A stretch of DNA of 64,000 nucleotides from contig NZ_JAHTBK010000001.1 in NCBI RefSeq assembly GCF_020177575.1, forward strand, positions 1,919,875-1,983,874, in the 5' to 3' direction. Below are positions 1 to 64,000 of the stretch, piece by piece; the stretch's first letter is position 1, and each line of letters opens with the position of its first letter. The notes under the pieces are model-generated. The model saw only the letters and a list, made by a program, of their open reading frames with translations, had not been told where the DNA came from and did not search any database. The translations under genes and the position numbers were made by a program. The DNA is from Hasllibacter sp. MH4015 (lineage in GTDB: Bacteria; Pseudomonadota; Alphaproteobacteria; Rhodobacterales; Rhodobacteraceae).

Positions 1-840
1 CGCCCCCAGCGCCCCGCCCAGCGCCAGCGATCCGGTATCGCCCATGAACACGGCCGCAGGTGGCGCGTTGTACCACAGGAAGCCCAGGCCCCCTCCGATC
101 AGGCCCGCGCAGAAGATCAGCAATTCCCCCGTTCCCGGCACGTAATGGACGTCAAGGTAATCGGTGAAATCGACCCGGCCCACCGCGTAGGCGATCGCCC
201 CCAGCGTGCCCGCCGCGATCATCACCGGCATGATCGCCAGGCCGTCCAGCCCATCGGTCAGGTTCACGGCATTGGCGGAGCCGACGATCACGATCATCAC
301 GAAGGGAATATAGACCCAGCCGAAATTCAGCAAAACGTCCTTGAAGACCGGCACCGCCAGCTGGTTCGACAGCTCCTCGGGGTGCAACTCCGCGGCGATC
401 AAGGCGGCCCCCAGCGCGATGGCGAACCCCGCCGCCAGCCGCACCTTTCCCGAGACGCCCGCGCTCGTGTTACGGCTCACCTTTGCCCAGTCATCTGCAA
501 ACCCGATCAACCCGAAACAGACGGTCACGCCAAGCACCAGCCAGACATAGCCATTGTCCAGCCGCGCCCACATCACCGTCGAGAGGGTCAGCGCGGCAAG
601 GATCAAGAGACCGCCCATCGTGGGTGTGCCCGCCTTGGTTTCCAGGTGATGCTCCGGCCCGTCTTCGCGGATCGGCTGGCCATTGGCGTATTTGCGGCGC
701 AGCGCGTTGATCAGCGGGCGGCCGAAGATGAAGCCGAAGATCAGCGCCGTGAAAAAGGCCCCGCCGGCCCGGAACGTGATGTAGCGAAACAGATTGAAGA
801 CATCGCCACCGTCCGACAGCTCACTCAGCCAATACAACAT
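1..840 (-). CDS. mraY: Phospho-N-acetylmuramoyl-pentapeptide transferase, N-terminal 280 residues (partial)
   Basis: This integral membrane enzyme transfers phospho-MurNAc-pentapeptide from UDP to undecaprenyl phosphate, giving lipid I on the inner face of the cytoplasmic membrane. The visible part has alternating hydrophobic segments and the family signatures ADDWAK (about residue 115) and NLTDGLDG (about residue 190), which hold metal- and substrate-binding aspartates. The ATG ends at base 840; the gene runs off the left edge, so the C-terminal fifth or so is missing. It follows murF by 12 bases in the division/cell-wall operon. The family assignment is secure. Confidence 0.95.
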
Positions 841-852
841 ATAGCGGTATCC

Positions 853-2259
853 TCACGCTTTATCCTCAACGGATTGCCCCAGTTTCCGCAGAGCGTCAAC
901 CACAAGGGAAATGCGGGAGCCCTTGGAGCCTTTGATGAGCACCACGTCGCCGGGGCGCAGGGTTCGGGGCAGCTCCTTGCACATCTGCGCCGCCGTCTCG
1001 GTATGGAGGCCGCGTTTCGCGCCCGGCAGGGCCAGGTGCAAGTGTTCCATCAACGTGCCGCTGGTATGAACCAGGTCGATAGCCGCCACAGTCTCCAGAT
1101 CGGCCACATCGGCATGCATCGCCTCCGCCTCATGCCCCAGTTCCAGCATGTCGCCCAGAACCGCGATACGCCGCCCGCCGCGAACGGGCTTTATGGCGGC
1201 CAGAACCTCCAACCCCGCGCTGAGCGACGCCGGGTTTGCGTTGAAGGCGTCGTCGATGATCTCGATGGCGATATCGTCGGTGCGGCTGAGTTGAATGCGC
1301 TCCCTCTGGCCGCGTCCTTCGACCGGCTGCCATTGCGACAGGGCCATGGACGCCATCGTCGGATCGGCGCCCGCGGCCGCCACGGCGCACAGGATCGCCA
1401 CGGCATTGCTGGCGTAATGGCGCCCCGCGACCGATAGCTTGGCAAGCCGCGCGCCGTCTGCGGTGGCGATGCGCATCACGGTGCTGTCTTCGGTCAGAAG
1501 AACATCGGCAAGGCGCAGATCGGCCTCCCCATCCTCCCCGAAGGTCACGACCTCCTGCGCGTGTTTCCGCGCGGCCTCCAGAAGGATGTCCTTTGTTTCC
1601 ACATCCATCGGCACGACGGCCACGCCCCCCGGCTCCAACCCCTCGAAGATGGAGGCTTTTTCCGCCGCGATCCCCTCGATCACGCCGAAGGCTTCCAGAT
1701 GGGCGGGCGCGATGGTGGTGATCAGCGCCACATGGGGCCGGGCCATGCGGGTCAGGGGTGCGATTTCCCCGGGATTGCTCATCGCGATCTCGATCACGGC
1801 GTAGTCGGTATCCGGGGGCATCCGCGCCAGGGTCAGCGGCACGCCCCAATGGTTGTTGTAGGAGGCGACGGCGGCGTGGATCTTGCCCTGCCCCCGCAAC
1901 GCGCTTTTCAGCATCTCCTTCGCGGTGGTCTTGCCCACCGAGCCGGTGATCGCGATCACGTGCGCATCGGTGCGCGCACGGGCGGCCTTGCCGAGATCTT
2001 CCAGGGCGACCAGCACGTCCTTTACCACGAGGCATTTCTCCGCCTCCACGCCATCGGGCACGCGGGCCACAAGCGCCGCCGCCGCGCCCTTTGCGAAGGC
2101 CTGGGCCACGAAGTCGTGTCCGTCCCGCTCCGCTGCCAGCGCGACGAACAGATCACCCGGTTGCAGCGTGCGGGTGTCAATGGACACCCCGTCGGCCAGC
2201 CATGTGCCCGTGACGCCGCCGGTCGCGGCCGTCGCATCTTCTGAGGTCCACAAGTTCAT
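853..2259 (-). CDS. murF: UDP-N-acetylmuramoyl-tripeptide--D-alanyl-D-alanine ligase
   Basis: This cytoplasmic Mur ligase uses ATP to add D-Ala-D-Ala to UDP-MurNAc-tripeptide, completing the pentapeptide precursor. At 468 aa it is a normal length. The Mur ligase ATP-binding loop is visible as [12 protein letters not shown] near residue 110, followed by the central domain and a C-terminal domain beginning near [10 protein letters not shown]. Its ATG overlaps the end of murE by four bases (ATGA type), so the two are probably translationally coupled, and mraY follows after 12 bases. Order and spacing match the conserved dcw cluster. Confidence 0.97.
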
Positions 2260-3731
2260 ATGGCCCCCTCCAGCGCCGCCACCGCGACGGAGGCCTGCTC
2301 GACATCGTCGAACGGATAGACGACATCGCCCACTTCCTGCCCGGTCTCGTGTCCCTTGCCCGCGATCAGCAGTGCGTCACCGGGTTCCAGCATATCGACG
2401 CCGCGCAAAATCGCCTCCGCCCGGTCGCCGATCTCCGTCGCCTCGGGACATCCCTCCAAAACGGCCCGGCGGATGGTCGCCGGGTCCTCGGATCGAGGAT
2501 TATCGTCTGTCACTATTGCAACATCACTCCACAGTTTTGCCGCTTCCCCCATCAATGGACGCTTTCCCGTGTCCCTGTCGCCACCTGCCCCGAAAACAAC
2601 GATCAAACGGCCCAATACATGCGGCCGCAGCGCCTTCAGGGCCACTTCGAGGCTGTCCGGCGTATGTGAATAATCAACATAAATGGGTGCGCCGTGGTGT
2701 CGCCGTGCAGCCAGCTGCATCCGTCCCCGGACACCCTGCATCCTGGGCAGAACCGCGAACACCGCGTCGGGATCTTCCCCCCCCGCGATCGCCAAGCCTG
2801 CCGCCGTCAGGACATTCATCGCCTGGAAGCCACCGATCAGGTCCAGCCGCGCCTGCCGTGCCGCGCCTTGCCAGCGGAACAGCACGTCCTGGCCCGTCTC
2901 GTCGATCCGTCGCCCCGTGATCTTGAGCGCGGCCTCGGTGTATTGCGCGACACCCAAGACCTCGATCCCGCGCCCGTCGCAAGCGTCCGCGACGCGCGGG
3001 CCGTGGGGGTCGTCCAGGTTCACGACGGCCACGCCGTCCTCCGGCAACAGCCCCGTGAAAAGCCGCAGCTTGGCGTCGAAATACGCCTCCATCGTGCCGT
3101 GATAATCAAGGTGATCCTGGGTGAGGTTGGTGAACGCCGCCGCAGCCAACCGCACCCCAACCATGCGTTTCTGGTCCAACCCGTGGGACGACGCCTCCAT
3201 CGCGGCATGGGTCACGCCCGCCGCTTCCATGTCTGCAAGCACGCGGTGCAATGTCACGGCGTCCGGCGTGGTATGCAGGCCGGGCGCTTCAAAGGCACCT
3301 TCGACCCCGGTTGTACCGACATTGACCGCCGGGCGGCCCAAAGCCTCCCAGATCTGGCGGGTGAAGCTGGCGACCGAGGTTTTGCCATTGGTCCCCGTCA
3401 CCGCCACCATCGTCTCGGGCTGTGACCCGAAGAACAGGGCCGCAGCATGGGCCAAGGCGTCGGCGGCATCCTCCACCACCACAAGCGCCGCATCCGACGC
3501 TGCCAGTTCCTTGGCCGCAATCTCCGCGCCGGTGCGATCGGTCAAGATGGCCACCGCGCCCATGCGCAAGGCATATTGGATGAATTCGCCGCCATGGACC
3601 CGGGTGCCGGGCAAGGCCGCAAACAGCGTGCCCTTCTCCACCTTCCGGCTGTCGAGCGCCAGCGCCCTGACCGCAACATCGCCACCCGATTTGGGGGTCA
3701 GGCCCAGATCGGAAAGTCGTCTCTCAGCCAT
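2256..3731 (-). CDS. murE: UDP-N-acetylmuramoyl-L-alanyl-D-glutamate--2,6-diaminopimelate ligase
   Basis: This cytoplasmic ATP-dependent ligase adds the third residue of the peptidoglycan stem peptide. At 491 aa it has the three-domain Mur ligase plan, with the P-loop GTNGKTS at residues 113-119. The motif DNPRSEDP near residue 406 is the diagnostic DNPR sequence of enzymes that select meso-diaminopimelate, as expected for a Gram-negative. It lies 11 bases after ftsI and overlaps murF by four bases. Confidence 0.97.
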   Translation of the reverse strand: MAERRLSDLGLTPKSGGDVAVRALALDSRKVEKGTLFAALPGTRVHGGEFIQYALRMGAVAILTDRTGAEIAAKELAASDAALVVVEDAADALAHAAALFFGSQPETMVAVTGTNGKTSVASFTRQIWEALGRPAVNVGTTGVEGAFEAPGLHTTPDAVTLHRVLADMEAAGVTHAAMEASSHGLDQKRMVGVRLAAAAFTNLTQDHLDYHGTMEAYFDAKLRLFTGLLPEDGVAVVNLDDPHGPRVADACDGRGIEVLGVAQYTEAALKITGRRIDETGQDVLFRWQGAARQARLDLIGGFQAMNVLTAAGLAIAGGEDPDAVFAVLPRMQGVRGRMQLAARRHHGAPIYVDYSHTPDSLEVALKALRPHVLGRLIVVFGAGGDRDTGKRPLMGEAAKLWSDVAIVTDDNPRSEDPATIRRAVLEGCPEATEIGDRAEAILRGVDMLEPGDALLIAGKGHETGQEVGDVVYPFDDVEQASVAVAALEGAI

Positions 3732-3742
3732 CGCGGCACCTC

Positions 3743-5524
3743 TCAGTTCGAGGAGTTGGATAGCTGCAAACCGAGGGGGTGTTCAACGTCTGGCCGCAGA
3801 CCCAGAAGCGGTGCGGTGCGGCGGATGATCTCCGCGGCCACGGGCACGGCGGTCCAACCGGCGGTGCGGCGCGGCTGCGGCCCGCTCAATTCGGCCGCCT
3901 CCTGCAAGGTCACGATCAGCACATATTGCGGGTCATTCATCGGGAAGGCGCTGGCAAAGGTATTGAGGTTGCGATCCTCGTAATATCCCCCCTGCGGGCG
4001 CGGCAGATCGGCGGTGCCGGTCTTGCCACCTATGTAATAGCCGTCAACTTCCCCGAAGGATGCGGTGCCATCCGTCACGACCGAGCGGAGCAAGGCGCGC
4101 ATCGCGTCGCTTGTCGCCTCGGAAATGATGCGCAGCCCGTCTTGCGGGTCTTCCCGGCGCACCAGCGTCGGCTCGATCTCCGTTCCGCCATTGACCATCG
4201 TGGAATAGGCCGAAGCCAGATGCAGCGGCGAGGTGGAGATGCCGTGGCCGTAGGAAATCGTCATCGTGGCCAACTCCCCCCAGCGCGGCGGCAGAAGCGG
4301 GCGGCCCGATGCGGCCTCCACCAACTCAACTGGTGTGGGTTCCAGAAGGCCCAATTCCGCCAGGAAGCTGCGCTGCCGCTCACCGCCGATCGTTCGCGCG
4401 ATCCGGGCGGTGCCGATATTCGACGAGTGGATCAGCACGTCGGCCACCGATTGCTCCGGGCCATAATTGGAGAAGTCGCGGATTGCGAAACCGGCCATGC
4501 GCAACGGTCCGGTCGTGTCGATCATGTCATAGACGGAATAAAGGTTCAGTTCCAACGCCTGCGCAATCGTGAAGGTCTTGAAAACGCTTCCCAATTCATA
4601 AACGCCCTGCACCGCGCGGTTGAAGAGCGGGCTGTCGGCCTGATCGCCTTCCAGAAGCGGACGCGGACGTGCATTGGGGTCGAAATCCGGCAGGCTCGCC
4701 ATGGAGATGACTTCACCGGTATGCACATCCATCAAGACCGCCGCTGCACCCCGCGCATTCATCAGCGCCATGCCACCGGCCAGCACTTCCTCCACCGCGG
4801 CCTGAACCGACAGATCAAGCGACAGCATCAACGGATCGACGCGGGACGGGTCGCGCAGCTCCGCGTCGAATTGCGCCTCCACCCCCGCGATGCCGATCAC
4901 TTCGGCCGCGTTCACCGCTTCTTCGCCAAAGCTCGCGCCGCCCAGGATGTGCGACGCGATGGAGCCATTGGGATAAAGGCGCATCTCGCGCGGGCCGAAC
5001 AGAAGACCGGGGGAGCCGATGTCGTGGACCTGCTGTTCCTGCTCGGGCGAGATATAGCGGCGCAACCAGATGAACCGCGCGCCCGACGTGAACCTGCGAT
5101 AGAGGTCCTCGGCATCCATTTCCGGGAAGATCTCCGCCAGACCTTCGGCGGCCTGACGCGGGTAGATGATGTCGTGGGGGTGGGCGTAAAGCGCGTTCGT
5201 TGCGAAATTCGTGGCTAGGATGCGCCCGTGGCGGTCGGTGATGTCCGCGCGCGTATTCAGGATCGTGGGACCCTGGCTGAGGGTGCGCGGCTCCGTCGGC
5301 TCGGACGTGGCAAGGGCCGCCATCCGCGTGCCGACTGCACCGAAGGCCAGAACGAAGCAAAGCGCGACCAACAAAAGCCGGCTTTCGGCGCGCACGCGCA
5401 TCCGGTCACGCTGTGCCTCGTGGCGCAAGCGCAGGTTTTCTTTCTCGACGTTGTCGGGGTTTTCGCCGCGACGGCGGGCGTCGAGGATGCGGGTCAGCGG
5501 GCGAAGCGGAATGCGAAGGCTCAT
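3743..5524 (-). CDS. ftsI: Penicillin-binding protein, septal transpeptidase FtsI (PBP3)
   Basis: This class B PBP cross-links peptidoglycan at the division septum with FtsW. It has 593 aa: a short basic cytoplasmic tail, one membrane segment at about residues 49-71, a PBP dimerisation domain, and the transpeptidase domain. The three active-site motifs are SVFK (313-316, acyl-enzyme serine S313), SSN (367-369) and KTGT (501-504). Its ATG overlaps the TGA of ftsL (ATGA), which suggests coupled synthesis of two divisome proteins. Confidence 0.96.
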   Translation of the reverse strand: MSLRIPLRPLTRILDARRRGENPDNVEKENLRLRHEAQRDRMRVRAESRLLLVALCFVLAFGAVGTRMAALATSEPTEPRTLSQGPTILNTRADITDRHGRILATNFATNALYAHPHDIIYPRQAAEGLAEIFPEMDAEDLYRRFTSGARFIWLRRYISPEQEQQVHDIGSPGLLFGPREMRLYPNGSIASHILGGASFGEEAVNAAEVIGIAGVEAQFDAELRDPSRVDPLMLSLDLSVQAAVEEVLAGGMALMNARGAAAVLMDVHTGEVISMASLPDFDPNARPRPLLEGDQADSPLFNRAVQGVYELGSVFKTFTIAQALELNLYSVYDMIDTTGPLRMAGFAIRDFSNYGPEQSVADVLIHSSNIGTARIARTIGGERQRSFLAELGLLEPTPVELVEAASGRPLLPPRWGELATMTISYGHGISTSPLHLASAYSTMVNGGTEIEPTLVRREDPQDGLRIISEATSDAMRALLRSVVTDGTASFGEVDGYYIGGKTGTADLPRPQGGYYEDRNLNTFASAFPMNDPQYVLIVTLQEAAELSGPQPRRTAGWTAVPVAAEIIRRTAPLLGLRPDVEHPLGLQLSNSSN

Positions 5525-5892
5525 AGGGGCTCGATCTCCTCATCCACAGTGATCTGTCCGACCGAGGAATTGTTTTGCAACATCTCCGGGGCCAGCGGCT
5601 CCGGCTCGGGCGCAGGGAATGGGATCTGCGCCACATCTCCGAACTGGTCCGGCGCAAGCGGCAAGAGCCCCAGCCGCTCGAAGTTGAACAACGCCAATTC
5701 ACGCAAACGGTCGGGACGGTTGAGATACGCCCATTCCGCGCGCAGAACGCTCAGGCGCTCGTGCTCCGCCGCGATCTGGCGTTGCAGTCGGTCGACATCG
5801 CGGTCCGCCATCTGGGTCTGGATCGTCTGGTGATAGGCCCAGTACCCAAGGCCAATGACAAGGATTGCGGCGATCAGGGTGGTGAATCGCAT
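5521..5892 (-). CDS. ftsL: Cell division protein FtsL-like
   Basis: This is a small bitopic divisome protein of 123 aa: a very short cytoplasmic end, one membrane helix (about residues 4-20), then a periplasmic heptad-type coiled coil up to about residue 60 and a proline/glutamate-rich tail. FtsL binds FtsB and FtsQ and helps activate FtsWI. I chose the ATG ending at base 5892, just past the rsmH stop, over an upstream ATG at 5955 that would sit inside rsmH and put a non-hydrophobic stretch before the helix. FtsL sequences diverge widely, so the call rests on topology and on position between rsmH and ftsI. Confidence 0.85.
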   Translation of the reverse strand: MRFTTLIAAILVIGLGYWAYHQTIQTQMADRDVDRLQRQIAAEHERLSVLRAEWAYLNRPDRLRELALFNFERLGLLPLAPDQFGDVAQIPFPAPEPEPLAPEMLQNNSSVGQITVDEEIEPL

Positions 5893-5893
5893 C

Positions 5894-6874
5894 TCAATGC
5901 ACCTCCACGCGGGGCAGCCCGAGGCGAGCAGTGTCAATGGCCTCCGCCGGGGCATCGGTACGGGTCGCGATGCGCAACTTGGCGGAGCGGGCGCGCGGGT
6001 TGCGCGCGATTTCTTCTGCGTCAGGCGCGATGGCCTTGCGTGGGGTCAGCGTGAAGGCGGGCGTCTTTTCCGCCGCCTCCGGTGCATAGCGCGATCCGCC
6101 GCCCCCGGTGCTGGACCGTTCGGCCATGAACCGTTTCACGATGCGGTCCTCGGAGGAATGGAACGTGACAACGGCGAGCTTGCCGCCCGGACGCAAGGCG
6201 CGCTCAGCGGCCATCAGACCTTCGGCCAGTTGCCCGAATTCATCGTTCACCGCTATGCGGATCGCCTGGAACGACCGTGTCGCGGGGTGGCTTTGGCCGG
6301 GCTTCTTGCGCGGCAGGCATCCTTCAATGATACCAGCCAGTTGCAGGGTGGAGTTGATGCGGTTCTTCGCTCGCTCCGCCACGATCGCCTTGGCAATCCG
6401 GCGCGCCGCACGCTCTTCCGCGTAATGATAGAGGATGTCCGCCAGAAGCGCCTCGGGCGCGTCGTTCACAAGGTCCTCGGCGCTCACACCGGCCTGCCCC
6501 ATCCGCATATCCAGCGGCCCGTCGCGCATGAAGGAAAAGCCGCGCTCGGCCAAGTCCAGCTGCATGGAGGACACGCCCAGATCCAGCGTCACACCATCCA
6601 GTGGCTGACCGGCCAGAGCATCGAGTTCGGAAAACGTGCCTTCGACCAGCCGCAGCCGGTCGTCATACTCACCGGCCCAGGCAGCGGCCATTTCAAACGC
6701 CAAAGGATCGCGATCCACCCCAATCACCAGATCCGCCCCCCTATCCAGCAAGCCACGGGCGTATCCACCAGCGCCGAAGGTCCCGTCCAACCAGACGCCA
6801 GAAACCGGCGCGACCTCCGCGAGGATCGAGGTCAAGAGTACGGGGACATGCGGGGCGTCTGTCGCGTCTGTCAT
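5894..6874 (-). CDS. rsmH: 16S rRNA (cytosine(1402)-N4)-methyltransferase RsmH (MraW)
   Basis: This SAM-dependent enzyme methylates N4 of C1402 in the ribosomal P site. At 326 aa it opens with HVPVLLTSI and has the SAM-binding loop [10 protein letters not shown] near residue 30; the MraW-specific PLDMRMG and SSMQLDL motifs follow. Its start overlaps the last four bases of mraZ and its end lies next to the ftsL start, so it is embedded in the dcw operon as in most bacteria. Confidence 0.97.
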
Positions 6875-7398
6875 TCGGCATCGTCACGCACCGGGGCGGG
6901 TTTCGCATTGGCAAGCGAGACCGGATTGAAGAATTCCTTGCCCTTGCCCAATTTGTCGAGCATCGCGGCCAGCTTGTCCTTGGACGCCTCGCTGTCGGCG
7001 GGTTTGAGGATATGGAACTTGGTGCCCTTGCCCTGGAACACGGCCTCCCCGTCCAACGCCAGCTTCTCGCGCGCGGGGCCGGGAAGAACGAACCGGCCCG
7101 CATCGTCGACAACGATTTCATCGCACAGGGAATAGAACAGGATTTCAAGGACTTCGCGCTCCGCCTCGCCCTCGGGCATGGCCTGGATTTTCGCGTCGAG
7201 ATTGTCGTATGCGTCGCCCGACAGGCATTCCACGTAATCATAGGCGGGGTTGCCATAGGCGATATAGAGGCGCGGCGCGTCACCGGGGCCGCAGGCGGCA
7301 TCGGCGGATTGCAACGCGCGACGGAACTTGGCCGGGAGCGACACCCGGCCCTTCCCGTCAACCTTGACGGTGCTTGTTCCTGTAAAGCGCGCATCCAC
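6871..7398 (-). CDS. mraZ: Transcriptional regulator / nucleoid-associated protein MraZ
   Basis: MraZ is an AbrB-fold protein that forms rings and, in species where it has been tested, represses the dcw operon through tandem TGGGN boxes. The protein has 175 aa with the two expected repeats, [14 protein letters not shown] near residue 13 and [14 protein letters not shown] near residue 90, plus an acidic/basic C-terminal extension. It is first in the operon, about 350 bases below the candidate promoter, with matching box-like repeats at 7740-7794 (see that entry). Autoregulation is inferred from family knowledge. Confidence 0.96.
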
Positions 7399-7497
7399 GT
7401 GCGTGTTGCCTCATGTCCCGGGCGCGCCTTGGCGCCCTAATGCTCCAGGCGCGTTTCGCGCCACATTTTGGCCAAAGTTCGGCCGTATTTCGCCCCC

Positions 7498-7745
7498 CTG
7501 AAAATGGAAACGGCGGTTGAGGAAGCTGCCACTCCTCAACCGCCGCCCTCGTCCCATTTCTGGGGTGTCCGACTGCGCAAACTACCTGGGGGGATGTCTG
7601 CTCGCCTGCGCGCCGGATCTCTGCGTCTCGGCGAATGAGATGCCTGTATGAACCTGCCTTTTTGTTTTTGTTGGTTCAGGTCTTTGCGACCCGTTGTTGT
7701 TGTCTCGTTGCCGATGACCTCTTGTCTCATGGGACATTCTCCCAA
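7498..7745 (-). ncRNA. upsM: UpsM-like leader sRNA upstream of mraZ (candidate)
   Basis: About 350 bases separate mraZ from the nearest promoter-like sequence on this strand, with no convincing gene between. The leader runs into a perfect 13-bp stem with a T-rich tail about 240 bases downstream, still 100 bases before mraZ. In Rhodobacter sphaeroides the dcw operon has the same architecture: an extended 5' leader yields the abundant sRNA UpsM (about 200 nt) by partial termination. I assign the name by position and architecture only. The 5' end is approximate; a start between about 7739 and 7765 fits the possible promoters. Confidence 0.7.
7501..7545 (-). terminator. Intrinsic terminator inside the mraZ leader
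   Basis: The arms 7511-7523 and 7533-7545 are perfectly complementary over 13 bp (CGGCGGTTGAGGA and its reverse complement), with a nine-base loop. Read on the minus strand, the stem is followed by TTTCCATTTT. This should end a large share of transcripts before mraZ and define the 3' end of the UpsM-like RNA. Readthrough must occur, because the essential division genes lie below it. Confidence 0.8.
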
Positions 7746-7794
7746 TCAATACCTTTTTTCACCACTTTGCCCCAATACGTTGATTCTGACCCCA
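7740..7794 (-). promoter_or_regulatory. Candidate MraZ box array over the dcw promoter
   Basis: On the minus strand TGG(G/T)-type pentamers recur on a 10-bp grid: TGGGG at 7794-7790 and 7774-7770, TGGTG at 7764-7760, degenerate AGGTA at 7754-7750 and TGGGA at 7744-7740; the 7784 position is not matched. This is the TGGGN-N5 direct-repeat form known for MraZ binding sites. Possible core promoters overlap it: TTGGGG (7775-7770) with TATTGA (7751-7746) at 18 bp, or TTGCAT (7799-7794) with TATTGG (7777-7772) at 16 bp. Neither is a strong sigma-70 match, so the start site is open. Confidence 0.6.
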
Positions 7795-8027
7795 TGCAAA
7801 CACAGCATCTTGTGTCTGAGACCGGGCAGATTGAGGCTCATCTAGTGGGGTGGTGGCGGATCGTCCCACAATATGGGGTCCACCGACCGTCAGGGAAGAA
7901 AGTGGGGCGCGGTGGAAGATTTTTCCCAAATCCACCCAGCCCTTTCCCCAGGGTCACCTTTTGTTCTGGTTTTTCGGGAACGAATCACCCTGACGGCGCA
8001 CGATCCCAGCGAAGCGCGATCCCGGAT

Positions 8028-9119
8028 TCAGGCCATTCCACCGTCGATGAATCGCTTGGCGAGGCTCGCATATGCCTCCGCCATCGGGCCGTCGCCTGCG
8101 GCAACCGGTGTTCCGGCATCCCCGGCGATGCGCGTCTCAAGGTCGATGGGTAGCGCACCCAGGAACGGCAGGTCCAACCGCTCCGCCTCTGCCCGCACAC
8201 CGCCTTCCCCGAAGATATGCGCCTCATGGCCGCATTTCGGGCAATGGTAGCTGGCCATGTTCTCGATCAGGCCCAGGATCGGCGTCTTGAGCGTCTCGAA
8301 CATGTTGAGCGCCTTGCGCGCGTCCAGAAGCGCCACGTCCTGCGGCGTGCTTACCACGATCGCCCCGGTCACTTCGGACCGCTGGCACAAGGTCATCGCC
8401 ACATCACCCGTGCCCGGCGGCAGATCGACCAGCAGCACGTCCAGCTCGCCCCATTCCACCTGGGTCAGCATCTGCTGCAATGCGCCCATCAGCATCGGGC
8501 CGCGCCAGACCACCGCCTTCTCCTCCGGCAGCATGAAGCCGATGGACATCAGCGTCACGCCATGGCCGTGGAGCGGAATGATCGTCTTCCCGTCGGGGGA
8601 GGCGGGGCGCTTGTTCACACCCATCATCCGCGGCACGCTTGGGCCATAGATATCGGCGTCCAGCAGCCCCACGCGGCGGCCAAGTCGCGCCAGCGCAACG
8701 GCGAGGTTGGTGGAGACGGTGGACTTGCCCACGCCCCCCTTGCCCGAGCCGATCCCGATGATCCGCTGTACGCCCTTGGGGCGCATCGGCCCCTCCTGCT
8801 GTTTCATATGGCCGCCCACCTTCAGGCTCGGCGGCTCCTGCGCAGGGGCCGCCTGCGGTGGGACCTTGGCAGGGCCATGGGCCGTCAGGGCCACGGTCGC
8901 GCTCGCCACGCCGTCCAACCGCTCGACGAGCGCCTGCGCCGCGTCGCGCACGGGTCCCATGGCTTGCGCGGCCTCGGGCGTCGGAGCTTCCAGGATGAAA
9001 CTCACGCGGTCGCCCTGGACTTGCACCGCCCGGACCATGTCCCGGCTGACCACGTCGCCGCCATCGGGCAGGGACAGGGCGCGCAAGGCTTGCAGGATCG
9101 TCTCGCGGGTCTGGGACAT
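8028..9119 (-). CDS. Mrp/ApbC-type P-loop ATPase, iron-sulfur cluster carrier
   Basis: This cytoplasmic MinD/Mrp-family ATPase binds and transfers Fe-S clusters to apoproteins. It has 363 aa: an N-terminal MIP18/DUF59-like domain (about 1-85), a Pro/Ala-rich linker, and the NTPase domain with the deviant Walker A GSGKGGVGKS at 124-133. A CPKC motif near residue 285 supplies the cysteines that bridge a cluster between two subunits. The downstream neighbour is the dcw promoter region, so this gene ends independently of it. Confidence 0.93.
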   Translation of the reverse strand: MSQTRETILQALRALSLPDGGDVVSRDMVRAVQVQGDRVSFILEAPTPEAAQAMGPVRDAAQALVERLDGVASATVALTAHGPAKVPPQAAPAQEPPSLKVGGHMKQQEGPMRPKGVQRIIGIGSGKGGVGKSTVSTNLAVALARLGRRVGLLDADIYGPSVPRMMGVNKRPASPDGKTIIPLHGHGVTLMSIGFMLPEEKAVVWRGPMLMGALQQMLTQVEWGELDVLLVDLPPGTGDVAMTLCQRSEVTGAIVVSTPQDVALLDARKALNMFETLKTPILGLIENMASYHCPKCGHEAHIFGEGGVRAEAERLDLPFLGALPIDLETRIAGDAGTPVAAGDGPMAEAYASLAKRFIDGGMA

Positions 9120-9153
9120 GGGTGGCGGCCTTCGGGTCAGGGGGCGTTTCCCG

Positions 9154-10362
9154 TCACATAGGACGGTTTTCCGCCCGCTGCACCCCTATTGCGACAGAAA
9201 CGATGGCCAGCGCGCCCGCGCATCCCGCCCCGATCAGCGCGGGACCGATCCCGGTGATATCCGCCACCAATCCAAGGCCGAAGGCACCGATGGCGACGGT
9301 TCCGAAACCCACCATGATCCATAGGCTCATCACGCGGCCCCGCAATTCATCGGGCAGATCGGTCTGGATCGCGGCCTGGAGGCTCACCCCGCACCAGGTG
9401 GAGGTTAGGCCAGCCAGGGCCGTTGCCGCCAGCGCAAGGGGCCAGGTCGGCGCCGCCCCCATCGCGATCACCGCCCCCTGCCCGGCCAAGGCCGCGGCCC
9501 AGACCGCCAGCGGGATGCGCGCCCCCACCGCGCCCACGCCCGCAGCCTTCAGGACCGCCGAGACAAGCGCCCCGGCGCCTGCCGCCGCCGTCAGGAAGCC
9601 CAAGCCCGCCGCCCCGCGTCCGAACCCGCCATCGGCCAGGACCGGCAGCACCTCCAACGCGCCGCGGGTCGAGGTGGCGAAGATCAACGTGATCAGAAGC
9701 GCGCGCCGGATCAGCGGCGTCGCGGCGGCATGGGCAAAGCCCTGCACCAGATCCCGCCAGAACGGTGCGGCGTCACGCGGCGGCAGGTTGCGCGGTCGCA
9801 GGGCCGGCAAAACTGCCAGCATCGGCAAATAGCACAGCGCCGCGATCCACAGGGCCGTCGACCCGCCCGCCGTGGCGATGATCCAGCCCGCGAAAACCGG
9901 GGCCACCAACCGCGCGATATTGAAATTGAGCGCGGTGGCCGAGATGACGTGCTGCACCATCTCCTTGTCCACCAGCCTAGGGCCAAGGGACATGCGCAAG
10001 GGATGATGCGCGGCCGAGATCAGGCCGATCACCGCAGCCGCGACGCCAAGCCCAAATGCGCCCACGTCACGGGCGACAAATGCCATGATCGCCAGCGTCA
10101 GGGCCATGGACAGGTTCGTCACCAAAGCGCCCCGGCGAATGTCGATCCGGTCGGCCATCACCCCGAATAGCGGGCCGAACAGGATCGTGGGCAACAGGCT
10201 CAACCCCGCGACGATGCCCACCACACCCGCCGATCCCGTCCGTTCCCAGGCCAGCCACGACAAGGTGACGCGCTGGATCCAGATCGCCTGGACCGCGAAG
10301 AACACGCCGGTGAAAAACAGCCGGAACTGCCGGTCGGCAAAGGCGCCACCGGCGATCAACAC
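9154..10362 (-). CDS. MFS transporter, EntS/DUF894-like exporter
   Basis: This 402-aa protein has about twelve hydrophobic segments and the MFS loop signature GVMADRIDIRRG between helices 2 and 3. Overall it resembles the EntS-like exporters of small hydrophobic compounds, but no substrate can be inferred. The likely start is a GTG ending at base 10362; an ATG two bases upstream is out of frame. It is followed after 34 bases by mrp on the same strand, which may be cotranscribed. Confidence 0.85.
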   Translation of the reverse strand: MLIAGGAFADRQFRLFFTGVFFAVQAIWIQRVTLSWLAWERTGSAGVVGIVAGLSLLPTILFGPLFGVMADRIDIRRGALVTNLSMALTLAIMAFVARDVGAFGLGVAAAVIGLISAAHHPLRMSLGPRLVDKEMVQHVISATALNFNIARLVAPVFAGWIIATAGGSTALWIAALCYLPMLAVLPALRPRNLPPRDAAPFWRDLVQGFAHAAATPLIRRALLITLIFATSTRGALEVLPVLADGGFGRGAAGLGFLTAAAGAGALVSAVLKAAGVGAVGARIPLAVWAAALAGQGAVIAMGAAPTWPLALAATALAGLTSTWCGVSLQAAIQTDLPDELRGRVMSLWIMVGFGTVAIGAFGLGLVADITGIGPALIGAGCAGALAIVSVAIGVQRAENRPM

Positions 10363-10434
10363 ATGGTTAACCCAAGGGAATGTAACGGAAATGTGTTATG
10401 CGTTCGCTGCATAGCAGCATTTCCGCAATGGCGA

Positions 10435-10462
10435 TTGTGCATGTGCAGCATTCCCCTATCTT
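10435..10462 (+). promoter_or_regulatory. Candidate promoter for the DUF1127-sRNA unit
   Basis: TTGTGC at 10435-10440 and TATCTT at 10457-10462 are spaced by 16 bases and read toward the DUF1127 gene, implying a leader of about 90 bases. A second candidate nearer the gene, CTTGAA at 10514-10519 with CAAACC after 17 bases, has a perfect match to the -35 element described for RpoH-type sigma factors of Rhodobacter but a poor -10. The related unit in R. sphaeroides is stress-induced through RpoHI/RpoHII. Confidence 0.4.
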
Positions 10463-10558
10463 CAATGTCAACGGGCCGGCAAGAATGCCAATGCCCAACA
10501 CAATGGACGGCCGCTTGAACAGGTCAACGCGCTGTCCAAACCGTTCGATGAGGATGAT

Positions 10559-10780
10559 ATGGCATACGTAGCAGGCAACCGCACTTCCACCGTTTCTTTC
10601 GGCACCCGGATCACCGAGATGGGTGCCCATGCGGTCGAGGCGTACAGGAATTGGCGCGTTTATCGCAACACGCTCAACGAGCTGAGCGACATGAGCGCGC
10701 GGGAGATGGCCGATCTGGGCATCAACCCCACCATGATCCGGCGCATCGCGCTGGAAGCGGCTTACGGCAAGACCGCCTGA
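10559..10780 (+). CDS. Small DUF1127 protein (CcsR-associated type)
   Basis: This 73-aa protein has a C-terminal DUF1127 motif (NELSDMSAREMADLGI, then an arginine-rich IRRIA stretch). Small arginine-rich DUF1127 proteins in alphaproteobacteria are linked to stress, phosphate and carbon metabolism and to RNA-related functions, but this one's role is unknown. GAGGATGAT just before the ATG serves as ribosome binding site. The hairpins that follow match the arrangement of R. sphaeroides RSP_6037, whose mRNA 3' part is processed into CcsR sRNAs, so the gene is probably the 5' part of one transcript with them. Confidence 0.88.
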   Translation: MAYVAGNRTSTVSFGTRITEMGAHAVEAYRNWRVYRNTLNELSDMSAREMADLGINPTMIRRIALEAAYGKTA

Positions 10781-10795
10781 GCCACATCAGAGATA

Positions 10796-10867
10796 CCGAA
10801 CCTCACTCCTCCCTTCGAGGTTCGGGTCAGCGGGCTGCACCAAACCCTCCCTTCGGTCGCACCCGCT
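10796..10867 (+). ncRNA. Cuckoo/CcsR-type sRNA 1 (two anti-SD hairpins)
   Basis: Hairpin 1 pairs 10796-10804 with 10817-10825 (9 bp) and exposes CTCCTCCC at 10806-10813 in its loop. Hairpin 2 pairs 10829-10841 with 10855-10867, with one unpaired C on each side, and exposes CCCTCCC at 10845-10851. A pair of stem-loops with an anti-Shine-Dalgarno CCUCCUCCC-type loop is the defining form of the Cuckoo RNA family. It lies 16 bases after the DUF1127 stop on the same strand. Confidence 0.82.
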
Positions 10868-10898
10868 TCGACATACGGCCGCTCAAGGCCGACCCCAT

Positions 10899-10967
10899 CG
10901 GTCCCGTTCCTCCCAATTGGGGCCGTGACGACCGGCGCTCCTCCTTCTCCTCCCTTAGGAGGACGCC
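10899..10967 (+). ncRNA. Cuckoo/CcsR-type sRNA 2 (two anti-SD hairpins)
   Basis: Hairpin 3 pairs 10899-10905 with 10919-10925 (7 bp, one G-U) around a loop carrying TTCCTCCC at 10907-10914. Hairpin 4 pairs 10934-10944 with 10958-10967 (one bulged C) around CTCCTCCC at 10947-10954. The stems differ in sequence from unit 1 while the loop octamer is kept, so the loop appears to be under selection. A small extra stem, CGGCC/GGCCG at 10876-10891, lies before it. Confidence 0.8.
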
Positions 10968-10972
10968 ACCTG

Positions 10973-11060
10973 GATGCTCTCTCTCCTCCCATTGGGAGCA
11001 TCTGATTTTCGGCGGTGATGGTCCTCTCCTCCCTTGGACCGTCACCGCTTTTTTCTTTTC
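10973..11060 (+). ncRNA. Cuckoo/CcsR-type sRNA 3 with terminal Rho-independent terminator
   Basis: Hairpin 5 pairs 10973-10981 with 10994-11002 around CTCCTCCC at 10983-10990. Hairpin 6 is the strongest: 13 bp between 11012-11024 and 11036-11048 with one G-U pair, loop TCTCCTCCCTT, directly followed by TTTTTTCTTTTC at 11049-11060. This last hairpin therefore acts both as an anti-SD loop and as the terminator of the whole DUF1127-sRNA transcript. Confidence 0.83.
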
Positions 11061-11066
11061 CGGATG

Positions 11067-11519
11067 TCAGGCGCGCAGGTCTTTGGGCGATCCCATGACC
11101 ACGAAGGTCGTGATCGTGGCAACCTGCGGCAGCGCGCCCAGAATATCGGTATGAAAGCGTTTATAGGCGATCAGGTCCGCCACCTCGACCCGGAGCAGAT
11201 ATTCCACGGTGCCAGTAATGTTGTGGCACTCGCGCACCTCCTCTGCGGCGGCCACAGCCTGTTCGAACGCCTCCTGCGCGCCCTTGGTGTGCAGTCCGAG
11301 GCCCACGGTGATGTAGGCGACGAACCCGATACCCAGCTTGCCCGGGTCAAGCACCGCGCGGTAGCCACGGATCACACCCGTCGCCTCCAGCGCCTGCACA
11401 CGCCGCAAAGTGGCCGAGGGGGACAAGGCCACCTTCTCCGCCAGGTCGAGGTTCGAGATCCGGCCGTCCCGCGCCAGCACACGCAATATCTGCCGGTCTT
11501 TGTCGTCCATATTCGCCAT
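11067..11519 (-). CDS. Lrp/AsnC family transcriptional regulator
   Basis: This 150-aa regulator has an N-terminal winged-helix DNA-binding domain (about 1-60, with DRQILRVLARDGR and LSPSATLRRVQ) and a C-terminal RAM/AsnC ligand domain that usually binds an amino acid. The ATG ending at 11519 has a GAAGG about ten bases upstream; an internal ATG at 11510 is the alternative. It is divergent from a LysE-type exporter 72 bases away, the classic arrangement of a regulator that induces an amino-acid exporter. Its 3' end meets the Cuckoo-array terminator. Confidence 0.9.
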   Translation of the reverse strand: MANMDDKDRQILRVLARDGRISNLDLAEKVALSPSATLRRVQALEATGVIRGYRAVLDPGKLGIGFVAYITVGLGLHTKGAQEAFEQAVAAAEEVRECHNITGTVEYLLRVEVADLIAYKRFHTDILGALPQVATITTFVVMGSPKDLRA

Positions 11520-11553
11520 TAGTTGCAAACCTTCGCACGAAACACGGCACTTC

Positions 11554-11566
11554 GCAATTTCATTGC
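11554..11566. promoter_or_regulatory. Inverted repeat between lrp-type gene and lysE-type gene
   Basis: GCAAT-TTC-ATTGC is a perfect 5+3+5 inverted repeat in the 72-base divergent intergenic region, 25 bases before the LysE start. CTTCGCA also occurs twice as a direct repeat at 11531-11537 and 11550-11556. Either could be the operator of the adjacent Lrp-type regulator; this is inference from position and symmetry. Confidence 0.4.
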
Positions 11567-11591
11567 CTCACATCCCGCCTAATGTTGCGCA

Positions 11592-12203
11592 ATGACCTTC
11601 GAACTCCTCTCCGCACTCGTGCTTTTCGCCTTCGCCTCCTCGATCACGCCGGGGCCGAACAACATCATGCTCATGGCGTCGGGTGCGAATTTCGGACTGC
11701 GGCGGACGCTGCCGCACATGTTCGGCGTCTCCATCGGCCATTCCGCGATGACCCTGATCCTTGGCCTCGGGCTGGTGCAGGTGTTCGACCTGATCCCGTG
11801 GCTGCGAATGGCACTGACCCTGGTATCGGTGGCCTATCTTCTTTGGCTGGCTTGGAAGGTGGCGAATGCCGCGCCACCCGCCGACGCGCCCGAGGATGCG
11901 CGGCCCCTGACCTTCCTGCAAGCCGCCTGTTTCCAATGGGTCAATCCCAAGGCGATCTACATGTCGATCTATGCCCAGACCACCTTCGCCCCGCCCGATG
12001 GCGGGTGGCTGGGGGCCGTTGCGGTGGCCGTGATCTTCGGCATGGTCAACATCCCCTCTGTCGCGACATGGGCTTGGGGCGGGGTGCAGGTGCGGCGCTG
12101 GCTCGACGGGCCGGGGCGCTTGCGCGCATTCAACTGGACCATGGCGGGCCTGCTGGTCCTGTCTCTTTACCCGCTGGTGGCCAGCGGCTTCAGCCCGGAT
12201 TGA
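11592..12203 (+). CDS. LysE/RhtB family amino-acid exporter
   Basis: This 203-aa membrane protein has about six helices and the family N-terminal signature SITPGPNNIMLMASGANFG. LysE-type proteins export amino acids or their derivatives across the inner membrane. The gene is divergent from an Lrp-type regulator, which suggests amino-acid-responsive expression. Its last 14 bases overlap a convergent gene. The substrate is unknown. Confidence 0.92.
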   Translation: MTFELLSALVLFAFASSITPGPNNIMLMASGANFGLRRTLPHMFGVSIGHSAMTLILGLGLVQVFDLIPWLRMALTLVSVAYLLWLAWKVANAAPPADAPEDARPLTFLQAACFQWVNPKAIYMSIYAQTTFAPPDGGWLGAVAVAVIFGMVNIPSVATWAWGGVQVRRWLDGPGRLRAFNWTMAGLLVLSLYPLVASGFSPD

Positions 12204-12759
12204 TCGACACGCCGCCCGCAAACAGCGGGATCAACGCGATCGGGTCCCGGTCCGCCTGCTCCACCCCGCCATAGAAGACGTGTTGCAGCAATTGGCCCTC
12301 GACCAAAGGGTCATAGGTGTACCTGAAACACGCATCGGGAGTGGAGCCTTCGCGGAACGTCTCAACCAGACCCGGCAATTCCGCATCCGGGCGGCTGTTC
12401 AAGCCCGACAGGCTGAACGGGAACCGATACCCCTCCGCCTCTCGCGCGGACAATAGACCTTGAGTCTCGTGGTCGATGCACAGCGCGTCGCCGTCCCACT
12501 CGATCCGGAATTCCAGTACGGACATCGGCTCGTCCCACGTGGCGCTCGCCGATTGCAGCACCGTGTGATCGTCGTTGAACTCGGTATAGAGCTCCGCCCA
12601 AGCACAGGAAAAGCGCGGCGACGGATAATAGCAAAACACCGATTCCCGCATATGCGTCTCCAACTGGTCGCGGGTCAGGAAACCGTCGGATTGGGCAACG
12701 GCGGGCCATGCAAGCAACGCAGCGGCGGAATACAGGATGCCAACGTGGCGAAACGGCAT
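12190..12759 (-). CDS. Hypothetical secreted protein
   Basis: I do not recognise this 189-aa protein. It starts with a likely Sec signal peptide (hydrophobic stretch about 7-20, probable cleavage after AVAQ), so it is probably periplasmic. The mature part is acidic, with three cysteines (VFCYYPSPRFSCAW and SACFRYTY-like spacing further on) and many aromatic residues. Its 3' end overlaps the LysE-type gene by 14 bases on the opposite strand. Codon use looks normal for the window. Confidence 0.65.
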   Translation of the reverse strand: MPFRHVGILYSAAALLAWPAVAQSDGFLTRDQLETHMRESVFCYYPSPRFSCAWAELYTEFNDDHTVLQSASATWDEPMSVLEFRIEWDGDALCIDHETQGLLSAREAEGYRFPFSLSGLNSRPDAELPGLVETFREGSTPDACFRYTYDPLVEGQLLQHVFYGGVEQADRDPIALIPLFAGGVSINPG

Positions 12760-13006
12760 GGCGGACCTCTTTGGTTTGGAAAATGCGGACCAGCCCTGAC
12801 CCTAGGCGATGGTCGGCAAAAGTCGATAGCGGGAATACCCGCGCTTTTCGCCTCCGAAGGCGTGGGTGAGCGCGGTGGGGAGCATCGCGGACCACTGCGC
12901 CGTCAGTGTATGAATCCCGGAGATGAGAAGCGCCTAGGGCACCGCCGTGGGACACGAAAAACAGCACACCGCACCGCAGAAGTCGTCACGATATAGGCGA
13001 CCGGCC

Positions 13007-15493
13007 TCAAAACGGCACGTCACCGCTTTCACCCGCCGCCACAAGGAACCGGCCCACGACGTGTTTGCTGCCCGCCTTGTCGAACTCGATGGCCAGCTTG
13101 TCGCCCTCAACCGACATCACTTCGCCATAGCCGAATTTCTGGTGAAACACCCGGTCGCCGATGGAAAAGGCGCTGACGGCCTCTGCGTCGATGGTCATGG
13201 TCTTGGCCTCGGACGGCTGGCGCAGGCTTCGCTGGCCCTGGTTGGCCTGCAAGCGCCGCCAGCCCGGGGAATTGTAGACATCGGCCCGCGCCGCGCGGTC
13301 GTGCAGGTTGCTGCCCGCCATGCTCTGCTCGACCGGGCTGGCGCTGGCCGCCATCCCTCCCTGGTGGCCGTAGAGGCCGGGCGGCGTCAGGACCTCCACA
13401 TGTTCCTCGGGCAATTCGTCGATGAAGCGGCTGGGCATCTGGCTTTGCCATTGGCCGTAGACGCGGCGGTTTCCGGCGAAGGAAATGGTGCAGACCTCTT
13501 CCGCCCGCGTGATGCCGACATAAGCCAGCCTCCGTTCTTCTTCGAGGCCGGTCAGGCCGCTCTCGTCCATGCTGCGCTGGGAGGGAAACAAGCCATCCTC
13601 CCAGCCCGGTAAGAAGATCGCGGGAAATTCCAGGCCCTTGGCCGCGTGCAGCGTCATCAGGGTGACTTTCGGCTCCGCATCATCGGATTCATTGTCCATG
13701 ATAAGCGAGACATGTTCGAGAAACCCTTGCAGGTTCTCGAAGCTTTCCAGCGCCTTGACCAGTTCCTTGAGGTTCTCCAGCCGCCCCGGCGCCTCCGGCG
13801 TCTTGTCGTTTTGCCAATGGGCGGTGTAGCCGGATTCATCGAGGATAATCTCGGCCAGTTCAATATGGTTAATCCCATCAGGTGCACCCTCGACCAAGTG
13901 CTCGAACTCTCCGGCATTTGGCCCGTCGTCCTCTATCAGGTCACCGTCAATTGGGATCCTTTGAAAAGTAGGGCGCATCAATTGCCGCCAGCGCGCGATA
14001 CCCTCGACCAGCTCACCCAGCGCTTTGCCGCCTTTCCCGCCAATGGCCTGCGCTCGCACGCACAGCCGCGCACCCTCCAGGAGGCTGACCCCGTTGGACC
14101 GCGCCATGCGGAAAATCGTCTGCTGCGCCTTGTCGCCGAGGCCCCGCTTGGGCGTATTCACGATCCGCTCGAAGGCCAGATCGTCGTCGGGTGATACGAC
14201 GATCCGGAAATAGGCCATCGCGTCCCGGATCTCCATCCGCTCGTAAAAGCGCGGGCCGCCGATCACGCGGTAAGGCAGGCCGATGGTCAGGAACCGGTCC
14301 TCGAACGCGCGCATCTGGTGCGACGCGCGCACGAGGATCGCGATGGAGTTCGGGCCGATCGGGTCCATGCCTCGCGTGCCCTGGCCCATCGCCTCGATCT
14401 CTTCGCCGACCCAGCGGGCCTCCTCGTCCCCGTCCCAATGGCCGATCAGGCGGACCTTTTCGCCGTCTTCCCCGTCGGTCCAAAGCGTTTTTCCCAGTCG
14501 GCCCTTGTTGCCTGCGATCACACCGGACGCCGCCGCCAGAATATGCCCGGTGGAGCGGTAATTCTGCTCCAGCCGCACGACCTTCGCGCCGGGAAAATCC
14601 TTCTCGAACCGCAGGATGTTGCCCACCTCCGCGCCGCGCCAGCCGTAGATCGACTGGTCATCGTCACCCACACAACAGATGTTCTTGTGGCCCGCCGCCA
14701 GAAGCCGCAGCCACAGATATTGGGCGACGTTCGTGTCCTGATACTCATCCACGAGGATGTAGCGGAACCAGCGCTGGTATTGCGCCAGAAGGTCCTCGTT
14801 TTCCTGGAAGATGCGGATCATGTGCAGCAACAGATCGCCGAAATCGCACGCGTTCAGCTCCCTCAGGCGCTGCTGGTATTGCGCGTAAAGCTCCACGCCA
14901 AGGTGATTGAACGCGCCGTGATCCGCCGACGGCACCTTGTCGGGCAGAAGCGCGCGGTTCTTCCAGCCGTCGATGATCGAGCCCAGCGCGCGGGCGGGCC
15001 AGCGTTTTTCGTCAATGTCGGCGGCGATAATGAGTTGCTTGAGCAGCCGGTTCTGATCGTCGGTATCGAGGATGGTGAAGTTCGATTTCAGGTCCACGAG
15101 TTCCGCATGACGCCGCAAGAGCTTCACACAGATCGCATGGAACGTACCCAGCCACGGCATCCCTTCGGCCGGTTGGCCCAGCAGCTGGCCGACCCGGTTC
15201 TTCATCTCCCGCGCGGCCTTGTTGGTGAAGGTCACGGCCAGGATCTCGTTCGGGCGCGCGGTGCCGGTGGATAGCAGATGCGCGATCCGCGCGGTCAGGG
15301 CGCGGGTCTTGCCGGTGCCCGCACCCGCCAGCATCAGGACCGGACCTTCCAATTGCATGACCGCCTCGATCTGCGCGGGGTTCAGGCCATCCATATAGGG
15401 GGTCGCCCCACCGGGACGGGCGGCCATGGCGCGGGCGGCAAGCGACGAGGTCGCCGCCGCCTCGAACGCATCGGAATCGTCGTAACTGCTCAT
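13007..15493 (-). CDS. uvrD: ATP-dependent DNA helicase UvrD/PcrA
   Basis: This superfamily 1A 3'-5' helicase acts in nucleotide excision repair, mismatch repair and removal of RecA or stalled polymerases. It has 828 aa from the ATG at 15493; the frame stays open further upstream but with no coding character. Visible motifs are the Walker A GAGTGKT near residue 54, DEYQDTN, GDDDQSIYGWRG, QNYRS and TLHAAKGLEF. The C-terminal segment (VFHQKFGYGEVMSVEGDKL) is the Tudor-like tail that binds RNA polymerase in PcrA/UvrD. It stands alone. Confidence 0.95.
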   Translation of the reverse strand: MSSYDDSDAFEAAATSSLAARAMAARPGGATPYMDGLNPAQIEAVMQLEGPVLMLAGAGTGKTRALTARIAHLLSTGTARPNEILAVTFTNKAAREMKNRVGQLLGQPAEGMPWLGTFHAICVKLLRRHAELVDLKSNFTILDTDDQNRLLKQLIIAADIDEKRWPARALGSIIDGWKNRALLPDKVPSADHGAFNHLGVELYAQYQQRLRELNACDFGDLLLHMIRIFQENEDLLAQYQRWFRYILVDEYQDTNVAQYLWLRLLAAGHKNICCVGDDDQSIYGWRGAEVGNILRFEKDFPGAKVVRLEQNYRSTGHILAAASGVIAGNKGRLGKTLWTDGEDGEKVRLIGHWDGDEEARWVGEEIEAMGQGTRGMDPIGPNSIAILVRASHQMRAFEDRFLTIGLPYRVIGGPRFYERMEIRDAMAYFRIVVSPDDDLAFERIVNTPKRGLGDKAQQTIFRMARSNGVSLLEGARLCVRAQAIGGKGGKALGELVEGIARWRQLMRPTFQRIPIDGDLIEDDGPNAGEFEHLVEGAPDGINHIELAEIILDESGYTAHWQNDKTPEAPGRLENLKELVKALESFENLQGFLEHVSLIMDNESDDAEPKVTLMTLHAAKGLEFPAIFLPGWEDGLFPSQRSMDESGLTGLEEERRLAYVGITRAEEVCTISFAGNRRVYGQWQSQMPSRFIDELPEEHVEVLTPPGLYGHQGGMAASASPVEQSMAGSNLHDRAARADVYNSPGWRRLQANQGQRSLRQPSEAKTMTIDAEAVSAFSIGDRVFHQKFGYGEVMSVEGDKLAIEFDKAGSKHVVGRFLVAAGESGDVPF

Positions 15494-15681
15494 GGGCGCA
15501 AGAATAGGGTTTGTTGGCGCAAAGGGGAAGGTTTGTTCGCAGATTGTTCCGCTTGCGCGAATTGCGCCGTCGGACCGGGGCGCTGCCCCGGACCCCGAGG
15601 TATTTGGGAAGCAAAGAGGGGCGGGCGCAATTATCGTCGAATTTGATTGAGTTGCAGCCCCGGGGGCGGTTTTGTGCCGGG

Positions 15682-16848
15682 ATGGATTTGCATGCACGCT
15701 ACCCGGCCCTTCAGGACCTCAAGGCGCGCGCCCGGCGGCGCATCCCCCATTTCGTGTGGGAATACCTCGATAGCGCCACGGGGGCCGAAGCGACGGCGCG
15801 GCGCAATCGCGCGGCGCTCGACACGGTGCTGATGCGGCCCGCCGCTTTGCGGGGGGAGATTGTGCCGGATCTCGCCACGATCTTGCTCGGGCGCAACTAT
15901 CCCGTCCCGTTCGGCATCGCACCCGTGGGCATGTCCGGGCTGATCTGGCCCGAGGCAGAGGTGCTCCTTGCCCGCCACGCCGCCGCCGCCGGCATTCCCT
16001 ATTGCCTTTCGACCGTGGCGACGGTGGTGCCGGAGCGGATCGGCCCTGACGTCGGCGATCAGGGATGGTTCCAGATGTATCCGCCCAAGGCGCCCGAGAT
16101 ACGCGACGACATGCTCGCGCGCGCCAAGGCGGCTGGCTTTCACACGCTCGTGCTGACCGTTGACGTTCCCGCGGCCTCCCGCCGGGAACGCCAGATCCGG
16201 GGCGGGCTTGTGCAACCGCCCCGCCTGACCCCGCGCCTGCTGGCCCAGGTTGCGCGCTGCCCGGCCTGGGCCGCGGGCATCAGCGCGGGCGGCATGCCCC
16301 GAATGCGCCTGATGGACAGCTATGCCGCAGACCTGGCGAGGGGCCCCCTGCCCTCCACCGCCCATGTCGGCTACCTCCTGCGGGCCGCGCCGGATTGGGA
16401 CTACGTCGCGACCTTGCGCGATCTCTGGGACGGGGCATTCATCCTCAAGGGCGTGATGGAGCCGGAGGTTGCGGGCCGCGCCGAAAGCCTCGGCGTCGAT
16501 GCTATCTGGGTGTCGAACCATGCGGGTCGGCAATTCGACGGCGCACCGGGTGCGCTTGCGATCCTGCCCGAGATCCGCACCGCCACGTCCCTTCCGCTGA
16601 TCTTCGACAGTGGCGTCGAGGGCGGGCTGGACGTGCTGCGCGCTCTGGCGATGGGTGCGGATTTCGTGATGATGGGGCGCGCGTGGCATTACGCGTTGGG
16701 CGCGTTGGGGCGCGACGGCCCGGCCCATTGGCACGATATCCTTGTCAAGGACATGGTGGCCAACATGGGCCAGATCGGGGCGCGAAACCTCTCCGACCTT
16801 TCCGCGCGCCTTATCCGCCCGCGGACAGGGCCAGCGTCCGATCCCTGA
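15682..16848 (+). CDS. lldD: FMN-dependent alpha-hydroxy-acid dehydrogenase (LldD type)
   Basis: This 388-aa TIM-barrel flavoprotein oxidises an L-2-hydroxy acid, most often L-lactate, and passes electrons to the respiratory chain or oxygen. The ATG at 15682 starts an N-terminus typical of the family (RARRRIPHFVWEYLDSATG). Family features include the FMN segment PFGIAPVGMSG, a QMYPPK strand, and the catalytic SNHAGRQFDG near residue 277 with the proton-accepting His. The substrate is not fixed by the sequence: lactate, mandelate and glycolate enzymes look alike. Its last 38 bases overlap a convergent small gene. Confidence 0.85.
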   Translation: MDLHARYPALQDLKARARRRIPHFVWEYLDSATGAEATARRNRAALDTVLMRPAALRGEIVPDLATILLGRNYPVPFGIAPVGMSGLIWPEAEVLLARHAAAAGIPYCLSTVATVVPERIGPDVGDQGWFQMYPPKAPEIRDDMLARAKAAGFHTLVLTVDVPAASRRERQIRGGLVQPPRLTPRLLAQVARCPAWAAGISAGGMPRMRLMDSYAADLARGPLPSTAHVGYLLRAAPDWDYVATLRDLWDGAFILKGVMEPEVAGRAESLGVDAIWVSNHAGRQFDGAPGALAILPEIRTATSLPLIFDSGVEGGLDVLRALAMGADFVMMGRAWHYALGALGRDGPAHWHDILVKDMVANMGQIGARNLSDLSARLIRPRTGPASDP

Positions 16849-17221
16849 GCATCCGGGAATGTTGGGACATCACCAGCCTGAGCGCCGTGTTCACATGGAC
16901 CACGCGGAACGCCACGTCTGCACGCGCCGCCGTCACCTCCAGCTCCCACTGATGCGTGTCCTCCACCCCGTCGCGGTCGATCACGATCACCATCGGCTCA
17001 AGGCCCCGCAAGACCGCGCCCGACACGGCCTGAACGATGCTGTCGCGCGCGCTGGCGGTATTGTCGAACCCCACTTCGATATAGTGGGTGTCGGTGATGC
17101 AATCGGCCCGGATGTAGCCCGCATCATCGACCAGCCGTATATCCGTGCGCACCTCATCCGTACCGCCGAACATGGCGGTGCAGATCGCGGCGGCGAGGAA
17201 AGGTTCGGCAAATCCGGTCAT
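16811..17221 (-). CDS. Hypothetical protein
   Basis: This 136-aa protein is not recognised. The N-terminus (MTGFAEPFLAAAICTAMFGG) may be a weak signal or membrane-associated segment; the rest is mixed with no clear motif, including a YIEVGFDNTASARDS stretch. The ATG at 17221 is preferred over one two codons upstream. The 3' end overlaps the alpha-hydroxy-acid dehydrogenase gene by 38 bases, so either the final residues are real in both or this gene is over-called. Confidence 0.5.
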   Translation of the reverse strand: MTGFAEPFLAAAICTAMFGGTDEVRTDIRLVDDAGYIRADCITDTHYIEVGFDNTASARDSIVQAVSGAVLRGLEPMVIVIDRDGVEDTHQWELEVTAARADVAFRVVHVNTALRLVMSQHSRMLRDRTLALSAGG

Positions 17222-17283
17222 GGGCAATCGTTAACAAATCGTTAACGCGGCTGCCAGTGCAGCGTGCCGGACCGGTTAACGGG

Positions 17284-17315
17284 CGGGTGCGATGTCGGAG
17301 ATACAAGCGCACCCG
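17284..17315. other. 8-bp stem-loop in pyc upstream region
   Basis: CGGGTGCG at 17284-17291 pairs perfectly with CGCACCCG at 17308-17315 around a 16-base loop. No T-rich tail follows on either strand, so it is not an obvious terminator. It lies in the 270-base gap between the hypothetical gene and pyc. Confidence 0.4.
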
Positions 17316-17390
17316 TCGCGATCGCAACTTGCCCTTCCGTAACGTGCCGCTTACCAATGCTGCAACTGCGAAAGGACACGCGACCGGTTC

Positions 17391-17481
17391 TACCGCATCA
17401 CTGCGTGAGGGTGGTCTTGGCGCCCTACCGCTTCGCTACTTGAGGGCAGTCTTTCCGCCCTACCGCTTCGCTACTTGAGGG
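17391..17481 (+). repeat. Three 35-bp tandem repeats directly before pyc
   Basis: TACCGC begins at 17391, 17426 and 17461, an exact 35-base period. The last two copies share 26 identical bases (17421-17446 and 17456-17481, ending CTACTTGAGGG); the first is diverged. Each junction can fold through AGGG/CCCT arms. The array ends 10 bases before the pyc ATG, so it lies in the leader and may affect expression, but I know no regulator for it. Confidence 0.8.
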
Positions 17482-17491
17482 ACGTGCACCC

Positions 17492-20400
17492 ATGGCCGAA
17501 TTCCAGAAAATCCTCGTTGCAAACCGTGGCGAGATTGCCATTCGCGTGATGCGCGCCGCCAACGAATTGGGCAAACGCACGGTCGCGGTTTATGCCGAGG
17601 AAGACAAACTCTCGCTGCACCGCTTCAAGGCCGATGAAGCCTACAAGATCGGTGAGGGTCTGGGGCCGGTTGCGGCCTATCTGAGCATCGAGGAAATCAT
17701 CCGCGTCGCCAAGCAATGCGGCGCCGATGCGATCCATCCGGGCTACGGCCTGCTGTCGGAAAATCCCGAATTTGTCGATGCCTGCGCGGCGAACGGCATC
17801 ACTTTCATCGGCCCCAGGGCCGAGACGATGCGCGCATTGGGCGACAAGGCCTCCGCGCGGCGCGTGGCGATCGAGGCGGGCGTGCCGGTCATCCCCGCCA
17901 CCGAAGTCCTGGGCGACGACATGGCCGCCATCAAGAAGGAAGCGGCCGAGATCGGCTATCCCCTGATGCTCAAAGCGTCCTGGGGCGGCGGCGGGCGCGG
18001 CATGCGGCCCATCGCGTCGGAAGACGAGCTGGAGGAAAAGGTGCTGGAAGGCCGACGCGAGGCCGAAGCGGCCTTCGGCAACGGTGAAGGGTATCTCGAA
18101 AAGATGATCCTCCGCGCCCGCCACGTCGAAGTGCAGATCCTCGGCGATAGCCACGGCAATATCTACCACCTCTACGAACGCGATTGCTCCGTCCAGCGCC
18201 GCAACCAGAAGGTCGTGGAACGCGCCCCTGCTCCGTACCTAACCGACATGCAGCGCAATGAGATTTGCCTTCTGGGCAAGAAGATCTGCGAGCATGTGAA
18301 CTACGAATGCGCGGGCACTGTCGAATTCCTGATGGATATGGAGACGGGCAATTTCTATTTCATCGAAGTGAACCCCCGCGTGCAGGTCGAACACACCGTG
18401 ACCGAGGAAGTCACCGGCATCGACATCGTGCGCGCCCAGATCCTGATTGCAGAGGGCAAGATGCTCGCCGCCGCCACCGGCGTGGCCTCACAATATGACG
18501 TCAAGCTCGACGGCCACGCGATCCAGTGCCGCGTCACCACCGAAGACCCCGCCAACAACTTCATTCCCGATTATGGCCGCATCACCGCATATCGTGGGGC
18601 CACGGGCATGGGCATCCGCCTCGACGGCGGCACGGCCTATTCTGGTGCTGTCATCACCCGCTACTACGACTCCCTCCTTGAAAAAGTCACAGCCTGGGCC
18701 CCCACCCCCGACGCCGCCATCGCCCGTATGGACCGGGCGCTCCGTGAATTCCGTATTCGGGGCGTATCCACCAACATCGCCTTCGTGGAAAACCTGCTCA
18801 AGCACCCGACCTTCCTCAACTACCAATACCACACCAAGTTCATTGACGAGACGCCGGAGCTGTTCGATTTCCGCCCCCGCCGCGACCGCGCGACGAAAAT
18901 CCTGCGCTACGTCGCAGACATCACCGTCAATGGGCACCCGGAAACCCAAGGCCGCCCCATGCCGCCGGCCGACATCAAACCTGCCCGCCCACCAAAGGTC
19001 TCCTATGACGCGCCGCCTCCGGGCACGCGCAATCTGCTGGACGACAAGGGGCCGGAGGCCGTCGCCAAGTGGATGAAGGCGCAGAAACAACTGCTGATCA
19101 CCGACACCACCATGCGCGACGGGCATCAATCGCTTCTCGCCACGCGGATGCGCTCGCTCGACATGATCAAGGTGGCCCCCGCCTACGCCCACAACCTCTC
19201 CGGCCTCTTCTCCGTCGAATGCTGGGGCGGGGCCACCTTTGACGTGGCCTACCGCTTCTTGCAGGAATGCCCGTGGCAGCGCCTGCGCGACATTCGCGCG
19301 AAGATGCCCAACATCATGACGCAGATGCTGCTGCGCGCGTCCAACGGTGTGGGCTACACCAACTACCCCGACAACGTCGTGCAGGGCTTCGTCAAACAAG
19401 CCGCCGAGAGCGGCGTCGACGTCTTCCGCGTCTTCGACAGCCTCAACTGGGTGGAGAACATGCGTGTCGCCATGGACGCGGTGGGTGAGACCGGCAAGAT
19501 CGTCGAAGGCACGATCTGCTACACCGGCAACATCCTCGACCCCGACCGCGCCAAGTATGACGTGAAATACTACGTCGATATGGCGAAGGAGCTTGAGAAG
19601 GCCGGCGCCCACGTCCTCGGCCTCAAGGACATGGCAGGCCTCCTGCGCCCCGCCGCAGCCGAGGTGCTGATCCCCGCTCTGAAAGACGCTGTCGACCTGC
19701 CCATCCACTTCCACACCCATGACACGGCCGGGTCCGCCTGCGGCACCATCCTGCGCGCATCCGAGGCGGGCGTGGACGCCGTCGATTGCGCCATGGATGC
19801 GCTCAGCGGCAATACATCCCAGGCCACCCTCGGCACCATCGTCGAAAGCCTGCGCTTCACCGAACGCGACACCGGGCTCGACATCGGCGCGATCCGTCAG
19901 ATCTCCGACTATTGGGAGGCCGTCCGCGCCCATTACGCCGCATTCGAGTCCGGCATGCAGGCCCCAGCATCTGAGGTCTACCTCCATGAAATGCCCGGCG
20001 GCCAGTTCACCAACCTCAAGGCGCAGGCCCGCTCCATGGGCCTCGAAGAACGCTGGCACGAAGTGGCGCAGATGTACGCCGATGTGAACCAGATGTTCGG
20101 CGATATCGTGAAGGTCACGCCCTCCTCGAAGGTCGTCGGCGACATGGCCCTGATGATGGTGTCCCAGGGCCTCGACCGCGCGCAGGTCGAAGACCCTAAC
20201 ACCGAGGTCTCCTTCCCGGATTCCGTCATCGGAATGCTGCGCGGCGATCTGGGCCAGCCCCCCAACGGCTTCCCCAAGGCCATCGTGAAAAAGGCCCTCA
20301 AGGGCGAGAAGCCGAACCTTGAACGCCCCGGCAAACACCTCGACGCGGTCGACATGGAAGCCACCCGCGCACAATTGGCCGAGGAACTGGGGGTTGAGAT

Positions 20401-20932
20401 CGACGACGAGGATCTCAACGGCTACCTCATGTACCCCAAGGTTTTCACCGACTACGCCACCCGCCACGCCGAATACGGCCCCGTCCGCACCCTGCCCACG
20501 AAAACCTTCTTCTACGGCATGGACCAGGGCGAAGAGATCGAGGCCGAGATCGACCCCGGCGTCACTCTTGTGATCCGTCTGGTGGCCGTGGGCGAAACCA
20601 ATGACGAAGGCGAGGTCCGCGTGTTCTTCGAACTCAACGGCCAACCCCGCACCATCCGTGTCCCCAACCGGCTGGTCGCGTCCGCCACTGCCAAACGCCC
20701 CAAGGCCGAGGCCGGGAATGCCAACCACATCGGCGCGCCGATGCCCGGTGTCGTGGCTTCCGTCGGCGTGCAACCGGGCCAAAAGGTCGCCGCAGGCACG
20801 CTTCTGCTGACCATCGAGGCGATGAAGATGGAGACGGGCCTCCACGCCGAGAAGGATGCCACGATCAAGGCGGTCCACGTCACCCCGGGCGGCCAGATCG
20901 ACGCGAAGGACCTGCTGGTGGAGTTGGAATAA
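17492..20932 (+). CDS. pyc: Pyruvate carboxylase
   Basis: This biotin enzyme carboxylates pyruvate to oxaloacetate using ATP and bicarbonate, refilling the TCA cycle. The 1146 aa contain all domains of the single-chain form: biotin carboxylase (about 1-455, with ATP-grasp loop WGGGGRGM near 165 and the catalytic HVEVQILGD region), carboxyltransferase (about 530-800, with TTMRDGHQSL and metal-binding HFHTHDT), and the C-terminal biotinyl domain with EAMKME near 1110, the Lys being biotinylated. It is downstream of a tandem-repeat leader, and a LysE-type gene follows after four bases. Confidence 0.97.
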   Translation: MAEFQKILVANRGEIAIRVMRAANELGKRTVAVYAEEDKLSLHRFKADEAYKIGEGLGPVAAYLSIEEIIRVAKQCGADAIHPGYGLLSENPEFVDACAANGITFIGPRAETMRALGDKASARRVAIEAGVPVIPATEVLGDDMAAIKKEAAEIGYPLMLKASWGGGGRGMRPIASEDELEEKVLEGRREAEAAFGNGEGYLEKMILRARHVEVQILGDSHGNIYHLYERDCSVQRRNQKVVERAPAPYLTDMQRNEICLLGKKICEHVNYECAGTVEFLMDMETGNFYFIEVNPRVQVEHTVTEEVTGIDIVRAQILIAEGKMLAAATGVASQYDVKLDGHAIQCRVTTEDPANNFIPDYGRITAYRGATGMGIRLDGGTAYSGAVITRYYDSLLEKVTAWAPTPDAAIARMDRALREFRIRGVSTNIAFVENLLKHPTFLNYQYHTKFIDETPELFDFRPRRDRATKILRYVADITVNGHPETQGRPMPPADIKPARPPKVSYDAPPPGTRNLLDDKGPEAVAKWMKAQKQLLITDTTMRDGHQSLLATRMRSLDMIKVAPAYAHNLSGLFSVECWGGATFDVAYRFLQECPWQRLRDIRAKMPNIMTQMLLRASNGVGYTNYPDNVVQGFVKQAAESGVDVFRVFDSLNWVENMRVAMDAVGETGKIVEGTICYTGNILDPDRAKYDVKYYVDMAKELEKAGAHVLGLKDMAGLLRPAAAEVLIPALKDAVDLPIHFHTHDTAGSACGTILRASEAGVDAVDCAMDALSGNTSQATLGTIVESLRFTERDTGLDIGAIRQISDYWEAVRAHYAAFESGMQAPASEVYLHEMPGGQFTNLKAQARSMGLEERWHEVAQMYADVNQMFGDIVKVTPSSKVVGDMALMMVSQGLDRAQVEDPNTEVSFPDSVIGMLRGDLGQPPNGFPKAIVKKALKGEKPNLERPGKHLDAVDMEATRAQLAEELGVEIDDEDLNGYLMYPKVFTDYATRHAEYGPVRTLPTKTFFYGMDQGEEIEAEIDPGVTLVIRLVAVGETNDEGEVRVFFELNGQPRTIRVPNRLVASATAKRPKAEAGNANHIGAPMPGVVASVGVQPGQKVAAGTLLLTIEAMKMETGLHAEKDATIKAVHVTPGGQIDAKDLLVELE

Positions 20933-20936
20933 GCCG

Positions 20937-21566
20937 ATGGAGACCCAAACCTATCTTGCCTTTCTTGCCTTGGTCGCGGTTGTGCTGGTCACGCCCGGCC
21001 CGTCCGTCACACTCAGCCTCGTGCATGGCGCAAAATTTGGCGCTGGCCGCGCGGGGCTGACGGCGTTGGGCGACATCTCGGCAAACATGATCCAGATGAT
21101 TGCCGCCGTCGCAGGACTTGGCCTCATCCTGTCGCAATCGGCGATCCTGTTCTCTATCATCAAGATCGCTGGCGTGGCCTACCTGGCCTGGCTTGGCCTG
21201 TCGATGATCCGGCGCTCGTTCAAGAACGCGACGCGCTCCCACAACTTGCCCGCCACGCGCGGCTTGACCCCTCTCGGCCAACTTCGTCAAGGCTTCATCG
21301 TGGCTGGCACCTCCCCCAAAGCGATCTTGTTTTACGGGGCCCTTTTCCCCCAATTCATCGACCCTACGATGGATGTCCTGCCGCAATTCCTGCTTCTAGC
21401 AGCCACCTGCGCCTTCCTCGATTTCTGCATCATCTGGGCCTATGGCGCACTGGCCGCCCTCGGCGCCGAGCGGATGCAAGGCGACACAGCCACCCGTTGG
21501 ATCGACCGTCTCGGCGGCACGGCCATGCTCGCCGCAGCCGGACATATCGCACGGATGGAACGCTAG
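20937..21566 (+). CDS. LysE family translocator
   Basis: This 209-aa inner-membrane protein has about six helices and the N-terminal signature VTPGPSVTLSLVHGAKFG of the LysE/RhtB exporters. The ATG at 20937 lies four bases after the pyc stop, so it is probably cotranscribed with pyc. A link between anaplerosis and amino-acid export is plausible but not shown. The substrate is unknown. Confidence 0.88.
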   Translation: METQTYLAFLALVAVVLVTPGPSVTLSLVHGAKFGAGRAGLTALGDISANMIQMIAAVAGLGLILSQSAILFSIIKIAGVAYLAWLGLSMIRRSFKNATRSHNLPATRGLTPLGQLRQGFIVAGTSPKAILFYGALFPQFIDPTMDVLPQFLLLAATCAFLDFCIIWAYGALAALGAERMQGDTATRWIDRLGGTAMLAAAGHIARMER

Positions 21567-21568
21567 GG

Positions 21569-22090
21569 GTGTTCTCTACACCCGTCCTCGGCTTCCCGCT
21601 TCCCGCAGCTCTAAGCCTCCTCGCGGCCATTCCGCTAGCAGCGCAGACCCTCTGTCAAACCTCACCATCCACCCTATCGCTCTACGACCCCATCCCGGCC
21701 CGCGAGAGCTTCCCGATCCTGACCCGCAATACCTTCGCTACAGACGGCACCGCCCCCGAGCATCTCGATGTCGCCGTCCTTCTGCCGGGCCACCTCACCC
21801 CCGATTGCCCCACCGGCTCCATCGAGCCGATGCGCGGCGTCCGCGCCCTGGGTGACGGGCGATACGAAGGCACCGTGGTCCACAATTCCATGTCCTTCCA
21901 CAGTCACCTCTTTGGTGAGACGTTCACTTTCACCACGGATGACGTCTGGGATTGGCAGCTTCTAGCCACAGACGATGGAGGCCGCCTCTACGGCGCCTTT
22001 CGCCTGCGCAATTCCGCGCGCCTGGCGGTGGATGGCGGAGCCATATATCTGCAACTTGTGCCTGACATCATGCCGCCCGACTGGAATTGA
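21569..22090 (+). CDS. Hypothetical secreted protein
   Basis: This unrecognised 173-aa protein uses a GTG start two bases after the preceding stop. It has a hydrophobic N-terminus (about 4-24, ending IPLAAQTLC), consistent with a signal peptide, although no canonical lipobox is seen. The mature part is rich in short hydrophobic strands (LDVAVLLPGHL, YGAFRLRNSARL) and looks like a small beta-rich periplasmic domain. It is probably the last gene of the pyc operon. Confidence 0.6.
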   Translation: MFSTPVLGFPLPAALSLLAAIPLAAQTLCQTSPSTLSLYDPIPARESFPILTRNTFATDGTAPEHLDVAVLLPGHLTPDCPTGSIEPMRGVRALGDGRYEGTVVHNSMSFHSHLFGETFTFTTDDVWDWQLLATDDGGRLYGAFRLRNSARLAVDGGAIYLQLVPDIMPPDWN

Positions 22091-22165
22091 GATCACGGGC
22101 TCAATTTCCTAATATTTCCTTAACGAAAACGTCTTTATGGATTGTTTTCTGATACTTAACCCACC

Positions 22166-22181
22166 TTATCAACCGTGATAA
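22166..22181. promoter_or_regulatory. Palindrome TTATCA-N4-TGATAA upstream of phosphoesterase
   Basis: A perfect 6+4+6 inverted repeat lies 54 bases before the phosphoesterase ATG in an AT-richer stretch. The form is that of a dimeric helix-turn-helix operator; it resembles but does not match the FNR/CRP half-site order. The binding protein is unknown. Confidence 0.35.
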
Positions 22182-22235
22182 CCTGCCATTCCCGCCCCCT
22201 TGCCCCACAGCGCCCCTTGGGCCACCCTCCCCCAT

Positions 22236-23057
22236 ATGGGAGAGCATTTCGACAAGGCCCTGATCTTCACTGATCTGCATATCGTGTCCGAGGGCGAGAC
22301 GATCATCGGCCTCGACCCGCTGGCGCGTTTTTCCGAAGGCCTTGCCCACGCCCTCGACCGCCATCCTGACGCGCAGCACCTGATCCTGCTTGGCGATCTG
22401 ACACATACCGGGGCGCAGGCGGAATATGACCGGCTGATCCCCGTCCTTGCCGATTGCCCCGTTCCGATCACCGTTACGATGGGCAATCACGACACCCGCG
22501 CAATCCTCGGCGCGGCCTTCCCCGGCGCCCTGAATGCGGATGGTTTTGCCCAGACCGCGCTCGACCTTGGTCCGCTGCGCCTCCTGGTCCTCGACACCCA
22601 CGACGATGACGGGCAGGCCCCGTTGGAGCATGACGGCTGGTTATGCAAGACGCGGCTGGCCTGGCTGGATGCGGAACTGGCCCGCGCGGCACGGGACGGC
22701 CGCGACGTGGTGGTCTTCACCCACCATCCCCCCTGCCCCGTCGGCTTCTGGGCGATGGATGCCATCGGTCTGGCCAATGCGGACGCCCTTCTCGACCGCC
22801 TGCACGCCGCACCCCATGTGAAGCACCTGATCTGCGGCCATATCCACCGCACGATCCACGCCAGCGCGGGCGGGTTGCCCGTGACGATCCTCAAGAGCCC
22901 GTGCCACCAGAACCCCATGATTTTGGGCCAGGGCACCTTCGCGGATTCGGTGGATGAGCCCGGGGCCTATGGCATCCTGTTGGCGCTCGACGACACAATC
23001 GTTGTCCATACCGAGGATTTCGCGCTCTCCTCGGGCAAGGTGCAACGCTACAAATGA
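22236..23057 (+). CDS. Calcineurin-like metallophosphoesterase (CpdA-like)
   Basis: This 273-aa enzyme has the full binuclear-metal phosphoesterase motif set: TDLHI (D-x-H), GDLTHTG, GNHD, THHPP and GHIHR. Its size and motif spacing match the 3',5'-cAMP phosphodiesterase CpdA / Icc group, so cyclic nucleotide or phosphodiester hydrolysis in the cytoplasm is likely. The ATG at 22236 puts the first motif near residue 12, as in the family; an upstream ATG at 22200 is less likely. It stands alone. Confidence 0.85.
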   Translation: MGEHFDKALIFTDLHIVSEGETIIGLDPLARFSEGLAHALDRHPDAQHLILLGDLTHTGAQAEYDRLIPVLADCPVPITVTMGNHDTRAILGAAFPGALNADGFAQTALDLGPLRLLVLDTHDDDGQAPLEHDGWLCKTRLAWLDAELARAARDGRDVVVFTHHPPCPVGFWAMDAIGLANADALLDRLHAAPHVKHLICGHIHRTIHASAGGLPVTILKSPCHQNPMILGQGTFADSVDEPGAYGILLALDDTIVVHTEDFALSSGKVQRYK

Positions 23058-23101
23058 CTTCGGGCAATATGCGCTGTCGCCCGAAGCCACAATCATCGAC
23101 C

Positions 23102-24058
23102 CTATTGCAACGGCGCGCCGCCGACCTGGCGATCGTAGAAGAACAACCGATAGTCCCCCGGCGCCCCTGAACCGAGGAAGAAAAGCGTCAGGTCGATGGT
23201 CGGTCCCGCCTCGTCCCCGTCCCAATTCGCGGAATTGGAGTAATTGTTACGCAGGCTATCCCCCACGCTGCGCCCGATCGGCAGAAGCGGCAGGCCCTCG
23301 GGACCGACCAGACCGAACGCGGTGTTGCGGAAGAAGACCTGGTTTTCGCCCACTTCGTTGTTTTGGCGCAGGTTTGCCGACGGCACGACCTCCACCTCCA
23401 CGCGCACGATGTTGGTACCCTCCATCGCGGTGATGCGGCCCATGACCTCCTCCCGACTCAACCGATCTTCGGTGGTCAGCTCGGACGTGGTGGAGATCGC
23501 GTTGATCTTGATGTCGTAGAAGCTCGCCGCACTGGGCATCTCGCTGAGCGGCTGGTTCAGGTCGATGGGGATCTGGATCGCGGAGGCCCCTTCGCCGATG
23601 GTCAGCGTCGCCTCCGTCGCTCCGGCGGGCACGAGGAACATCGCGTCATAATAGGCGCCCGCCGTTTCCTCGGGGAAGTCCCTGGGGCGTCGCGCGCTGA
23701 GGGAGGGCGCGCCGCGTTCGATCTCGGGCAGGGAATCGACCCGGCCCCACGCTTGCCGCGCATCGGTTTCGGTGGCCAGTTGCAGGCCGATATCACCGGC
23801 TCGGATGCTGACGCGATCCAGATCGTCATTCCACGCGACCGTGAAATCGAGGTTGATGTAGATGAAATCGTGGTCACTGCCGCTTTCGTAGATATGCGTC
23901 GCACAGCAGGGGGAGGCCATGTCGGTGTCAATGTTGGGCAATGTATCGAACCGCGTCACGCTCATCGCGGCAAGGGTCAGCGCCTCGGTCTGAGCGAACG
24001 CGGGGGCCGACAACACGGCAAGGGTCAGGCCAGTGCCCAGTGTATTCAATAATTTCAT
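23102..24058 (-). CDS. Hypothetical secreted protein
   Basis: I do not recognise this 318-aa protein. It begins with a clear Sec signal peptide (MKLLNTLGTGLTLAVLSAPAFAQ, cleavage after AFA), so it is exported. The mature part has a CC pair near residue 51, long beta-type stretches, and an acidic, Asn-rich C-terminal third (LRNNYSNSANWDGDE). No catalytic signature is visible. It is convergent with the phosphoesterase gene and stands alone. Confidence 0.7.
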   Translation of the reverse strand: MKLLNTLGTGLTLAVLSAPAFAQTEALTLAAMSVTRFDTLPNIDTDMASPCCATHIYESGSDHDFIYINLDFTVAWNDDLDRVSIRAGDIGLQLATETDARQAWGRVDSLPEIERGAPSLSARRPRDFPEETAGAYYDAMFLVPAGATEATLTIGEGASAIQIPIDLNQPLSEMPSAASFYDIKINAISTTSELTTEDRLSREEVMGRITAMEGTNIVRVEVEVVPSANLRQNNEVGENQVFFRNTAFGLVGPEGLPLLPIGRSVGDSLRNNYSNSANWDGDEAGPTIDLTLFFLGSGAPGDYRLFFYDRQVGGAPLQ

Positions 24059-24294
24059 AAAACTCGTCTCCAGATGTTGAAGGGGAATGTTGGAACATTG
24101 CGGGAGCGCCGGTCAATCCTCGTGCGCATGCATCGTCCGGCCGGCCAAGAATTTAGGGAATAGGCAGAGGACAACGACGAAAATCCTCCTCTTGCAGTGG
24201 ATGCGCATGGCGCGGCCGAACCCATCTTGGGCGGCGGTGTTCGCACACACTCTGCCGTGAACGAGGGGGACCCGGAAAGGCGGGAATTTCCCCC

Positions 24295-24321
24295 TTGCGC
24301 GGCGCGCGAAGTCTTTATAGA
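24295..24321 (+). promoter_or_regulatory. Candidate promoter of the tRNA-Gly gene
   Basis: TTGCGC at 24295-24300 and TATAGA at 24316-24321 are separated by 15 bases, slightly short, and lie 20 bases before the mature tRNA 5' end. Close promoters of this form are usual for single tRNA genes. The upstream 230 bases contain nothing else I can support. Confidence 0.4.
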
Positions 24322-24340
24322 TAGCCCGAACATCAGGAAC

Positions 24341-24415
24341 GCGGGTGTAGCTCAGGGGTAGAGCATAACCTTGCCAAGGTTAGGGTCGTGAGTTCGAATC
24401 TCATCACCCGCTCCA
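24341..24415 (+). tRNA. tRNA-Gly (anticodon GCC)
   Basis: The cloverleaf folds fully: acceptor GCGGGTG/CACCCGC, D arm, anticodon stem TAACC/GGTTA with loop TTGCCAA (anticodon GCC), and T arm with GTTCGAATC. The discriminator is T and CCA is encoded. It reads codons GGC/GGU. It is followed by a hairpin terminator and then hisB. Confidence 0.97.
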
Positions 24416-24437
24416 GATGTCCCGATCGGGAAATGTC

Positions 24438-24470
24438 AGGGTCGCCATTTCGGCGGCCCTTCGTCGTTTT
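24438..24470 (+). terminator. Terminator after tRNA-Gly
   Basis: AGGGTCGCC (24438-24446) pairs with GGCGGCCCT (24452-24460) over 9 bp with one G-U, a five-base loop, and a tail TCGTCGTTTT. It separates the tRNA from hisB. Confidence 0.6.
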
Positions 24471-24585
24471 GCGCCCCGTCCCGCACGGCAACACCTTCGC
24501 CCCGTTACAACGCGCGCCCCATTCCGCCCCTTCCCAGCGCCCGACCCGATGCCTATAACCGCCGCCGACGACAGGAGTTTTGCGC

Positions 24586-25173
24586 ATGCGCACCGCCCAG
24601 ATCACCCGCAAGACCGCGGAAACGGACATCTCGGTCGAGATCAATCTCGACGGGACCGGACGCTATGAAAACGCGACCGGTATCGGCTTTTTCGACCACA
24701 TGCTGGACCAGTTGGCCCGCCACGGCCTAATCGACATGACTGTATCCTGCGCGGGCGATCTGCACATCGACGACCACCATAGCGTGGAGGATGTGGGCAT
24801 CGCCCTTGGTCAGGCGCTGACCCAGGCAATAGGCGACAAGCGCGGTATCCGGCGCTATGGGGAATGCCACCTGCCGATGGATGACGCCCTCGTCCGCGCG
24901 GCGCTGGATTTGAGCGGCCGTCCCTACCTGGTTTGGGACGTCGAGATGCCTACTGCCAAGATCGGCACATTCGACACCGAATTGGTACGGGAGTTCTTTC
25001 AGGCGCTCGCGACCCACGGCGGCATCACGCTGCATGTCACGGCACTCGCCGGCATCAACTCCCACCACATTGCGGAGGCTGCGTTCAAGGCCGTGGCGCG
25101 CGCCCTGCGCGATGCATTGGAGACAGATTCGCGCAAGGATGATGCGATCCCGTCGACCAAGGGCAGCCTCTAG
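24586..25173 (+). CDS. hisB: Imidazoleglycerol-phosphate dehydratase
   Basis: This is the sixth step of histidine synthesis, dehydrating imidazole glycerol phosphate to imidazole acetol phosphate. It is the monofunctional 195-aa form without the phosphatase domain found in enteric HisB. The metal-binding motifs [22 protein letters not shown] and [13 protein letters not shown] are present. AGGAG at 24573-24577 fits the ATG at 24586. hisH follows after 32 bases. Confidence 0.97.
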
Positions 25174-25205
25174 GGGCGTCCCCGTTTCCGGCGAAGGGCG
25201 GCACC

Positions 25206-25844
25206 ATGACCATCGTTTTGATCGACTACGACGCGGGCAACCTGCACTCCGCCGAAAAGGCGTTGCAGCGCATGGCGGCGGAGGGTGATGCGGGCGATCT
25301 GATCGTCACCGCCGACCCCGAAACCGTGGCCCGCGCCGATCGGATCGTGTTGCCCGGCGACGGTGCCTTTCCGGCGTGCCGACGCGGCCTGCAAGCCATC
25401 GACGGGCTGGAAGACGCGATCCTGCACGCGGTCGAGGATAAGGGGAGACCGTTCCTCGGCATCTGCGTGGGGATGCAGATGATGGCGCGCCTGGGACTGG
25501 AATACGAAGAGGTCGCTGGCTTCGGCTGGATCGACGGCGTGGTGGACCGGATCGCACCCGACGACCCGGCGCTGAAGATCCCGCACATGGGGTGGAACGA
25601 CCTCAAGATCGACGTGCAGCACCCTGTTCTGGAAGGAATTTCGTCAGGGGACCACGCCTATTTCGTGCATTCCTACGCCATGCGCGTCTCGACCCCCGCG
25701 CACCGCCTCGCCCATGTCGCGTATGGCGGCGACGTCACGGCGATCGTGGGGCGCGACACTATGATCGGAACGCAATTCCACCCGGAAAAGAGCCAATCCG
25801 CGGGCCTGCGCCTGATCGCGAATTTCCTGGCCTGGCGACCCTGA
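25206..25844 (+). CDS. hisH: Imidazole glycerol phosphate synthase glutaminase subunit
   Basis: HisH hydrolyses glutamine and channels ammonia to HisF. This 212-aa class I glutamine amidotransferase has the nucleophile C87 in [11 protein letters not shown] and the His-Glu pair in TQFHPEKSQ. Its partner hisF lies 3.3 kb downstream, after an insertion of unrelated small genes, with hisA between. Confidence 0.97.
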
Positions 25845-26019
25845 TCCCGGACGGGATGCCGATGCTTAAACCGGCTATTGGCGACCTGTCGTTTTGGGCA
25901 GGGCGCTGCCGCCACAGCTCCTCAAAACGACGTACGGGGCCGCTTTTGCGGTTCCAATTTCTCCGCGACCCGGTAGCCTTCACGTATTCGTGAGCACGTA
26001 TATTCGAAGGAGTTCCACC

Positions 26020-26460
26020 TTGATCCGTCTGCTTGTCGCCGTTTTCGCCCTGATCGGGCTTGCGGCCTGTACCCCCACCACCACGGTGGTCGGTGCCAAC
26101 ACCTATTCCAGCGCCAGCTGTTTCACCGGCCCCCATGTGCTTGATCTGGACGTGCGCGTTCCCGCCTCCTACGGCCCGGTCAGCGAGCTGCGCCAATTGG
26201 CCAACGGTCCGCGTGGACTGGAATTCACCTGCAACCTCGTGGGTTATGGATACCCCGTGCAGGATACCGATTACCCGATTTACCTCGGCGAAGTTTACGG
26301 CGGCACGGCTGGCCTGTGCGTGAGTGCCGTGACCACGAACCGGGGCCGCGTTTTGTCTTGCGCCACCGCCGATCAGGTCCGCGCTGCCATCAATGCGCCG
26401 CTTGGAAGTCCGGGCGCCACGATCCGCCTGACAAGATGGCAATCCTATCCATCCAGTTGA
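26020..26460 (+). CDS. Small hypothetical lipoprotein (TTG start)
   Basis: This 146-aa protein has a short hydrophobic leader ending in the lipobox LAAC near residue 17, so it should be lipidated. Its function is not recognised; it has several cysteines in the mature part. I chose the TTG at 26020 because GAAGGAG at 26006-26012 is an ideal ribosome binding site seven bases upstream and because the signal peptide then starts at residue 1; the frame is open further upstream but without a site. A bidirectional terminator follows directly. Confidence 0.65.
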   Translation: MIRLLVAVFALIGLAACTPTTTVVGANTYSSASCFTGPHVLDLDVRVPASYGPVSELRQLANGPRGLEFTCNLVGYGYPVQDTDYPIYLGEVYGGTAGLCVSAVTTNRGRVLSCATADQVRAAINAPLGSPGATIRLTRWQSYPSS

Positions 26461-26470
26461 CACGACACGT

Positions 26471-26497
26471 AAAGGGGCGGCCCACGGGCCGCCCTTT
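26471..26497. terminator. Bidirectional terminator between convergent genes
   Basis: AAAGGGGCGGCCC (26471-26483) and GGGCCGCCCTTT (26486-26497) form a long GC stem with a three-base loop, with A-rich and T-rich flanks. It can end both the lipoprotein gene and the convergent DUF2147 gene. Confidence 0.75.
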
Positions 26498-26517
26498 CAT
26501 TGAGTGGATCGACGGAT

Positions 26518-26907
26518 TTACTGGACCCGTACCCAGGTTTGGCGCGCGCAGATCAGGCCACCGGCAACGCAGCCGCGCAGGGTGATCTGGTTGCCGTTCA
26601 GGTTCATGCGACCGATATAGATGCGGTCGTTGGATGGCCGCCAGACGGAGCCCTCATATTCCCCACCGCCGGTCGGAACCATATCGATCACGATCTGACG
26701 TCCGATATTCGGGCTCTGATACTGACCCGACGAATCGTAGGTTCGGGTGATCGTGCCGCACACCGCGTTGCCGCAGGGCGAAATCGTCACGTGGGCGTAG
26801 GCACCGTCATCCACTTCGGTCTGCCAGACTCCTTCCGCCGGATCGGCGAGGGCCGCACCGGCCATGGCCATCAACGCGGCAGCGGCGGCCAGAATTGTCT
26901 TTTTCAT
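26518..26907 (-). CDS. DUF2147 family secreted protein
   Basis: This 129-aa protein has a Sec signal peptide (MKKTILAAAAALMAMAGAALA) and a mature domain with the DUF2147 pattern: GVWQTE at the N-terminus, CG..VCG, then SNDRIYIGRMNL and a closing RGCV...QTW. DUF2147 proteins are small periplasmic beta-barrel-like proteins of unknown role. It sits inside the histidine gene region but on the opposite strand. Confidence 0.85.
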   Translation of the reverse strand: MKKTILAAAAALMAMAGAALADPAEGVWQTEVDDGAYAHVTISPCGNAVCGTITRTYDSSGQYQSPNIGRQIVIDMVPTGGGEYEGSVWRPSNDRIYIGRMNLNGNQITLRGCVAGGLICARQTWVRVQ

Positions 26908-27053
26908 GTCCTTGATCTCCCTTGTCTCCTCTGACCGGGATCATTTCGTGCGCACCTTCCTGTGGCAAGCGTGACGTTGCGACCCTATGGTCGCGTGGGC
27001 GCGCCGATGTCGGTCAGCATGGAGCCGTCCCGCCCATCGGCGCGCGCCAAGGG

Positions 27054-27740
27054 CTAGCGCTGGATATTGTCATCCATCCAGGCATTCACATCCGGGCCGC
27101 CAACGGCCGCCAATTGCGTTTCTCCACCCCCAAACCACAGGACAACGGGACCGTACGGGGTTTTCTCCAGCGGACCACCCGGCCCGTTATCAAGCGGACC
27201 ACCGGGCCCGAAATCGTCTTCGTTGATGGGCAGCATGAAGCCGTCGCCATCCGGGCCCTTGCCGGTGAGGCGTCGCCAAAAGCGTTTCAGCCAGCCGACC
27301 TTCTTCTGCTCCCCTTCCCCATTTCCCTTGGACCCAGACACGTCTTCCAATGCCGTCGTATCCCCATCGGTACTCGTGGCGTCTTCGGCGTTGGGCAGTT
27401 TTCCGTTCTCAAGGTCGTTTAACGCCTTGCGCATGGCCTTTCTGCCTTTGGTCGTCGACATATCGTAGTTCAGGACCACCACGGCAGACTCGTCTGTCCC
27501 TGAGTTCACGGAAATGAAAATCTGACCACTCATTTGTGAATCGCCGCCCTCCGTTGTCCAGGTTTTGGCGTGGTAGGAGGTCTCGCCCTTGGTGCCCTCA
27601 TTGGGCGAATGCCACTGGGTTTGCTTGTCGCCGCCGTCGAGATCAGACGCATCGTGCTCATTCGGCGTCCCGGCCCATTCGCCAGCGCCGGAATTGCTAC
27701 CGTTTGAGCTGTCAGTCGGGGTGTTCGGAGTATCAGACAA
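27054..27740 (-). CDS. Hypothetical Ser/Gly/Asp-rich protein with GPGGPL repeats
   Basis: This unrecognised 228-aa protein has no signal peptide. Residues 1-60 are hydrophilic and rich in Ser, Thr, Asn, Asp and Gly. A folded-looking core (GQIFISVNSGTDESAVVVLNY) is followed by a basic tract (WLKRFWRRL, about 147-155) that could be membrane- or nucleic-acid-binding. Near the C-terminus GPGGPLDN and GPGGPLEK form a short tandem repeat. It is divergent from hisA and looks like an accessory gene. Confidence 0.6.
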   Translation of the reverse strand: MSDTPNTPTDSSNGSNSGAGEWAGTPNEHDASDLDGGDKQTQWHSPNEGTKGETSYHAKTWTTEGGDSQMSGQIFISVNSGTDESAVVVLNYDMSTTKGRKAMRKALNDLENGKLPNAEDATSTDGDTTALEDVSGSKGNGEGEQKKVGWLKRFWRRLTGKGPDGDGFMLPINEDDFGPGGPLDNGPGGPLEKTPYGPVVLWFGGGETQLAAVGGPDVNAWMDDNIQR

Positions 27741-27888
27741 GAATTCTTCCTTTCATAAAATGGATTAACCTCAACATCTTGCGAGTGATCCTGTTACACG
27801 CCAAGCGTTTTTTGATGACGTACCGTCTTGCACCCGCACTGCGCATGGGGGAAAAGCCGCGCCGCAGCCAAGCCGACAGGAATGCACA

Positions 27889-28605
27889 ATGATCCTCTAC
27901 CCCGCCATCGACCTGAAAGACGGCAATGCCGTGCGCCTTGTGCGTGGAGAGATGTCGGAGGCGACGGTCTTCAACACCGATCCCGCCGCACAGGCGCGCG
28001 CATTTCAGGATGCGGGATGTGAGTGGCTCCATCTGGTGGACCTGAACGGCGCATTTGCCGGTGCCCCGGTGAATGGCGCGGCGGTGGAGGCGATCCTGTC
28101 CGCCACAAATGTGCCCACACAGCTTGGAGGCGGCATCCGCGACATCGCCACGATCGAGATGTGGCTGTCCCGCGGCATCGCCCGCGTGATCCTCGGCACG
28201 GTGGCCGTGGAAAACCCCGATCTCGTGCGACAGGCCGCGAAGGCGTTCCCCGGCCAAATCGCTGTCGGCATCGACGCCCGCAAGGGCCGCGTCGCCACGA
28301 AGGGATGGGCGGAGGAGACGGATGTTATGGTCACCGACCTCGCCCGCGCCTTCGAGGATGCCGGCGTGGCGGCCATCATCTACACCGATATCGACCGCGA
28401 CGGCGCCATGGGCGGCCCTAATGTCACCGCCACCGCGGACCTTGCGCGCGCCACATCCATCCCCGTCATCGCGTCGGGCGGCGTGTCCTCCCTCGCCGAT
28501 CTTCGGGCGCTCAAGGCCACTGATGTGATCGCGGGCGCGATATCGGGCCGCGCGCTTTACGACGGCGCTCTGGACCTGTCCGAGGCGTTGGCGGCGTTGC
28601 GCTGA
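27889..28605 (+). CDS. hisA: Phosphoribosylformimino-5-aminoimidazole carboxamide ribotide isomerase
   Basis: HisA isomerises ProFAR to PRFAR in histidine synthesis. It is a 238-aa TIM barrel with the catalytic aspartates in [14 protein letters not shown] (N-terminal) and [14 protein letters not shown], plus phosphate-binding loops LGGGIRD and ASGGVSSL. A 141-aa membrane protein gene separates it from hisF. Confidence 0.97.
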
Positions 28606-28693
28606 ATCAAAGACACGCCCGGCGGTAAGGAAATCCCCCAGTGGCGCACCCGTCGCGACGTCCCCAAGTGAAAAACAGGAGGTGGGCAAAGCG

Positions 28694-29119
28694 ATGGGTT
28701 ACGCATTGATGTATTTCGTCGGTCTTTTGGGTCCCGTCCTCCTCGTCGGCGCGGGCCTATTCAGCTGGTCATATCTCACCCACAGCGCAGCCCTTGCACG
28801 CATCCTGCACTGGTTTGCCCTCTGTGCGGGCGCGATCCTGACAATCGTGACCGCCGCACTGGTCTACGCATTGACGGATTGCTTCGGGAACATCCTCTAC
28901 GGCATGACCCATTGCGCGCGGCTCTCGGTCGAGACGGGAAACGCAATTCTCGCCGCCAACTGGATCGCCTATCTTACCGCAATCGTGCTGACGCTGCTGA
29001 TCGTGCTGACAGGGATCGTCATGGGTTTGTTGCACGACACCGCGCAAGCACGTGAGGGGCAGAAGGCGGACGAGCCCCCTCGCTCCCCCCACCTTCCCCC
29101 CGCGCGTCTGATCCCCTAA
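28694..29119 (+). CDS. Hypothetical membrane protein within the his genes
   Basis: This 141-aa protein has three likely membrane helices (about 4-24, 37-60 and 90-115) and a charged, proline-rich C-terminal tail. I recognise no family. AGGAGG at 28678-28682 precedes the ATG by 11 bases. It lies between hisA and hisF on the same strand, nine bases before hisF, so it is probably cotranscribed with them. Confidence 0.6.
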   Translation: MGYALMYFVGLLGPVLLVGAGLFSWSYLTHSAALARILHWFALCAGAILTIVTAALVYALTDCFGNILYGMTHCARLSVETGNAILAANWIAYLTAIVLTLLIVLTGIVMGLLHDTAQAREGQKADEPPRSPHLPPARLIP

Positions 29120-29128
29120 GACAAGCCC

Positions 29129-29890
29129 ATGTTGAAGACCCGTATCATTCCCTGCCTAGACGTGGCCGAGGGGCGCACCGTGAAGGGCGTGAACTTCGTC
29201 GATCTGATCGACGCAGGCGATCCCGTCGAACAGGCCCGCGCCTATGACCTCGCAGGCGCGGATGAGCTGTGTTTCCTCGACATCAAGGCCACCCACGAAA
29301 ACCGCGGCACGATGTACGACCTTGCCACCCGAACGGCGGAGCAATGTTTTATGCCGCTCACCATCGGCGGCGGCGTACGGACGGTCGAAGATGTACGCAA
29401 CCTGCTGTTGGCGGGGGCCGACAAGGTCTCGTTCAATTCCGCCGCCGTGGCCGACCCCGATTGCATCGCGCGCGCCGCAGATAAATTCGGCAGCCAATGC
29501 ATCGTCTGCGCCATCGACGCAAAGACCGTGGCGCCCGGGAAATGGGAAATCTTCACCCATGGTGGGCGCAAATCCACCGGCATCGACGCCGTGGAATTTG
29601 CGAAGACCGTAACCGCCAAGGGTGCCGGTGAAATCCTGCTGACCTCCATGGATCGTGACGGCACGAAGGCGGGCTTCAACCTGCCCCTGACCCGCGCCGT
29701 CAGTGATGCCGTGAATGTCCCCGTCATTGCATCGGGCGGCGTCGGCACGCTTGATCACCTCGTCGAAGGCGTGACCGAAGGCGGCGCGTCTGCTGTCCTC
29801 GCTGCGTCTATCTTTCACTTCGGCACCTATACGATCGGTCAGGCCAAGGCCCACATGGCCGCCGCCGGTATCCCCATGAGGTTGACATGA
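29129..29890 (+). CDS. hisF: Imidazole glycerol phosphate synthase cyclase subunit
   Basis: HisF uses ammonia from HisH to convert PRFAR to imidazole glycerol phosphate and AICAR. It is 253 aa, with the catalytic aspartates in [16 protein letters not shown] (D11) and VCAIDAKT (about D130), and the phosphate loops IGGGVRT and ASGGVGT. Its end overlaps hisE by four bases. Confidence 0.97.
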
Positions 29891-30195
29891 GCATCCATGA
29901 CCTTGCCGCGACGCTTGAGGCCCGCAAATCCGCTGACCCCGACAGCTCCTGGACCGCCAAGCTGTTGGCCCAAGGACCCGAGAAATGCGCGGAGAAGTTC
30001 GGGGAAGAGGCCGTTGAGGCGATCATCGAGGCGGTGAAAGGCGACCGGGCGGCCCTGACGTCGGAGGCTGCGGATGCGCTCTACCACCTGCTTGTCATGT
30101 GTGCCGCTCGCGACGTGAGCCTTGCCGATATCGAAGCGGAACTGGAACGCCGCAGCGCACAGTCCGGCCTGGCAGAGAAAGCCTCCCGTGGCTGA
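29887..30195 (+). CDS. hisE: Phosphoribosyl-ATP pyrophosphatase
   Basis: HisE converts PR-ATP to PR-AMP, the second step of histidine synthesis. It is a 102-aa all-helical MazG-like protein with [17 protein letters not shown] and the metal-binding [12 protein letters not shown] helix. It is the stand-alone form, not fused to HisI. It overlaps both neighbours: four bases with hisF and eight with the following NADAR gene. Confidence 0.96.
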
Positions 30196-30631
30196 CACGA
30201 TCTATTTCTACGCCCAGACCGATCCCTACGCGGAGTTTTCCAACTTCGCGCCCTTCGGGGTGGAGATGGACGGCGTCTATTGGCGGACCGTCGAGCACTA
30301 CTTTCAGGCGATGAAATTCCACGATGCGGCGTACCGTGACCGCATCCGCTCCGCCTCAAAACCCAAGGACGCCAAAGCCCTTGGCATGACCCGCGCGATC
30401 CCGCTGCGATCTGATTGGGAGGAAGTGAAGGATGACATCATGTATTCCGCCGTCTCGTGCAAATTCCGCACCCATCCGGGCCCAAGGGACTTGCTGCTCG
30501 GCACCGGTGACGCCCGCATCGTCGAAAACGCGATCTCGGATTATTACTGGGGCGGCGGACAGGACGGCTCCGGCCTGAACAAACTGGGTGAAATCCTGAT
30601 GCGCGTCCGTGACGAGTTGCGCGCCGCCTAG
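30188..30631 (+). CDS. NADAR (YbiA-like) N-glycosidase family protein
   Basis: This 147-aa protein has the NADAR-fold signature: [27 protein letters not shown], a KFRTHP motif and the C-terminal [16 protein letters not shown]. In E. coli, YbiA cleaves the N-glycosidic bond of early riboflavin intermediates that would otherwise be reactive. The GTG start overlaps hisE by eight bases, so its translation is probably coupled to a gene whose substrate is also a phosphoribosyl compound. Confidence 0.88.
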
Positions 30632-30655
30632 CCCCGCCGCGATTCGGGGGGCCGG

Positions 30656-30770
30656 GTCAAGGATCGCGCTCGCGACCGCGCCTTGGCGCGGCTTGTCCTT
30701 GACGCAGACGCCGACTCGCAGATCAGGCTCGATCTGGCCTGTTTCCGGCACACCTGTCCGGAAACGGCCT
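30656..30770. other. Structured intergenic element: three-way junction plus hairpin
   Basis: Arms GTCAAGGA (30656-30663) and TCCTTGAC (30696-30703) enclose two further stems, TCGCG/CGCGA and CCGCGCC/GGCGCGG, which together make a three-way junction. A second long stem follows: GGCCTGTTTCCGG (30736-30748) with CCGGAAACGGCC (30758-30769), one bulge. No T-rich tail follows and no gene fits. It occupies most of the 290-base gap between the NADAR and CoA-binding genes. Confidence 0.55.
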
Positions 30771-30922
30771 CTCAGCACTGCATCCCTGCGACGCCAAACT
30801 GTGCGCAGCCCGGCGATGGTCCCCCGCGCGCCGACGGGCCGCTTGCGGCCCCCGGCGCGCCACGCCCAAAGGGCGCCAACATCGCGCGCAAGCGCGTGGC
30901 GGCGATCGCGGGAGCGTGCGGC

Positions 30923-31396
30923 TCACAGCTTCGAGGAGATGATCCCGGTATTGAACCCACCCATCCGAAGCTCGCCGAACAGGCGTTGATATTCGATCTT
31001 CGGGCAGCGGTTCTGGATTACGGTCAGACCCTCCGCCTCGGCCTTCGCCGCCGCCTCTCCGTGAGATACACCGATCTGCATCCAAATAACCTTGGGACGG
31101 ACCGGCAGGGCCAGGGCGGCATCCACGATGTCGGGGACGAATTCGGACCGGCGGAAAATGTCGATCACGTCCACCGGTCCCGGCATCGCCGCCAGATCCT
31201 CCACCACCTCCGCCCCGAACAGGATTTTGCCCGCATGGACCGGATTGACCGGCACCACGTCGAAGCCTTTGAGCTTCAGGTAGCGCGCGACGTAATGGGA
31301 GGGGCGGACGGGATTGGGGGAGACGCCGACACAGGCAAAGCTCTTCACCTCGCGCAGGACGCGCCGCAGCAGATCGTCTGAGGGATGCTCGCTCAT
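30923..31396 (-). CDS. CoA-binding domain protein (YccU family)
   Basis: This 157-aa Rossmann-fold protein of the CoA_binding_2 type has the N-terminal FACVGVSPNPVRPSHYVARYL nucleotide-binding region and the later IWMQIGVSHGEAA and NRCPKIEY motifs. Members bind CoA or acyl-CoA in the cytoplasm, but their biological role is unclear. It stands alone. Confidence 0.88.
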   Translation of the reverse strand: MSEHPSDDLLRRVLREVKSFACVGVSPNPVRPSHYVARYLKLKGFDVVPVNPVHAGKILFGAEVVEDLAAMPGPVDVIDIFRRSEFVPDIVDAALALPVRPKVIWMQIGVSHGEAAAKAEAEGLTVIQNRCPKIEYQRLFGELRMGGFNTGIISSKL

Positions 31397-31414
31397 GCCA
31401 AAACGCTAGCAGAC

Positions 31415-31451
31415 AAAAAAGGCGCCCGCATCGGGTTTTACCGGCGGGCGC
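31415..31451 (-). terminator. Terminator after the YHS-domain gene
   Basis: On the minus strand GCGCCCGC (31451-31444) pairs with GCGGGCGC (31429-31422) around a 14-base loop, followed after one C by TTTTTT (31420-31415). It lies 120 bases below the YHS gene stop. Confidence 0.7.
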
Positions 31452-31570
31452 AGTTCTGGAACGAGGGACAGTGATGGGCGCGCGACGTTCCAAGATCGCG
31501 GCGCCTCCCAAAGATATGGGGTCGGCCCAGCCCCTCGGGTAGGGGGAACGACGAAAACGTGATGAGACAG

Positions 31571-32041
31571 CTATCCCAGGATGCCGGGCCAGTTCGCATC
31601 CCCGTCCCGGATCGCATCGGGCAATAGCCTGAGCCAGCGGCGGCGGATGCGCAGGGAATAGTTCAAGAACAACCGTCCATCGACCACGGACCAGGCTTCG
31701 GGCACCGTATCCGCCACGTAGCCACGGGCGGCGGCAAACGCGCAATACCCGCCATAGGCGGGCGCGTAGGCCCCGGGATTGTCTTCAAAGAGGGCGCGGT
31801 TTTCGGCGTTTGCGAAATGCCAGGTCGCGCCATTCCACTCTAGCGCAAAGTCCGCGTGACCCTGAACCGGATCGTCGCCGTCTGCCAGACCGAAATAGGC
31901 CACCGGATCGGCCCCGTTGATCGCCACGCCATCGGTCGCGAAAACCTGCGGTTCCATCGCCCGTGCGCGACCGGCCAGAAGCACGGATGGGGCTGTCGCG
32001 GCCAGGAGGCCAAGAACTGTGCGGCGTGTCGGCATAATCAT
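31571..32041 (-). CDS. YHS domain-containing exported protein
   Basis: This 156-aa protein starts with a probable twin-arginine signal (TRRTVLGLLAA, cleavage near GRARA), so it may be exported folded to the periplasm. The mature part has the YHS-domain pattern found in heavy-metal ATPases and stand-alone proteins: AINGADPVAYF, EWNGATWHFANAENRALFEDNP and YGGYCAFAAA. YHS domains are suspected metal-binding modules. The second ATG, two codons in, is an equally good start. Confidence 0.85.
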   Translation of the reverse strand: MIMPTRRTVLGLLAATAPSVLLAGRARAMEPQVFATDGVAINGADPVAYFGLADGDDPVQGHADFALEWNGATWHFANAENRALFEDNPGAYAPAYGGYCAFAAARGYVADTVPEAWSVVDGRLFLNYSLRIRRRWLRLLPDAIRDGDANWPGILG

Positions 32042-32138
32042 AAAACCCTGTCAGAGACGCGTCTGCGCGAAATGTGCGACAGGACCGCCGCGATTGGAAC
32101 CCGACCTGACCAAGCTGTTATCCCGCGTGAGGGTGCGC

Positions 32139-32453
32139 CTAGTCAAAAATATCCTCGATAAGGTCGAACGCATCTTCAAAGACGTCTCCGAACGCCTTCT
32201 TCCACTTGGACTTGCGCTTTTTCTTCTTCGCCTTACGCGGCCGCTCCGGCAGGCCGAGGCCGTGGGGCGCGGGCCGTTCGGGAGAGCGTTTGACAGTCTC
32301 ACGCCGCTTTTCGGGCGGCTTGAGCCATTTCATCTCGTGCAGGGGCGCGCCGCAGGCCCCACAGGCCAGCTCGTGTCCGTCACGCGCGGTGAATTTCAGC
32401 GTCTGGCGTCGCCCGCAATAACAGCAGGTCGCGATCTTGGTGTTGATTGGCAT
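32139..32453 (-). CDS. Small zinc-ribbon protein with basic tail
   Basis: This 104-aa protein has two CxxC pairs (CCYCG near residue 11 and CGACG near 33), forming a likely zinc ribbon, then a proline/arginine-rich linker, a Lys-rich stretch (KAKKKKRKSKWKK) and an acidic amphipathic C-terminus (FEDAFDLIEDIF). It may bind nucleic acid or a protein partner; the function is unknown. It lies three bases after the rRNA methyltransferase gene and is probably cotranscribed with it. Confidence 0.7.
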   Translation of the reverse strand: MPINTKIATCCYCGRRQTLKFTARDGHELACGACGAPLHEMKWLKPPEKRRETVKRSPERPAPHGLGLPERPRKAKKKKRKSKWKKAFGDVFEDAFDLIEDIFD

Positions 32454-32456
32454 GCC

Positions 32457-33239
32457 CTATCCTCTTGTCAGAGCATATAGGGCAACGGCGGCTGCGTTTG
32501 AGACGTTGAGCGATCCAAAATCACGTGCGAAGGGAATTTTCGCCAATTCGTCGCAGAGCGCCCGGGTCCGGTCCCGCAAACCCGGTCCCTCGGCCCCCAT
32601 CACCAGCGCGACATGGCCCTCTGCATGGCGCTTGGCGATCACGTCGATCTCCTCCGCGCCCTCTTCGGCGAGGCCGACCATCCAGAACCCGTCGGATTTC
32701 AGCGCCTCCATCGCGTCGCCCAGATTGCCGACGCGCGCATAGGGCATCCGCTCCAGCGCGCCCGAGGCCGTCTTGGCAAGCGCCCCGGTTTCTGGCGCGG
32801 AATGCCGGGCGGGTGCGATGACGGCATTGGCCCCGAACACCTCGGCGGAGCGCAGGATGGCCCCGACATTATGGGGGTCGGACACGCGGTCCAGCAGCAC
32901 GATCACCGACCTACCGGCACCGTCGCCCCGGGCCAATGCGCGCCAGTCGCCCCAATCCAGCGGCTTCACCTCCACCGCCGCGCCCTGGTGGACGGAGCCC
33001 GGATCGAGCGGCACGGGGAATTTACGCGGATCGACGATTTCGGGCGCGATCCCGCGCCCGGCGATGCTGTCGGACAGCTTGTCGGCGGCGTTGCGACTGA
33101 CCACGAGGCGGCGGATCTCTCGCGCTGGGTTGGCCAGCGCATCACGCACCGCGTGCAGCCCAAAAAGCCATAAGGTTTCGGCCGCCGCGGCGCGCTTCCC
33201 GCGTTCCTTGTCGACCACCCATGTCGGTTTCTTGGCCAT
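32457..33239 (-). CDS. rlmB: TrmH/SpoU family RNA 2'-O-methyltransferase (RlmB-like)
   Basis: This 260-aa SPOUT-fold enzyme has an N-terminal substrate-binding domain (about 20-100) and a knotted SAM domain with the three SpoU motifs: DRVSDPHNVGAILRSA, VMGAEGPGL and SLNVSNAAAVALY. This layout fits RlmB, which methylates G2251 of 23S rRNA, but related TrmH enzymes cannot be excluded. The ATG at 33239 starts a basic MAKKP N-terminus; the upstream in-frame extension has no coding character. Confidence 0.88.
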   Translation of the reverse strand: MAKKPTWVVDKERGKRAAAAETLWLFGLHAVRDALANPAREIRRLVVSRNAADKLSDSIAGRGIAPEIVDPRKFPVPLDPGSVHQGAAVEVKPLDWGDWRALARGDGAGRSVIVLLDRVSDPHNVGAILRSAEVFGANAVIAPARHSAPETGALAKTASGALERMPYARVGNLGDAMEALKSDGFWMVGLAEEGAEEIDVIAKRHAEGHVALVMGAEGPGLRDRTRALCDELAKIPFARDFGSLNVSNAAAVALYALTRG

Positions 33240-33319
33240 GTTCACCTCCGCAGGCATCCTTGCGGGAGCGCGCGGAGGAGCGCAAGCTGACCCAATCTGC
33301 AATCTTGGGGGAATGTGCC

Positions 33320-33667
33320 ATGAAACTTGCAACACTCAAGATCCCGGTCGCCGACCTGGAGCGGGCGAATGCGTTCTACGCCGTGCTGTTCGAGAGGGAG
33401 CCGGTCTTCACGGCCGCCGAATTCGGCTGGACTCAATTCGACCTCGAAGGGCTGCCGCTCGCGCTTTACGACCCAAGCAAAAGCAACCATGGCGGCGAGC
33501 CGGGACACGACTTGGACTTTCACCTGGCCAGCGAGGCGATCAAGGCCGTGCGTGACCGGATCGTGCCCCATGCACCCGACGCCACAATCCACGCAAATGC
33601 CGATGGCAGTCGCTCGTTGGAGCTGTCAGACCCGGACGGAAACAAGCTTACAATCATGGCGGCGTGA
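33320..33667 (+). CDS. VOC (glyoxalase/bleomycin resistance fold) protein
   Basis: This 115-aa single-unit VOC protein has KIPVADLERANAFYAVLF at the N-terminus and ends with the typical ELSDPDGNKLTIM. VOC proteins are metal-dependent lyases, dioxygenases or binding proteins; nothing here defines the substrate. The ATG at 33320 is chosen because it begins the first beta strand. Confidence 0.85.
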   Translation: MKLATLKIPVADLERANAFYAVLFEREPVFTAAEFGWTQFDLEGLPLALYDPSKSNHGGEPGHDLDFHLASEAIKAVRDRIVPHAPDATIHANADGSRSLELSDPDGNKLTIMAA

Positions 33668-33742
33668 GGCGCGGTTTTGAGGCTTGACCCCCCGCGCGCG
33701 CGCCGATATTCCGCCCCCACGCCGGAGCAATCCGGCCCCGGT

Positions 33743-33826
33743 GGGCGACAGGCCGCAAGGTGTGGCAGGGGACTGTAACTCCCTCGAGGCGACTCACGCC
33801 TGGTTCGATTCCAGGGTCGCCCACCA
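33743..33826 (+). tRNA. tRNA-Tyr (anticodon GTA)
   Basis: This is a class II cloverleaf: acceptor GGGCGAC/GTCGCCC, a three-bp D stem GCC/GGC, anticodon stem GGGGA/TCCCT with loop CTGTAAC (anticodon GTA), a long variable arm with a GAG/CTC stem, and T arm CCTGG-TTCGATT-CCAGG. The discriminator is A and CCA is encoded. The long variable arm and GTA together identify tyrosine. Confidence 0.94.
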
Positions 33827-33859
33827 TTCTCCAACATCACATCAGATGCGTCAGACCGG

Positions 33860-34600
33860 TCAAGTCAGCCGCGCGTAGATGTCGCCGGAATTTGCATCGT
33901 CGGGCAAATCCGAGATGTAGTGGCAGATCGCATCGGGCGACAGCCACGCATCGTGTTGCAGCATATGCTCCTCCCCCAGGCTGAAATTGAATTCGTAGCG
34001 GCCGAGGTCCAGCAACCGCGCCACGCAATCCAATGCGACCTCGCGCTGGATCGTGGTCAATTCGAACGAAAGGGCCGGCAACGGGCGGTCGAGGCCACGA
34101 AGGACGTCCAATTCGAAGCCCTCCACGTCGATCTTGGTGAAGTCCGGCATGCCGTGGCGCGCGATCAACGTCTCCAGCGTCGTGACCGGCACACGCAATG
34201 CGTCGTCCCAGCTTTGCTCCCGCCAGCCAATCGCACCCCGGGCTGCGTCGACCAGCGCGAGAGAGCCAGTGGAGATCGTGGGGTTGGCGGAATTGACGTA
34301 AAACGTCATCTCCCCCGCCGATGCGCCGAGCGCGCTTTGCAGCAACGAGGCCTCTTTGCATCCGCCGTAGAGGAGCTGCAGGGCGCGGAACATGTTCGGT
34401 TGCGGCTCCACCGTCACGACCCGCGCCCCGAGGCGCAGGAACGACCCGGTCCGATCCCCCAGATGCGCGCCGATATCAAAGGCAAGCCCGCCTTTCGAAA
34501 CGAATTGCGCGTTCAGTCGGTCCATTCGCGCCGTCCGGGCGCTGTCGCGATAATAGACATCGAAGGACCGATGCAGGGCCCGCGCGCGACCGCGCATCAT
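33860..34600 (-). CDS. FkbM family SAM-dependent methyltransferase
   Basis: This 246-aa protein has the FkbM core: SAM loop AFDIGAHLGDRTGSFLRLGA near residue 40, then TVEPQP, and TKIDVEGFELDVLRGL near residue 150. Such enzymes O-methylate sugars or lipids, often in surface polysaccharide clusters. The two adjacent ATGs at 34600/34597 overlap the stop of the glycosyltransferase gene. It is the last of eight tightly packed minus-strand genes. Confidence 0.88.
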   Translation of the reverse strand: MMRGRARALHRSFDVYYRDSARTARMDRLNAQFVSKGGLAFDIGAHLGDRTGSFLRLGARVVTVEPQPNMFRALQLLYGGCKEASLLQSALGASAGEMTFYVNSANPTISTGSLALVDAARGAIGWREQSWDDALRVPVTTLETLIARHGMPDFTKIDVEGFELDVLRGLDRPLPALSFELTTIQREVALDCVARLLDLGRYEFNFSLGEEHMLQHDAWLSPDAICHYISDLPDDANSGDIYARLT

Positions 34601-35655
34601 GGCGCGGCCTTGGTGACACGTGCCAGCACGCCGCTGGCGATACGCGCGGTCTCTACCCATGGGGGCCGCGCCTGCCCGGCCTTGAGCGCGGCGCTTGCCA
34701 TCTTGTTGCGCATTGCATCGTCGCCCAACACCTTCCGCAGGGCACGCGACAGGTCCAAGGGCGCATCGGGGGCCACCAATAGCCCCGCGTCGCCCGGCAC
34801 GGTGTCCGGCACCGCCCCCGTGGCACAGGAGATTATGGGAAGACCCCAGCCAAGCGCCTCATCAAACACCATGCCGTAGCCTTCGTACCGGGTGGCGAGG
34901 GCGAAGATGCTCGCTTTCGCAAACAGGTCGTCCAGAGCGTCTTGCGGGATGCGTCCGGCCAGATGGACACGGTCTTGCAAATTCAGCTCCCGCACCATCC
35001 GCGCCAAGTCAGCCGCGTGGTCGCGATCATGGGGGCCGCCCACGATCACCGCGCGCCAATTCATGTCCCGCAGCTCCGACAGGGCGCGCAGCAGCACGTC
35101 GTGGCCCTTTCGCGGGTGAAGGATACCGACCGACAGGATCAGCGGCGGCTGGCTCGGCGCATTTTGTAGCAAAGGTCGATCCGTGCCCGGCGGGGCGATG
35201 GTGATCTTTCGCTGTGGCACATCGTATTGCCCGGTCAGGATCGCGGCGGTGTGGGGGCTTGGGACAAGAACGTGGGCGGTGCGGGCAAGGTTCGCCCGCT
35301 CCACCCGGAACAGATGCGTGGCGCGTTCCTCGCTCAGTCCCGTCTCGAGCGCGAGGGGGTGGTGGACCATCGCCACGATGGGCGCGGTCACGCGGGCTAG
35401 CGCGTCGGTGTCGATGGAGCCGAACACCAGACCGTCGAGGATCAGGGCGCGCGATGGGTCGAGCGCGTGCAGCGCACGGGCCGCGTGTTTCATGTCCGCA
35501 TCACTCGGGTCCGGGAAACTATCGCCGAACTGGATATGCGCGACGTCATGGCCCAGGTCGCGCAATCCTTCCAGCAAACGGCGTTCATAGATGTATCCGC
35601 CCGTGACCGTGTTGATATCGCCGGGAATCGCGAAGGCCGCCTTGGGTCCGCTCAT
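34597..35655 (-). CDS. Glycosyltransferase family 4
   Basis: This 352-aa GT-B fold retaining glycosyltransferase has a C-terminal nucleotide-sugar domain with LSVGILHPRKGHDVLLRAL and the EX7E element in YEGYGMVFDEALGWGLPI. The N-terminal DINTVTGGYIYERRL is a glycine-rich acceptor loop. The ATG at 35655 overlaps the permease stop (ATGA), and its own stop overlaps the FkbM gene, so all are translationally linked. Donor and acceptor are unknown; in this context a lipid or glycan is likely. Confidence 0.9.
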   Translation of the reverse strand: MSGPKAAFAIPGDINTVTGGYIYERRLLEGLRDLGHDVAHIQFGDSFPDPSDADMKHAARALHALDPSRALILDGLVFGSIDTDALARVTAPIVAMVHHPLALETGLSEERATHLFRVERANLARTAHVLVPSPHTAAILTGQYDVPQRKITIAPPGTDRPLLQNAPSQPPLILSVGILHPRKGHDVLLRALSELRDMNWRAVIVGGPHDRDHAADLARMVRELNLQDRVHLAGRIPQDALDDLFAKASIFALATRYEGYGMVFDEALGWGLPIISCATGAVPDTVPGDAGLLVAPDAPLDLSRALRKVLGDDAMRNKMASAALKAGQARPPWVETARIASGVLARVTKAAP

Positions 35656-37223
35656 GCCAATTGCTCCGGCGCGTAGCGGTGCAGAACCCGGGTCTCGATC
35701 AGACCGACAAGGCCGTACCCCAAGGCGGACAAACCCGTGACGAGCACCACCGCGCTCCACAACATGTCGTAATCCGACAGCGACGCGGAAAGCGCCATGA
35801 GGCTGCCGATGCCGTTTCCCGTCGCCAGCCATTCCACCACTGTGACGGCAAGTACGGAGGCGGGAACGCTGATCCGCGCAGCGGCGAAAAGCGCGGGGAG
35901 CATCGCCGGAATGCGCACGCGGAGCAACTGTTGCAACGGACTGGCGGCATAGCTGTCGAAGACGTCGATGACGCGCCCCGGTGCCTGCCGCAGACCGTGG
36001 AGGCAGGCGATCAGCGTCGGGAAGAATACCATGATGGCCACCAGCGTGATCGTCCCCACCGCGCCGCGCCCGAGGAGCAGGACGACAAGCGGCGCGGTCG
36101 TGATGATCGGAACAGAGCGGAGCGCGATGGCCAGGGGCATGGCGGTGCGGCCCAGATTGGGGCGCAGGACGATTGCCATGGCCAGCCCCGCCCCCGCAAG
36201 CAGGCCGGCAAGGTAGCCGGGAAGTAGGTAAATCGCCGTCTCCCCCAAGGCCACACCAAGGGCGGCCCGGTTCGCGGCGGCGTCGGCGGCAAACGTAAGG
36301 GCCGCCGCGACATCAAGGGGCGATTTTGCGAAGAACGGGCTGAGGTCCAGCAACCAAAGCCCCCCTTGCCAAAGGATCAATGTCACGCCGAGCACCGCCA
36401 GTGGCGCGGCCCAGTTCCACCGCTTTCCTGTTGCGGGCGCAGCGGCAAGGATCACCGGCGGATCGCCGTCCATCACCCGGGCTGCCGCCCATCCGATCGC
36501 CCCGTACGCGGCAACGGCGACAATCGTGGCGACACTCGCCAAGGCCCATGTCATCTCTATGTTCATGTCGCGCATGGCCCGGATGGTCAGGACCCCCATG
36601 CCGCGTTCTGCCCCCGTGAACTCTCCCACCATCGCGCCAAGGAAGGCGGCCGGTGCCGCAATCTGCAATCCCGCCACGAGGTACGGCAAAGATGCGCGGG
36701 CGCGAACGTGGAAAAGCGCGGCTCCCCTGCCCCGCCCGTAGCTGCGCACGAGGTCCAGCCAGCCTGACGGAACGGCGCGCAAGCCCACGAGAAGGGGGAT
36801 CAGCGTGGTGTAGTAGACCGCAAGCGCCGCCAGTGTGATCTGTGGGCCGGGACCGGGTCCGAAGGTCACGCGCAAAATAGGGCCGGTCGCCACAAGCGGC
36901 AGGCAGAAGACGACCAGCGCAAGTCCGCGCACCAGCCCCTCCGACCGGGGCCAGAGAAGCGAAAGGGCCGCCAGCGCAATCGCGGCAAGATTGCCGAGCA
37001 CGAAGCCCGCCGCCGCGTTCGACAGCGTCACGCCAAGCGCGCGCGCCATCAGGCCCGCATTGTCCGCCAGGTAGAAAAGGATCGCACTGGGCGCGGCAAG
37101 GACGAAGGCATCCGACAGAAGACGCGCCACGATTTCCGAGACCGCGATCAGGAGGAGCGGGACAAGGGCCTTGGTCCAGCCCCCGGCGGGCACGGTATGC
37201 GGGCCGGTATCGGCAGCGCTCAT
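35652..37223 (-). CDS. ABC transporter permease, two permease units fused in one chain
   Basis: This inner-membrane protein has 523 aa, about twice the usual length of the SsuC/NrtB-type permease. Each half has its own set of about five to six helices and its own cytoplasmic coupling (EAA-type) loop: SYGRGRGAALFHVRARA in the first half and SYAASPLQQLLRVRIP in the second. One polypeptide can thus supply the whole membrane dimer. It overlaps the ATPase gene by four bases upstream and the GT4 gene by four downstream. Confidence 0.88.
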   Translation of the reverse strand: MSAADTGPHTVPAGGWTKALVPLLLIAVSEIVARLLSDAFVLAAPSAILFYLADNAGLMARALGVTLSNAAAGFVLGNLAAIALAALSLLWPRSEGLVRGLALVVFCLPLVATGPILRVTFGPGPGPQITLAALAVYYTTLIPLLVGLRAVPSGWLDLVRSYGRGRGAALFHVRARASLPYLVAGLQIAAPAAFLGAMVGEFTGAERGMGVLTIRAMRDMNIEMTWALASVATIVAVAAYGAIGWAAARVMDGDPPVILAAAPATGKRWNWAAPLAVLGVTLILWQGGLWLLDLSPFFAKSPLDVAAALTFAADAAANRAALGVALGETAIYLLPGYLAGLLAGAGLAMAIVLRPNLGRTAMPLAIALRSVPIITTAPLVVLLLGRGAVGTITLVAIMVFFPTLIACLHGLRQAPGRVIDVFDSYAASPLQQLLRVRIPAMLPALFAAARISVPASVLAVTVVEWLATGNGIGSLMALSASLSDYDMLWSAVVLVTGLSALGYGLVGLIETRVLHRYAPEQLA

Positions 37224-37999
37224 TGTGCGGCCTTCGGAAGCGTTTCGGCGACACCCTGCGACAGGGCGGCGAACACGTCCTCCACATGGTCCGCAAATGC
37301 CGGGTCACGCGCGGCATCGGGGTGCCTCGGGCGCGGCAGGTCGATCCTGATGTCAGCCACGACGCGGGCCGGGCGGGGCGACAGGACCAGCACACGGTCC
37401 GACAGCATCACCGCTTCGCTCACGGAATGGGTCACAAGAAGCGTCGTGGTGCCCCGCGCCTCCCATATACCGGGCAGGTCTTGCGCCAATTGCTGGCGCG
37501 TCAGCTCGTCCACCGCGCCGAAAGGTTCGTCCAGCAACAAGAGGTCCGGCTTGGTGGCGAGTGCCCGGGCGATGGCCGCCCGTTGCCGCATCCCGCCCGA
37601 CAATTCCGCGGGCCGCGTGTCGGCGAAGCCCGACAGGCCGACAAGGTGAATCAATTGCTCGATCTCCGCCGATTTGCGCGGTTGGCGCGCAAGGTCGAGC
37701 GCCAGTTCGATGTTTCCGCGTACCGATCGCCACGGCAGGAGCGACGGGTCTTGAAACGCGATGGCCAGCCCCGCCTTGCGCAACATCGCTTCCGGTGGCG
37801 CGCCGCCGATGGTGACGTGGCCACCGGTTGGCGTTTCCAGCCCCGCGATCATCCGCAGCAACGTCGACTTCCCGCAGCCGGAGGGGCCGACGAATGCCGT
37901 GGTCTGCCCGGCCTCCAACTCGAGGTCGAGGGGGCGCACAGCCTCCACCCCGCCGCCGAAGGTCTTGGAAAGGTCTTTGCAGACAACCAACACGGACAT
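37220..37999 (-). CDS. ABC transporter ATP-binding protein (NMT1/nitrate-taurine type)
   Basis: This 259-aa ABC ATPase has Walker A GPSGCGKST near residue 40, a Q-loop FQDPSLLPW, signature LSGGMRQR, Walker B LLLLDEPFGAVDE and H-loop THSVSEA. The sequence is closest in type to SsuB/TauB/NrtD proteins, which energise uptake of sulfonates, nitrate or pyrimidine precursors. The ATG at 37999 places Walker A normally. The substrate-binding protein gene is 19 bases upstream. Confidence 0.92.
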   Translation of the reverse strand: MSVLVVCKDLSKTFGGGVEAVRPLDLELEAGQTTAFVGPSGCGKSTLLRMIAGLETPTGGHVTIGGAPPEAMLRKAGLAIAFQDPSLLPWRSVRGNIELALDLARQPRKSAEIEQLIHLVGLSGFADTRPAELSGGMRQRAAIARALATKPDLLLLDEPFGAVDELTRQQLAQDLPGIWEARGTTTLLVTHSVSEAVMLSDRVLVLSPRPARVVADIRIDLPRPRHPDAARDPAFADHVEDVFAALSQGVAETLPKAAQ

Positions 38000-38018
38000 G
38001 ACGCTGGCCAGCCCTCCC

Positions 38019-39020
38019 CTAACCCGCGTGGACCTCTTCCAGGATGGAGCGGTCCCACAGATCGGCGGAGACGTCGCGGCCCAGAAGTGCAAGCGTTTCG
38101 ATATTCGCCGCGACGGTGTCGTCGCTCCACCATCCAAACCCATTTGCATCGGTCAGTTCGGAGAACATCAGCGGCACCTGCCGCTCGGCCTGCAAGAGCT
38201 GCGTGTCCCGATCGAGGCCCGCATCGGGAAACATCGCAAGTGTCAGGTCGGTCGCGGCTTCCGTATCTTCGCGATACGCCTCCCACCCTGCGACTTCACC
38301 GGCCATCAGCGCCACGATCTCCGCCCGGCGGTTGGCAAGGCTGTCCTCGGTCGCGATGTAGGTCTGGGAATGGACCGCATAGCCGTGATCGGCCATCAGC
38401 ATCGTCACGTTATCGACGCCCTGGATCGTCATAGCGACGGGCAGGTCAGTGGCCCAACACAGCAGGCAATCGACTTCTCCGGCTACAAGGGGCTGCGGCG
38501 AATATTGCGTCGGCACGATCTCAATCGCGTCGATATCGACCCCGTTCAGGGTACACAGCGCTTGCAGGACCGGCGTGTTGGCCAGCGCCATGCCGATGCG
38601 CTTGCCCTCCAGATCGGCGGGCGTATTCACGGGGTTGGCGGCCAACGAGGCGATGGCGAAGGGATTGTTCTGCATGGCCACGCCGATGATTTTGAACGGC
38701 GCGCCCTCGGCCACCGCGGCGGCGGTGTAATCGGCGGCGGAAATCCCGACCAGCGCTGTGCCGGACACCACAGGCGGCTCCACCGGCGCGTTCGGGCCGC
38801 CGGGCAGAAGCGCCACGTCCAGACCCGCATCGCGCCAGAATCCCCGATCCTGGGCGATATAGCTGCCCGCGAATTGCGTGGAATGGAGCCACGACAATTG
38901 CAGCGCAACGGAGGTTTGGGCGTGGCCCATGCGAGGCGTCAGGCCAAAGGCAGCGGCGCCAAGGCCCGCGGCAGAGCATTGCATCAGGTGGCGACGGGTC
39001 AATCCGGACAAAGGTTTCAT
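38019..39020 (-). CDS. ABC transporter substrate-binding protein, NMT1/THI5-like
   Basis: This 333-aa periplasmic protein has a twin-arginine-like signal (TRRHLMQCSAAGLGAAAFG, cleavage near GHAQ). The mature domain opens LQLSWLHSTQFAGSYIAQDRGFW, the hallmark of NMT1/THI5-type binding proteins for aromatic N-heterocycles, nitrate or sulfonates. Thiamine-pyrimidine precursors are the best guess, but no riboswitch or thi gene lies nearby. It starts the ABC part of the eight-gene operon. Confidence 0.9.
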   Translation of the reverse strand: MKPLSGLTRRHLMQCSAAGLGAAAFGLTPRMGHAQTSVALQLSWLHSTQFAGSYIAQDRGFWRDAGLDVALLPGGPNAPVEPPVVSGTALVGISAADYTAAAVAEGAPFKIIGVAMQNNPFAIASLAANPVNTPADLEGKRIGMALANTPVLQALCTLNGVDIDAIEIVPTQYSPQPLVAGEVDCLLCWATDLPVAMTIQGVDNVTMLMADHGYAVHSQTYIATEDSLANRRAEIVALMAGEVAGWEAYREDTEAATDLTLAMFPDAGLDRDTQLLQAERQVPLMFSELTDANGFGWWSDDTVAANIETLALLGRDVSADLWDRSILEEVHAG

Positions 39021-39069
39021 GCATTTTCCTTCGGAGACGATCTTGAGGTGATTTGTGTTATGATGAGAC

Positions 39070-40026
39070 CTAGCGCGCGGAACGCCGACCGAAAGCCGGG
39101 ATGCGCGGTGCCGCCCATGACAAAATGACGCCGGGCAGGATGGTGAGCAGGAAGGCCACGCCGAATGCAACGCTTGCAGCCAGCCCGGCGCTGGCGCTGA
39201 AGCCGACCACCGGGAAAAGCAGCGCCGCCGCCCCTTCCCGCAGGCCCCACCCGCCGATGGACATCGGAAGGACCATGGCAAACAAGATCAACGGCACGAT
39301 ACTCGCCACGACCAAGGCGGGTAGGTCTACGCCGATGGCATAGGCGCAGAATCCGAAAGCGGCCACGTTCAGGACCGCTGTTGCAAGGCTCAGCCCGATT
39401 TGCTGCACGCGCACGCCGTGCCCGAACACCGCGTGTCCGAAGTCCGCAATGACCCGGTGCAGTCGCCCCTGGGGCGCGCAAAGGCGCTGGATCGCAATGG
39501 CCAGTACGGGCAGGGCCGCAGCGACCGCCAGGATCAGCGCGATTGGTCCCATCAACCATTCGGGCCACGTGATACCAACGGGCGCCAGAAGGGGCAGCGC
39601 GAGGCCCACCGCCAGGACGCAGATCAGCCCCAATTGCCCGGCCAGACGCTCGTAGATCACGGCCTGCGCAGAAATGGCCAGACCGGCCTGGGCGCGCGCG
39701 CGCACCGCACGCCCGGCATCGCCGGCCACGCCGCCGGGCAGCGATTGGTTCACGGCCTGGGCCAGATAGTATTCGCGCACCGCATCCGCACGGGGGATCG
39801 ACAGACCAAGCTGGCCTGCTGTGACCCGCCAACGCTGCGTCGACAGCAGGGTCTGAAGCGTCAACGCGCCCACGGCAAGCGCAAGCCACGCGGGGTCGGC
39901 CTGCCGCAGAAGCGCCCATGCCTCGGCCCAATCCACCGACGCCCAAAGCAGCCACACAACAACGGCGAAACCGGCAAGCTTCAGGCAGCGCCAAAGCCAG
40001 ATGGATGGGGGTCGAGCGTAAAACAC
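39070..40026 (-). CDS. Lysylphosphatidylglycerol synthase-TM / flippase-like membrane protein
   Basis: This 318-aa protein has about eight membrane helices and the UPF0104 (LPG synthase TM region) pattern: YYLAQAVNQSLPGGVAGDAGRA, AQAVIYERLAGQLGL and PMSIGGWGLREGAAALLF. It lacks the aminoacyl-transfer domain, so it more likely moves a lipid or glycolipid across the membrane than synthesises lysyl-PG. It begins with GTG immediately after the sulfatase-type gene stop, with no intergenic base. Confidence 0.85.
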   Translation of the reverse strand: MFYARPPSIWLWRCLKLAGFAVVVWLLWASVDWAEAWALLRQADPAWLALAVGALTLQTLLSTQRWRVTAGQLGLSIPRADAVREYYLAQAVNQSLPGGVAGDAGRAVRARAQAGLAISAQAVIYERLAGQLGLICVLAVGLALPLLAPVGITWPEWLMGPIALILAVAAALPVLAIAIQRLCAPQGRLHRVIADFGHAVFGHGVRVQQIGLSLATAVLNVAAFGFCAYAIGVDLPALVVASIVPLILFAMVLPMSIGGWGLREGAAALLFPVVGFSASAGLAASVAFGVAFLLTILPGVILSWAAPRIPAFGRRSAR

Positions 40027-41664
40027 TTACTCCGCAACGCCTTGTATTGGTTGAGTTGTATACACGTTCAACAGAATATCGCGCAGTCTGTCCATAGGGA
40101 TCACCGGAACGTCATCGCCCGGCAGCAGACCGCCGGTCGGCGCGATTTCGGCCAGCGGGTCCACGAGCCTCGCAGGTCCGATGACATGGATCGGGACGTC
40201 GGGCCGATCGTCCAGCGCCACGAATTCCGCCGCCTGATGGTCCCCAATCACCAGCAGCAGCGGTGGGTCGTCGGCGTGAAGCAGCGCGTATTCCATGACA
40301 GATCGCAGGGAATAATCCACCGCCAGCCGATATTGCGCGCGTACCCGGTCGCGGTCGCGCCAGACGACCTCGGGCGGATCGCCCGACATCGCGACCTCGT
40401 TGTAAATCTGCCCGTCACCGATCGCATCCCAAGGCAGGACCTGAGGCACCGGGACCCACGGCGCATGGGAGGACGCGAGTGCGACCTGCACGAATAACGG
40501 GTCCTCCGCCCCGTCACGCACCAGCCGGTCAAGGGCCGCCAGCGTGAACTGATCGGGCATGGTCACCCAGTTGAAAGGCAGCCCTTCATAGCCCAGGTCC
40601 TCGGCCACCAGCACGGTCTGGAACCCCATCCGCTCCACCTCCGGCCAATCAAGCGTGATCTGGGGCATCACGACTGCGGTCTGAAAGCCGTTCTGCGCGG
40701 CGTGGTGGAACAGCCCTTCGCGGCCCGAAGACAGGGCCGCGCCATAGCGGATCTGGTCGTTGATCCAAAGCCCGTTGGCGAATGTCGCGTGTGACAGCCA
40801 GCTTTGCCCGCCGCGCGTGGGGGCAGACAAGATGCCCGAGCGCAGGGTGAGCCCCGCCTCCTCCAGCAGCGCCTGATACCGCGCCAACGTCCCGCGATGC
40901 AGGTCGGCATAGAGCGGCGTATCGAGGCTCGCGCGCCCGTAGCTTTCCACGAAGATCACGACCACATCGCGGTCGATCCGGTCCAGAAGGTCCGCCCTGC
41001 CCCGGTAGGGGTCGTCGGCCATCGCGCTGCGGAAGGCACGCAATTCGCGCAAGGTATCGCGTACCATGATGACCCGCTCGACCCCGACCCGCGCCGTGAA
41101 GGCAGCGCCCGGCGGCGTGACCGGAAGGGCCCATACTCGCATCGCCTGACCGATTTCCGCCGCTGCGATCACGGCCGCCACAACCGCCAACCCGCCCGAG
41201 ACCCGTGTCACCGCGCGCGGTACCGATACCCGCGCCCAGACACCCGTGGCCCACCAGATCGCGATGGCCAGCAGAACGATGCCCACCAGCGCGGCCACAC
41301 AGACCAAGACCGCAAGAAAGGGACCAATGGCCCCCACCAGAAGGCGGACGAATGCATCGACCAACGCCAGATCGGAGACAGGGTTGAAGCCCCGCGACAG
41401 CGCGGTGAAGCTGACGAAATCCGCGGCTTTCAGCACGACAATGACACTCAGCGCCACCGTGACGCCCCAACGAAAGACACGACCCGCACGCCCCGCGCCA
41501 AGCGCCAAAAGTGCAAAGATCAGAACGGGAAGCTCCAACGGAAACAGTAATAACGCGCCCCAGCTCAGCGCGTCGGGGTGGTTCGGCTGCACAAGCACCA
41601 GATGAAGGATCAATGTCGCCGCAATCAGCCGCGCGATCCCACGCCCGTTCATCTGCCCCATCAT
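40027..41664 (-). CDS. Membrane sulfatase / phosphoglycerol-transferase-like protein
   Basis: This 545-aa protein has about five N-terminal helices (to about 190) and a large extracytoplasmic alkaline-phosphatase-superfamily domain. The metal-site strand DVVVIFVESYGRASLD, a GGQSWLSHATFANGL region that may hold the Ser/Thr nucleophile, and LLVIGDHQAAEF are visible. Topology resembles LtaS, OpgB or EptA enzymes that transfer phosphoglycerol or phosphoethanolamine from lipids to glycans. Its start overlaps the CDP-alcohol phosphatidyltransferase stop (ATGA). The exact reaction is inference. Confidence 0.8.
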   Translation of the reverse strand: MMGQMNGRGIARLIAATLILHLVLVQPNHPDALSWGALLLFPLELPVLIFALLALGAGRAGRVFRWGVTVALSVIVVLKAADFVSFTALSRGFNPVSDLALVDAFVRLLVGAIGPFLAVLVCVAALVGIVLLAIAIWWATGVWARVSVPRAVTRVSGGLAVVAAVIAAAEIGQAMRVWALPVTPPGAAFTARVGVERVIMVRDTLRELRAFRSAMADDPYRGRADLLDRIDRDVVVIFVESYGRASLDTPLYADLHRGTLARYQALLEEAGLTLRSGILSAPTRGGQSWLSHATFANGLWINDQIRYGAALSSGREGLFHHAAQNGFQTAVVMPQITLDWPEVERMGFQTVLVAEDLGYEGLPFNWVTMPDQFTLAALDRLVRDGAEDPLFVQVALASSHAPWVPVPQVLPWDAIGDGQIYNEVAMSGDPPEVVWRDRDRVRAQYRLAVDYSLRSVMEYALLHADDPPLLLVIGDHQAAEFVALDDRPDVPIHVIGPARLVDPLAEIAPTGGLLPGDDVPVIPMDRLRDILLNVYTTQPIQGVAE

Positions 41665-42392
41665 GCGCGCGCCCCGTTCTGCCGCAGCCATGCCACGTCC
41701 CGCGCGAAGGACCAGGCGAGGCCGAGCGCCGCGCCGCCCGCAAGCGTCTGGGCGAGAGCCGGTGGCGCAATGGGCAGAAGCACCGCCAGCAAGGCTGCGA
41801 TCTGCACGACGCATACGACTTTGCGGCTGAACCGTTCCGGAAGGTCCGCGCCGAGCCAGGGCCAGACTGCCTGCGCCACGAAAAACACGTAACGGGGCAA
41901 GCCGAGCAAAATGACATAGGCGCCTACCGCGCCCGACTGGTAGCCATGGAGCGCGAGGCTCAGAGCCAGCGCGGAATCGACCTCCAGGTCAAACCGCGCC
42001 CCGAACCCGGACGAAAGGCCCTCCCGCCGCGCGAGCCAGCCGTCAAGGCCATCGGCCGCAAAAGCGAAGGCGGCCACGGCGAAGACAAGCCACGGGTTCG
42101 GTGGCGCGATCAGCCACCCGATCAATCCGCACACCAGCGCGAGCCGCAGCAACGTCACCGCGTTGCACCAGCCAAGGATCCCGTGGGGATAGCTGCGAAG
42201 AAGGCCCGCGCGGGCCACAACCAATGCCGCGGCATAGGCCGCAAGGCCCACCGCCAACGCTCCGCCCGACGAGATAAGGCCCATCCCCAAAACGCCCAAC
42301 GCACCGACCGCACCAACACCCGCAAATGCGCGCACGGGCAGTCGCGCCCCCTGCGGCGCGTGGGCCGATAACGGCTTGTTCTCGATCACCAT
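41661..42392 (-). CDS. CDP-alcohol phosphatidyltransferase family protein
   Basis: This 243-aa membrane enzyme has about six helices and the family metal motif spread over DGLDGWLARREG...FGARFDLEVDS (residues about 113-139), matching the D-G-x2-A-R...G-x3-D-x3-D pattern with small spacing differences. Such enzymes make phospholipids by displacing CMP from a CDP-alcohol. It is the first gene of the operon, preceded by a 277-base divergent gap with no clear promoter. Confidence 0.88.
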   Translation of the reverse strand: MVIENKPLSAHAPQGARLPVRAFAGVGAVGALGVLGMGLISSGGALAVGLAAYAAALVVARAGLLRSYPHGILGWCNAVTLLRLALVCGLIGWLIAPPNPWLVFAVAAFAFAADGLDGWLARREGLSSGFGARFDLEVDSALALSLALHGYQSGAVGAYVILLGLPRYVFFVAQAVWPWLGADLPERFSRKVVCVVQIAALLAVLLPIAPPALAQTLAGGAALGLAWSFARDVAWLRQNGARA

Positions 42393-42669
42393 AGATTGCT
42401 TGGGGACACGGCCCTTGCTCGCTTTCGATTTCGGGATGGCATCGACGACTTCGCCGTTCTACCACCTAGCGGCGCGGCCCGAAAATGACAAACCCGACAG
42501 TGCAGGATTGCGCGCCGGACCCGGGCGGTGTTCGAAGGATATATTGCCGTCTACCGGTCGAGCAATCGGGCGCTCTTGGCCCAAATTCGACCCTTCCACG
42601 TCGCTCAATGACCAGAATCCGCGCCGCGTCCCCGCGACCCTGATCCCGGACCGACCGAGGAGCGCGCCG

Positions 42670-45105
42670 ATGAAAACCCACGCCCAAGCCGTTGTCATCG
42701 GAGGTGGCGTCGTCGGCTGCTCGATCCTTTACCACCTCGCCAAAGCGGGCTGGACAGATGTGGTTCTGCTCGAACGCGATGAGCTGACCTCCGGCTCCAC
42801 CTGGCACGCGGCGGCCAATATCCACGGGCTGCATGACAGCACGAACATCTCGCGCCTTCAGCACTACACGATGAATCTCTACAAGGAGTTGGAAGAGGAA
42901 ACCGGCCAATCCTGTGGCGTGTTTCAGCCGGGTTCCCTCTACCTCGCACAGACCGAGGACCGCGAACACCAACTGCGCCTGCAAGAGGCCAAGGCCCGCC
43001 GTTACGGGATGAATTTCCACGAGGTCAGCCGCGACGAGGCGGAGCGTCTGCACCCACTGGTCAATTACGACGGCATCCGCTGCATCATGTTCGAGCCCGA
43101 TGGCGGCAATGTCGATCCCTCGGGCGTCACCAGTGCCTACGCCCTCGGCGCGCGCCAACGGGGGGCCGAGATCATCCGCTTCTGCCCCGTGACGGGAACC
43201 GAACAGCAGCCCGACGGCACCTGGATCGTGCGCACCGAAAAGGGCGACATTCGCACGCCATGGGTGGTGAATGCAGTCGGGCTTTGGGCGCGGGAGGTGG
43301 CCGCGATGGCGGGTCTGGACCTGCCGCTTTTGCCTACGGAACACCAGTATTTCGTGACGGAAACCATCGCCGAGATTGCCGCGATGGAAAACCGCTTGCC
43401 CTCGGTCGCCGACCGGGACGGCGAATATTACCTCCGCCAGGAAGGTCAGGGCCTGCTGGTCGGCGCCTACGAAAAGGACGTGCGCTTCTGGGCCGAAGGC
43501 GGCACGCCGCAGGGCTTCGGGCATGAGCTGTTCGCCGATGATCTGGAACGGATCGAAGACAACATGATGCGCGCCATCGACCGGGTGCCCGTCGTGGGAG
43601 AGGCGGGTATCAAGCGCGTCATCAATGGCCCGATGATCTGGTCGCCCGATGCCAATGCGTTGTTCGGCCCGGTGCCGGAACTCACGGGCTATTTCACCTG
43701 TTGCGGCATCATCCCGGGCTTTTCCCAGAATGGCGGGCTCGGGCGGCTTGCCGCCGAGTGGATCATCGAGGGGGAGCCGTCACTAGACCTTTTTGCGTGG
43801 GACATGGCGCGGTTCGGCGTCTGGGCGGGCAAGGATTTCACAAAGGCTCGGGTGGGCGACCAATACGCCCACCGGTTCAAGATCCACTTTCCCGGAGAAG
43901 AGCGCGCTGCGGGTCGCCCGGTGCGCACCCGGCCCGCCTATGGGATGCAGGCGGAAATGGGTGCGAGATTCGGGTTGAACTACGGCTGGGAACATCCTGC
44001 TTTCTTTGATGAAAATGTCGATGACAGCGCGGGCTTCAAGCGACAGCCCTGGTGGGATGTCGTCGGCCGCGAAGCGCGGATGCTGCGCGAGTATGCGGGT
44101 ATCATCGACATCTCCAACTTCGCAAAATACCGCGTGAAAGGGGCCGGGGCGGAGGCATGGCTGAACGCGCTGTTCCCCAACCGGATGCCGCGCGCCGTGG
44201 GCCGGTCCTGCCTCACGCCGCTAATCGGCAAGCGCGGCGGCGTGGCGGGCGATTTCACCGTGACGCGGCTGGCCGAAGATGAATTCTGGGTGCTCGGCGG
44301 TGGCGCGGCGGAGCGGTTTCACCAGCGCTTCTTCCGCGCGATCCCGCTGCCCGATGGCACGACCTTCGACAGCCTGACCGACGCGACCTGCGGCTTCAAC
44401 GTCGCCGGGCCGCAATCGCGCAACCTCTTGATGCGTCTCACGAATGCCGATTTGTCCAACGAGGCCTTTCCGTTCTTCCGTTCGCAGCGCATCACCGTCG
44501 CGGGCGTCGATTGCGTGGCACTCCGTGTCTCTTTCACCGGCGATCTCGGGTGGGAATTGCATTGCGCCGAGGCCGATCAGGTCACGCTCTACACCGCCCT
44601 GCTGGACGCAGGCCGGGAGGTCGGCGCAGGCCCCGTCGGCAGCCGCGCCCTGATGTCGTTGCGGCTGGAAAAGGGCTACGGCTCCTGGGGGCGCGATTAT
44701 TCCCCGGAATACTGGCCGCAGGAATGCGGACTGGACGGCCTCATCAAGCGCGACAAGGACTTCCTCAACAAGGCTGCATGGCTGAAGATCGCCGACCGTC
44801 CCAAGCGAGAGGGGCTTCACCTGCTGTCCATCGACGTGACGGACGCCGATGCGTCAGGGTCCGAGCCGATTTTCCTGCCCGACGGCACGCCGATTGGCCA
44901 GGTCTCCTCCGGCGGATACGGGTTTGGGGTGGAGGCGTCTTTGGCGCTGGCCTACCTCAAGGCCGGAACGGTCGTACCCGGTGACATTGTTTATGTCGCG
45001 ATCCTCGGTCGCCCACATTCCGCGACAGTCCTGGCCGAGCCGCCGTTTGATCCCGGCGGCGTCCGCCTGCGCGGGGCGGAAATCCTGCACGAACCGGCTC
45101 AGTAA
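42670..45105 (+). CDS. Dimethylglycine/sarcosine dehydrogenase-like flavoprotein with GcvT domains
   Basis: This 811-aa enzyme oxidatively demethylates an N-methylated glycine and passes the methylene group to folate. An N-terminal DAO/FAD domain (VVIGGGVVGCSILYHLAKAG; STWHAAANIHGL holds a possible covalent-FAD His) is followed by a FAO linker domain and a GcvT-type folate-binding half ending in the aminomethyltransferase C-domain (about 430-811). The ATG at 42670 starts the dinucleotide fold. Dimethylglycine, sarcosine or another betaine product are all possible substrates. Confidence 0.88.
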   Translation: MKTHAQAVVIGGGVVGCSILYHLAKAGWTDVVLLERDELTSGSTWHAAANIHGLHDSTNISRLQHYTMNLYKELEEETGQSCGVFQPGSLYLAQTEDREHQLRLQEAKARRYGMNFHEVSRDEAERLHPLVNYDGIRCIMFEPDGGNVDPSGVTSAYALGARQRGAEIIRFCPVTGTEQQPDGTWIVRTEKGDIRTPWVVNAVGLWAREVAAMAGLDLPLLPTEHQYFVTETIAEIAAMENRLPSVADRDGEYYLRQEGQGLLVGAYEKDVRFWAEGGTPQGFGHELFADDLERIEDNMMRAIDRVPVVGEAGIKRVINGPMIWSPDANALFGPVPELTGYFTCCGIIPGFSQNGGLGRLAAEWIIEGEPSLDLFAWDMARFGVWAGKDFTKARVGDQYAHRFKIHFPGEERAAGRPVRTRPAYGMQAEMGARFGLNYGWEHPAFFDENVDDSAGFKRQPWWDVVGREARMLREYAGIIDISNFAKYRVKGAGAEAWLNALFPNRMPRAVGRSCLTPLIGKRGGVAGDFTVTRLAEDEFWVLGGGAAERFHQRFFRAIPLPDGTTFDSLTDATCGFNVAGPQSRNLLMRLTNADLSNEAFPFFRSQRITVAGVDCVALRVSFTGDLGWELHCAEADQVTLYTALLDAGREVGAGPVGSRALMSLRLEKGYGSWGRDYSPEYWPQECGLDGLIKRDKDFLNKAAWLKIADRPKREGLHLLSIDVTDADASGSEPIFLPDGTPIGQVSSGGYGFGVEASLALAYLKAGTVVPGDIVYVAILGRPHSATVLAEPPFDPGGVRLRGAEILHEPAQ

Positions 45106-45177
45106 CCCCGTGGCAGGATTGTTCCGTTAACGCTATACTCGGTCAAAACAACGGCCGAGCAGCGGGACATTCAGACA

Positions 45178-46179
45178 ATGGCGAAAAAAGCCAAGGCGCG
45201 CCCTTTCAACGTGATGATCGTGGGCCAGAACGGTCGCCTGCAGTACGAAGCCGCGCTTTTCGCTGCCTCGTTTCGCGCGGCCAATCCCGATTTTCCGGGT
45301 CGCCTGTTTGTGTGTGAGCCGCAGCCCAACGGTCGCTGGTCCAAAGATCCACGCATGGGCGATCCGGGTGTCCGCGCGCTGCTCGACGACCTGGGCGCGG
45401 AGATACTCCCGTTCGAAAACAATTATTTCGGCGAATACTACCCCTACGGCAACAAGATCGAGGCTTTGGCCGCCCTGCCCAAGGGGGAGCCGTTCGTGTT
45501 CTTCGATACCGACACGTTGGTCCTGGACGATCTGACGAAGGTGCCTTTCGACTTCACCAAACCCTCGGCCAGCTTGCGGGTGGACGGCACGTGGCCAAAG
45601 CCGGAACTGTACGGACCCGGCTATACCGGCATGTGGAAATCGCTCTACGATCTATTCGGGCTGGATTTCGAAAGCTCGCTCGACACCAGCCAGCCGGACG
45701 AATACTGGCGCCGCTACCTCTATTTCAATGCGGGCTTTTTCTACTTCACCTGCCCCCACGAATTCGGCGCGCGTTTCACGGAATACGCCGTCACGATCCG
45801 CGACAATGCGCCCGAGGAAATCGTCTGTCAGGTCCTCGATCCGTGGCTCGACCAGGTCGCCCTGCCCCTCGTGATCCACTCCTTCGGCGGCGGGCGCGAC
45901 GCGTTGGAACCGGGCTGGCTCGACGGCAAAACCACCTGCCATTACAGGGTGTTACCGCTGCTCTACGCCCGCGAAGATCAGCGTGTCGTCGACACGTTGG
46001 AAGAGGTCGCGGCCCCCAACAAGATCAAGAAAGTGCTGAAGAATTACGAACCGATGAAGCGGATGATCTTTCAAGCCAAGGGACAGAAGGCGCGTGCGCT
46101 CTTCGACCGCGCCGACCTGCCCCGCCGAGAACAGGCGATCCGCAACACGCTCAAGCGCAACAACCTCTGGCTGCGCTAG
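45178..46179 (+). CDS. Hypothetical GT-A-like nucleotide-diphospho-sugar transferase
   Basis: This 333-aa protein has an N-terminal Rossmann-like strand (FNVMIVGQNGRLQYEAALF) and a DxD-like metal site FFDTDTLVLDDL near residue 107, typical of GT-A glycosyltransferases. The rest, with NAGFFYF and HSFGGGRDAL motifs, fits the fold, but the specificity is unknown. It is not part of the surface-lipid operon. Its end overlaps the broken RidA gene by four bases on the other strand. Confidence 0.65.
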   Translation: MAKKAKARPFNVMIVGQNGRLQYEAALFAASFRAANPDFPGRLFVCEPQPNGRWSKDPRMGDPGVRALLDDLGAEILPFENNYFGEYYPYGNKIEALAALPKGEPFVFFDTDTLVLDDLTKVPFDFTKPSASLRVDGTWPKPELYGPGYTGMWKSLYDLFGLDFESSLDTSQPDEYWRRYLYFNAGFFYFTCPHEFGARFTEYAVTIRDNAPEEIVCQVLDPWLDQVALPLVIHSFGGGRDALEPGWLDGKTTCHYRVLPLLYAREDQRVVDTLEEVAAPNKIKKVLKNYEPMKRMIFQAKGQKARALFDRADLPRREQAIRNTLKRNNLWLR

Positions 46180-46553
46180 TCGCCGTCCGGCAAAACTGCC
46201 GTCACCTCGATCTCGATGCGGTCGGAGGGGTCGATCAGCTTCGCTTCGATCACGGTCCCCGCCGGGGGATGCGCCCCGAATGCGTCGCGCAAAAGCGGCC
46301 AACACAGCTCGAACTCAGTGATATCGACCATGTAATAGACGACGCGGACGACGTGGTTCAGATCGGTTCCCGCCTCGGACAGGGCCGTTTCGATCACGCG
46401 CAGTGCAGAGGCACATTGCCCGAAAATGTCGGTGGGCATGTCATCGGCATGGGCACACGTTCCGGCAATTTAGACGGTTCCGCCCGCAACAACCGCCCGG
46501 CAATAACCAACCTTGTCTTCGAACGCCCCGCCCGAGCGGATGCGGCGGATCAC
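46176..46553 (-). pseudogene. RidA/YjgF family gene interrupted by an in-frame stop codon
   Basis: Read from a GTG at 46553, which overlaps the clpX stop (GTGA), the frame codes for a full RidA-family protein of 125 codons, except that codon 28 is TAA at 46470-46472. The residues around it are conserved in type: GYCRAVVAGGTV before and IAGTCAHADDMPTDIFGQC after. From the later ATG at 46439 only 87 residues could be made, lacking the first strands. RidA enzymes deaminate reactive enamines. One base change explains the stop; error or real mutation cannot be told apart here. Confidence 0.8.
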
Positions 46554-47815
46554 CCCGCGCTGGCCGGTTCTTCCTTGGCCTTGTCGGAATAGATCATCAG
46601 GGGCTGCGCGTCGGAGCCGACCGCCTCCTCATTCACCACGACCTCTTCCACGCCTTCCGCGCCCGGCAAATCGAACATCGTGTCGAGCAGGATATCCTCC
46701 ATGATCGACCGCAGGCCGCGCGCGCCGGTCTTGCGTTCGATGGCGCGCTTGGCAATCGCGTTCATCGCGTCGTCGGTGAAGTTGAGTTTCACGTCCTCCA
46801 GCTCGAACAGGCGCTGGTACTGCTTGACCAGGGCGTTCTTCGGCTGGGTCAGAATGGTGACAAGCGCGTCCTCGTCCAGGTCTTCCAAGGTGGCGATGAC
46901 GGGCAGGCGCCCCACGAATTCCGGGATCAGACCGAATTTCAGCAGGTCCTCGGGTTCCAGATCCTTGAAATATTCGCCCACCGACTTGCTGTCGGGGTCG
47001 CGCACATCGGCGCCAAAACCCATGGCGCTACCCTTGCCGCGCTGCGCGATGATCTTGTCGAGGCCCGCGAAGGCACCGCCGCAGATGAAGAGGATGTTGG
47101 TCGTATCCACCTGCAGGAATTCCTGCTGCGGATGCTTGCGCCCGCCCTGGGGCGGCACACTCGCCACCGTGCCTTCCATGATCTTCAGAAGCGCCTGCTG
47201 CACCCCCTCCCCCGAGACGTCGCGGGTGATGGAGGGGTTGTCGGATTTGCGCGTGATCTTGTCGACCTCATCAATATAGACGATGCCGCGCTGCGCCCGG
47301 TCGACGTTGTATTCACTGGCCTGCAACAGCTTCAGGATGATATTTTCCACATCTTCCCCGACATACCCCGCTTCGGTCAGGGTCGTCGCGTCAGCCATGG
47401 TGAACGGCACATCGAGGATGCGCGCCAGCGTCTGAGCCAGCAGCGTCTTGCCACAGCCGGTGGGACCGATCAGCAGGATGTTGGACTTCGCCAGTTCGAT
47501 TTCGGATTTGTCGGAATGGTTGAGGCGCTTGTAGTGGTTATGCACGGCCACCGACAGGACGCGCTTGGCGTGGGCCTGTCCGATCACGTAATCGTCGAGG
47601 ACGCCGCAAATCTCCTTAGGGGACGGCACGCCATCGTCGCTTTTCAGGCCGGCGGATTTCGTCTCCTCACGGATGATGTCCATGCACAATTCGACACATT
47701 CGTCACAGATGAACACCGTGGGGCCGGCGATCAGTTTGCGAACCTCGTGCTGGCTCTTGCCGCAGAACGAACAATAGAGCGTGTTTTTGGAATCGCTGCC
47801 TGAATTACTTGCCAT
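46550..47815 (-). CDS. clpX: ATP-dependent protease ATP-binding subunit ClpX
   Basis: ClpX is the hexameric AAA+ unfoldase that feeds substrates to ClpP. It is 421 aa, with an N-terminal zinc-binding domain (C15, C18, C37, C40), Walker A GPTGCGKT near residue 120, Walker B VYIDEVDK, and the pore-loop GYVGEDVE. The ATG at 47815 is preferred, being the usual MAS-type start. clpP is upstream on the same strand, 156 bases away, so the order is the common clpP-clpX. Confidence 0.97.
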
Positions 47816-47971
47816 AATCTTCCACCTTGCGCGGGTCCCCGAGGGGCGAAACAGCCCCCCGAAGCCGGTATTCATCCCGGATTTTTCACAGCCTAATTCA
47901 GGGCTGGCCGGGCCACAATCGCAAATTCCCGACCCTGCCCGAGGCCCCTCGGATCGTGGGGCCGGGATGCA

Positions 47972-48628
47972 TCAATCGTCCGTTTCGCCGCGGCTGGTCA
48001 CGATCTCGTCGAGGTGGCCCCATTCCTTCGCGGCTTCCGGGGTCATCCAGGTGTCGCGGTCAAGCGCGCGCTGGACCGTGTCGTAGTCTTGCCCAGTATG
48101 CTTAACATAGAGTTGATAGATCCGCTCCCGCGTGGCCTCGATCGACTTGGCGCTGATCAGGATGTCGGACGCCTTGCCTTGCGCCCCGCCGGACGGCTGG
48201 TGGACCATGAACTCCGCATTGGGCAACGCGAACCGCATCCCCTTTTCACCACCCACGGCGATGATGGAGCCCATCGACGCCGCCATGCCGCAGACCAGGG
48301 TGGAGACCTTGGGCCGAATATATTGCATCGTGTCATAGATCGACATGCCCGCCGTCACCTCGCCACCCGGTGAATTGACATAAAGGCTGATTTCCTTGGA
48401 CGGGTTTTCCGCCTCCAAGTGCAGCAGCTGCGCCACGACAAGGTGGCTCATCCCGCTGTGGATCGGTCCGTTCACGAAGATGATCCGCTCCTTCAACAGG
48501 CGCGAAAAGATGTCATAGGCCCGTTCGCCGCGGCTGGTCTGTTCGACCACCATGGGGACGAGGTTGTTCTGGAAATATTCCACTGGATCGTGCATCGCGC
48601 CTGCCTCTTCGCGTTTATGGTCGGTCAT
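47972..48628 (-). CDS. clpP: ATP-dependent Clp protease proteolytic subunit
   Basis: This 218-aa serine protease forms the tetradecameric chamber of ClpXP. The catalytic residues are S118 in MAASMG, H143 in MVHQPSGG and the Asp in ALDRDTWM. A second in-frame ATG at codon 12 could be the true start; the N-terminus is processed in any case. The next gene in the same direction is clpX. Confidence 0.97.
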
Positions 48629-48721
48629 AGACTATGTCTGCCCCTTGGGGCCTGCAAGGGCACCATATGTCGAATTGCCTCCTGTCTTGATAATTCGGAC
48701 CACCAAGATAGCTCGCCCGCC

Positions 48722-49918
48722 ATGACCCAACTCTCTCCCACCCGGCAAGCGGCCCTGTCGCGCCTGTCCGCCTTCGTGCCCCATGCGGGGCGGGATTACG
48801 CCAGCCTGCGCAATTACGACCGGCCCGATCAGGGGCATCCCCATGTCTCCCAACTCTCCCCCTATCTGCGCCATCGCCTGATTACCGAGCCGGAGGTTCT
48901 GCGCGCCGTTCTGGATCATCATTCTGCCGACGCAGCAGAGAAATTCATCCAGGAGGTCTGCTGGCGCACCTATTGGAAAGGGTGGCTTGAATTGCGGCCA
49001 CAGGTCTGGGCCGAATACCGGCGCGATCTTGAGGCTCTGGGGAAGGTGGACGGCATGGACCGGGCCGAGGCCGGGAAAACCGACATCGCCGCGTTCAACG
49101 CCTGGGCGCAGGAATTGGTTGAGACGGGCTATCTGCACAACCACGCGCGCATGTGGTTCGCGTCGATCTGGATCTTCACGCTCGGCCTTCCGTGGCAATC
49201 TGGCGCGGATTTCTTCATGCGCCATCTTCTGGATGGCGATCCGGCCTCCAACACGCTCAGCTGGCGCTGGGTGGCGGGGCTTCAGACCCAAGGCAAGCAC
49301 TATATCGCGCGACCCGAGAACATCGCGAAATTCACCGATGGGCGCCATAACCCAGCGGATAGCCTGAATGTCGCGGCCGCCCCCCTCTCCGGTCCGCCCC
49401 ACCCCGAACGACGCGCGCCGCCGGTCGCGGAACCCTGCGATCCCGCGAAACCCACCATTTTGCTGATCCACGAAGATGACCTTTCCCCCGGCTTTGCGGC
49501 GGATAGCGCGCCCGTCATTGGCCATGCCGCCATCCTGGCCTGCGATGGTCGCTCGCCCGGCACAGCGTCGGAAAAGGTGGAGGCATTCGTGACCGGTGGC
49601 GTGGAGGATGCGGCGTCCCGGTTGGGGGAGCGGTTCGGCACGTCTGGTCCGACCACCGACGACGTGGATCACCTGGCCGACTGGATCGTCACGTCGCGGG
49701 CGGCACAAGTCATCACGCCCTATGCGCCAGTGGGTCCGGTCGCGAGCAAGTTGCGGCGGCTCACCAAAGCGCTTTCCGCCCGTGACGTACCGGTTATTCG
49801 CGTAATCCGGCCTTGGGACAGCGCCGCATGGCCTCATTCCACGCACGGGTTTTTCCGGTTCAAGAAGAAAATCCCGGAATTACTGGGTGAATTAACGGCG
49901 TCTGTGGAAGAGGGTTGA
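48722..49918 (+). CDS. Cryptochrome/photolyase FAD-binding-domain protein with domains in reversed order
   Basis: The 398-aa protein starts with the helical photolyase FAD domain (about 20-215): HVSQLSPYLRHRL, EVCWRTYWKGWLELRP, NHARMWFASIWIF and LLDGDPASNTLSWRWVAGLQT, which align in type with the FAD-clamping and electron-transfer Trp regions of photolyases. The usual N-terminal antenna domain is absent. Instead residues about 240-398 (PTILLIHEDDLSPG onward) look like an alpha/beta sheet domain. A role in light-dependent DNA repair or light sensing is possible. It is divergent from clpP. Confidence 0.75.
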   Translation: MTQLSPTRQAALSRLSAFVPHAGRDYASLRNYDRPDQGHPHVSQLSPYLRHRLITEPEVLRAVLDHHSADAAEKFIQEVCWRTYWKGWLELRPQVWAEYRRDLEALGKVDGMDRAEAGKTDIAAFNAWAQELVETGYLHNHARMWFASIWIFTLGLPWQSGADFFMRHLLDGDPASNTLSWRWVAGLQTQGKHYIARPENIAKFTDGRHNPADSLNVAAAPLSGPPHPERRAPPVAEPCDPAKPTILLIHEDDLSPGFAADSAPVIGHAAILACDGRSPGTASEKVEAFVTGGVEDAASRLGERFGTSGPTTDDVDHLADWIVTSRAAQVITPYAPVGPVASKLRRLTKALSARDVPVIRVIRPWDSAAWPHSTHGFFRFKKKIPELLGELTASVEEG

Positions 49919-50017
49919 GGATGTACAATTTTCGCCGCGCTTGATCCGAGTTTCGCTTGGGACGCGTCGCGTTTTTCTGGTATCTCCTAACGTGAGGCGC
50001 GGCAAACCTGTGGACAA

Positions 50018-50425
50018 CTACCGGTCTCTGTAGCGAAAAACGCCGGTCGACGTGGCGATCACCGTGCCAAGGTCGTCCCGCACCTCTCCTTCTGCGAAGA
50101 AGGTCGATCTGCCGCCACCGGTCCGCCGCGCCGTCGCGATCAATAGCGCGCCTTTCGGTCGGGACAGGTAGTTCACGTTGAGCGACAGGGTCAGTGCCAT
50201 CCGCGGCGCGTCGCGGTCCCCGGTGAAGCACCCCGCATATCCCATGGCCGTGTCCAACAGCGTCGCGTGGATACCGCCATGGGGCAGCCCTTGGCGGTTC
50301 TGAATATGCGGCGCAATCGGCATCTCAACCGTGGCGCGATCCTTCGACCAGCGCGTCAGCCGATAGCCCAGATGCGCCTCCAGCGGATAGGGCGCCTCCG
50401 CCAGATCGGGGTCCAGATCACTCAT
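50018..50425 (-). CDS. PaaI-type hotdog thioesterase
   Basis: This 135-aa single-hotdog protein has the family core QNRQGLPHGGIHATLLDTAMGYAG, with the HGG motif and the catalytic Asp/Thr region, plus LTLSLNVNYLSRP. Such enzymes hydrolyse acyl-CoA esters. The ATG overlaps the phosphotransferase gene end by four bases, so it is the last gene of a coupled acyl-CoA operon. Confidence 0.88.
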   Translation of the reverse strand: MSDLDPDLAEAPYPLEAHLGYRLTRWSKDRATVEMPIAPHIQNRQGLPHGGIHATLLDTAMGYAGCFTGDRDAPRMALTLSLNVNYLSRPKGALLIATARRTGGGRSTFFAEGEVRDDLGTVIATSTGVFRYRDR

Positions 50426-51432
50426 CCCAAAGCCTCCAGCCCCGCCTCGGCGTAGAGCGGAACGAACGCGCCCAGTTTCTTGCCGCGCGCGGGGTCGGAT
50501 GCGTTTCCGTCGATGGCGCGCTTCATCACGCCTTGCAGGATCGCCGCCATTCGGAAAAAGCAGAATGCCACGTAGAACCCGAAATTATCTATTTGGTTCA
50601 GTTCCATACGGTCGCTGTACATCGCTACGAAATCCTCGTCGCTCGGCAAGCCATGCGCCGCGCGGTCGACCCCGCGCAGCCCGCGCCCCTGATCGCCGGG
50701 CGGCATCTGCCATTGCATGATGACCGCGGCCAGATCGGCGAATGGATGGCCAAGCGTCGACAGCTCCCAATCCAGGACGGAGGCCACCTCCGGTTTGTCC
50801 GGGGCGAACATCAGATTGTCGATGCGGTAGTCCCCGTGGACCAGTGTGACGCGCCCGTCATCTTCGGGACACGCGCGATCCAGCGCGGTCATCAGCTGAT
50901 CCATCGCCGCGATCTCTCCGGTCGCGCTGGCCTTGTATTGTGCGGACCAACGGTCGATCTGGCGGCGGAAATAATTGCCCCTGGGGCCGTAATCCGACAG
51001 GCCGACAGTATCCAGGTCAACCTGATGTATCGCTGTAAGAACCCGGCACATCTCATTGATGAATAAGGGTCTTTCCGCAGCTTCAATGTCGAGCAATCGC
51101 GGATCATCAAAGGTCCGCCCGGCCACATGTTCCATCACGTAGAACATGGAGCCGACGATGCCCTCATCTTCACACAGCGCCAACATGCCCGCGACCGGCA
51201 CCACGCTGCCCGACAATGCCGCCTGAACCCGGTATTCCCGGTCCACCGCATGGGCCGATTTCAGAAGCGCACCGGGCGGTTTGCGCCGCAACACCACGGC
51301 CCTGTCCACGCCTCGCACAAGGAATGTCGGGTTGGATTGCCCGCCCTGAATTTTCTCAACCTCGACAGGGCCTTGCAGCCCGATATTCACCTCAAGCCAG
51401 GGCCGCAGCCTATCGAGATCAAGGTCTGTCAT
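50422..51432 (-). CDS. Phosphotransferase, APH/ChoK-like (ACAD10/11 N-domain or LvaA type)
   Basis: This 336-aa protein-kinase-fold enzyme has GGQSNPTFLV (nucleotide loop), a later catalytic HGDYRIDNLMF (Brenner motif) and VLDWELSTLGHP (metal-binding DWE). This exact subtype is fused to an acyl-CoA dehydrogenase in human ACAD10/11 and is LvaA in Pseudomonas levulinate catabolism, where it phosphorylates 4-hydroxyacyl-CoA. The adjacent acyl-CoA dehydrogenase gene, overlapping by four bases, supports that reading. Confidence 0.85.
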   Translation of the reverse strand: MTDLDLDRLRPWLEVNIGLQGPVEVEKIQGGQSNPTFLVRGVDRAVVLRRKPPGALLKSAHAVDREYRVQAALSGSVVPVAGMLALCEDEGIVGSMFYVMEHVAGRTFDDPRLLDIEAAERPLFINEMCRVLTAIHQVDLDTVGLSDYGPRGNYFRRQIDRWSAQYKASATGEIAAMDQLMTALDRACPEDDGRVTLVHGDYRIDNLMFAPDKPEVASVLDWELSTLGHPFADLAAVIMQWQMPPGDQGRGLRGVDRAAHGLPSDEDFVAMYSDRMELNQIDNFGFYVAFCFFRMAAILQGVMKRAIDGNASDPARGKKLGAFVPLYAEAGLEALG

Positions 51433-52667
51433 GGCGCGTCGTTGGAAAACTTGCGCAATTCCGCCCGCGCGACCTGGCGGCGATGGACCGCGTCCGGCCC
51501 ATCGGCCAGCCGCAGCGTCCGCAAATCGCAATAGAGCCGCGCCAGCGGCGTGTCCTGGCTCAACCCCGTGGCACCATGCATCTGCATCGCCTCATCCACG
51601 ACCTTCAGTGCCATCAATGGCGCCTGCACCTTGACCTTGGAAATCCACGGCTGTGCCGCACGAACGCCCGCATGGTCCATCATCCAGGCCGCCTTCAGGC
51701 ACAAAAGCCGCGTCATCTCGATCTCGATCCGGGCATTTGCGATGATGTCGTAATTGCTGCCCAGATCGACCAGGCGCTTTCCGAACGCCTCGCGGCTGAG
51801 CCCTCTTTTCACCATCAACTCAAGGGCATATTCGGCCCGACCGATGGCGCGCATGCAATGGTGAATGCGCCCCGGGCCCAAGCGCCCCTGCGCCACTTCG
51901 AAGCCGCGCCCTTCGCCCAGAACCACCGCGTCGCCCGGCACGCGGACATCGGTAAAGCGGATATGCATGTGCCCGTGCGGCGCGTCGTCATGGCCAAAGA
52001 CTTCCATCGGCCGCAGCTTTTCGATCCCCGCACTGTCCGCCGGCACCAACAACATCGTGTGACGCGCGTGTTTCGGCCCATCGGGATCGGTGCAGGCCAT
52101 GACGATGTACAGCGCGCAGCGCGGATCACCCGCGCCGGTTGCCCAATATTTCTCGCCGTTTAGGACCCAATCCTCACCCTGTCTCTCACATTTTAAGGAA
52201 ATTTGCGTGGCGTCGGATGACGCCACCTGCGGCTCGGTCATCAGATAGGCCGACCGTGTCCGTCCCTCCATCAGGTCGGGCAACCAGCGCGCCTTTTGAT
52301 CCGTAGTCCCGTACCGTTCCAGCACTTCCATATTCCCGGTGTCGGGTGCGTTACAGTTGAAGATTTCGGGCGCGATGGACACCGCCCCCATCTCCTCGGC
52401 CAGATACGCATATTCGACCGTCGACAGGCCGTAGCCGCCGTCGGAATCCGTCAGCCAAAAATTCCACAGCCCCGCCGATTTCGCCTTCTCTTTCAGAGAT
52501 TTGAGGATCTCCATCTGACGATCGGTCATTGCGAACCGATCGCCTGAGGGATGCTTGCCCACCTCCGCATGGTATTCCGCATCGAGCGGCGCAATTTCGT
52601 CGCGCACCATGCGGCGCACGGCCTCCACGAGCGGTTTGACGCGGTCCGAGACACCCAGATCCATCAC
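51429..52667 (-). CDS. Acyl-CoA dehydrogenase family protein
   Basis: This 412-aa FAD enzyme has an N-terminal helical domain, a beta domain with MTEPQVASSDAT (FAD/substrate loop) and a C-terminal helical bundle with REAFGKRL. It resembles the ACAD10/11 and LvaC subtype more than classic beta-oxidation enzymes. The gene overlaps its neighbours by four bases on both sides, pairing it with the phosphotransferase. In characterised systems the pair converts 4-hydroxyacyl-CoA to an enoyl or 3-hydroxyacyl form. Confidence 0.87.
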   Translation of the reverse strand: MMDLGVSDRVKPLVEAVRRMVRDEIAPLDAEYHAEVGKHPSGDRFAMTDRQMEILKSLKEKAKSAGLWNFWLTDSDGGYGLSTVEYAYLAEEMGAVSIAPEIFNCNAPDTGNMEVLERYGTTDQKARWLPDLMEGRTRSAYLMTEPQVASSDATQISLKCERQGEDWVLNGEKYWATGAGDPRCALYIVMACTDPDGPKHARHTMLLVPADSAGIEKLRPMEVFGHDDAPHGHMHIRFTDVRVPGDAVVLGEGRGFEVAQGRLGPGRIHHCMRAIGRAEYALELMVKRGLSREAFGKRLVDLGSNYDIIANARIEIEMTRLLCLKAAWMMDHAGVRAAQPWISKVKVQAPLMALKVVDEAMQMHGATGLSQDTPLARLYCDLRTLRLADGPDAVHRRQVARAELRKFSNDAP

Positions 52668-53638
52668 AAGGCGTCCCGGGCGGCGTTATATTCCCGTTCC
52701 AAACGGTCGACGAGGTCGCTGACGGGCCCCAGGGATTTGACCGCCCCGATCCCCTGACCTGCCCCCCAGACCTGGCTCCACGCCTTGGGTTTGCTCGATC
52801 CGCTGCCGAAATTCATCGATTTCGCGTCGGCGCTCTCCAGGTTGTCCGGATCCATGCCCGCCGCCTTGATCGACGGCTTGAGGTAATTGCCCGAAACCCC
52901 CGTGAACAAAGAAGAAGTTACGATATCATCAGCACCTGAATCGACGATCATCTGCTTGTATTCCGGCATCGCGTTGGCCTCATCTGTCGCGATGAAGGGC
53001 GAGCCTATGTAGGCCAGATCGGCCCCCATCGCGCGGGCGGCCAGCACGCCACCGCCTGTCGCTATGGAGCCTGCCAGAAGCAGCGGGCCGTCAAACCATT
53101 CTCGGATTTCCTGCACCAGCGCGAAGGGCGATTGCGGTCCCGCATGGCCCCCGGCCCCGGCCGCGACCGCTATCAAGCCATCCGCGCCCTTGTCGATGGC
53201 CTTGCGCGCGAACGTGTTGTTGATGACATCGTGCAGCGCGATGCCGCCACAGGAATGCGCCGCGTCGTTCACTTCCACCCGCGCACCAAGGGACGTGATC
53301 CAGATCGGCACCTTCCAGCGGGCGCAGATTTCAAGGTCGCGTTCCAGCCGCAGGTTCGACCGATGAACGATCTGGTTGACGGCAAAAGGGGCCGCCGGGC
53401 GGTCCGGGTTGCGCTGGTTCCATGCGTCCAGCGCCTCGGTGATCCGCTTCAGCCATGCCTCCAGCATCGGCGGCTCCCCCTCCTTCTCGCGCGCGTTCAG
53501 CGCCGGGAAAGAGCCGACGATCCCGGCACAGCATTGCGCGATGACAAGGTCGGGGTTCGACACGATGAAGAGCGGGCTGCCCACGACCGGCAGGCGCAAA
53601 CCACTCAAAACACTCGGTAAATCTCTAGTCTGGACCAT
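52664..53638 (-). CDS. Nitronate monooxygenase family protein (2-nitropropane dioxygenase type)
   Basis: This 324-aa FMN-binding TIM barrel starts with [21 protein letters not shown] and has the FMN phosphate loop [15 protein letters not shown] and the later [24 protein letters not shown]-type proteins oxidise nitronates, and related ones reduce enoyl groups. It is the first gene of the four-gene operon. The ATG at 53638 is used because the region upstream lies in the divergent promoter with gcdH. Confidence 0.88.
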
Positions 53639-53768
53639 TGCGCCCTCCGTTTTGCCCGACGCTACCTTGCCCGTTCGGGCGCGGCAAGGCACCGCCCCCC
53701 CGTCAGGTGGCCTTGTCACGCAAGGTCATCGCGCCCAATATTTCACCAAACCCGAATTGGAGAGCCCC

Positions 53769-54983
53769 ATGCCCGACGGCCAGACCCGCCATACCGGCCC
53801 CTCGCTTGCGCCCTTTGACTGGGCCGATCCGTTCCACCTCGACACCCAACTGGCCGAGGATGAACGAATGGTCGCCGACAGCGCGCGCGCCTATGCGCAG
53901 GACAAACTGCTGCCGCGCGCCAATGAGGCCTACCTCAACGAGCACGTCACGCCCGAGATCTTTGCCGAGATGGGGGAGATGGGGCTGCTCGGCACCACGA
54001 TCCCCGAGGAGTACGGCGGCCTTGGCGCGGGATACGTGACCTACGGGCTTGTGGCCCGCGAAGTGGAGCGGGTCGATAGCGGCTATCGCTCCATGATGTC
54101 GGTCCAGAGTTCCCTCGTGATGTATCCGATTCACGCCTACGGGACGGAGGAGCAGCGGCAGAAATACCTCCCCGGCCTCGCCGCAGGTACGCTCATCGGG
54201 TGTTTTGGCCTGACCGAACCGGATGCGGGCAGCGATCCGGCGGGCATGAAGACGACCGCGAAAAAGACCGACGGCGGCTATGTCCTGAACGGCGCGAAAA
54301 TGTGGATTTCCAACGCTCCAATCGCCGATGTCTTCGTGATCTGGGCCAAGTCCGATGCCCATGGCGGCAAGATCCGGGGCTTTGTGCTGGACAAGGGTAT
54401 GACGGGCCTGAGCGCGCCGAAAATCGGCGGAAAACTCAGCCTGCGCGCCTCCGTCACCGGCGAAATCGTGATGGATAATGTGGAAGTCGGCGAAGACGCG
54501 CTTCTGCCCGGTGTGGAGGGGCTGAAAGGCCCCTTCGGCTGCCTCAATCGCGCGCGCTACGGCATTGCATGGGGCGTCATGGGCGCGGCGGAGGATTGCT
54601 GGCACCGCGCGCGGCAATACGGGTTGGACCGGGTGCAATTCGGGCGGCCGCTGGCGCAGACACAACTGTTCCAGAAGAAGCTTGCCGACATGCAGACGGA
54701 GATCGCGCTTGGCCTGCAAGGGGCGCTGAGGGCCGGTCGGATGCTGGAGGACGGCACCTGCGGGCCGGAGGTTATCTCCCTGATAAAGCGGAACAATTGC
54801 GGCAAGGCACTGGACATTGCGCGCCATGCCCGCGACATGCATGGCGGCAACGGGATCATGGCGGAATACCACGTCATGCGCCACGCCCAGAACCTTGAGA
54901 CGGTGAACACCTACGAGGGCACCCACGATGTCCACGCGCTCATCCTCGGGCGCGCACAAACCGGGCTTCAGGCGTTTTTCTGA
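53769..54983 (+). CDS. gcdH: Glutaryl-CoA dehydrogenase
   Basis: This enzyme oxidises and decarboxylates glutaryl-CoA to crotonyl-CoA in lysine/tryptophan breakdown. It is 404 aa, with the GCDH N-terminus FDWADPF, the FAD loop [14 protein letters not shown], and the C-terminal catalytic [19 protein letters not shown], whose Glu is the base; that last motif is typical of GCDH. It is divergent from the NMO operon with 130 bases between. Confidence 0.94.
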
Positions 54984-55063
54984 CCCCGGAATTGACCCGC
55001 ATCAAGGCGGGCAACCTTGTGGCGTGGCACACTTGATACGGACCCAATTCAAGGAGTGATCCC

Positions 55064-55453
55064 ATGTCCGATGCCCGCTTTGATATCGAACGCGAAGGCC
55101 CCAATTCCCTGCGCATCGCGCTGGCCGGAAGCCTCGATGCCCAGACGATGGAAGTGGCCCTGCAACGTCTGACGCAGGAAATGGACGGGATGGAGCATGG
55201 CGACATGCTGATGCTCGACCAGGGCGCAGAATGGCCAAGCCTCGGCGCCATCGGGGTGGAACTGCGCCACTGGCCGCAATTGCTGGCGATGCTCCACAAA
55301 CTGGACCGCTGCGCCCTCGTCACGCACAACCAGATGTTCCGCAACGCCGCCGCCGTCGAAAGCGCGCTGATCCCGGGCTACGAGATCCGCTCCTTCAACG
55401 ACGAAGCCAGCGCCCGCGCCTGGCTGGCGGAGGCCCGCGCAGCCCCCGCCTAG
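55064..55453 (+). CDS. SpoIIAA-like STAS-family protein
   Basis: This 129-aa protein has the SpoIIAA-like (STAS/SEC14) pattern: an N-terminal strand, LMLDQGAEWPSLGAIGVEL, LDRCALVTHNQMFRNAAAVES, and an acidic, alanine-rich helix at the end. Such proteins bind small molecules or regulatory partners; their roles in proteobacteria are mostly unknown. An AAGGAG sequence precedes the ATG at ideal distance. It stands alone after gcdH. Confidence 0.8.
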   Translation: MSDARFDIEREGPNSLRIALAGSLDAQTMEVALQRLTQEMDGMEHGDMLMLDQGAEWPSLGAIGVELRHWPQLLAMLHKLDRCALVTHNQMFRNAAAVESALIPGYEIRSFNDEASARAWLAEARAAPA

Positions 55454-55660
55454 CCCCACACGCATCCCGCGCCTCAGAATTCCGCGTCGGGGCCGCGGCC
55501 ATTCCGTTAATGATGTTAACCGGGCCCCGCAGCGCGCGCGATCCGGTCCGGTGCCACCACCGGGCGCGGACCTTCACCGCCGACAAGCCGCGCCCTCCGT
55601 GACCCGCCGCTTGGCAAGCCCCGCACAAACCGGCAGAAGGGACCAAATCGGGAGGGGCCC

Positions 55661-56443
55661 ATGCGGATCGCAACGTTCAACATCAACGGCATCAAGGCAC
55701 GCATCAACGCGCTTGGCGATTGGCTGGACGACCAGAAACCCGATGTCGCCCTCCTGCAAGAGGTCAAGTCGGTGGATGAGACCTTCCCGCGCGACCTGTT
55801 CGAGGATCGCGGCTACAATGTCGAAACCCACGGACAGAAGGGTTTTAATGGCGTGGCGATCCTGTCGAAACTGCCGCTGGAGGATGTCAGCCGTGGCCTG
55901 CCCGGCGACGAAGAGGACGAACAGGCCCGTTGGATCGAGGCGACGGTGATGGGCGACGATCACGCCATTCGCGTCTGCGGCCTCTATCTGCCCAACGGAA
56001 ACCCCGCCCCGGGCCCGAAATATGACTACAAGCTGGCCTGGATGGACCGGTTGCACACCCATGCAAGGGGGCTCTTGAACGACGAGAAGCCCGTTGTCAT
56101 GGCAGGCGATTACAACATCATTCCCCTCGATGAGGACGCCGCCCGCCCGGAAGTCTGGCACGACGATGCCCTGGCCCGGCCCGAAAGCCGCGCCGCCTTC
56201 CGCCGCATCCTAAACCTCGGCTTCACCGAAGCCTTCCGCGCCCGCAACCAGGCGCCCGGCATGTATTCATTCTGGGATTACCAGGCGGGCGCGTGGGACC
56301 GGAACGACGGTATCCGCATCGACCACCACCTGCTCAGCCCCGAGGCCGCGGACCTGCTGCGCGATTGCTGGATCGAGAAGGACGTGCGCGGGCGCGAAAA
56401 ACCGTCCGACCACGTGCCGGTCTGGATCGACCTGGCCGCCTGA
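55661..56443 (+). CDS. xth: Exodeoxyribonuclease III
   Basis: This 260-aa Mg-dependent AP endonuclease / 3'-5' exonuclease acts in base excision repair. The motifs of the family are present: IATFNINGIKARI, LLQEVKSVD (metal Glu), GDYNIIPLDED (catalytic Asp and Asn) and SDHVPVWID (catalytic His near the end). A 207-base gap separates it from the SpoIIAA-like gene, and I see nothing else in it. Confidence 0.95.
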   Translation: MRIATFNINGIKARINALGDWLDDQKPDVALLQEVKSVDETFPRDLFEDRGYNVETHGQKGFNGVAILSKLPLEDVSRGLPGDEEDEQARWIEATVMGDDHAIRVCGLYLPNGNPAPGPKYDYKLAWMDRLHTHARGLLNDEKPVVMAGDYNIIPLDEDAARPEVWHDDALARPESRAAFRRILNLGFTEAFRARNQAPGMYSFWDYQAGAWDRNDGIRIDHHLLSPEAADLLRDCWIEKDVRGREKPSDHVPVWIDLAA

Positions 56444-56608
56444 CCGCGCCGGCACCCGCCCCGCGCCCGACCGATGCCCGAACTGAGCGCACGAAGTTTG
56501 GCCTGGATGCACAACATCGCCCCTCTTTGCTTCAAAAATACCTGAAATCCGTGCCTCGCCTCAGGTCTCGCCATGAACGGCAAGTCACCCACACGCTCCG
56601 CAATCCGG

Positions 56609-56950
56609 TCACGCGCATCCGCCGTCGCCGAACGGGTCATGCCCCCAGTTCTTCAGGGAATATTCCCAATCGCTGCCTTCGGCATCCTTCGGGGCCTGGG
56701 CGCAGTGGCGATTGATGTAGCCCACCACCTTCGCCATGTGGTCCCAATCGGCGTCCGTCAATTCATCCTTGTTGGTTCGCTTGATCTCCACAATCCGTCG
56801 GCCGGACCGATGCCCGGTGCTCTCGCCCCCGTCACTGTCACCGACCGACTTGCTCTCTTCCGTGTCCAGCCAATCCTCCAGCGCGGACGGCGACATGTTC
56901 ACCTTCTCGCGCCACGCATTCCAGATTTCGTCACGGGATTTCTCGGACAT
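56609..56950 (-). CDS. DUF3140 family protein
   Basis: This 113-aa hydrophilic protein starts MSEKSRDEIWNAWREKVNMS and has LEDWLDTEESKSVG, then GHRSGRRIVEIKRTNKDEL and a C-terminal YINRHCAQAP region, which fits the DUF3140 pattern (a plasmid/DNA-related family of unknown function). The ATG at 56950 is preferred over one 15 codons upstream because of a GAGGA-type site before it. It stands alone. Confidence 0.75.
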   Translation of the reverse strand: MSEKSRDEIWNAWREKVNMSPSALEDWLDTEESKSVGDSDGGESTGHRSGRRIVEIKRTNKDELTDADWDHMAKVVGYINRHCAQAPKDAEGSDWEYSLKNWGHDPFGDGGCA

Positions 56951-57093
56951 CTTTTCCTCCTCCTGGCACCTGAAGGGGGGAACTCGGCGGATCACCGGGT
57001 GGTTCCGCCCCCGCGGGACGGCGGGAGGGGCGAGCTGCGTGTTTTCTCGGGAAAATGCGCAGCAGCGTCTCCCCCGGGCCTAGGCCGCCCCCC

Positions 57094-57975
57094 TCAAAGC
57101 CCGTTCAACGGCACCTTCAGGACCGGATGCCCGTCCGCGTCCTTGGGGATATCGCCCGCACGCATGTTCACCTGCAACGAGGGGATGATCAGCTTCGGCA
57201 TGGCCAGCGTCGCATCGCGGCCTTCGCGCACGGCGATGAACTCCTCCCGGCTGGTACCTCCCGCCAGGTGAATATTCGCCGCCCTCTGTTCGGCCACATT
57301 CGTCTCCCACGCGATCGCGCGCCCGCCGGGGCCGTAATCGTGGCAGATGAACAGCCGCATCTCGTCCGGCAGCGCCAGCACCTTCTGGATCGAATCGTAA
57401 AGTTGCCCCGCATCACCGCCCGGAAAATCGCACCGCGCCGACCCGCCGTCGGGCATGAAGAGCGTATCGCCCACAAACGCCGCATCGCCGATGACATGGA
57501 CCATGCAGGCCGGCGTGTGGCCCGGCGTGGCCATGGCGAACCCGGTCAGGTTGCCGATCTCGTAGGTGTCGCCATCGGCAAAAAGCGCGTCGAACTGCGA
57601 CCCGTCGCGCTGGAACTCGGTGCCCTCGTTGAAGACCTTGCCAAAGACCTCCTGCACCTCGGTGATCTTCGCGCCAATGCCGATCTTGCCACCGCATTCC
57701 TGCTGGATGTAGGGCGCGGCGGACAGGTGGTCGGCGTGAACATGGGTCTCGATCACCCAGGCCACCTCGAGCCCGTTTTCGCGGACAAATGCGATGATCC
57801 GGTCCGCACTGTCATGGGTGATGCGCCCGGCGGCGTAGTCGATGTCGAGCACGGTGTCGATCACCGCACAGGCGGCACTTTCCGGATCCTGCACGACGTA
57901 GGAAATCGTGTTGGTCGCCTCGTCGAAAAAGCCCGTCACCAGTGGGTGCTGATCCATATTCACGGGGTATGTCAT
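57094..57975 (-). CDS. MBL-fold hydrolase, persulfide dioxygenase (ETHE1/Blh)-like
   Basis: This 293-aa metallo-beta-lactamase-fold protein has THVHADHLSAAPY (the HxHxDH metal motif) near residue 70, PGHTPACMVH and FVGDTLFMPDGGSARCDFPGG, typical of ETHE1 and Blh enzymes that oxidise glutathione persulfide to sulfite. Two YeeE/YedE-type sulfur transport genes start just upstream, which supports a sulfide-detoxification role. The ATG at 57975 gives the usual N-terminus (VTGFFDEATNTISYVV). Confidence 0.9.
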   Translation of the reverse strand: MTYPVNMDQHPLVTGFFDEATNTISYVVQDPESAACAVIDTVLDIDYAAGRITHDSADRIIAFVRENGLEVAWVIETHVHADHLSAAPYIQQECGGKIGIGAKITEVQEVFGKVFNEGTEFQRDGSQFDALFADGDTYEIGNLTGFAMATPGHTPACMVHVIGDAAFVGDTLFMPDGGSARCDFPGGDAGQLYDSIQKVLALPDEMRLFICHDYGPGGRAIAWETNVAEQRAANIHLAGGTSREEFIAVREGRDATLAMPKLIIPSLQVNMRAGDIPKDADGHPVLKVPLNGL

Positions 57976-58004
57976 CGCGGGGTCTCCTCCTTCGGGCAAA
58001 GGGC

Positions 58005-58436
58005 TCAGGCCGGTGCCCCGCGCCGCAACAGCGGCGGGACCAACCGTGCGGCGATGATACCAGCGACCATCGCGCCCGTGAACAGCCACACCGACGCATC
58101 GAATGCCCCCAGAACCGGCAATGCGCCGCCCGGACAGAACCCCGCAATGCCCCAGCCGACGCCGAACGTCGCCGACCCGGCCAGAAGCCTGGTGTCGACC
58201 CGGGTCGCCTGCGGCAAGAGAAATTGCCCCTCGAAAAGCGGTTGCGGTCTCGGCAGCACGACGCGGTAGCCAAGCGCCGTCACCGCCAGCGCGCCGCCCA
58301 TCACGAAGATCAGCGACGGGTCCCACGTGCCAGCGATATCGAAGAAATTCACGACCTTGGCCGGGTTCCCCATGCCAGAGACGACGATCCCCATGCCGAA
58401 CAGCGCACCGATCAGGAAGATCAGGGTCAAACGCAT
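58005..58436 (-). CDS. YeeE/YedE family sulfur transporter, half protein (PmpB-like)
   Basis: This 143-aa membrane protein has four likely helices and the YeeE/YedE motif GWGIAGFCPGGALPVLGAF with the conserved Cys that relays sulfur. The family includes TsuA (thiosulfate uptake) and the PmpA/PmpB pair. It lies four bases after the second half-size gene and 29 bases before the MBL hydrolase gene, so the three form one unit. Confidence 0.88.
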   Translation of the reverse strand: MRLTLIFLIGALFGMGIVVSGMGNPAKVVNFFDIAGTWDPSLIFVMGGALAVTALGYRVVLPRPQPLFEGQFLLPQATRVDTRLLAGSATFGVGWGIAGFCPGGALPVLGAFDASVWLFTGAMVAGIIAARLVPPLLRRGAPA

Positions 58437-58440
58437 CGTT

Positions 58441-58872
58441 TCATACCCCCAAGACGTGCCGCAGCACATAAACAGTAGCGACACATGCCGCCATGAACAC
58501 GCAGGTCGCGACGATGGACCGGGGCGACAGCCGCGCGATCCCGCAGACCCCATGCCCGGAGGTGCACCCACCCCCGAATGTCACGCCCACACCCACCAGA
58601 AAGCCGCCCACCAGCAGCATCGGCGTGCTGACCGGCACCGTGATCTCGGGCCACGATCCGGTCAGCAGCAGGTACAAGGCCGGTGCCGTGACCATGCCCG
58701 CGATCATCACCCAGCGCCAAAGCCCATCCGCGCGCGATGCGGGCAGCAAGGCACCGGCCAGAATGCCCGTCGCCCCCATGATCCGCCCCGCCACCAGCAT
58801 CAGCAGAACCGCGGCCAGCCCGATCATCGCGCCGCCCGCCAGCGACGCCCAGGGCGTGAATGCCGTCTCCAT
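58441..58872 (-). CDS. YeeE/YedE family sulfur transporter, half protein (PmpA-like)
   Basis: This 143-aa membrane protein with about four helices carries the matching signature GVTFGGGCTSGHGVCGIARLSP with two conserved Cys. Together with the next gene it equals one full-length YeeE protein split in two. The ATG at 58872 is the first of the operon; the 146-base divergent gap to the binding-protein gene must hold both promoters. No BigR-type regulator is in the window. Confidence 0.88.
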   Translation of the reverse strand: METAFTPWASLAGGAMIGLAAVLLMLVAGRIMGATGILAGALLPASRADGLWRWVMIAGMVTAPALYLLLTGSWPEITVPVSTPMLLVGGFLVGVGVTFGGGCTSGHGVCGIARLSPRSIVATCVFMAACVATVYVLRHVLGV

Positions 58873-59018
58873 GATTTCCGTCCCCGTTCTTGTCCTGCCT
58901 CCCATTTAGGCGAAGTACCGGTCCGCTCCAACTGGACTTTCGGTGGCTTCGGCCAATACTCTTGCGCGACGGCAAAGACCGTCCCCCTGACACCAAGGGG
59001 CACCAACGGGAGAAACAC

Positions 59019-60608
59019 ATGACACATCGTATCGCCGCCTTTGGGGCGGCCCTTCTGGCCACCACGGCGCTGACCGTCACCAGCCTTAGCGCGGAAACCC
59101 TGCGTTGGGCCCGCGCGGCCGAGGCACTGACCCAGGACCCCCACGCCCAGAACGAGGGGCCGACCACGACCCTCAACCACCAGATCTACGAGCCCCTGAT
59201 CCTGCGCAACATGGCCGGAGAAATGGAGCCCGCGCTGGCCACCTCGTGGGAGCCGTCGGCCGATAATCCCAATGTCTGGGTCTTCCAGATCCGCGAAGGC
59301 GTCACCTTCCACGGGGGGGAGACCTTCGACGCCTCCGACGTCGTCTTCTCGCTCAACCGCGCGATGTCGGAGAATTCCAACTTCCGCGAATTGCTCTCTG
59401 GCGTGACGGAAGTGCGCGCCACGGGTGACTACGTTGTGGAGATCGAGACCGAGGGTCCGAACCCGCTTCTGCCCAACAACCTGACCAACATCTTCATGAT
59501 GGACGAAGGCTGGTCGGTGGAAAACGGCGCCGAAGAGGTGCAGGATTACGCCGGCGGTGAAGACACGTTCTCGGCGCGCAATTCCAACGGGACCGGGCCC
59601 TATGTCCTCACCAGCCGCGAAGCGGACGTGGAGACGGTCCTGACCCTGAACGAGAATTACTGGGGCATCGGCGAGTTTCCCCTCGACGTGACGGAGATCA
59701 TCTTCACGCCGATCCAGAACCCCGCCACCCGTCTGGCGGCCTTCCTGACCGGTGAGGTCGATTTCATCCAGGATGTCCCGGTACAGGATCTGGCGCAGGT
59801 TGAAGCCGCCGATGGCATCGGCCTCGGCACCGGGCCGCAGAACCGCAATATCTTCTTCGGGCTGAATGTCGGTGCCGACAACCTGGAGCGCGACAATGTC
59901 GATGGCGCGAATCCCTTCGCCGATGTCCGCGTGCGCGAAGCGATGATGATCGCCATCAACCGCGAGGCGATCCAGCAGGTCGTCATGCGCGGACAATCCG
60001 ACCCCACGGGCGCGATGCTGCCGCCGCCGGTGAACGGCTGGACCGAGGAGTTGGAGCAATATCCCGAATTCGACCTCGACCGCGCCCGCGCGTTGATGGA
60101 AGAAGCGGGCTACGGCGACGGCTTCTCGATCCAGCTCGATTGCCCCAATGACCGCTACGTCAATGACGAGGCGATCTGCCAGGCCGCCGTGGGCATGTTC
60201 GCCCAGATCGGCATCACCGTGAACCTCTCGGCGCTCCCGCGTGCCCAGCATTTCCCGCTGATCGCCAATGGCGAGACGGATTTCTACATGCTGGGTTGGG
60301 GCGTGCCGACCTATGACAGCGAATACGTCTTCAACTTCCTCTACCACACCCGCAACGACGGGCGCGGCAGCTGGAACGGCACGAACTTCTCCAACGCCGA
60401 GATGGACGAGATGATCGTTTCGCTGTCGTCTGAGACCGATCTGGAGGCCCGCAACGCGACCATCGCGGAGCTGTGGGAGATGGCAGAGGCTGAGATGATC
60501 TATCTGCCGATCCACCACCAGGTCCTGAACTGGGGTGTCTCGGATGCGTGGTCCACGCTGGTGGATGCCGACGACCAGGTGAAGTTCAAATATTTCGAGC
60601 TGAACTGA
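59019..60608 (+). CDS. ABC transporter substrate-binding protein, dipeptide/oligopeptide (DppA) type
   Basis: This 529-aa periplasmic binding protein (SBP family 5) has a Sec signal peptide (MTHRIAAFGAALLATTALTV, cleavage near LSAE) and the family strands LRWARAAEALTQDPHAQN and WVFQIREGVTFHGGETFDASDVVFSL. Substrates of the family are peptides, nickel or opines; none is fixed here. No permease or ATPase gene follows directly; the nearest relative is the second binding protein at 62860. Confidence 0.9.
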   Translation: MTHRIAAFGAALLATTALTVTSLSAETLRWARAAEALTQDPHAQNEGPTTTLNHQIYEPLILRNMAGEMEPALATSWEPSADNPNVWVFQIREGVTFHGGETFDASDVVFSLNRAMSENSNFRELLSGVTEVRATGDYVVEIETEGPNPLLPNNLTNIFMMDEGWSVENGAEEVQDYAGGEDTFSARNSNGTGPYVLTSREADVETVLTLNENYWGIGEFPLDVTEIIFTPIQNPATRLAAFLTGEVDFIQDVPVQDLAQVEAADGIGLGTGPQNRNIFFGLNVGADNLERDNVDGANPFADVRVREAMMIAINREAIQQVVMRGQSDPTGAMLPPPVNGWTEELEQYPEFDLDRARALMEEAGYGDGFSIQLDCPNDRYVNDEAICQAAVGMFAQIGITVNLSALPRAQHFPLIANGETDFYMLGWGVPTYDSEYVFNFLYHTRNDGRGSWNGTNFSNAEMDEMIVSLSSETDLEARNATIAELWEMAEAEMIYLPIHHQVLNWGVSDAWSTLVDADDQVKFKYFELN

Positions 60609-60913
60609 CCGGCTGACGCGTCCGCGTCAACACCGGTATCTATCGACCTGCCCGGGGGAGCGATCCTCCGGGCAGATGCGTTCTGGACCAGGCAGATAGG
60701 GTGACAATACCCCGTCTTTCCCCCTGAGCGTCCGTGCGATCCGCCATAGGGTGAAGAGGGCGGTTGATTGAAAGACCGTTATCCCGCAACCTGACCACAC
60801 AGCCCTGCGCCTGCATTCGCGCATTCATTTGCCAACTATTTTAGTCCCCAAGGCCGGGCGCTGTGATCTTCCTCCGTTTCTTCCGGGGAAGACGCATTTT
60901 GACATCGAAAGGA
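60609..60913. other. Intergenic region with two hairpins after the binding-protein gene
   Basis: TGACGCG/CGCGTCA (60614-60629) and CTGCCCGG/CCGGGCAG (60648-60675) are perfect stems of 7 and 8 bp just after the stop codon. The second may slow or end transcription, though no clear T run follows. The remaining 240 bases contain nothing I can support apart from the ribosome binding site of the next gene. Confidence 0.5.
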
Positions 60914-62026
60914 ATGCTCGTGTCACACGACTTACTGAAAGCCATCGTTCTGTCCGTTCTGGCCATGCCCTTGGCCAATGCCGCCAATGCGCAGGATGTC
61001 GACCCCGCCAGGGTCACCGAATTCGTCACCGCGCTGGAGACCCATGGCTGCCGCCTGACCCAGGCCGACACCCAGGATTTTGTTCTTTCCAACGGGTTCG
61101 CCGATGCCCGTGAAACCCGCGCCATCATCGGAAGCCTGATCGCGTCGGGCGATGCCCGCACCGAAGGCGCGGAACTGGTGTTGAGCACGGCCGGTTGCGC
61201 CAATGCGACCGCAGGCGCGGCACCCGTCCCCGTACCGGCGCCCGCCCCGGCCCCCACGCCGGTCCCCGCCCCGCCGCAGCCGGTCCAGGCGCTGGCCGCC
61301 TGCCCCTCCAACGCGCTCGCCCTGTCCGGCACGACCCAATGCGCCTGCCCCGCCAATCCCAGCGGCACGATCTGGGGCAGTGCCGTCTATACCGCCGACA
61401 GCAATATCTGCATGGCAGCGCTCCATGCAGGTGCCATCCCGATCACCGGGGGCAACATCACGGTCACGACATCGGGTCGGTTGGAATCCTTCCCTGGCTC
61501 GGTCCAGAACGGCGTGACCTCCAACCCCTGGGGCGCCTACGATACCAGCTTCTCCGTCGCGGCCCTGCCCGATGCGGCACCGCAGCCCGCGCCGCAACCT
61601 TTGCCCCAGGCCACGGCGAATTGCCCCAGCTTCGAAACGCCGGGCGACTTCTATGCCGCGACCGGCGAGCAGCTCTACAGCCCCACGTCGTTCCAGGTGC
61701 AGGCCGGTGGTCCGCTCGATATCGGCGGATGCCAGGTCGGCGGGATTGGCTTCACCACGGAAGTGCCGCAGATCTCCGTCAACCTTTCGGGGATGGAGAG
61801 CTACGGTCGCCTGGAAATCGAGGTCGAATCCCAGTGTGACACGACGCTTCTGATCAACACGCCGATGGGACAATGGGTGTTCGACGACGATGGCCGTGGC
61901 AATCTGCAACCGCTCGTGAACCTGCCGTCTTCGGCATCCATGAACGGGCGCATCGACATCTGGGTCGGCACCTATAATGGCGATACCTGCCCGGCCACCC
62001 TCGAACTGGAAACCTGGCTCGGCTAG
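60914..62026 (+). CDS. LCCL-domain secreted protein
   Basis: This 370-aa exported protein has a signal peptide (to about 27, NAANAQ), a small N-terminal helical domain with two cysteines, a Pro/Ala linker (PVPVPAPAPAPTPVPAPP), an LCCL domain (about 130-215; CPSNALALSGTTQCACP, WGSAVYTADSNICMAALHAG, SFPGSVQNGVTSNPWG), a second linker and a C-terminal beta domain with disulfide-type cysteines. LCCL domains bind carbohydrate or lipid in other organisms. GTG at 60920 with AAAGGA at 60908 is an alternative start. Confidence 0.8.
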   Translation: MLVSHDLLKAIVLSVLAMPLANAANAQDVDPARVTEFVTALETHGCRLTQADTQDFVLSNGFADARETRAIIGSLIASGDARTEGAELVLSTAGCANATAGAAPVPVPAPAPAPTPVPAPPQPVQALAACPSNALALSGTTQCACPANPSGTIWGSAVYTADSNICMAALHAGAIPITGGNITVTTSGRLESFPGSVQNGVTSNPWGAYDTSFSVAALPDAAPQPAPQPLPQATANCPSFETPGDFYAATGEQLYSPTSFQVQAGGPLDIGGCQVGGIGFTTEVPQISVNLSGMESYGRLEIEVESQCDTTLLINTPMGQWVFDDDGRGNLQPLVNLPSSASMNGRIDIWVGTYNGDTCPATLELETWLG

Positions 62027-62040
62027 GTCCCCCTCCCGCG

Positions 62041-62072
62041 CGCCGCCCCCCTAGGCTTACCGGGGGGCGGCG
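62041..62072 (+). terminator. Terminator after the LCCL gene
   Basis: CGCCGCCCCCC (62041-62051) pairs perfectly with GGGGGGCGGCG (62062-62072), 11 bp around a ten-base loop, starting 14 bases after the stop. The tail is only TT, so it may rely on stem strength. Confidence 0.55.
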
Positions 62073-62173
62073 TTGCCCCGGCCCGCCTGTTGATCCATCT
62101 CAAGGCGCGTATCCCCGGCATCTGCCATCCTTGAAGGCGCAATCCCGCGCGTCCCACCGAAAGGATAGCTGCC

Positions 62174-62608
62174 ATGTTCACCTCCATTCTCGTTGCCATC
62201 GACGGATCGGAACCGTCGCGCCACGCGCTCAAGACCGCCTGCGGCCTGGCCAAGGCATTCGGGGCGGAACTGCACCTGCTCCACGCCCCCCAGATCGAGA
62301 CGATGGCGATCGCCGTGGGGGCCGCTGTCGTTGACGTGCCCGTCACGCCCGAACGGATCGCGGAGGCGGGTAAAGGCGTGATGGAAGACGCCGTGAAGCG
62401 CGCAACCGAGGAGGGGATCACCGTCGCAAGCGACACGATCGGATCGGGCGATGCGGTGGACAACATCCTCGACACGGCAAAGCTGAACTCCGCCGACCTG
62501 ATCGTGATGGGGCGGCGCGGCCTTGGCTCCGTCGCCAGCCTGTTCCTCGGCTCGGTCAGCCAGAAAGTGTCCCACGGCGCGAAATGTTCGGTGCTGACGG
62601 TGGGCTGA
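62174..62608 (+). CDS. Universal stress protein (UspA family)
   Basis: This 144-aa cytoplasmic protein has MFTSILVAIDGSEPSRHALK at the N-terminus and the ATP-binding GRRGLGSVASLFLGSVSQKV segment near the end, indicating the nucleotide-binding UspA subgroup. Usp proteins support survival under stress. An AAAGGA site precedes the ATG. It stands alone between the LCCL gene and a binding-protein gene. Confidence 0.93.
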   Translation: MFTSILVAIDGSEPSRHALKTACGLAKAFGAELHLLHAPQIETMAIAVGAAVVDVPVTPERIAEAGKGVMEDAVKRATEEGITVASDTIGSGDAVDNILDTAKLNSADLIVMGRRGLGSVASLFLGSVSQKVSHGAKCSVLTVG

Positions 62609-62745
62609 TCCACGGCACACCGGGCCATCTTTGTCGGCCCCGTCCCTTCCCCGCGCCGGTCGCTTTCGCGCTCGGCGGGCCGGCGTGACACCGCCCCTGT
62701 CGTGCCGGGCGGCCCTGCGCCTGCGCACTGCCGCCCTGCGCCAGA

Positions 62746-62759
62746 TCACGGTTTCGTGA
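62746..62759. promoter_or_regulatory. Inverted repeat TCACG-N4-CGTGA upstream of second binding-protein gene
   Basis: A perfect 5+4+5 inverted repeat lies about 100 bases before the ATG. It could be an operator, but GC-rich palindromes of this size also arise by chance. The rest of the 250-base gap shows no other feature. Confidence 0.25.
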
Positions 62760-62859
62760 CCACGCGCCCTCTCGCCCTATCTCGAACAATACGCCACCCT
62801 TCGCGCCCATGCGGCGGACCGGGTCGCTCGACACAACACCTCTGGGGAGAGACCTGAAC

Positions 62860-64000
62860 ATGAACCGCCTTCTGACCGCCAGCGTGCTTGCGCTGGCCAC
62901 CGCCATTCCGGCACATGCCGAGACCTTCCGGTGGGCCGCCACCACCGATCCGCAGACGATGGACCCCCACGCGGTCAGCTCCGCGCCGGTTCTGGGGTTC
63001 CTCAACAATGTCTATGAAGGGCTGGTGCGCCGGGGCCGCGACATGGCGATCGAACCCGCCCTCGCCACCGCGTGGGAGCCGATCGGCGACGGCGAAGGCT
63101 GGCGCTTCACCCTGCGCGAAGGCGTGACCTTCCATGACGGCGCGGCCTTCACGGCGGACGATGTGCTTTTCAGCTACGAGCGCGCAAGTTCCGAGGATTC
63201 CGACGTGTCAAGCTGGTTCGCGCCCGTCTCCGACGTCGTGGTCGTGGATGAGTTCACCGTCGATATCCTCACCTCCTCTCCGCAGCCGATCTTTCCCGAC
63301 AGCATCGCCAACTGGATGATCATGGACAGCGACTGGGCCGCGGCGAACGACGCCGAACGCCCCGCCCGCGACGCAGAGAATTACGCGACCCGCAACGTCA
63401 ACGGCACCGCCGCCTTCATGCTGGAAAGCCGCCAACCCGATCTGGAGACGGTGCTGGTCCCCTTTGACGGCTGGTGGGGAGAGGTGGAACACAACATCAC
63501 CCGCGCGGTCTTCACCCCGATCCAGAACTCCGCCACCGCCGTGGCCGCCCTTCTGTCGGGGGATATCGACCTGATCGACCCTGTCCCTGTGCAAGATGCC
63601 GCGCGGGTCAACGATGCCGACGGCGTCTATGTCCTCGACGGGATCGAGGCGCGGGTCATCATGCTGGGATATGCCCACGATCACGAGACGCTGCAAAACG
63701 GCGGTGAAAACATTTTCGCCGATGTGCGCGTGCGCCGCGCCGTGGGCCATGCCGTGAACGTGCCTGCAATCCTGCAAGCGATCATGGGCGGCTCGGCGGA
63801 GGCCGAGAGCCAGCTGGTCAGCCCGGCCATGCGCGGCTATTCCCAGCCCAACGCGGCGCGCCCCGAATACGACCAGGACCTCGCCCGGTCGCTCATCGCG
63901 GAGGCAGGCGCAGATGGCGCGGAATTCACCCTCTCCTGCCCCAATGACCGCTACCTGAATGACGAGGCCGTGTGCCAGGCCATCGTCGGTATGCTGGCGC
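62860..64000 (+). CDS. ABC transporter substrate-binding protein, DppA type (partial, paralogue of the gene at 59019)
   Basis: The first 380 codons are inside the window; the gene continues off the right edge. It has a Sec signal peptide (MNRLLTASVLALATAIPAHA) and SBP family 5 strands WRFTLREGVTFHDGAAFTADDVLFSYERA. It is a clear paralogue of the protein encoded at 59019: TPIQN.AT, the VPVQD strand and CPNDRY.NDEA.CQA are shared. GGGGAGAG lies about ten bases before the ATG. Confidence 0.92.
   Translation, partial: MNRLLTASVLALATAIPAHAETFRWAATTDPQTMDPHAVSSAPVLGFLNNVYEGLVRRGRDMAIEPALATAWEPIGDGEGWRFTLREGVTFHDGAAFTADDVLFSYERASSEDSDVSSWFAPVSDVVVVDEFTVDILTSSPQPIFPDSIANWMIMDSDWAAANDAERPARDAENYATRNVNGTAAFMLESRQPDLETVLVPFDGWWGEVEHNITRAVFTPIQNSATAVAALLSGDIDLIDPVPVQDAARVNDADGVYVLDGIEARVIMLGYAHDHETLQNGGENIFADVRVRRAVGHAVNVPAILQAIMGGSAEAESQLVSPAMRGYSQPNAARPEYDQDLARSLIAEAGADGAEFTLSCPNDRYLNDEAVCQAIVGMLA

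Follow-up and report, generated by a model that had tools for sequence, protein, structure and literature searches.

The stretch downstream of a small DUF1127 gene in Hasllibacter sp. MH4015 contains six hairpins whose loops all include CCUCC (10796-11049), and gene and hairpins very probably form an operon of the CIN1/ccaF1-CcsR type ("cuckoo RNA"), with transcription, processing and targets predicted from sequence. The locus adds one more example to a published locus type; new here is a conserved two-box promoter site that precedes DUF1127/array genes. Coordinates refer to the window, the whole stretch of 64,000 nt that was analysed, and the features of the operon and its promoter are on the plus strand.

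The DUF1127 gene and its six-hairpin array

The open reading frame at 10559-10780 (plus strand) was assigned to DUF1127 with Pfam PF06568 (49 bits, cut-off 23.3), and no NCBIfam model was found for its product. This CcaF1-like protein of 73 aa shares 39-73% identity with the other 19 proteins of an alignment (A1). The gene is followed by a convergent Lrp/AsnC gene (11067-11528, minus strand) and is divergent from a gene for an MFS transporter (9154-10362, minus strand), with which it has the intergenic region 10363-10558 in common. Two further DUF1127 genes exist in the same genome, L001 (C1:360658-360768) and L003 (605694-605795), and no anti-SD array was found in their 3′ regions.

The first-pass annotation had described six stem-loops with differing stems and like loops downstream of the gene, which is confirmed by the fold, by the positions of the loop motif and by covariation. 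In the MFE fold of 10778-11060, which has an energy of -125.6 kcal/mol (z -8.3; none of 200 shuffles was equally low), the six hairpins are all present, and the apical loop of each, 11-13 nt long, includes CCUCC. A stricter stem finder, which missed the bulged hairpin 2, counted five hairpins, a number reached by one of 1000 dinucleotide shuffles; when it was applied to 912 sliding windows of 280 nt on both strands, one had five hairpins and the next best had three. Exact copies of CTCCTCCC start at 10806, 10947, 10983 and 11026, and these are four of the seven copies present on both strands of the window; after shuffling the window 100 times, the mean was 2.55 copies and seven were reached in two cases. 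The remaining two loops, those of hairpins 2 and 3, read AAACCCTCCCTTC and TTCCTCCCAAT.

Hairpin 1 (10796-10825, loop ACTCCTCCCTTC) and hairpin 2 (10826-10872) are separated from the others by a spacer hairpin without an anti-SD loop (10876-10891), after which come hairpins 3 (10896-10927), 4 (10934-10967, loop TCTCCTCCCTT), 5 (10972-11003, loop TCTCCTCCCATT) and 6 (11011-11059, loop TCTCCTCCCTT), all of them present in the fold. The spacer hairpin is absent from the earlier note. Hairpin 6 combines an anti-SD loop with a terminator-like structure, and the T-rich tail already noticed at this hairpin is the run TTTTTCTTTT, situated 3′ of its stem. A terminator scan placed a site within hairpin 5 and passed over hairpin 6, because the loop of the latter exceeds the limit of the scan.

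The array had also been called three-member, a claim that we do not maintain: only the first pair of hairpins is set off by a spacer, and hairpins 3-6 follow in a row without one, these four being joined by 4-7 nt. Spacers like that at 10876-10891 also occur in L009 and in Cereibacter johrii (L166), and in the latter motif-free spacer hairpins are situated between two-hairpin units. Three sRNAs are possible, or alternatively a 2 + 4 arrangement. An argument from even hairpin numbers, which would prove the pair to be the unit, was considered and dropped: MFE counts for 79 of the 80 relatives (the best 80 of 210; L194 gave no count) were even in 42 loci and odd in 37 (p 0.65).

Covariation and spread of the array

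Pairing was examined in three alignments of orthologous hairpin pairs from the genus, A2 (hairpins 5 and 6), A3 (hairpins 3 and 4) and A4 (hairpins 1 and 2); A2 and A3 comprise 11 of the 13 genus loci and A4 comprises 12 of 13, with near-identical or truncated rows omitted. Of the pairs predicted by RNAalifold, 13 of 23 in A2, 5 of 16 in A3 and 6 of 16 in A4 showed compensatory changes, the figure for A4 being 7 of 16 by an alternative count. Covariation was seen for hairpin 1 in A4, for hairpin 4 in A3 and for hairpins 5 and 6 in A2, and one of the seven pairs of hairpin 3 showed a compensatory change in A3. The covariation scores of these alignments (11, 11 and 12 sequences) were higher than in any of 500 shuffles, and sliding the partners destroyed the pairing in all three; one of five pair measures, the number of further pair types, was not above shuffles (214, 78 and 62 of 500). 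In these 11-12 sequences of the same genus the stems covary and the loops are kept, the pattern that the first-pass annotation had singled out for checking in relatives.

Loop motifs number six in seven species of the genus and eight in the other six, after motifs situated in the downstream gene (L005, L006, L010), just after the stop codon (L012) or in the spacer (L013) had been excluded by eye. The array thus shows six- and eight-hairpin forms coexisting in one genus. Counts based on the MFE fold gave 5-8 hairpins for the same 13 loci, often below the number of loop motifs. No run of five T follows the last hairpin in L015. Separately, L089 (G177) contains 18 loop motifs 3′ of its DUF1127 gene, compared with eight anti-SD hairpins in Cereibacter johrii.

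The Rfam model RF02344 (ar14), which we take to be NfeR1 of Sinorhizobium, matched 10928-11053 over its full length with 52.7 bits (E 1.3e-8; gathering score 58.8), a match that corresponds to the last three hairpins. Model RF02791 (CcsR1; gathering score 65.3) matched with E 0.0048, giving 22.8 bits at 10965-11053 and 11.8 bits at 10792-10868, and at gathering scores no Rfam model was found at the locus. In this search of the segment, which had been proposed earlier for the Cuckoo/CcsR model, both models match and both remain below their gathering scores. Across the family (one genome per genus, E 1e-3), 204 of 248 genomes had a CcsR1 match, which exceeded the cut-off in 10; this run, with strict filters and few candidates scored per genome, missed our own genome, and of the 14 control genomes it gave a below-cut-off match in one, Thermus composti. 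For ar14, 18 of 41 genomes matched, two over the cut-off, and no control did. Within our own genome, a single ar14 match was obtained at E 1e-3, with 64 of 408 candidates being scored; a model built from the genus, for which 150 of 2226 candidates were scored, produced three adjacent matches, all of them to sequences used in its training. One array was therefore found in the genome. Three weak matches of the genus model to other parts of the window, one on the minus strand at 11011-11083 with E 0.012 and two with E 0.067 and 0.81, were taken as chance.

When 61 genomes were searched for the DUF1127 protein, 32 had a match, including all 13 of the genus, our own among them, and the arrangement of a DUF1127 gene followed by an array is present in many other genera of the family. 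Together with the E values of ar14 and CcsR1 and the covariation, this arrangement upholds the earlier reading of a cuckoo/CcsR-like array 3′ of a DUF1127 gene.

Conserved promoter boxes and a candidate regulator

An alignment of the 13 upstream regions from the genus revealed two conserved blocks, which recur in other genera. Box 1 (TATGC-N7-GCATAGCAGCATT, 10397-10421, with the core GCATAGCAGCATT at 10409-10421) is conserved in the genus and in the other relatives examined, and is a candidate site for a regulator of the LsrB/VtlR type. Box 2 (TTGTGCATGTGCAGCA, 10435-10450) overlaps a presumed -35 (TTGTGC, 10435-10440), and a presumed -10 (TATCTT, 10457-10462) is situated 16 nt after TTGTGC, as judged from the genus alignment. 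A scan of 10300-11120 with the sigma-70 consensus found no promoter. From the -10 we guess a transcription start near 10469, which would place box 1 at about -60 to -48; the LsrB box in PabcR1 of S. meliloti is described at -61 to -49 (PMC8844928).

In our own genome this is the sole match to box 1 with 0 mismatches, four others having 3 mismatches (two matches in the reversed control), and the sole exact match to box 2, six others having 1 mismatch (nine matches in the reversed control). The pair of boxes was found in 78 of 80 relatives, with a start-to-start distance of 27 (27 loci) or 28 bp (51 loci), compared with 1/80 on the reverse strand, 0/80 downstream and 0/80 after letter shuffling. 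The 80 loci were the best among 210 DUF1127 relatives; some of them share a species or an assembly (e.g. two from Cereibacter johrii), and R. sphaeroides itself is not included. Cereibacter johrii, Luteovulum azotoformans and Rhodobacter capsulatus have the pair, and the two loci of the 80 that lack it are both from Marinosulfonomonas. A strict regular expression recovered the pair in 42 of 60 loci, some places being counted twice, and missed it by one base in L008 and L011. By eye, no pair was seen in the 300 nt upstream of the two other DUF1127 genes of our own genome. The two Marinosulfonomonas loci (L155 and L157) have a short array and a different upstream sequence (CTATGCGCCAGACGCATAGCGGCAATT). 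In some other genera the gene upstream of the DUF1127 gene is apparently a different one (with a Mrp-like start, by eye), and the boxes therefore appear to be tied to the DUF1127 gene and not to its neighbour.

Positions 10408-10422 agree with the 15-mer VtlR motif of Brucella (PMC12595884) at 12 of 15 positions, for which the chance expectation is 0.0045 in the region, and this level is reached four times in the whole window. Among the relatives (best 80 of 210), at least 12 of 15 positions were matched upstream in 74 of 80, against 1 of 78 downstream. Of these best 80 of 210 relatives, 16 agree in full with the published VtlR/LsrB consensus, GCAT-N3-TG-N3-T (PMC7486931), from which the window deviates by one base, with GCAT-N3-AG-N3-T (A for T).

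One of the 30 LysR proteins of the genome, P0001 (G000:C1:1380710-1381621, minus strand), stands out by its similarity to LsrB. Compared with PDB 9hh1, the LsrB of A. tumefaciens (PMC11975290), it scored 255 bits, the next protein of the genome having 104.7; it is likewise the best of the 30 LysR proteins in a comparison with LsrB (42% identity over 290 aa; 248 bits, next 133), with agreement at 49 of 66 positions of the DNA-binding (HTH) part. Among the NCBIfam matches listed, no model was above the cut-off for P0001. A P0001-like regulator is present at E 1e-60 in 242 of 248 genomes of the family (one per genus; no more than nine candidates were scored in each), twice in G240 and otherwise once, and this near universality makes its co-occurrence with the array uninformative. 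No regulator was found at E 1e-60 in G034 (85% complete), which has the boxes, or in G286 (96% complete), which has a CcsR1 match. LsrB has been called unique to Rhizobiales (PMC11975290), and VtlR/LsrB is stated to occur in many Alphaproteobacteria (PMC7486931). A response to redox conditions has been described for LsrB (PMC11975290); P0001 contains no cysteine, and thus has no cysteine-based redox sensing of the kind described for LsrB.

The neighbourhood of trxB was tried as a route to the regulator and rejected. In Agrobacterium trxB and vtlR are neighbours (PMC7486931); no LysR gene was present around trxB within L058, and a whole-genome search gave no thioredoxin-reductase match near P0001. 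In L058, trxB adjoins by eye an Lrp/AsnC-like gene instead of a LysR gene. AbcR/ar15 as an anchor was uninformative, being found in 0 of 115 genomes of the class and matching no control.

The promoter would contain a two-part LysR-type site, in which box 2 overlaps the -35 and box 1 precedes the presumed start by some 60-48 nt, and would be activated by P0001. We see about an even chance that the LsrB/VtlR-like P0001 drives these operons through the predicted binding to the boxes. A serious alternative, to which we attach a probability of around one third, is that the RNA reading is right and the boxes are read by another LysR-type or dimeric regulator, or form an unusually conserved stress-sigma promoter. 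It would fit with the sheer number of LysR genes in the genome, with the lack of cysteines in P0001, with the occurrence of CCCATNTT at the -10 position in many promoters of the family and with the attribution of the transcription of CcsR1-4 in R. sphaeroides to RpoE, RpoHI and RpoHII (PMC8307010); however, a sigma factor alone gives no account of a conserved block that precedes the -35 by 27-28 bp, the VtlR motif in the literature is similar to box 1, and no protein of the genome comes as near to LsrB as P0001, by a clear margin, besides which control by sigma factors and by a LysR protein are mutually compatible. The passages on the control of CcsR in R. sphaeroides (PMC8307010) name no LysR protein. 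Among the papers searched that contain at least three of the terms for the two systems, ccaF1/CcsR and LsrB or VtlR occur together only in PMC12501420, where LsrB appears in the title of a reference.

The promoter is the more useful result, since it offers one candidate protein and one 13-bp site for the control of the CcsR sRNAs, so far attributed to alternative stress sigma factors. In a wider proposal, with the odds evenly balanced, the LsrB/VtlR-type regulator would be a core protein of Rhodobacteraceae with the operon of DUF1127 gene and anti-SD sRNAs, including ccaF1-CcsR of R. sphaeroides, as its main conserved target. If this is true, the circuit of regulator, DUF1127 protein and sRNA would predate the split of Rhizobiales and the order of Rhodobacteraceae, and the redox cysteines would have been lost or never gained, the regulator responding to a different signal. 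A LysR-type link would join two lines of research on DUF1127 proteins.

Possible role of the RNAs and relation to known systems

In the mechanism that we propose, one promoter would serve both the gene of the small DUF1127 protein and the six stem-loops 3′ of it, the last of which would end transcription. The transcript would then be cut between hairpins, as RNase E does in R. sphaeroides, to release sRNAs of two or more hairpins, and their unpaired CUCCUCCC-type loops would pair with the Shine-Dalgarno sequences of target mRNAs and reduce translation, so that the hairpins of the array could mask the ribosome-binding sites of other mRNAs. The DUF1127 protein may affect maturation or turnover. 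Induction by stress and a part in C1 or glutathione metabolism, taken over from R. sphaeroides, are likewise predictions for our organism. DUF1127 proteins of Agrobacterium are described to work via protein contacts, with CcaF1 able to substitute there (2025, PMC12501420), and the role of the DUF1127 protein is therefore less settled than that of the RNA.

It is improbable that the loops are instead ribosome-like decoys, titrating a protein or, more generally, purine-rich leaders, and do not regulate chosen mRNAs. Six similar loops per transcript would provide a high dosage, and the loops resemble the 3′ end of 16S rRNA, which we counted in favour of such decoys. However, specific targets have been named for RNAs of this kind, namely flhR mRNA for CcsR1-4 (PMC8307010) and SMc03121/SMb20442 for NfeR1 (PMC8844928). 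More improbable still is that the hairpins are not sRNAs, serving instead as stabilisers or terminators of the DUF1127 mRNA or acting only in cis, as the terminator-like last hairpin and the position of the array close after the stop codon could indicate, since stabilisers would not need one CCUCC loop in six unrelated stems, the loop motif is conserved while the stems covary, and the related RNAs of R. sphaeroides are processed sRNAs with a named target (PMC8625941, PMC8307010, PMC7866481).

Considered as an operon of the CIN1/ccaF1-CcsR type, the locus can be compared with three known systems. It shares with the ar14 sRNA of Alphaproteobacteria (RF02344) the anti-SD loops, including that of the terminator, and differs from it in scoring below the gathering score and in that the match is part of a region 3′ of a DUF1127 gene. 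In Brucella, VtlR is a positive regulator of three DUF1127 genes (PMC12595884), and the VtlR/LsrB circuit of Brucella, Agrobacterium and Sinorhizobium, with a LysR-type activator of DUF1127 genes and sRNAs, resembles our locus in having a similar box; unlike that circuit, the window has AG for TG in the box, and its candidate regulator is cysteine-free, 42% identical and without a trxB neighbourhood.

The closest parallel is with R. sphaeroides, in which ccaF1 is co-transcribed with CcsR1-4, loci of this type having been named CIN1 (PMC10253847); the CcsRs are cut out of the ccaF1 3′ UTR by RNase E (PMC8625941), and CcaF1 is involved in the processing of CcsR1-4 (PMC8625941, PMC7866481). As in ccaF1-CcsR1-4/CIN1, the window contains a small DUF1127 gene and then tandem anti-SD hairpins in its 3′ region. 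It has six hairpins and one spacer only, whereas in Cereibacter johrii there are eight hairpins, in pairs parted by spacers; in addition, its terminator hairpin itself has an anti-SD loop, its loops read CUCCUCCC or shorter, and its score with the CcsR1 model is far under the threshold. The promoter boxes of Cereibacter johrii, which belongs to the genus of R. sphaeroides, are the same as those of the window.
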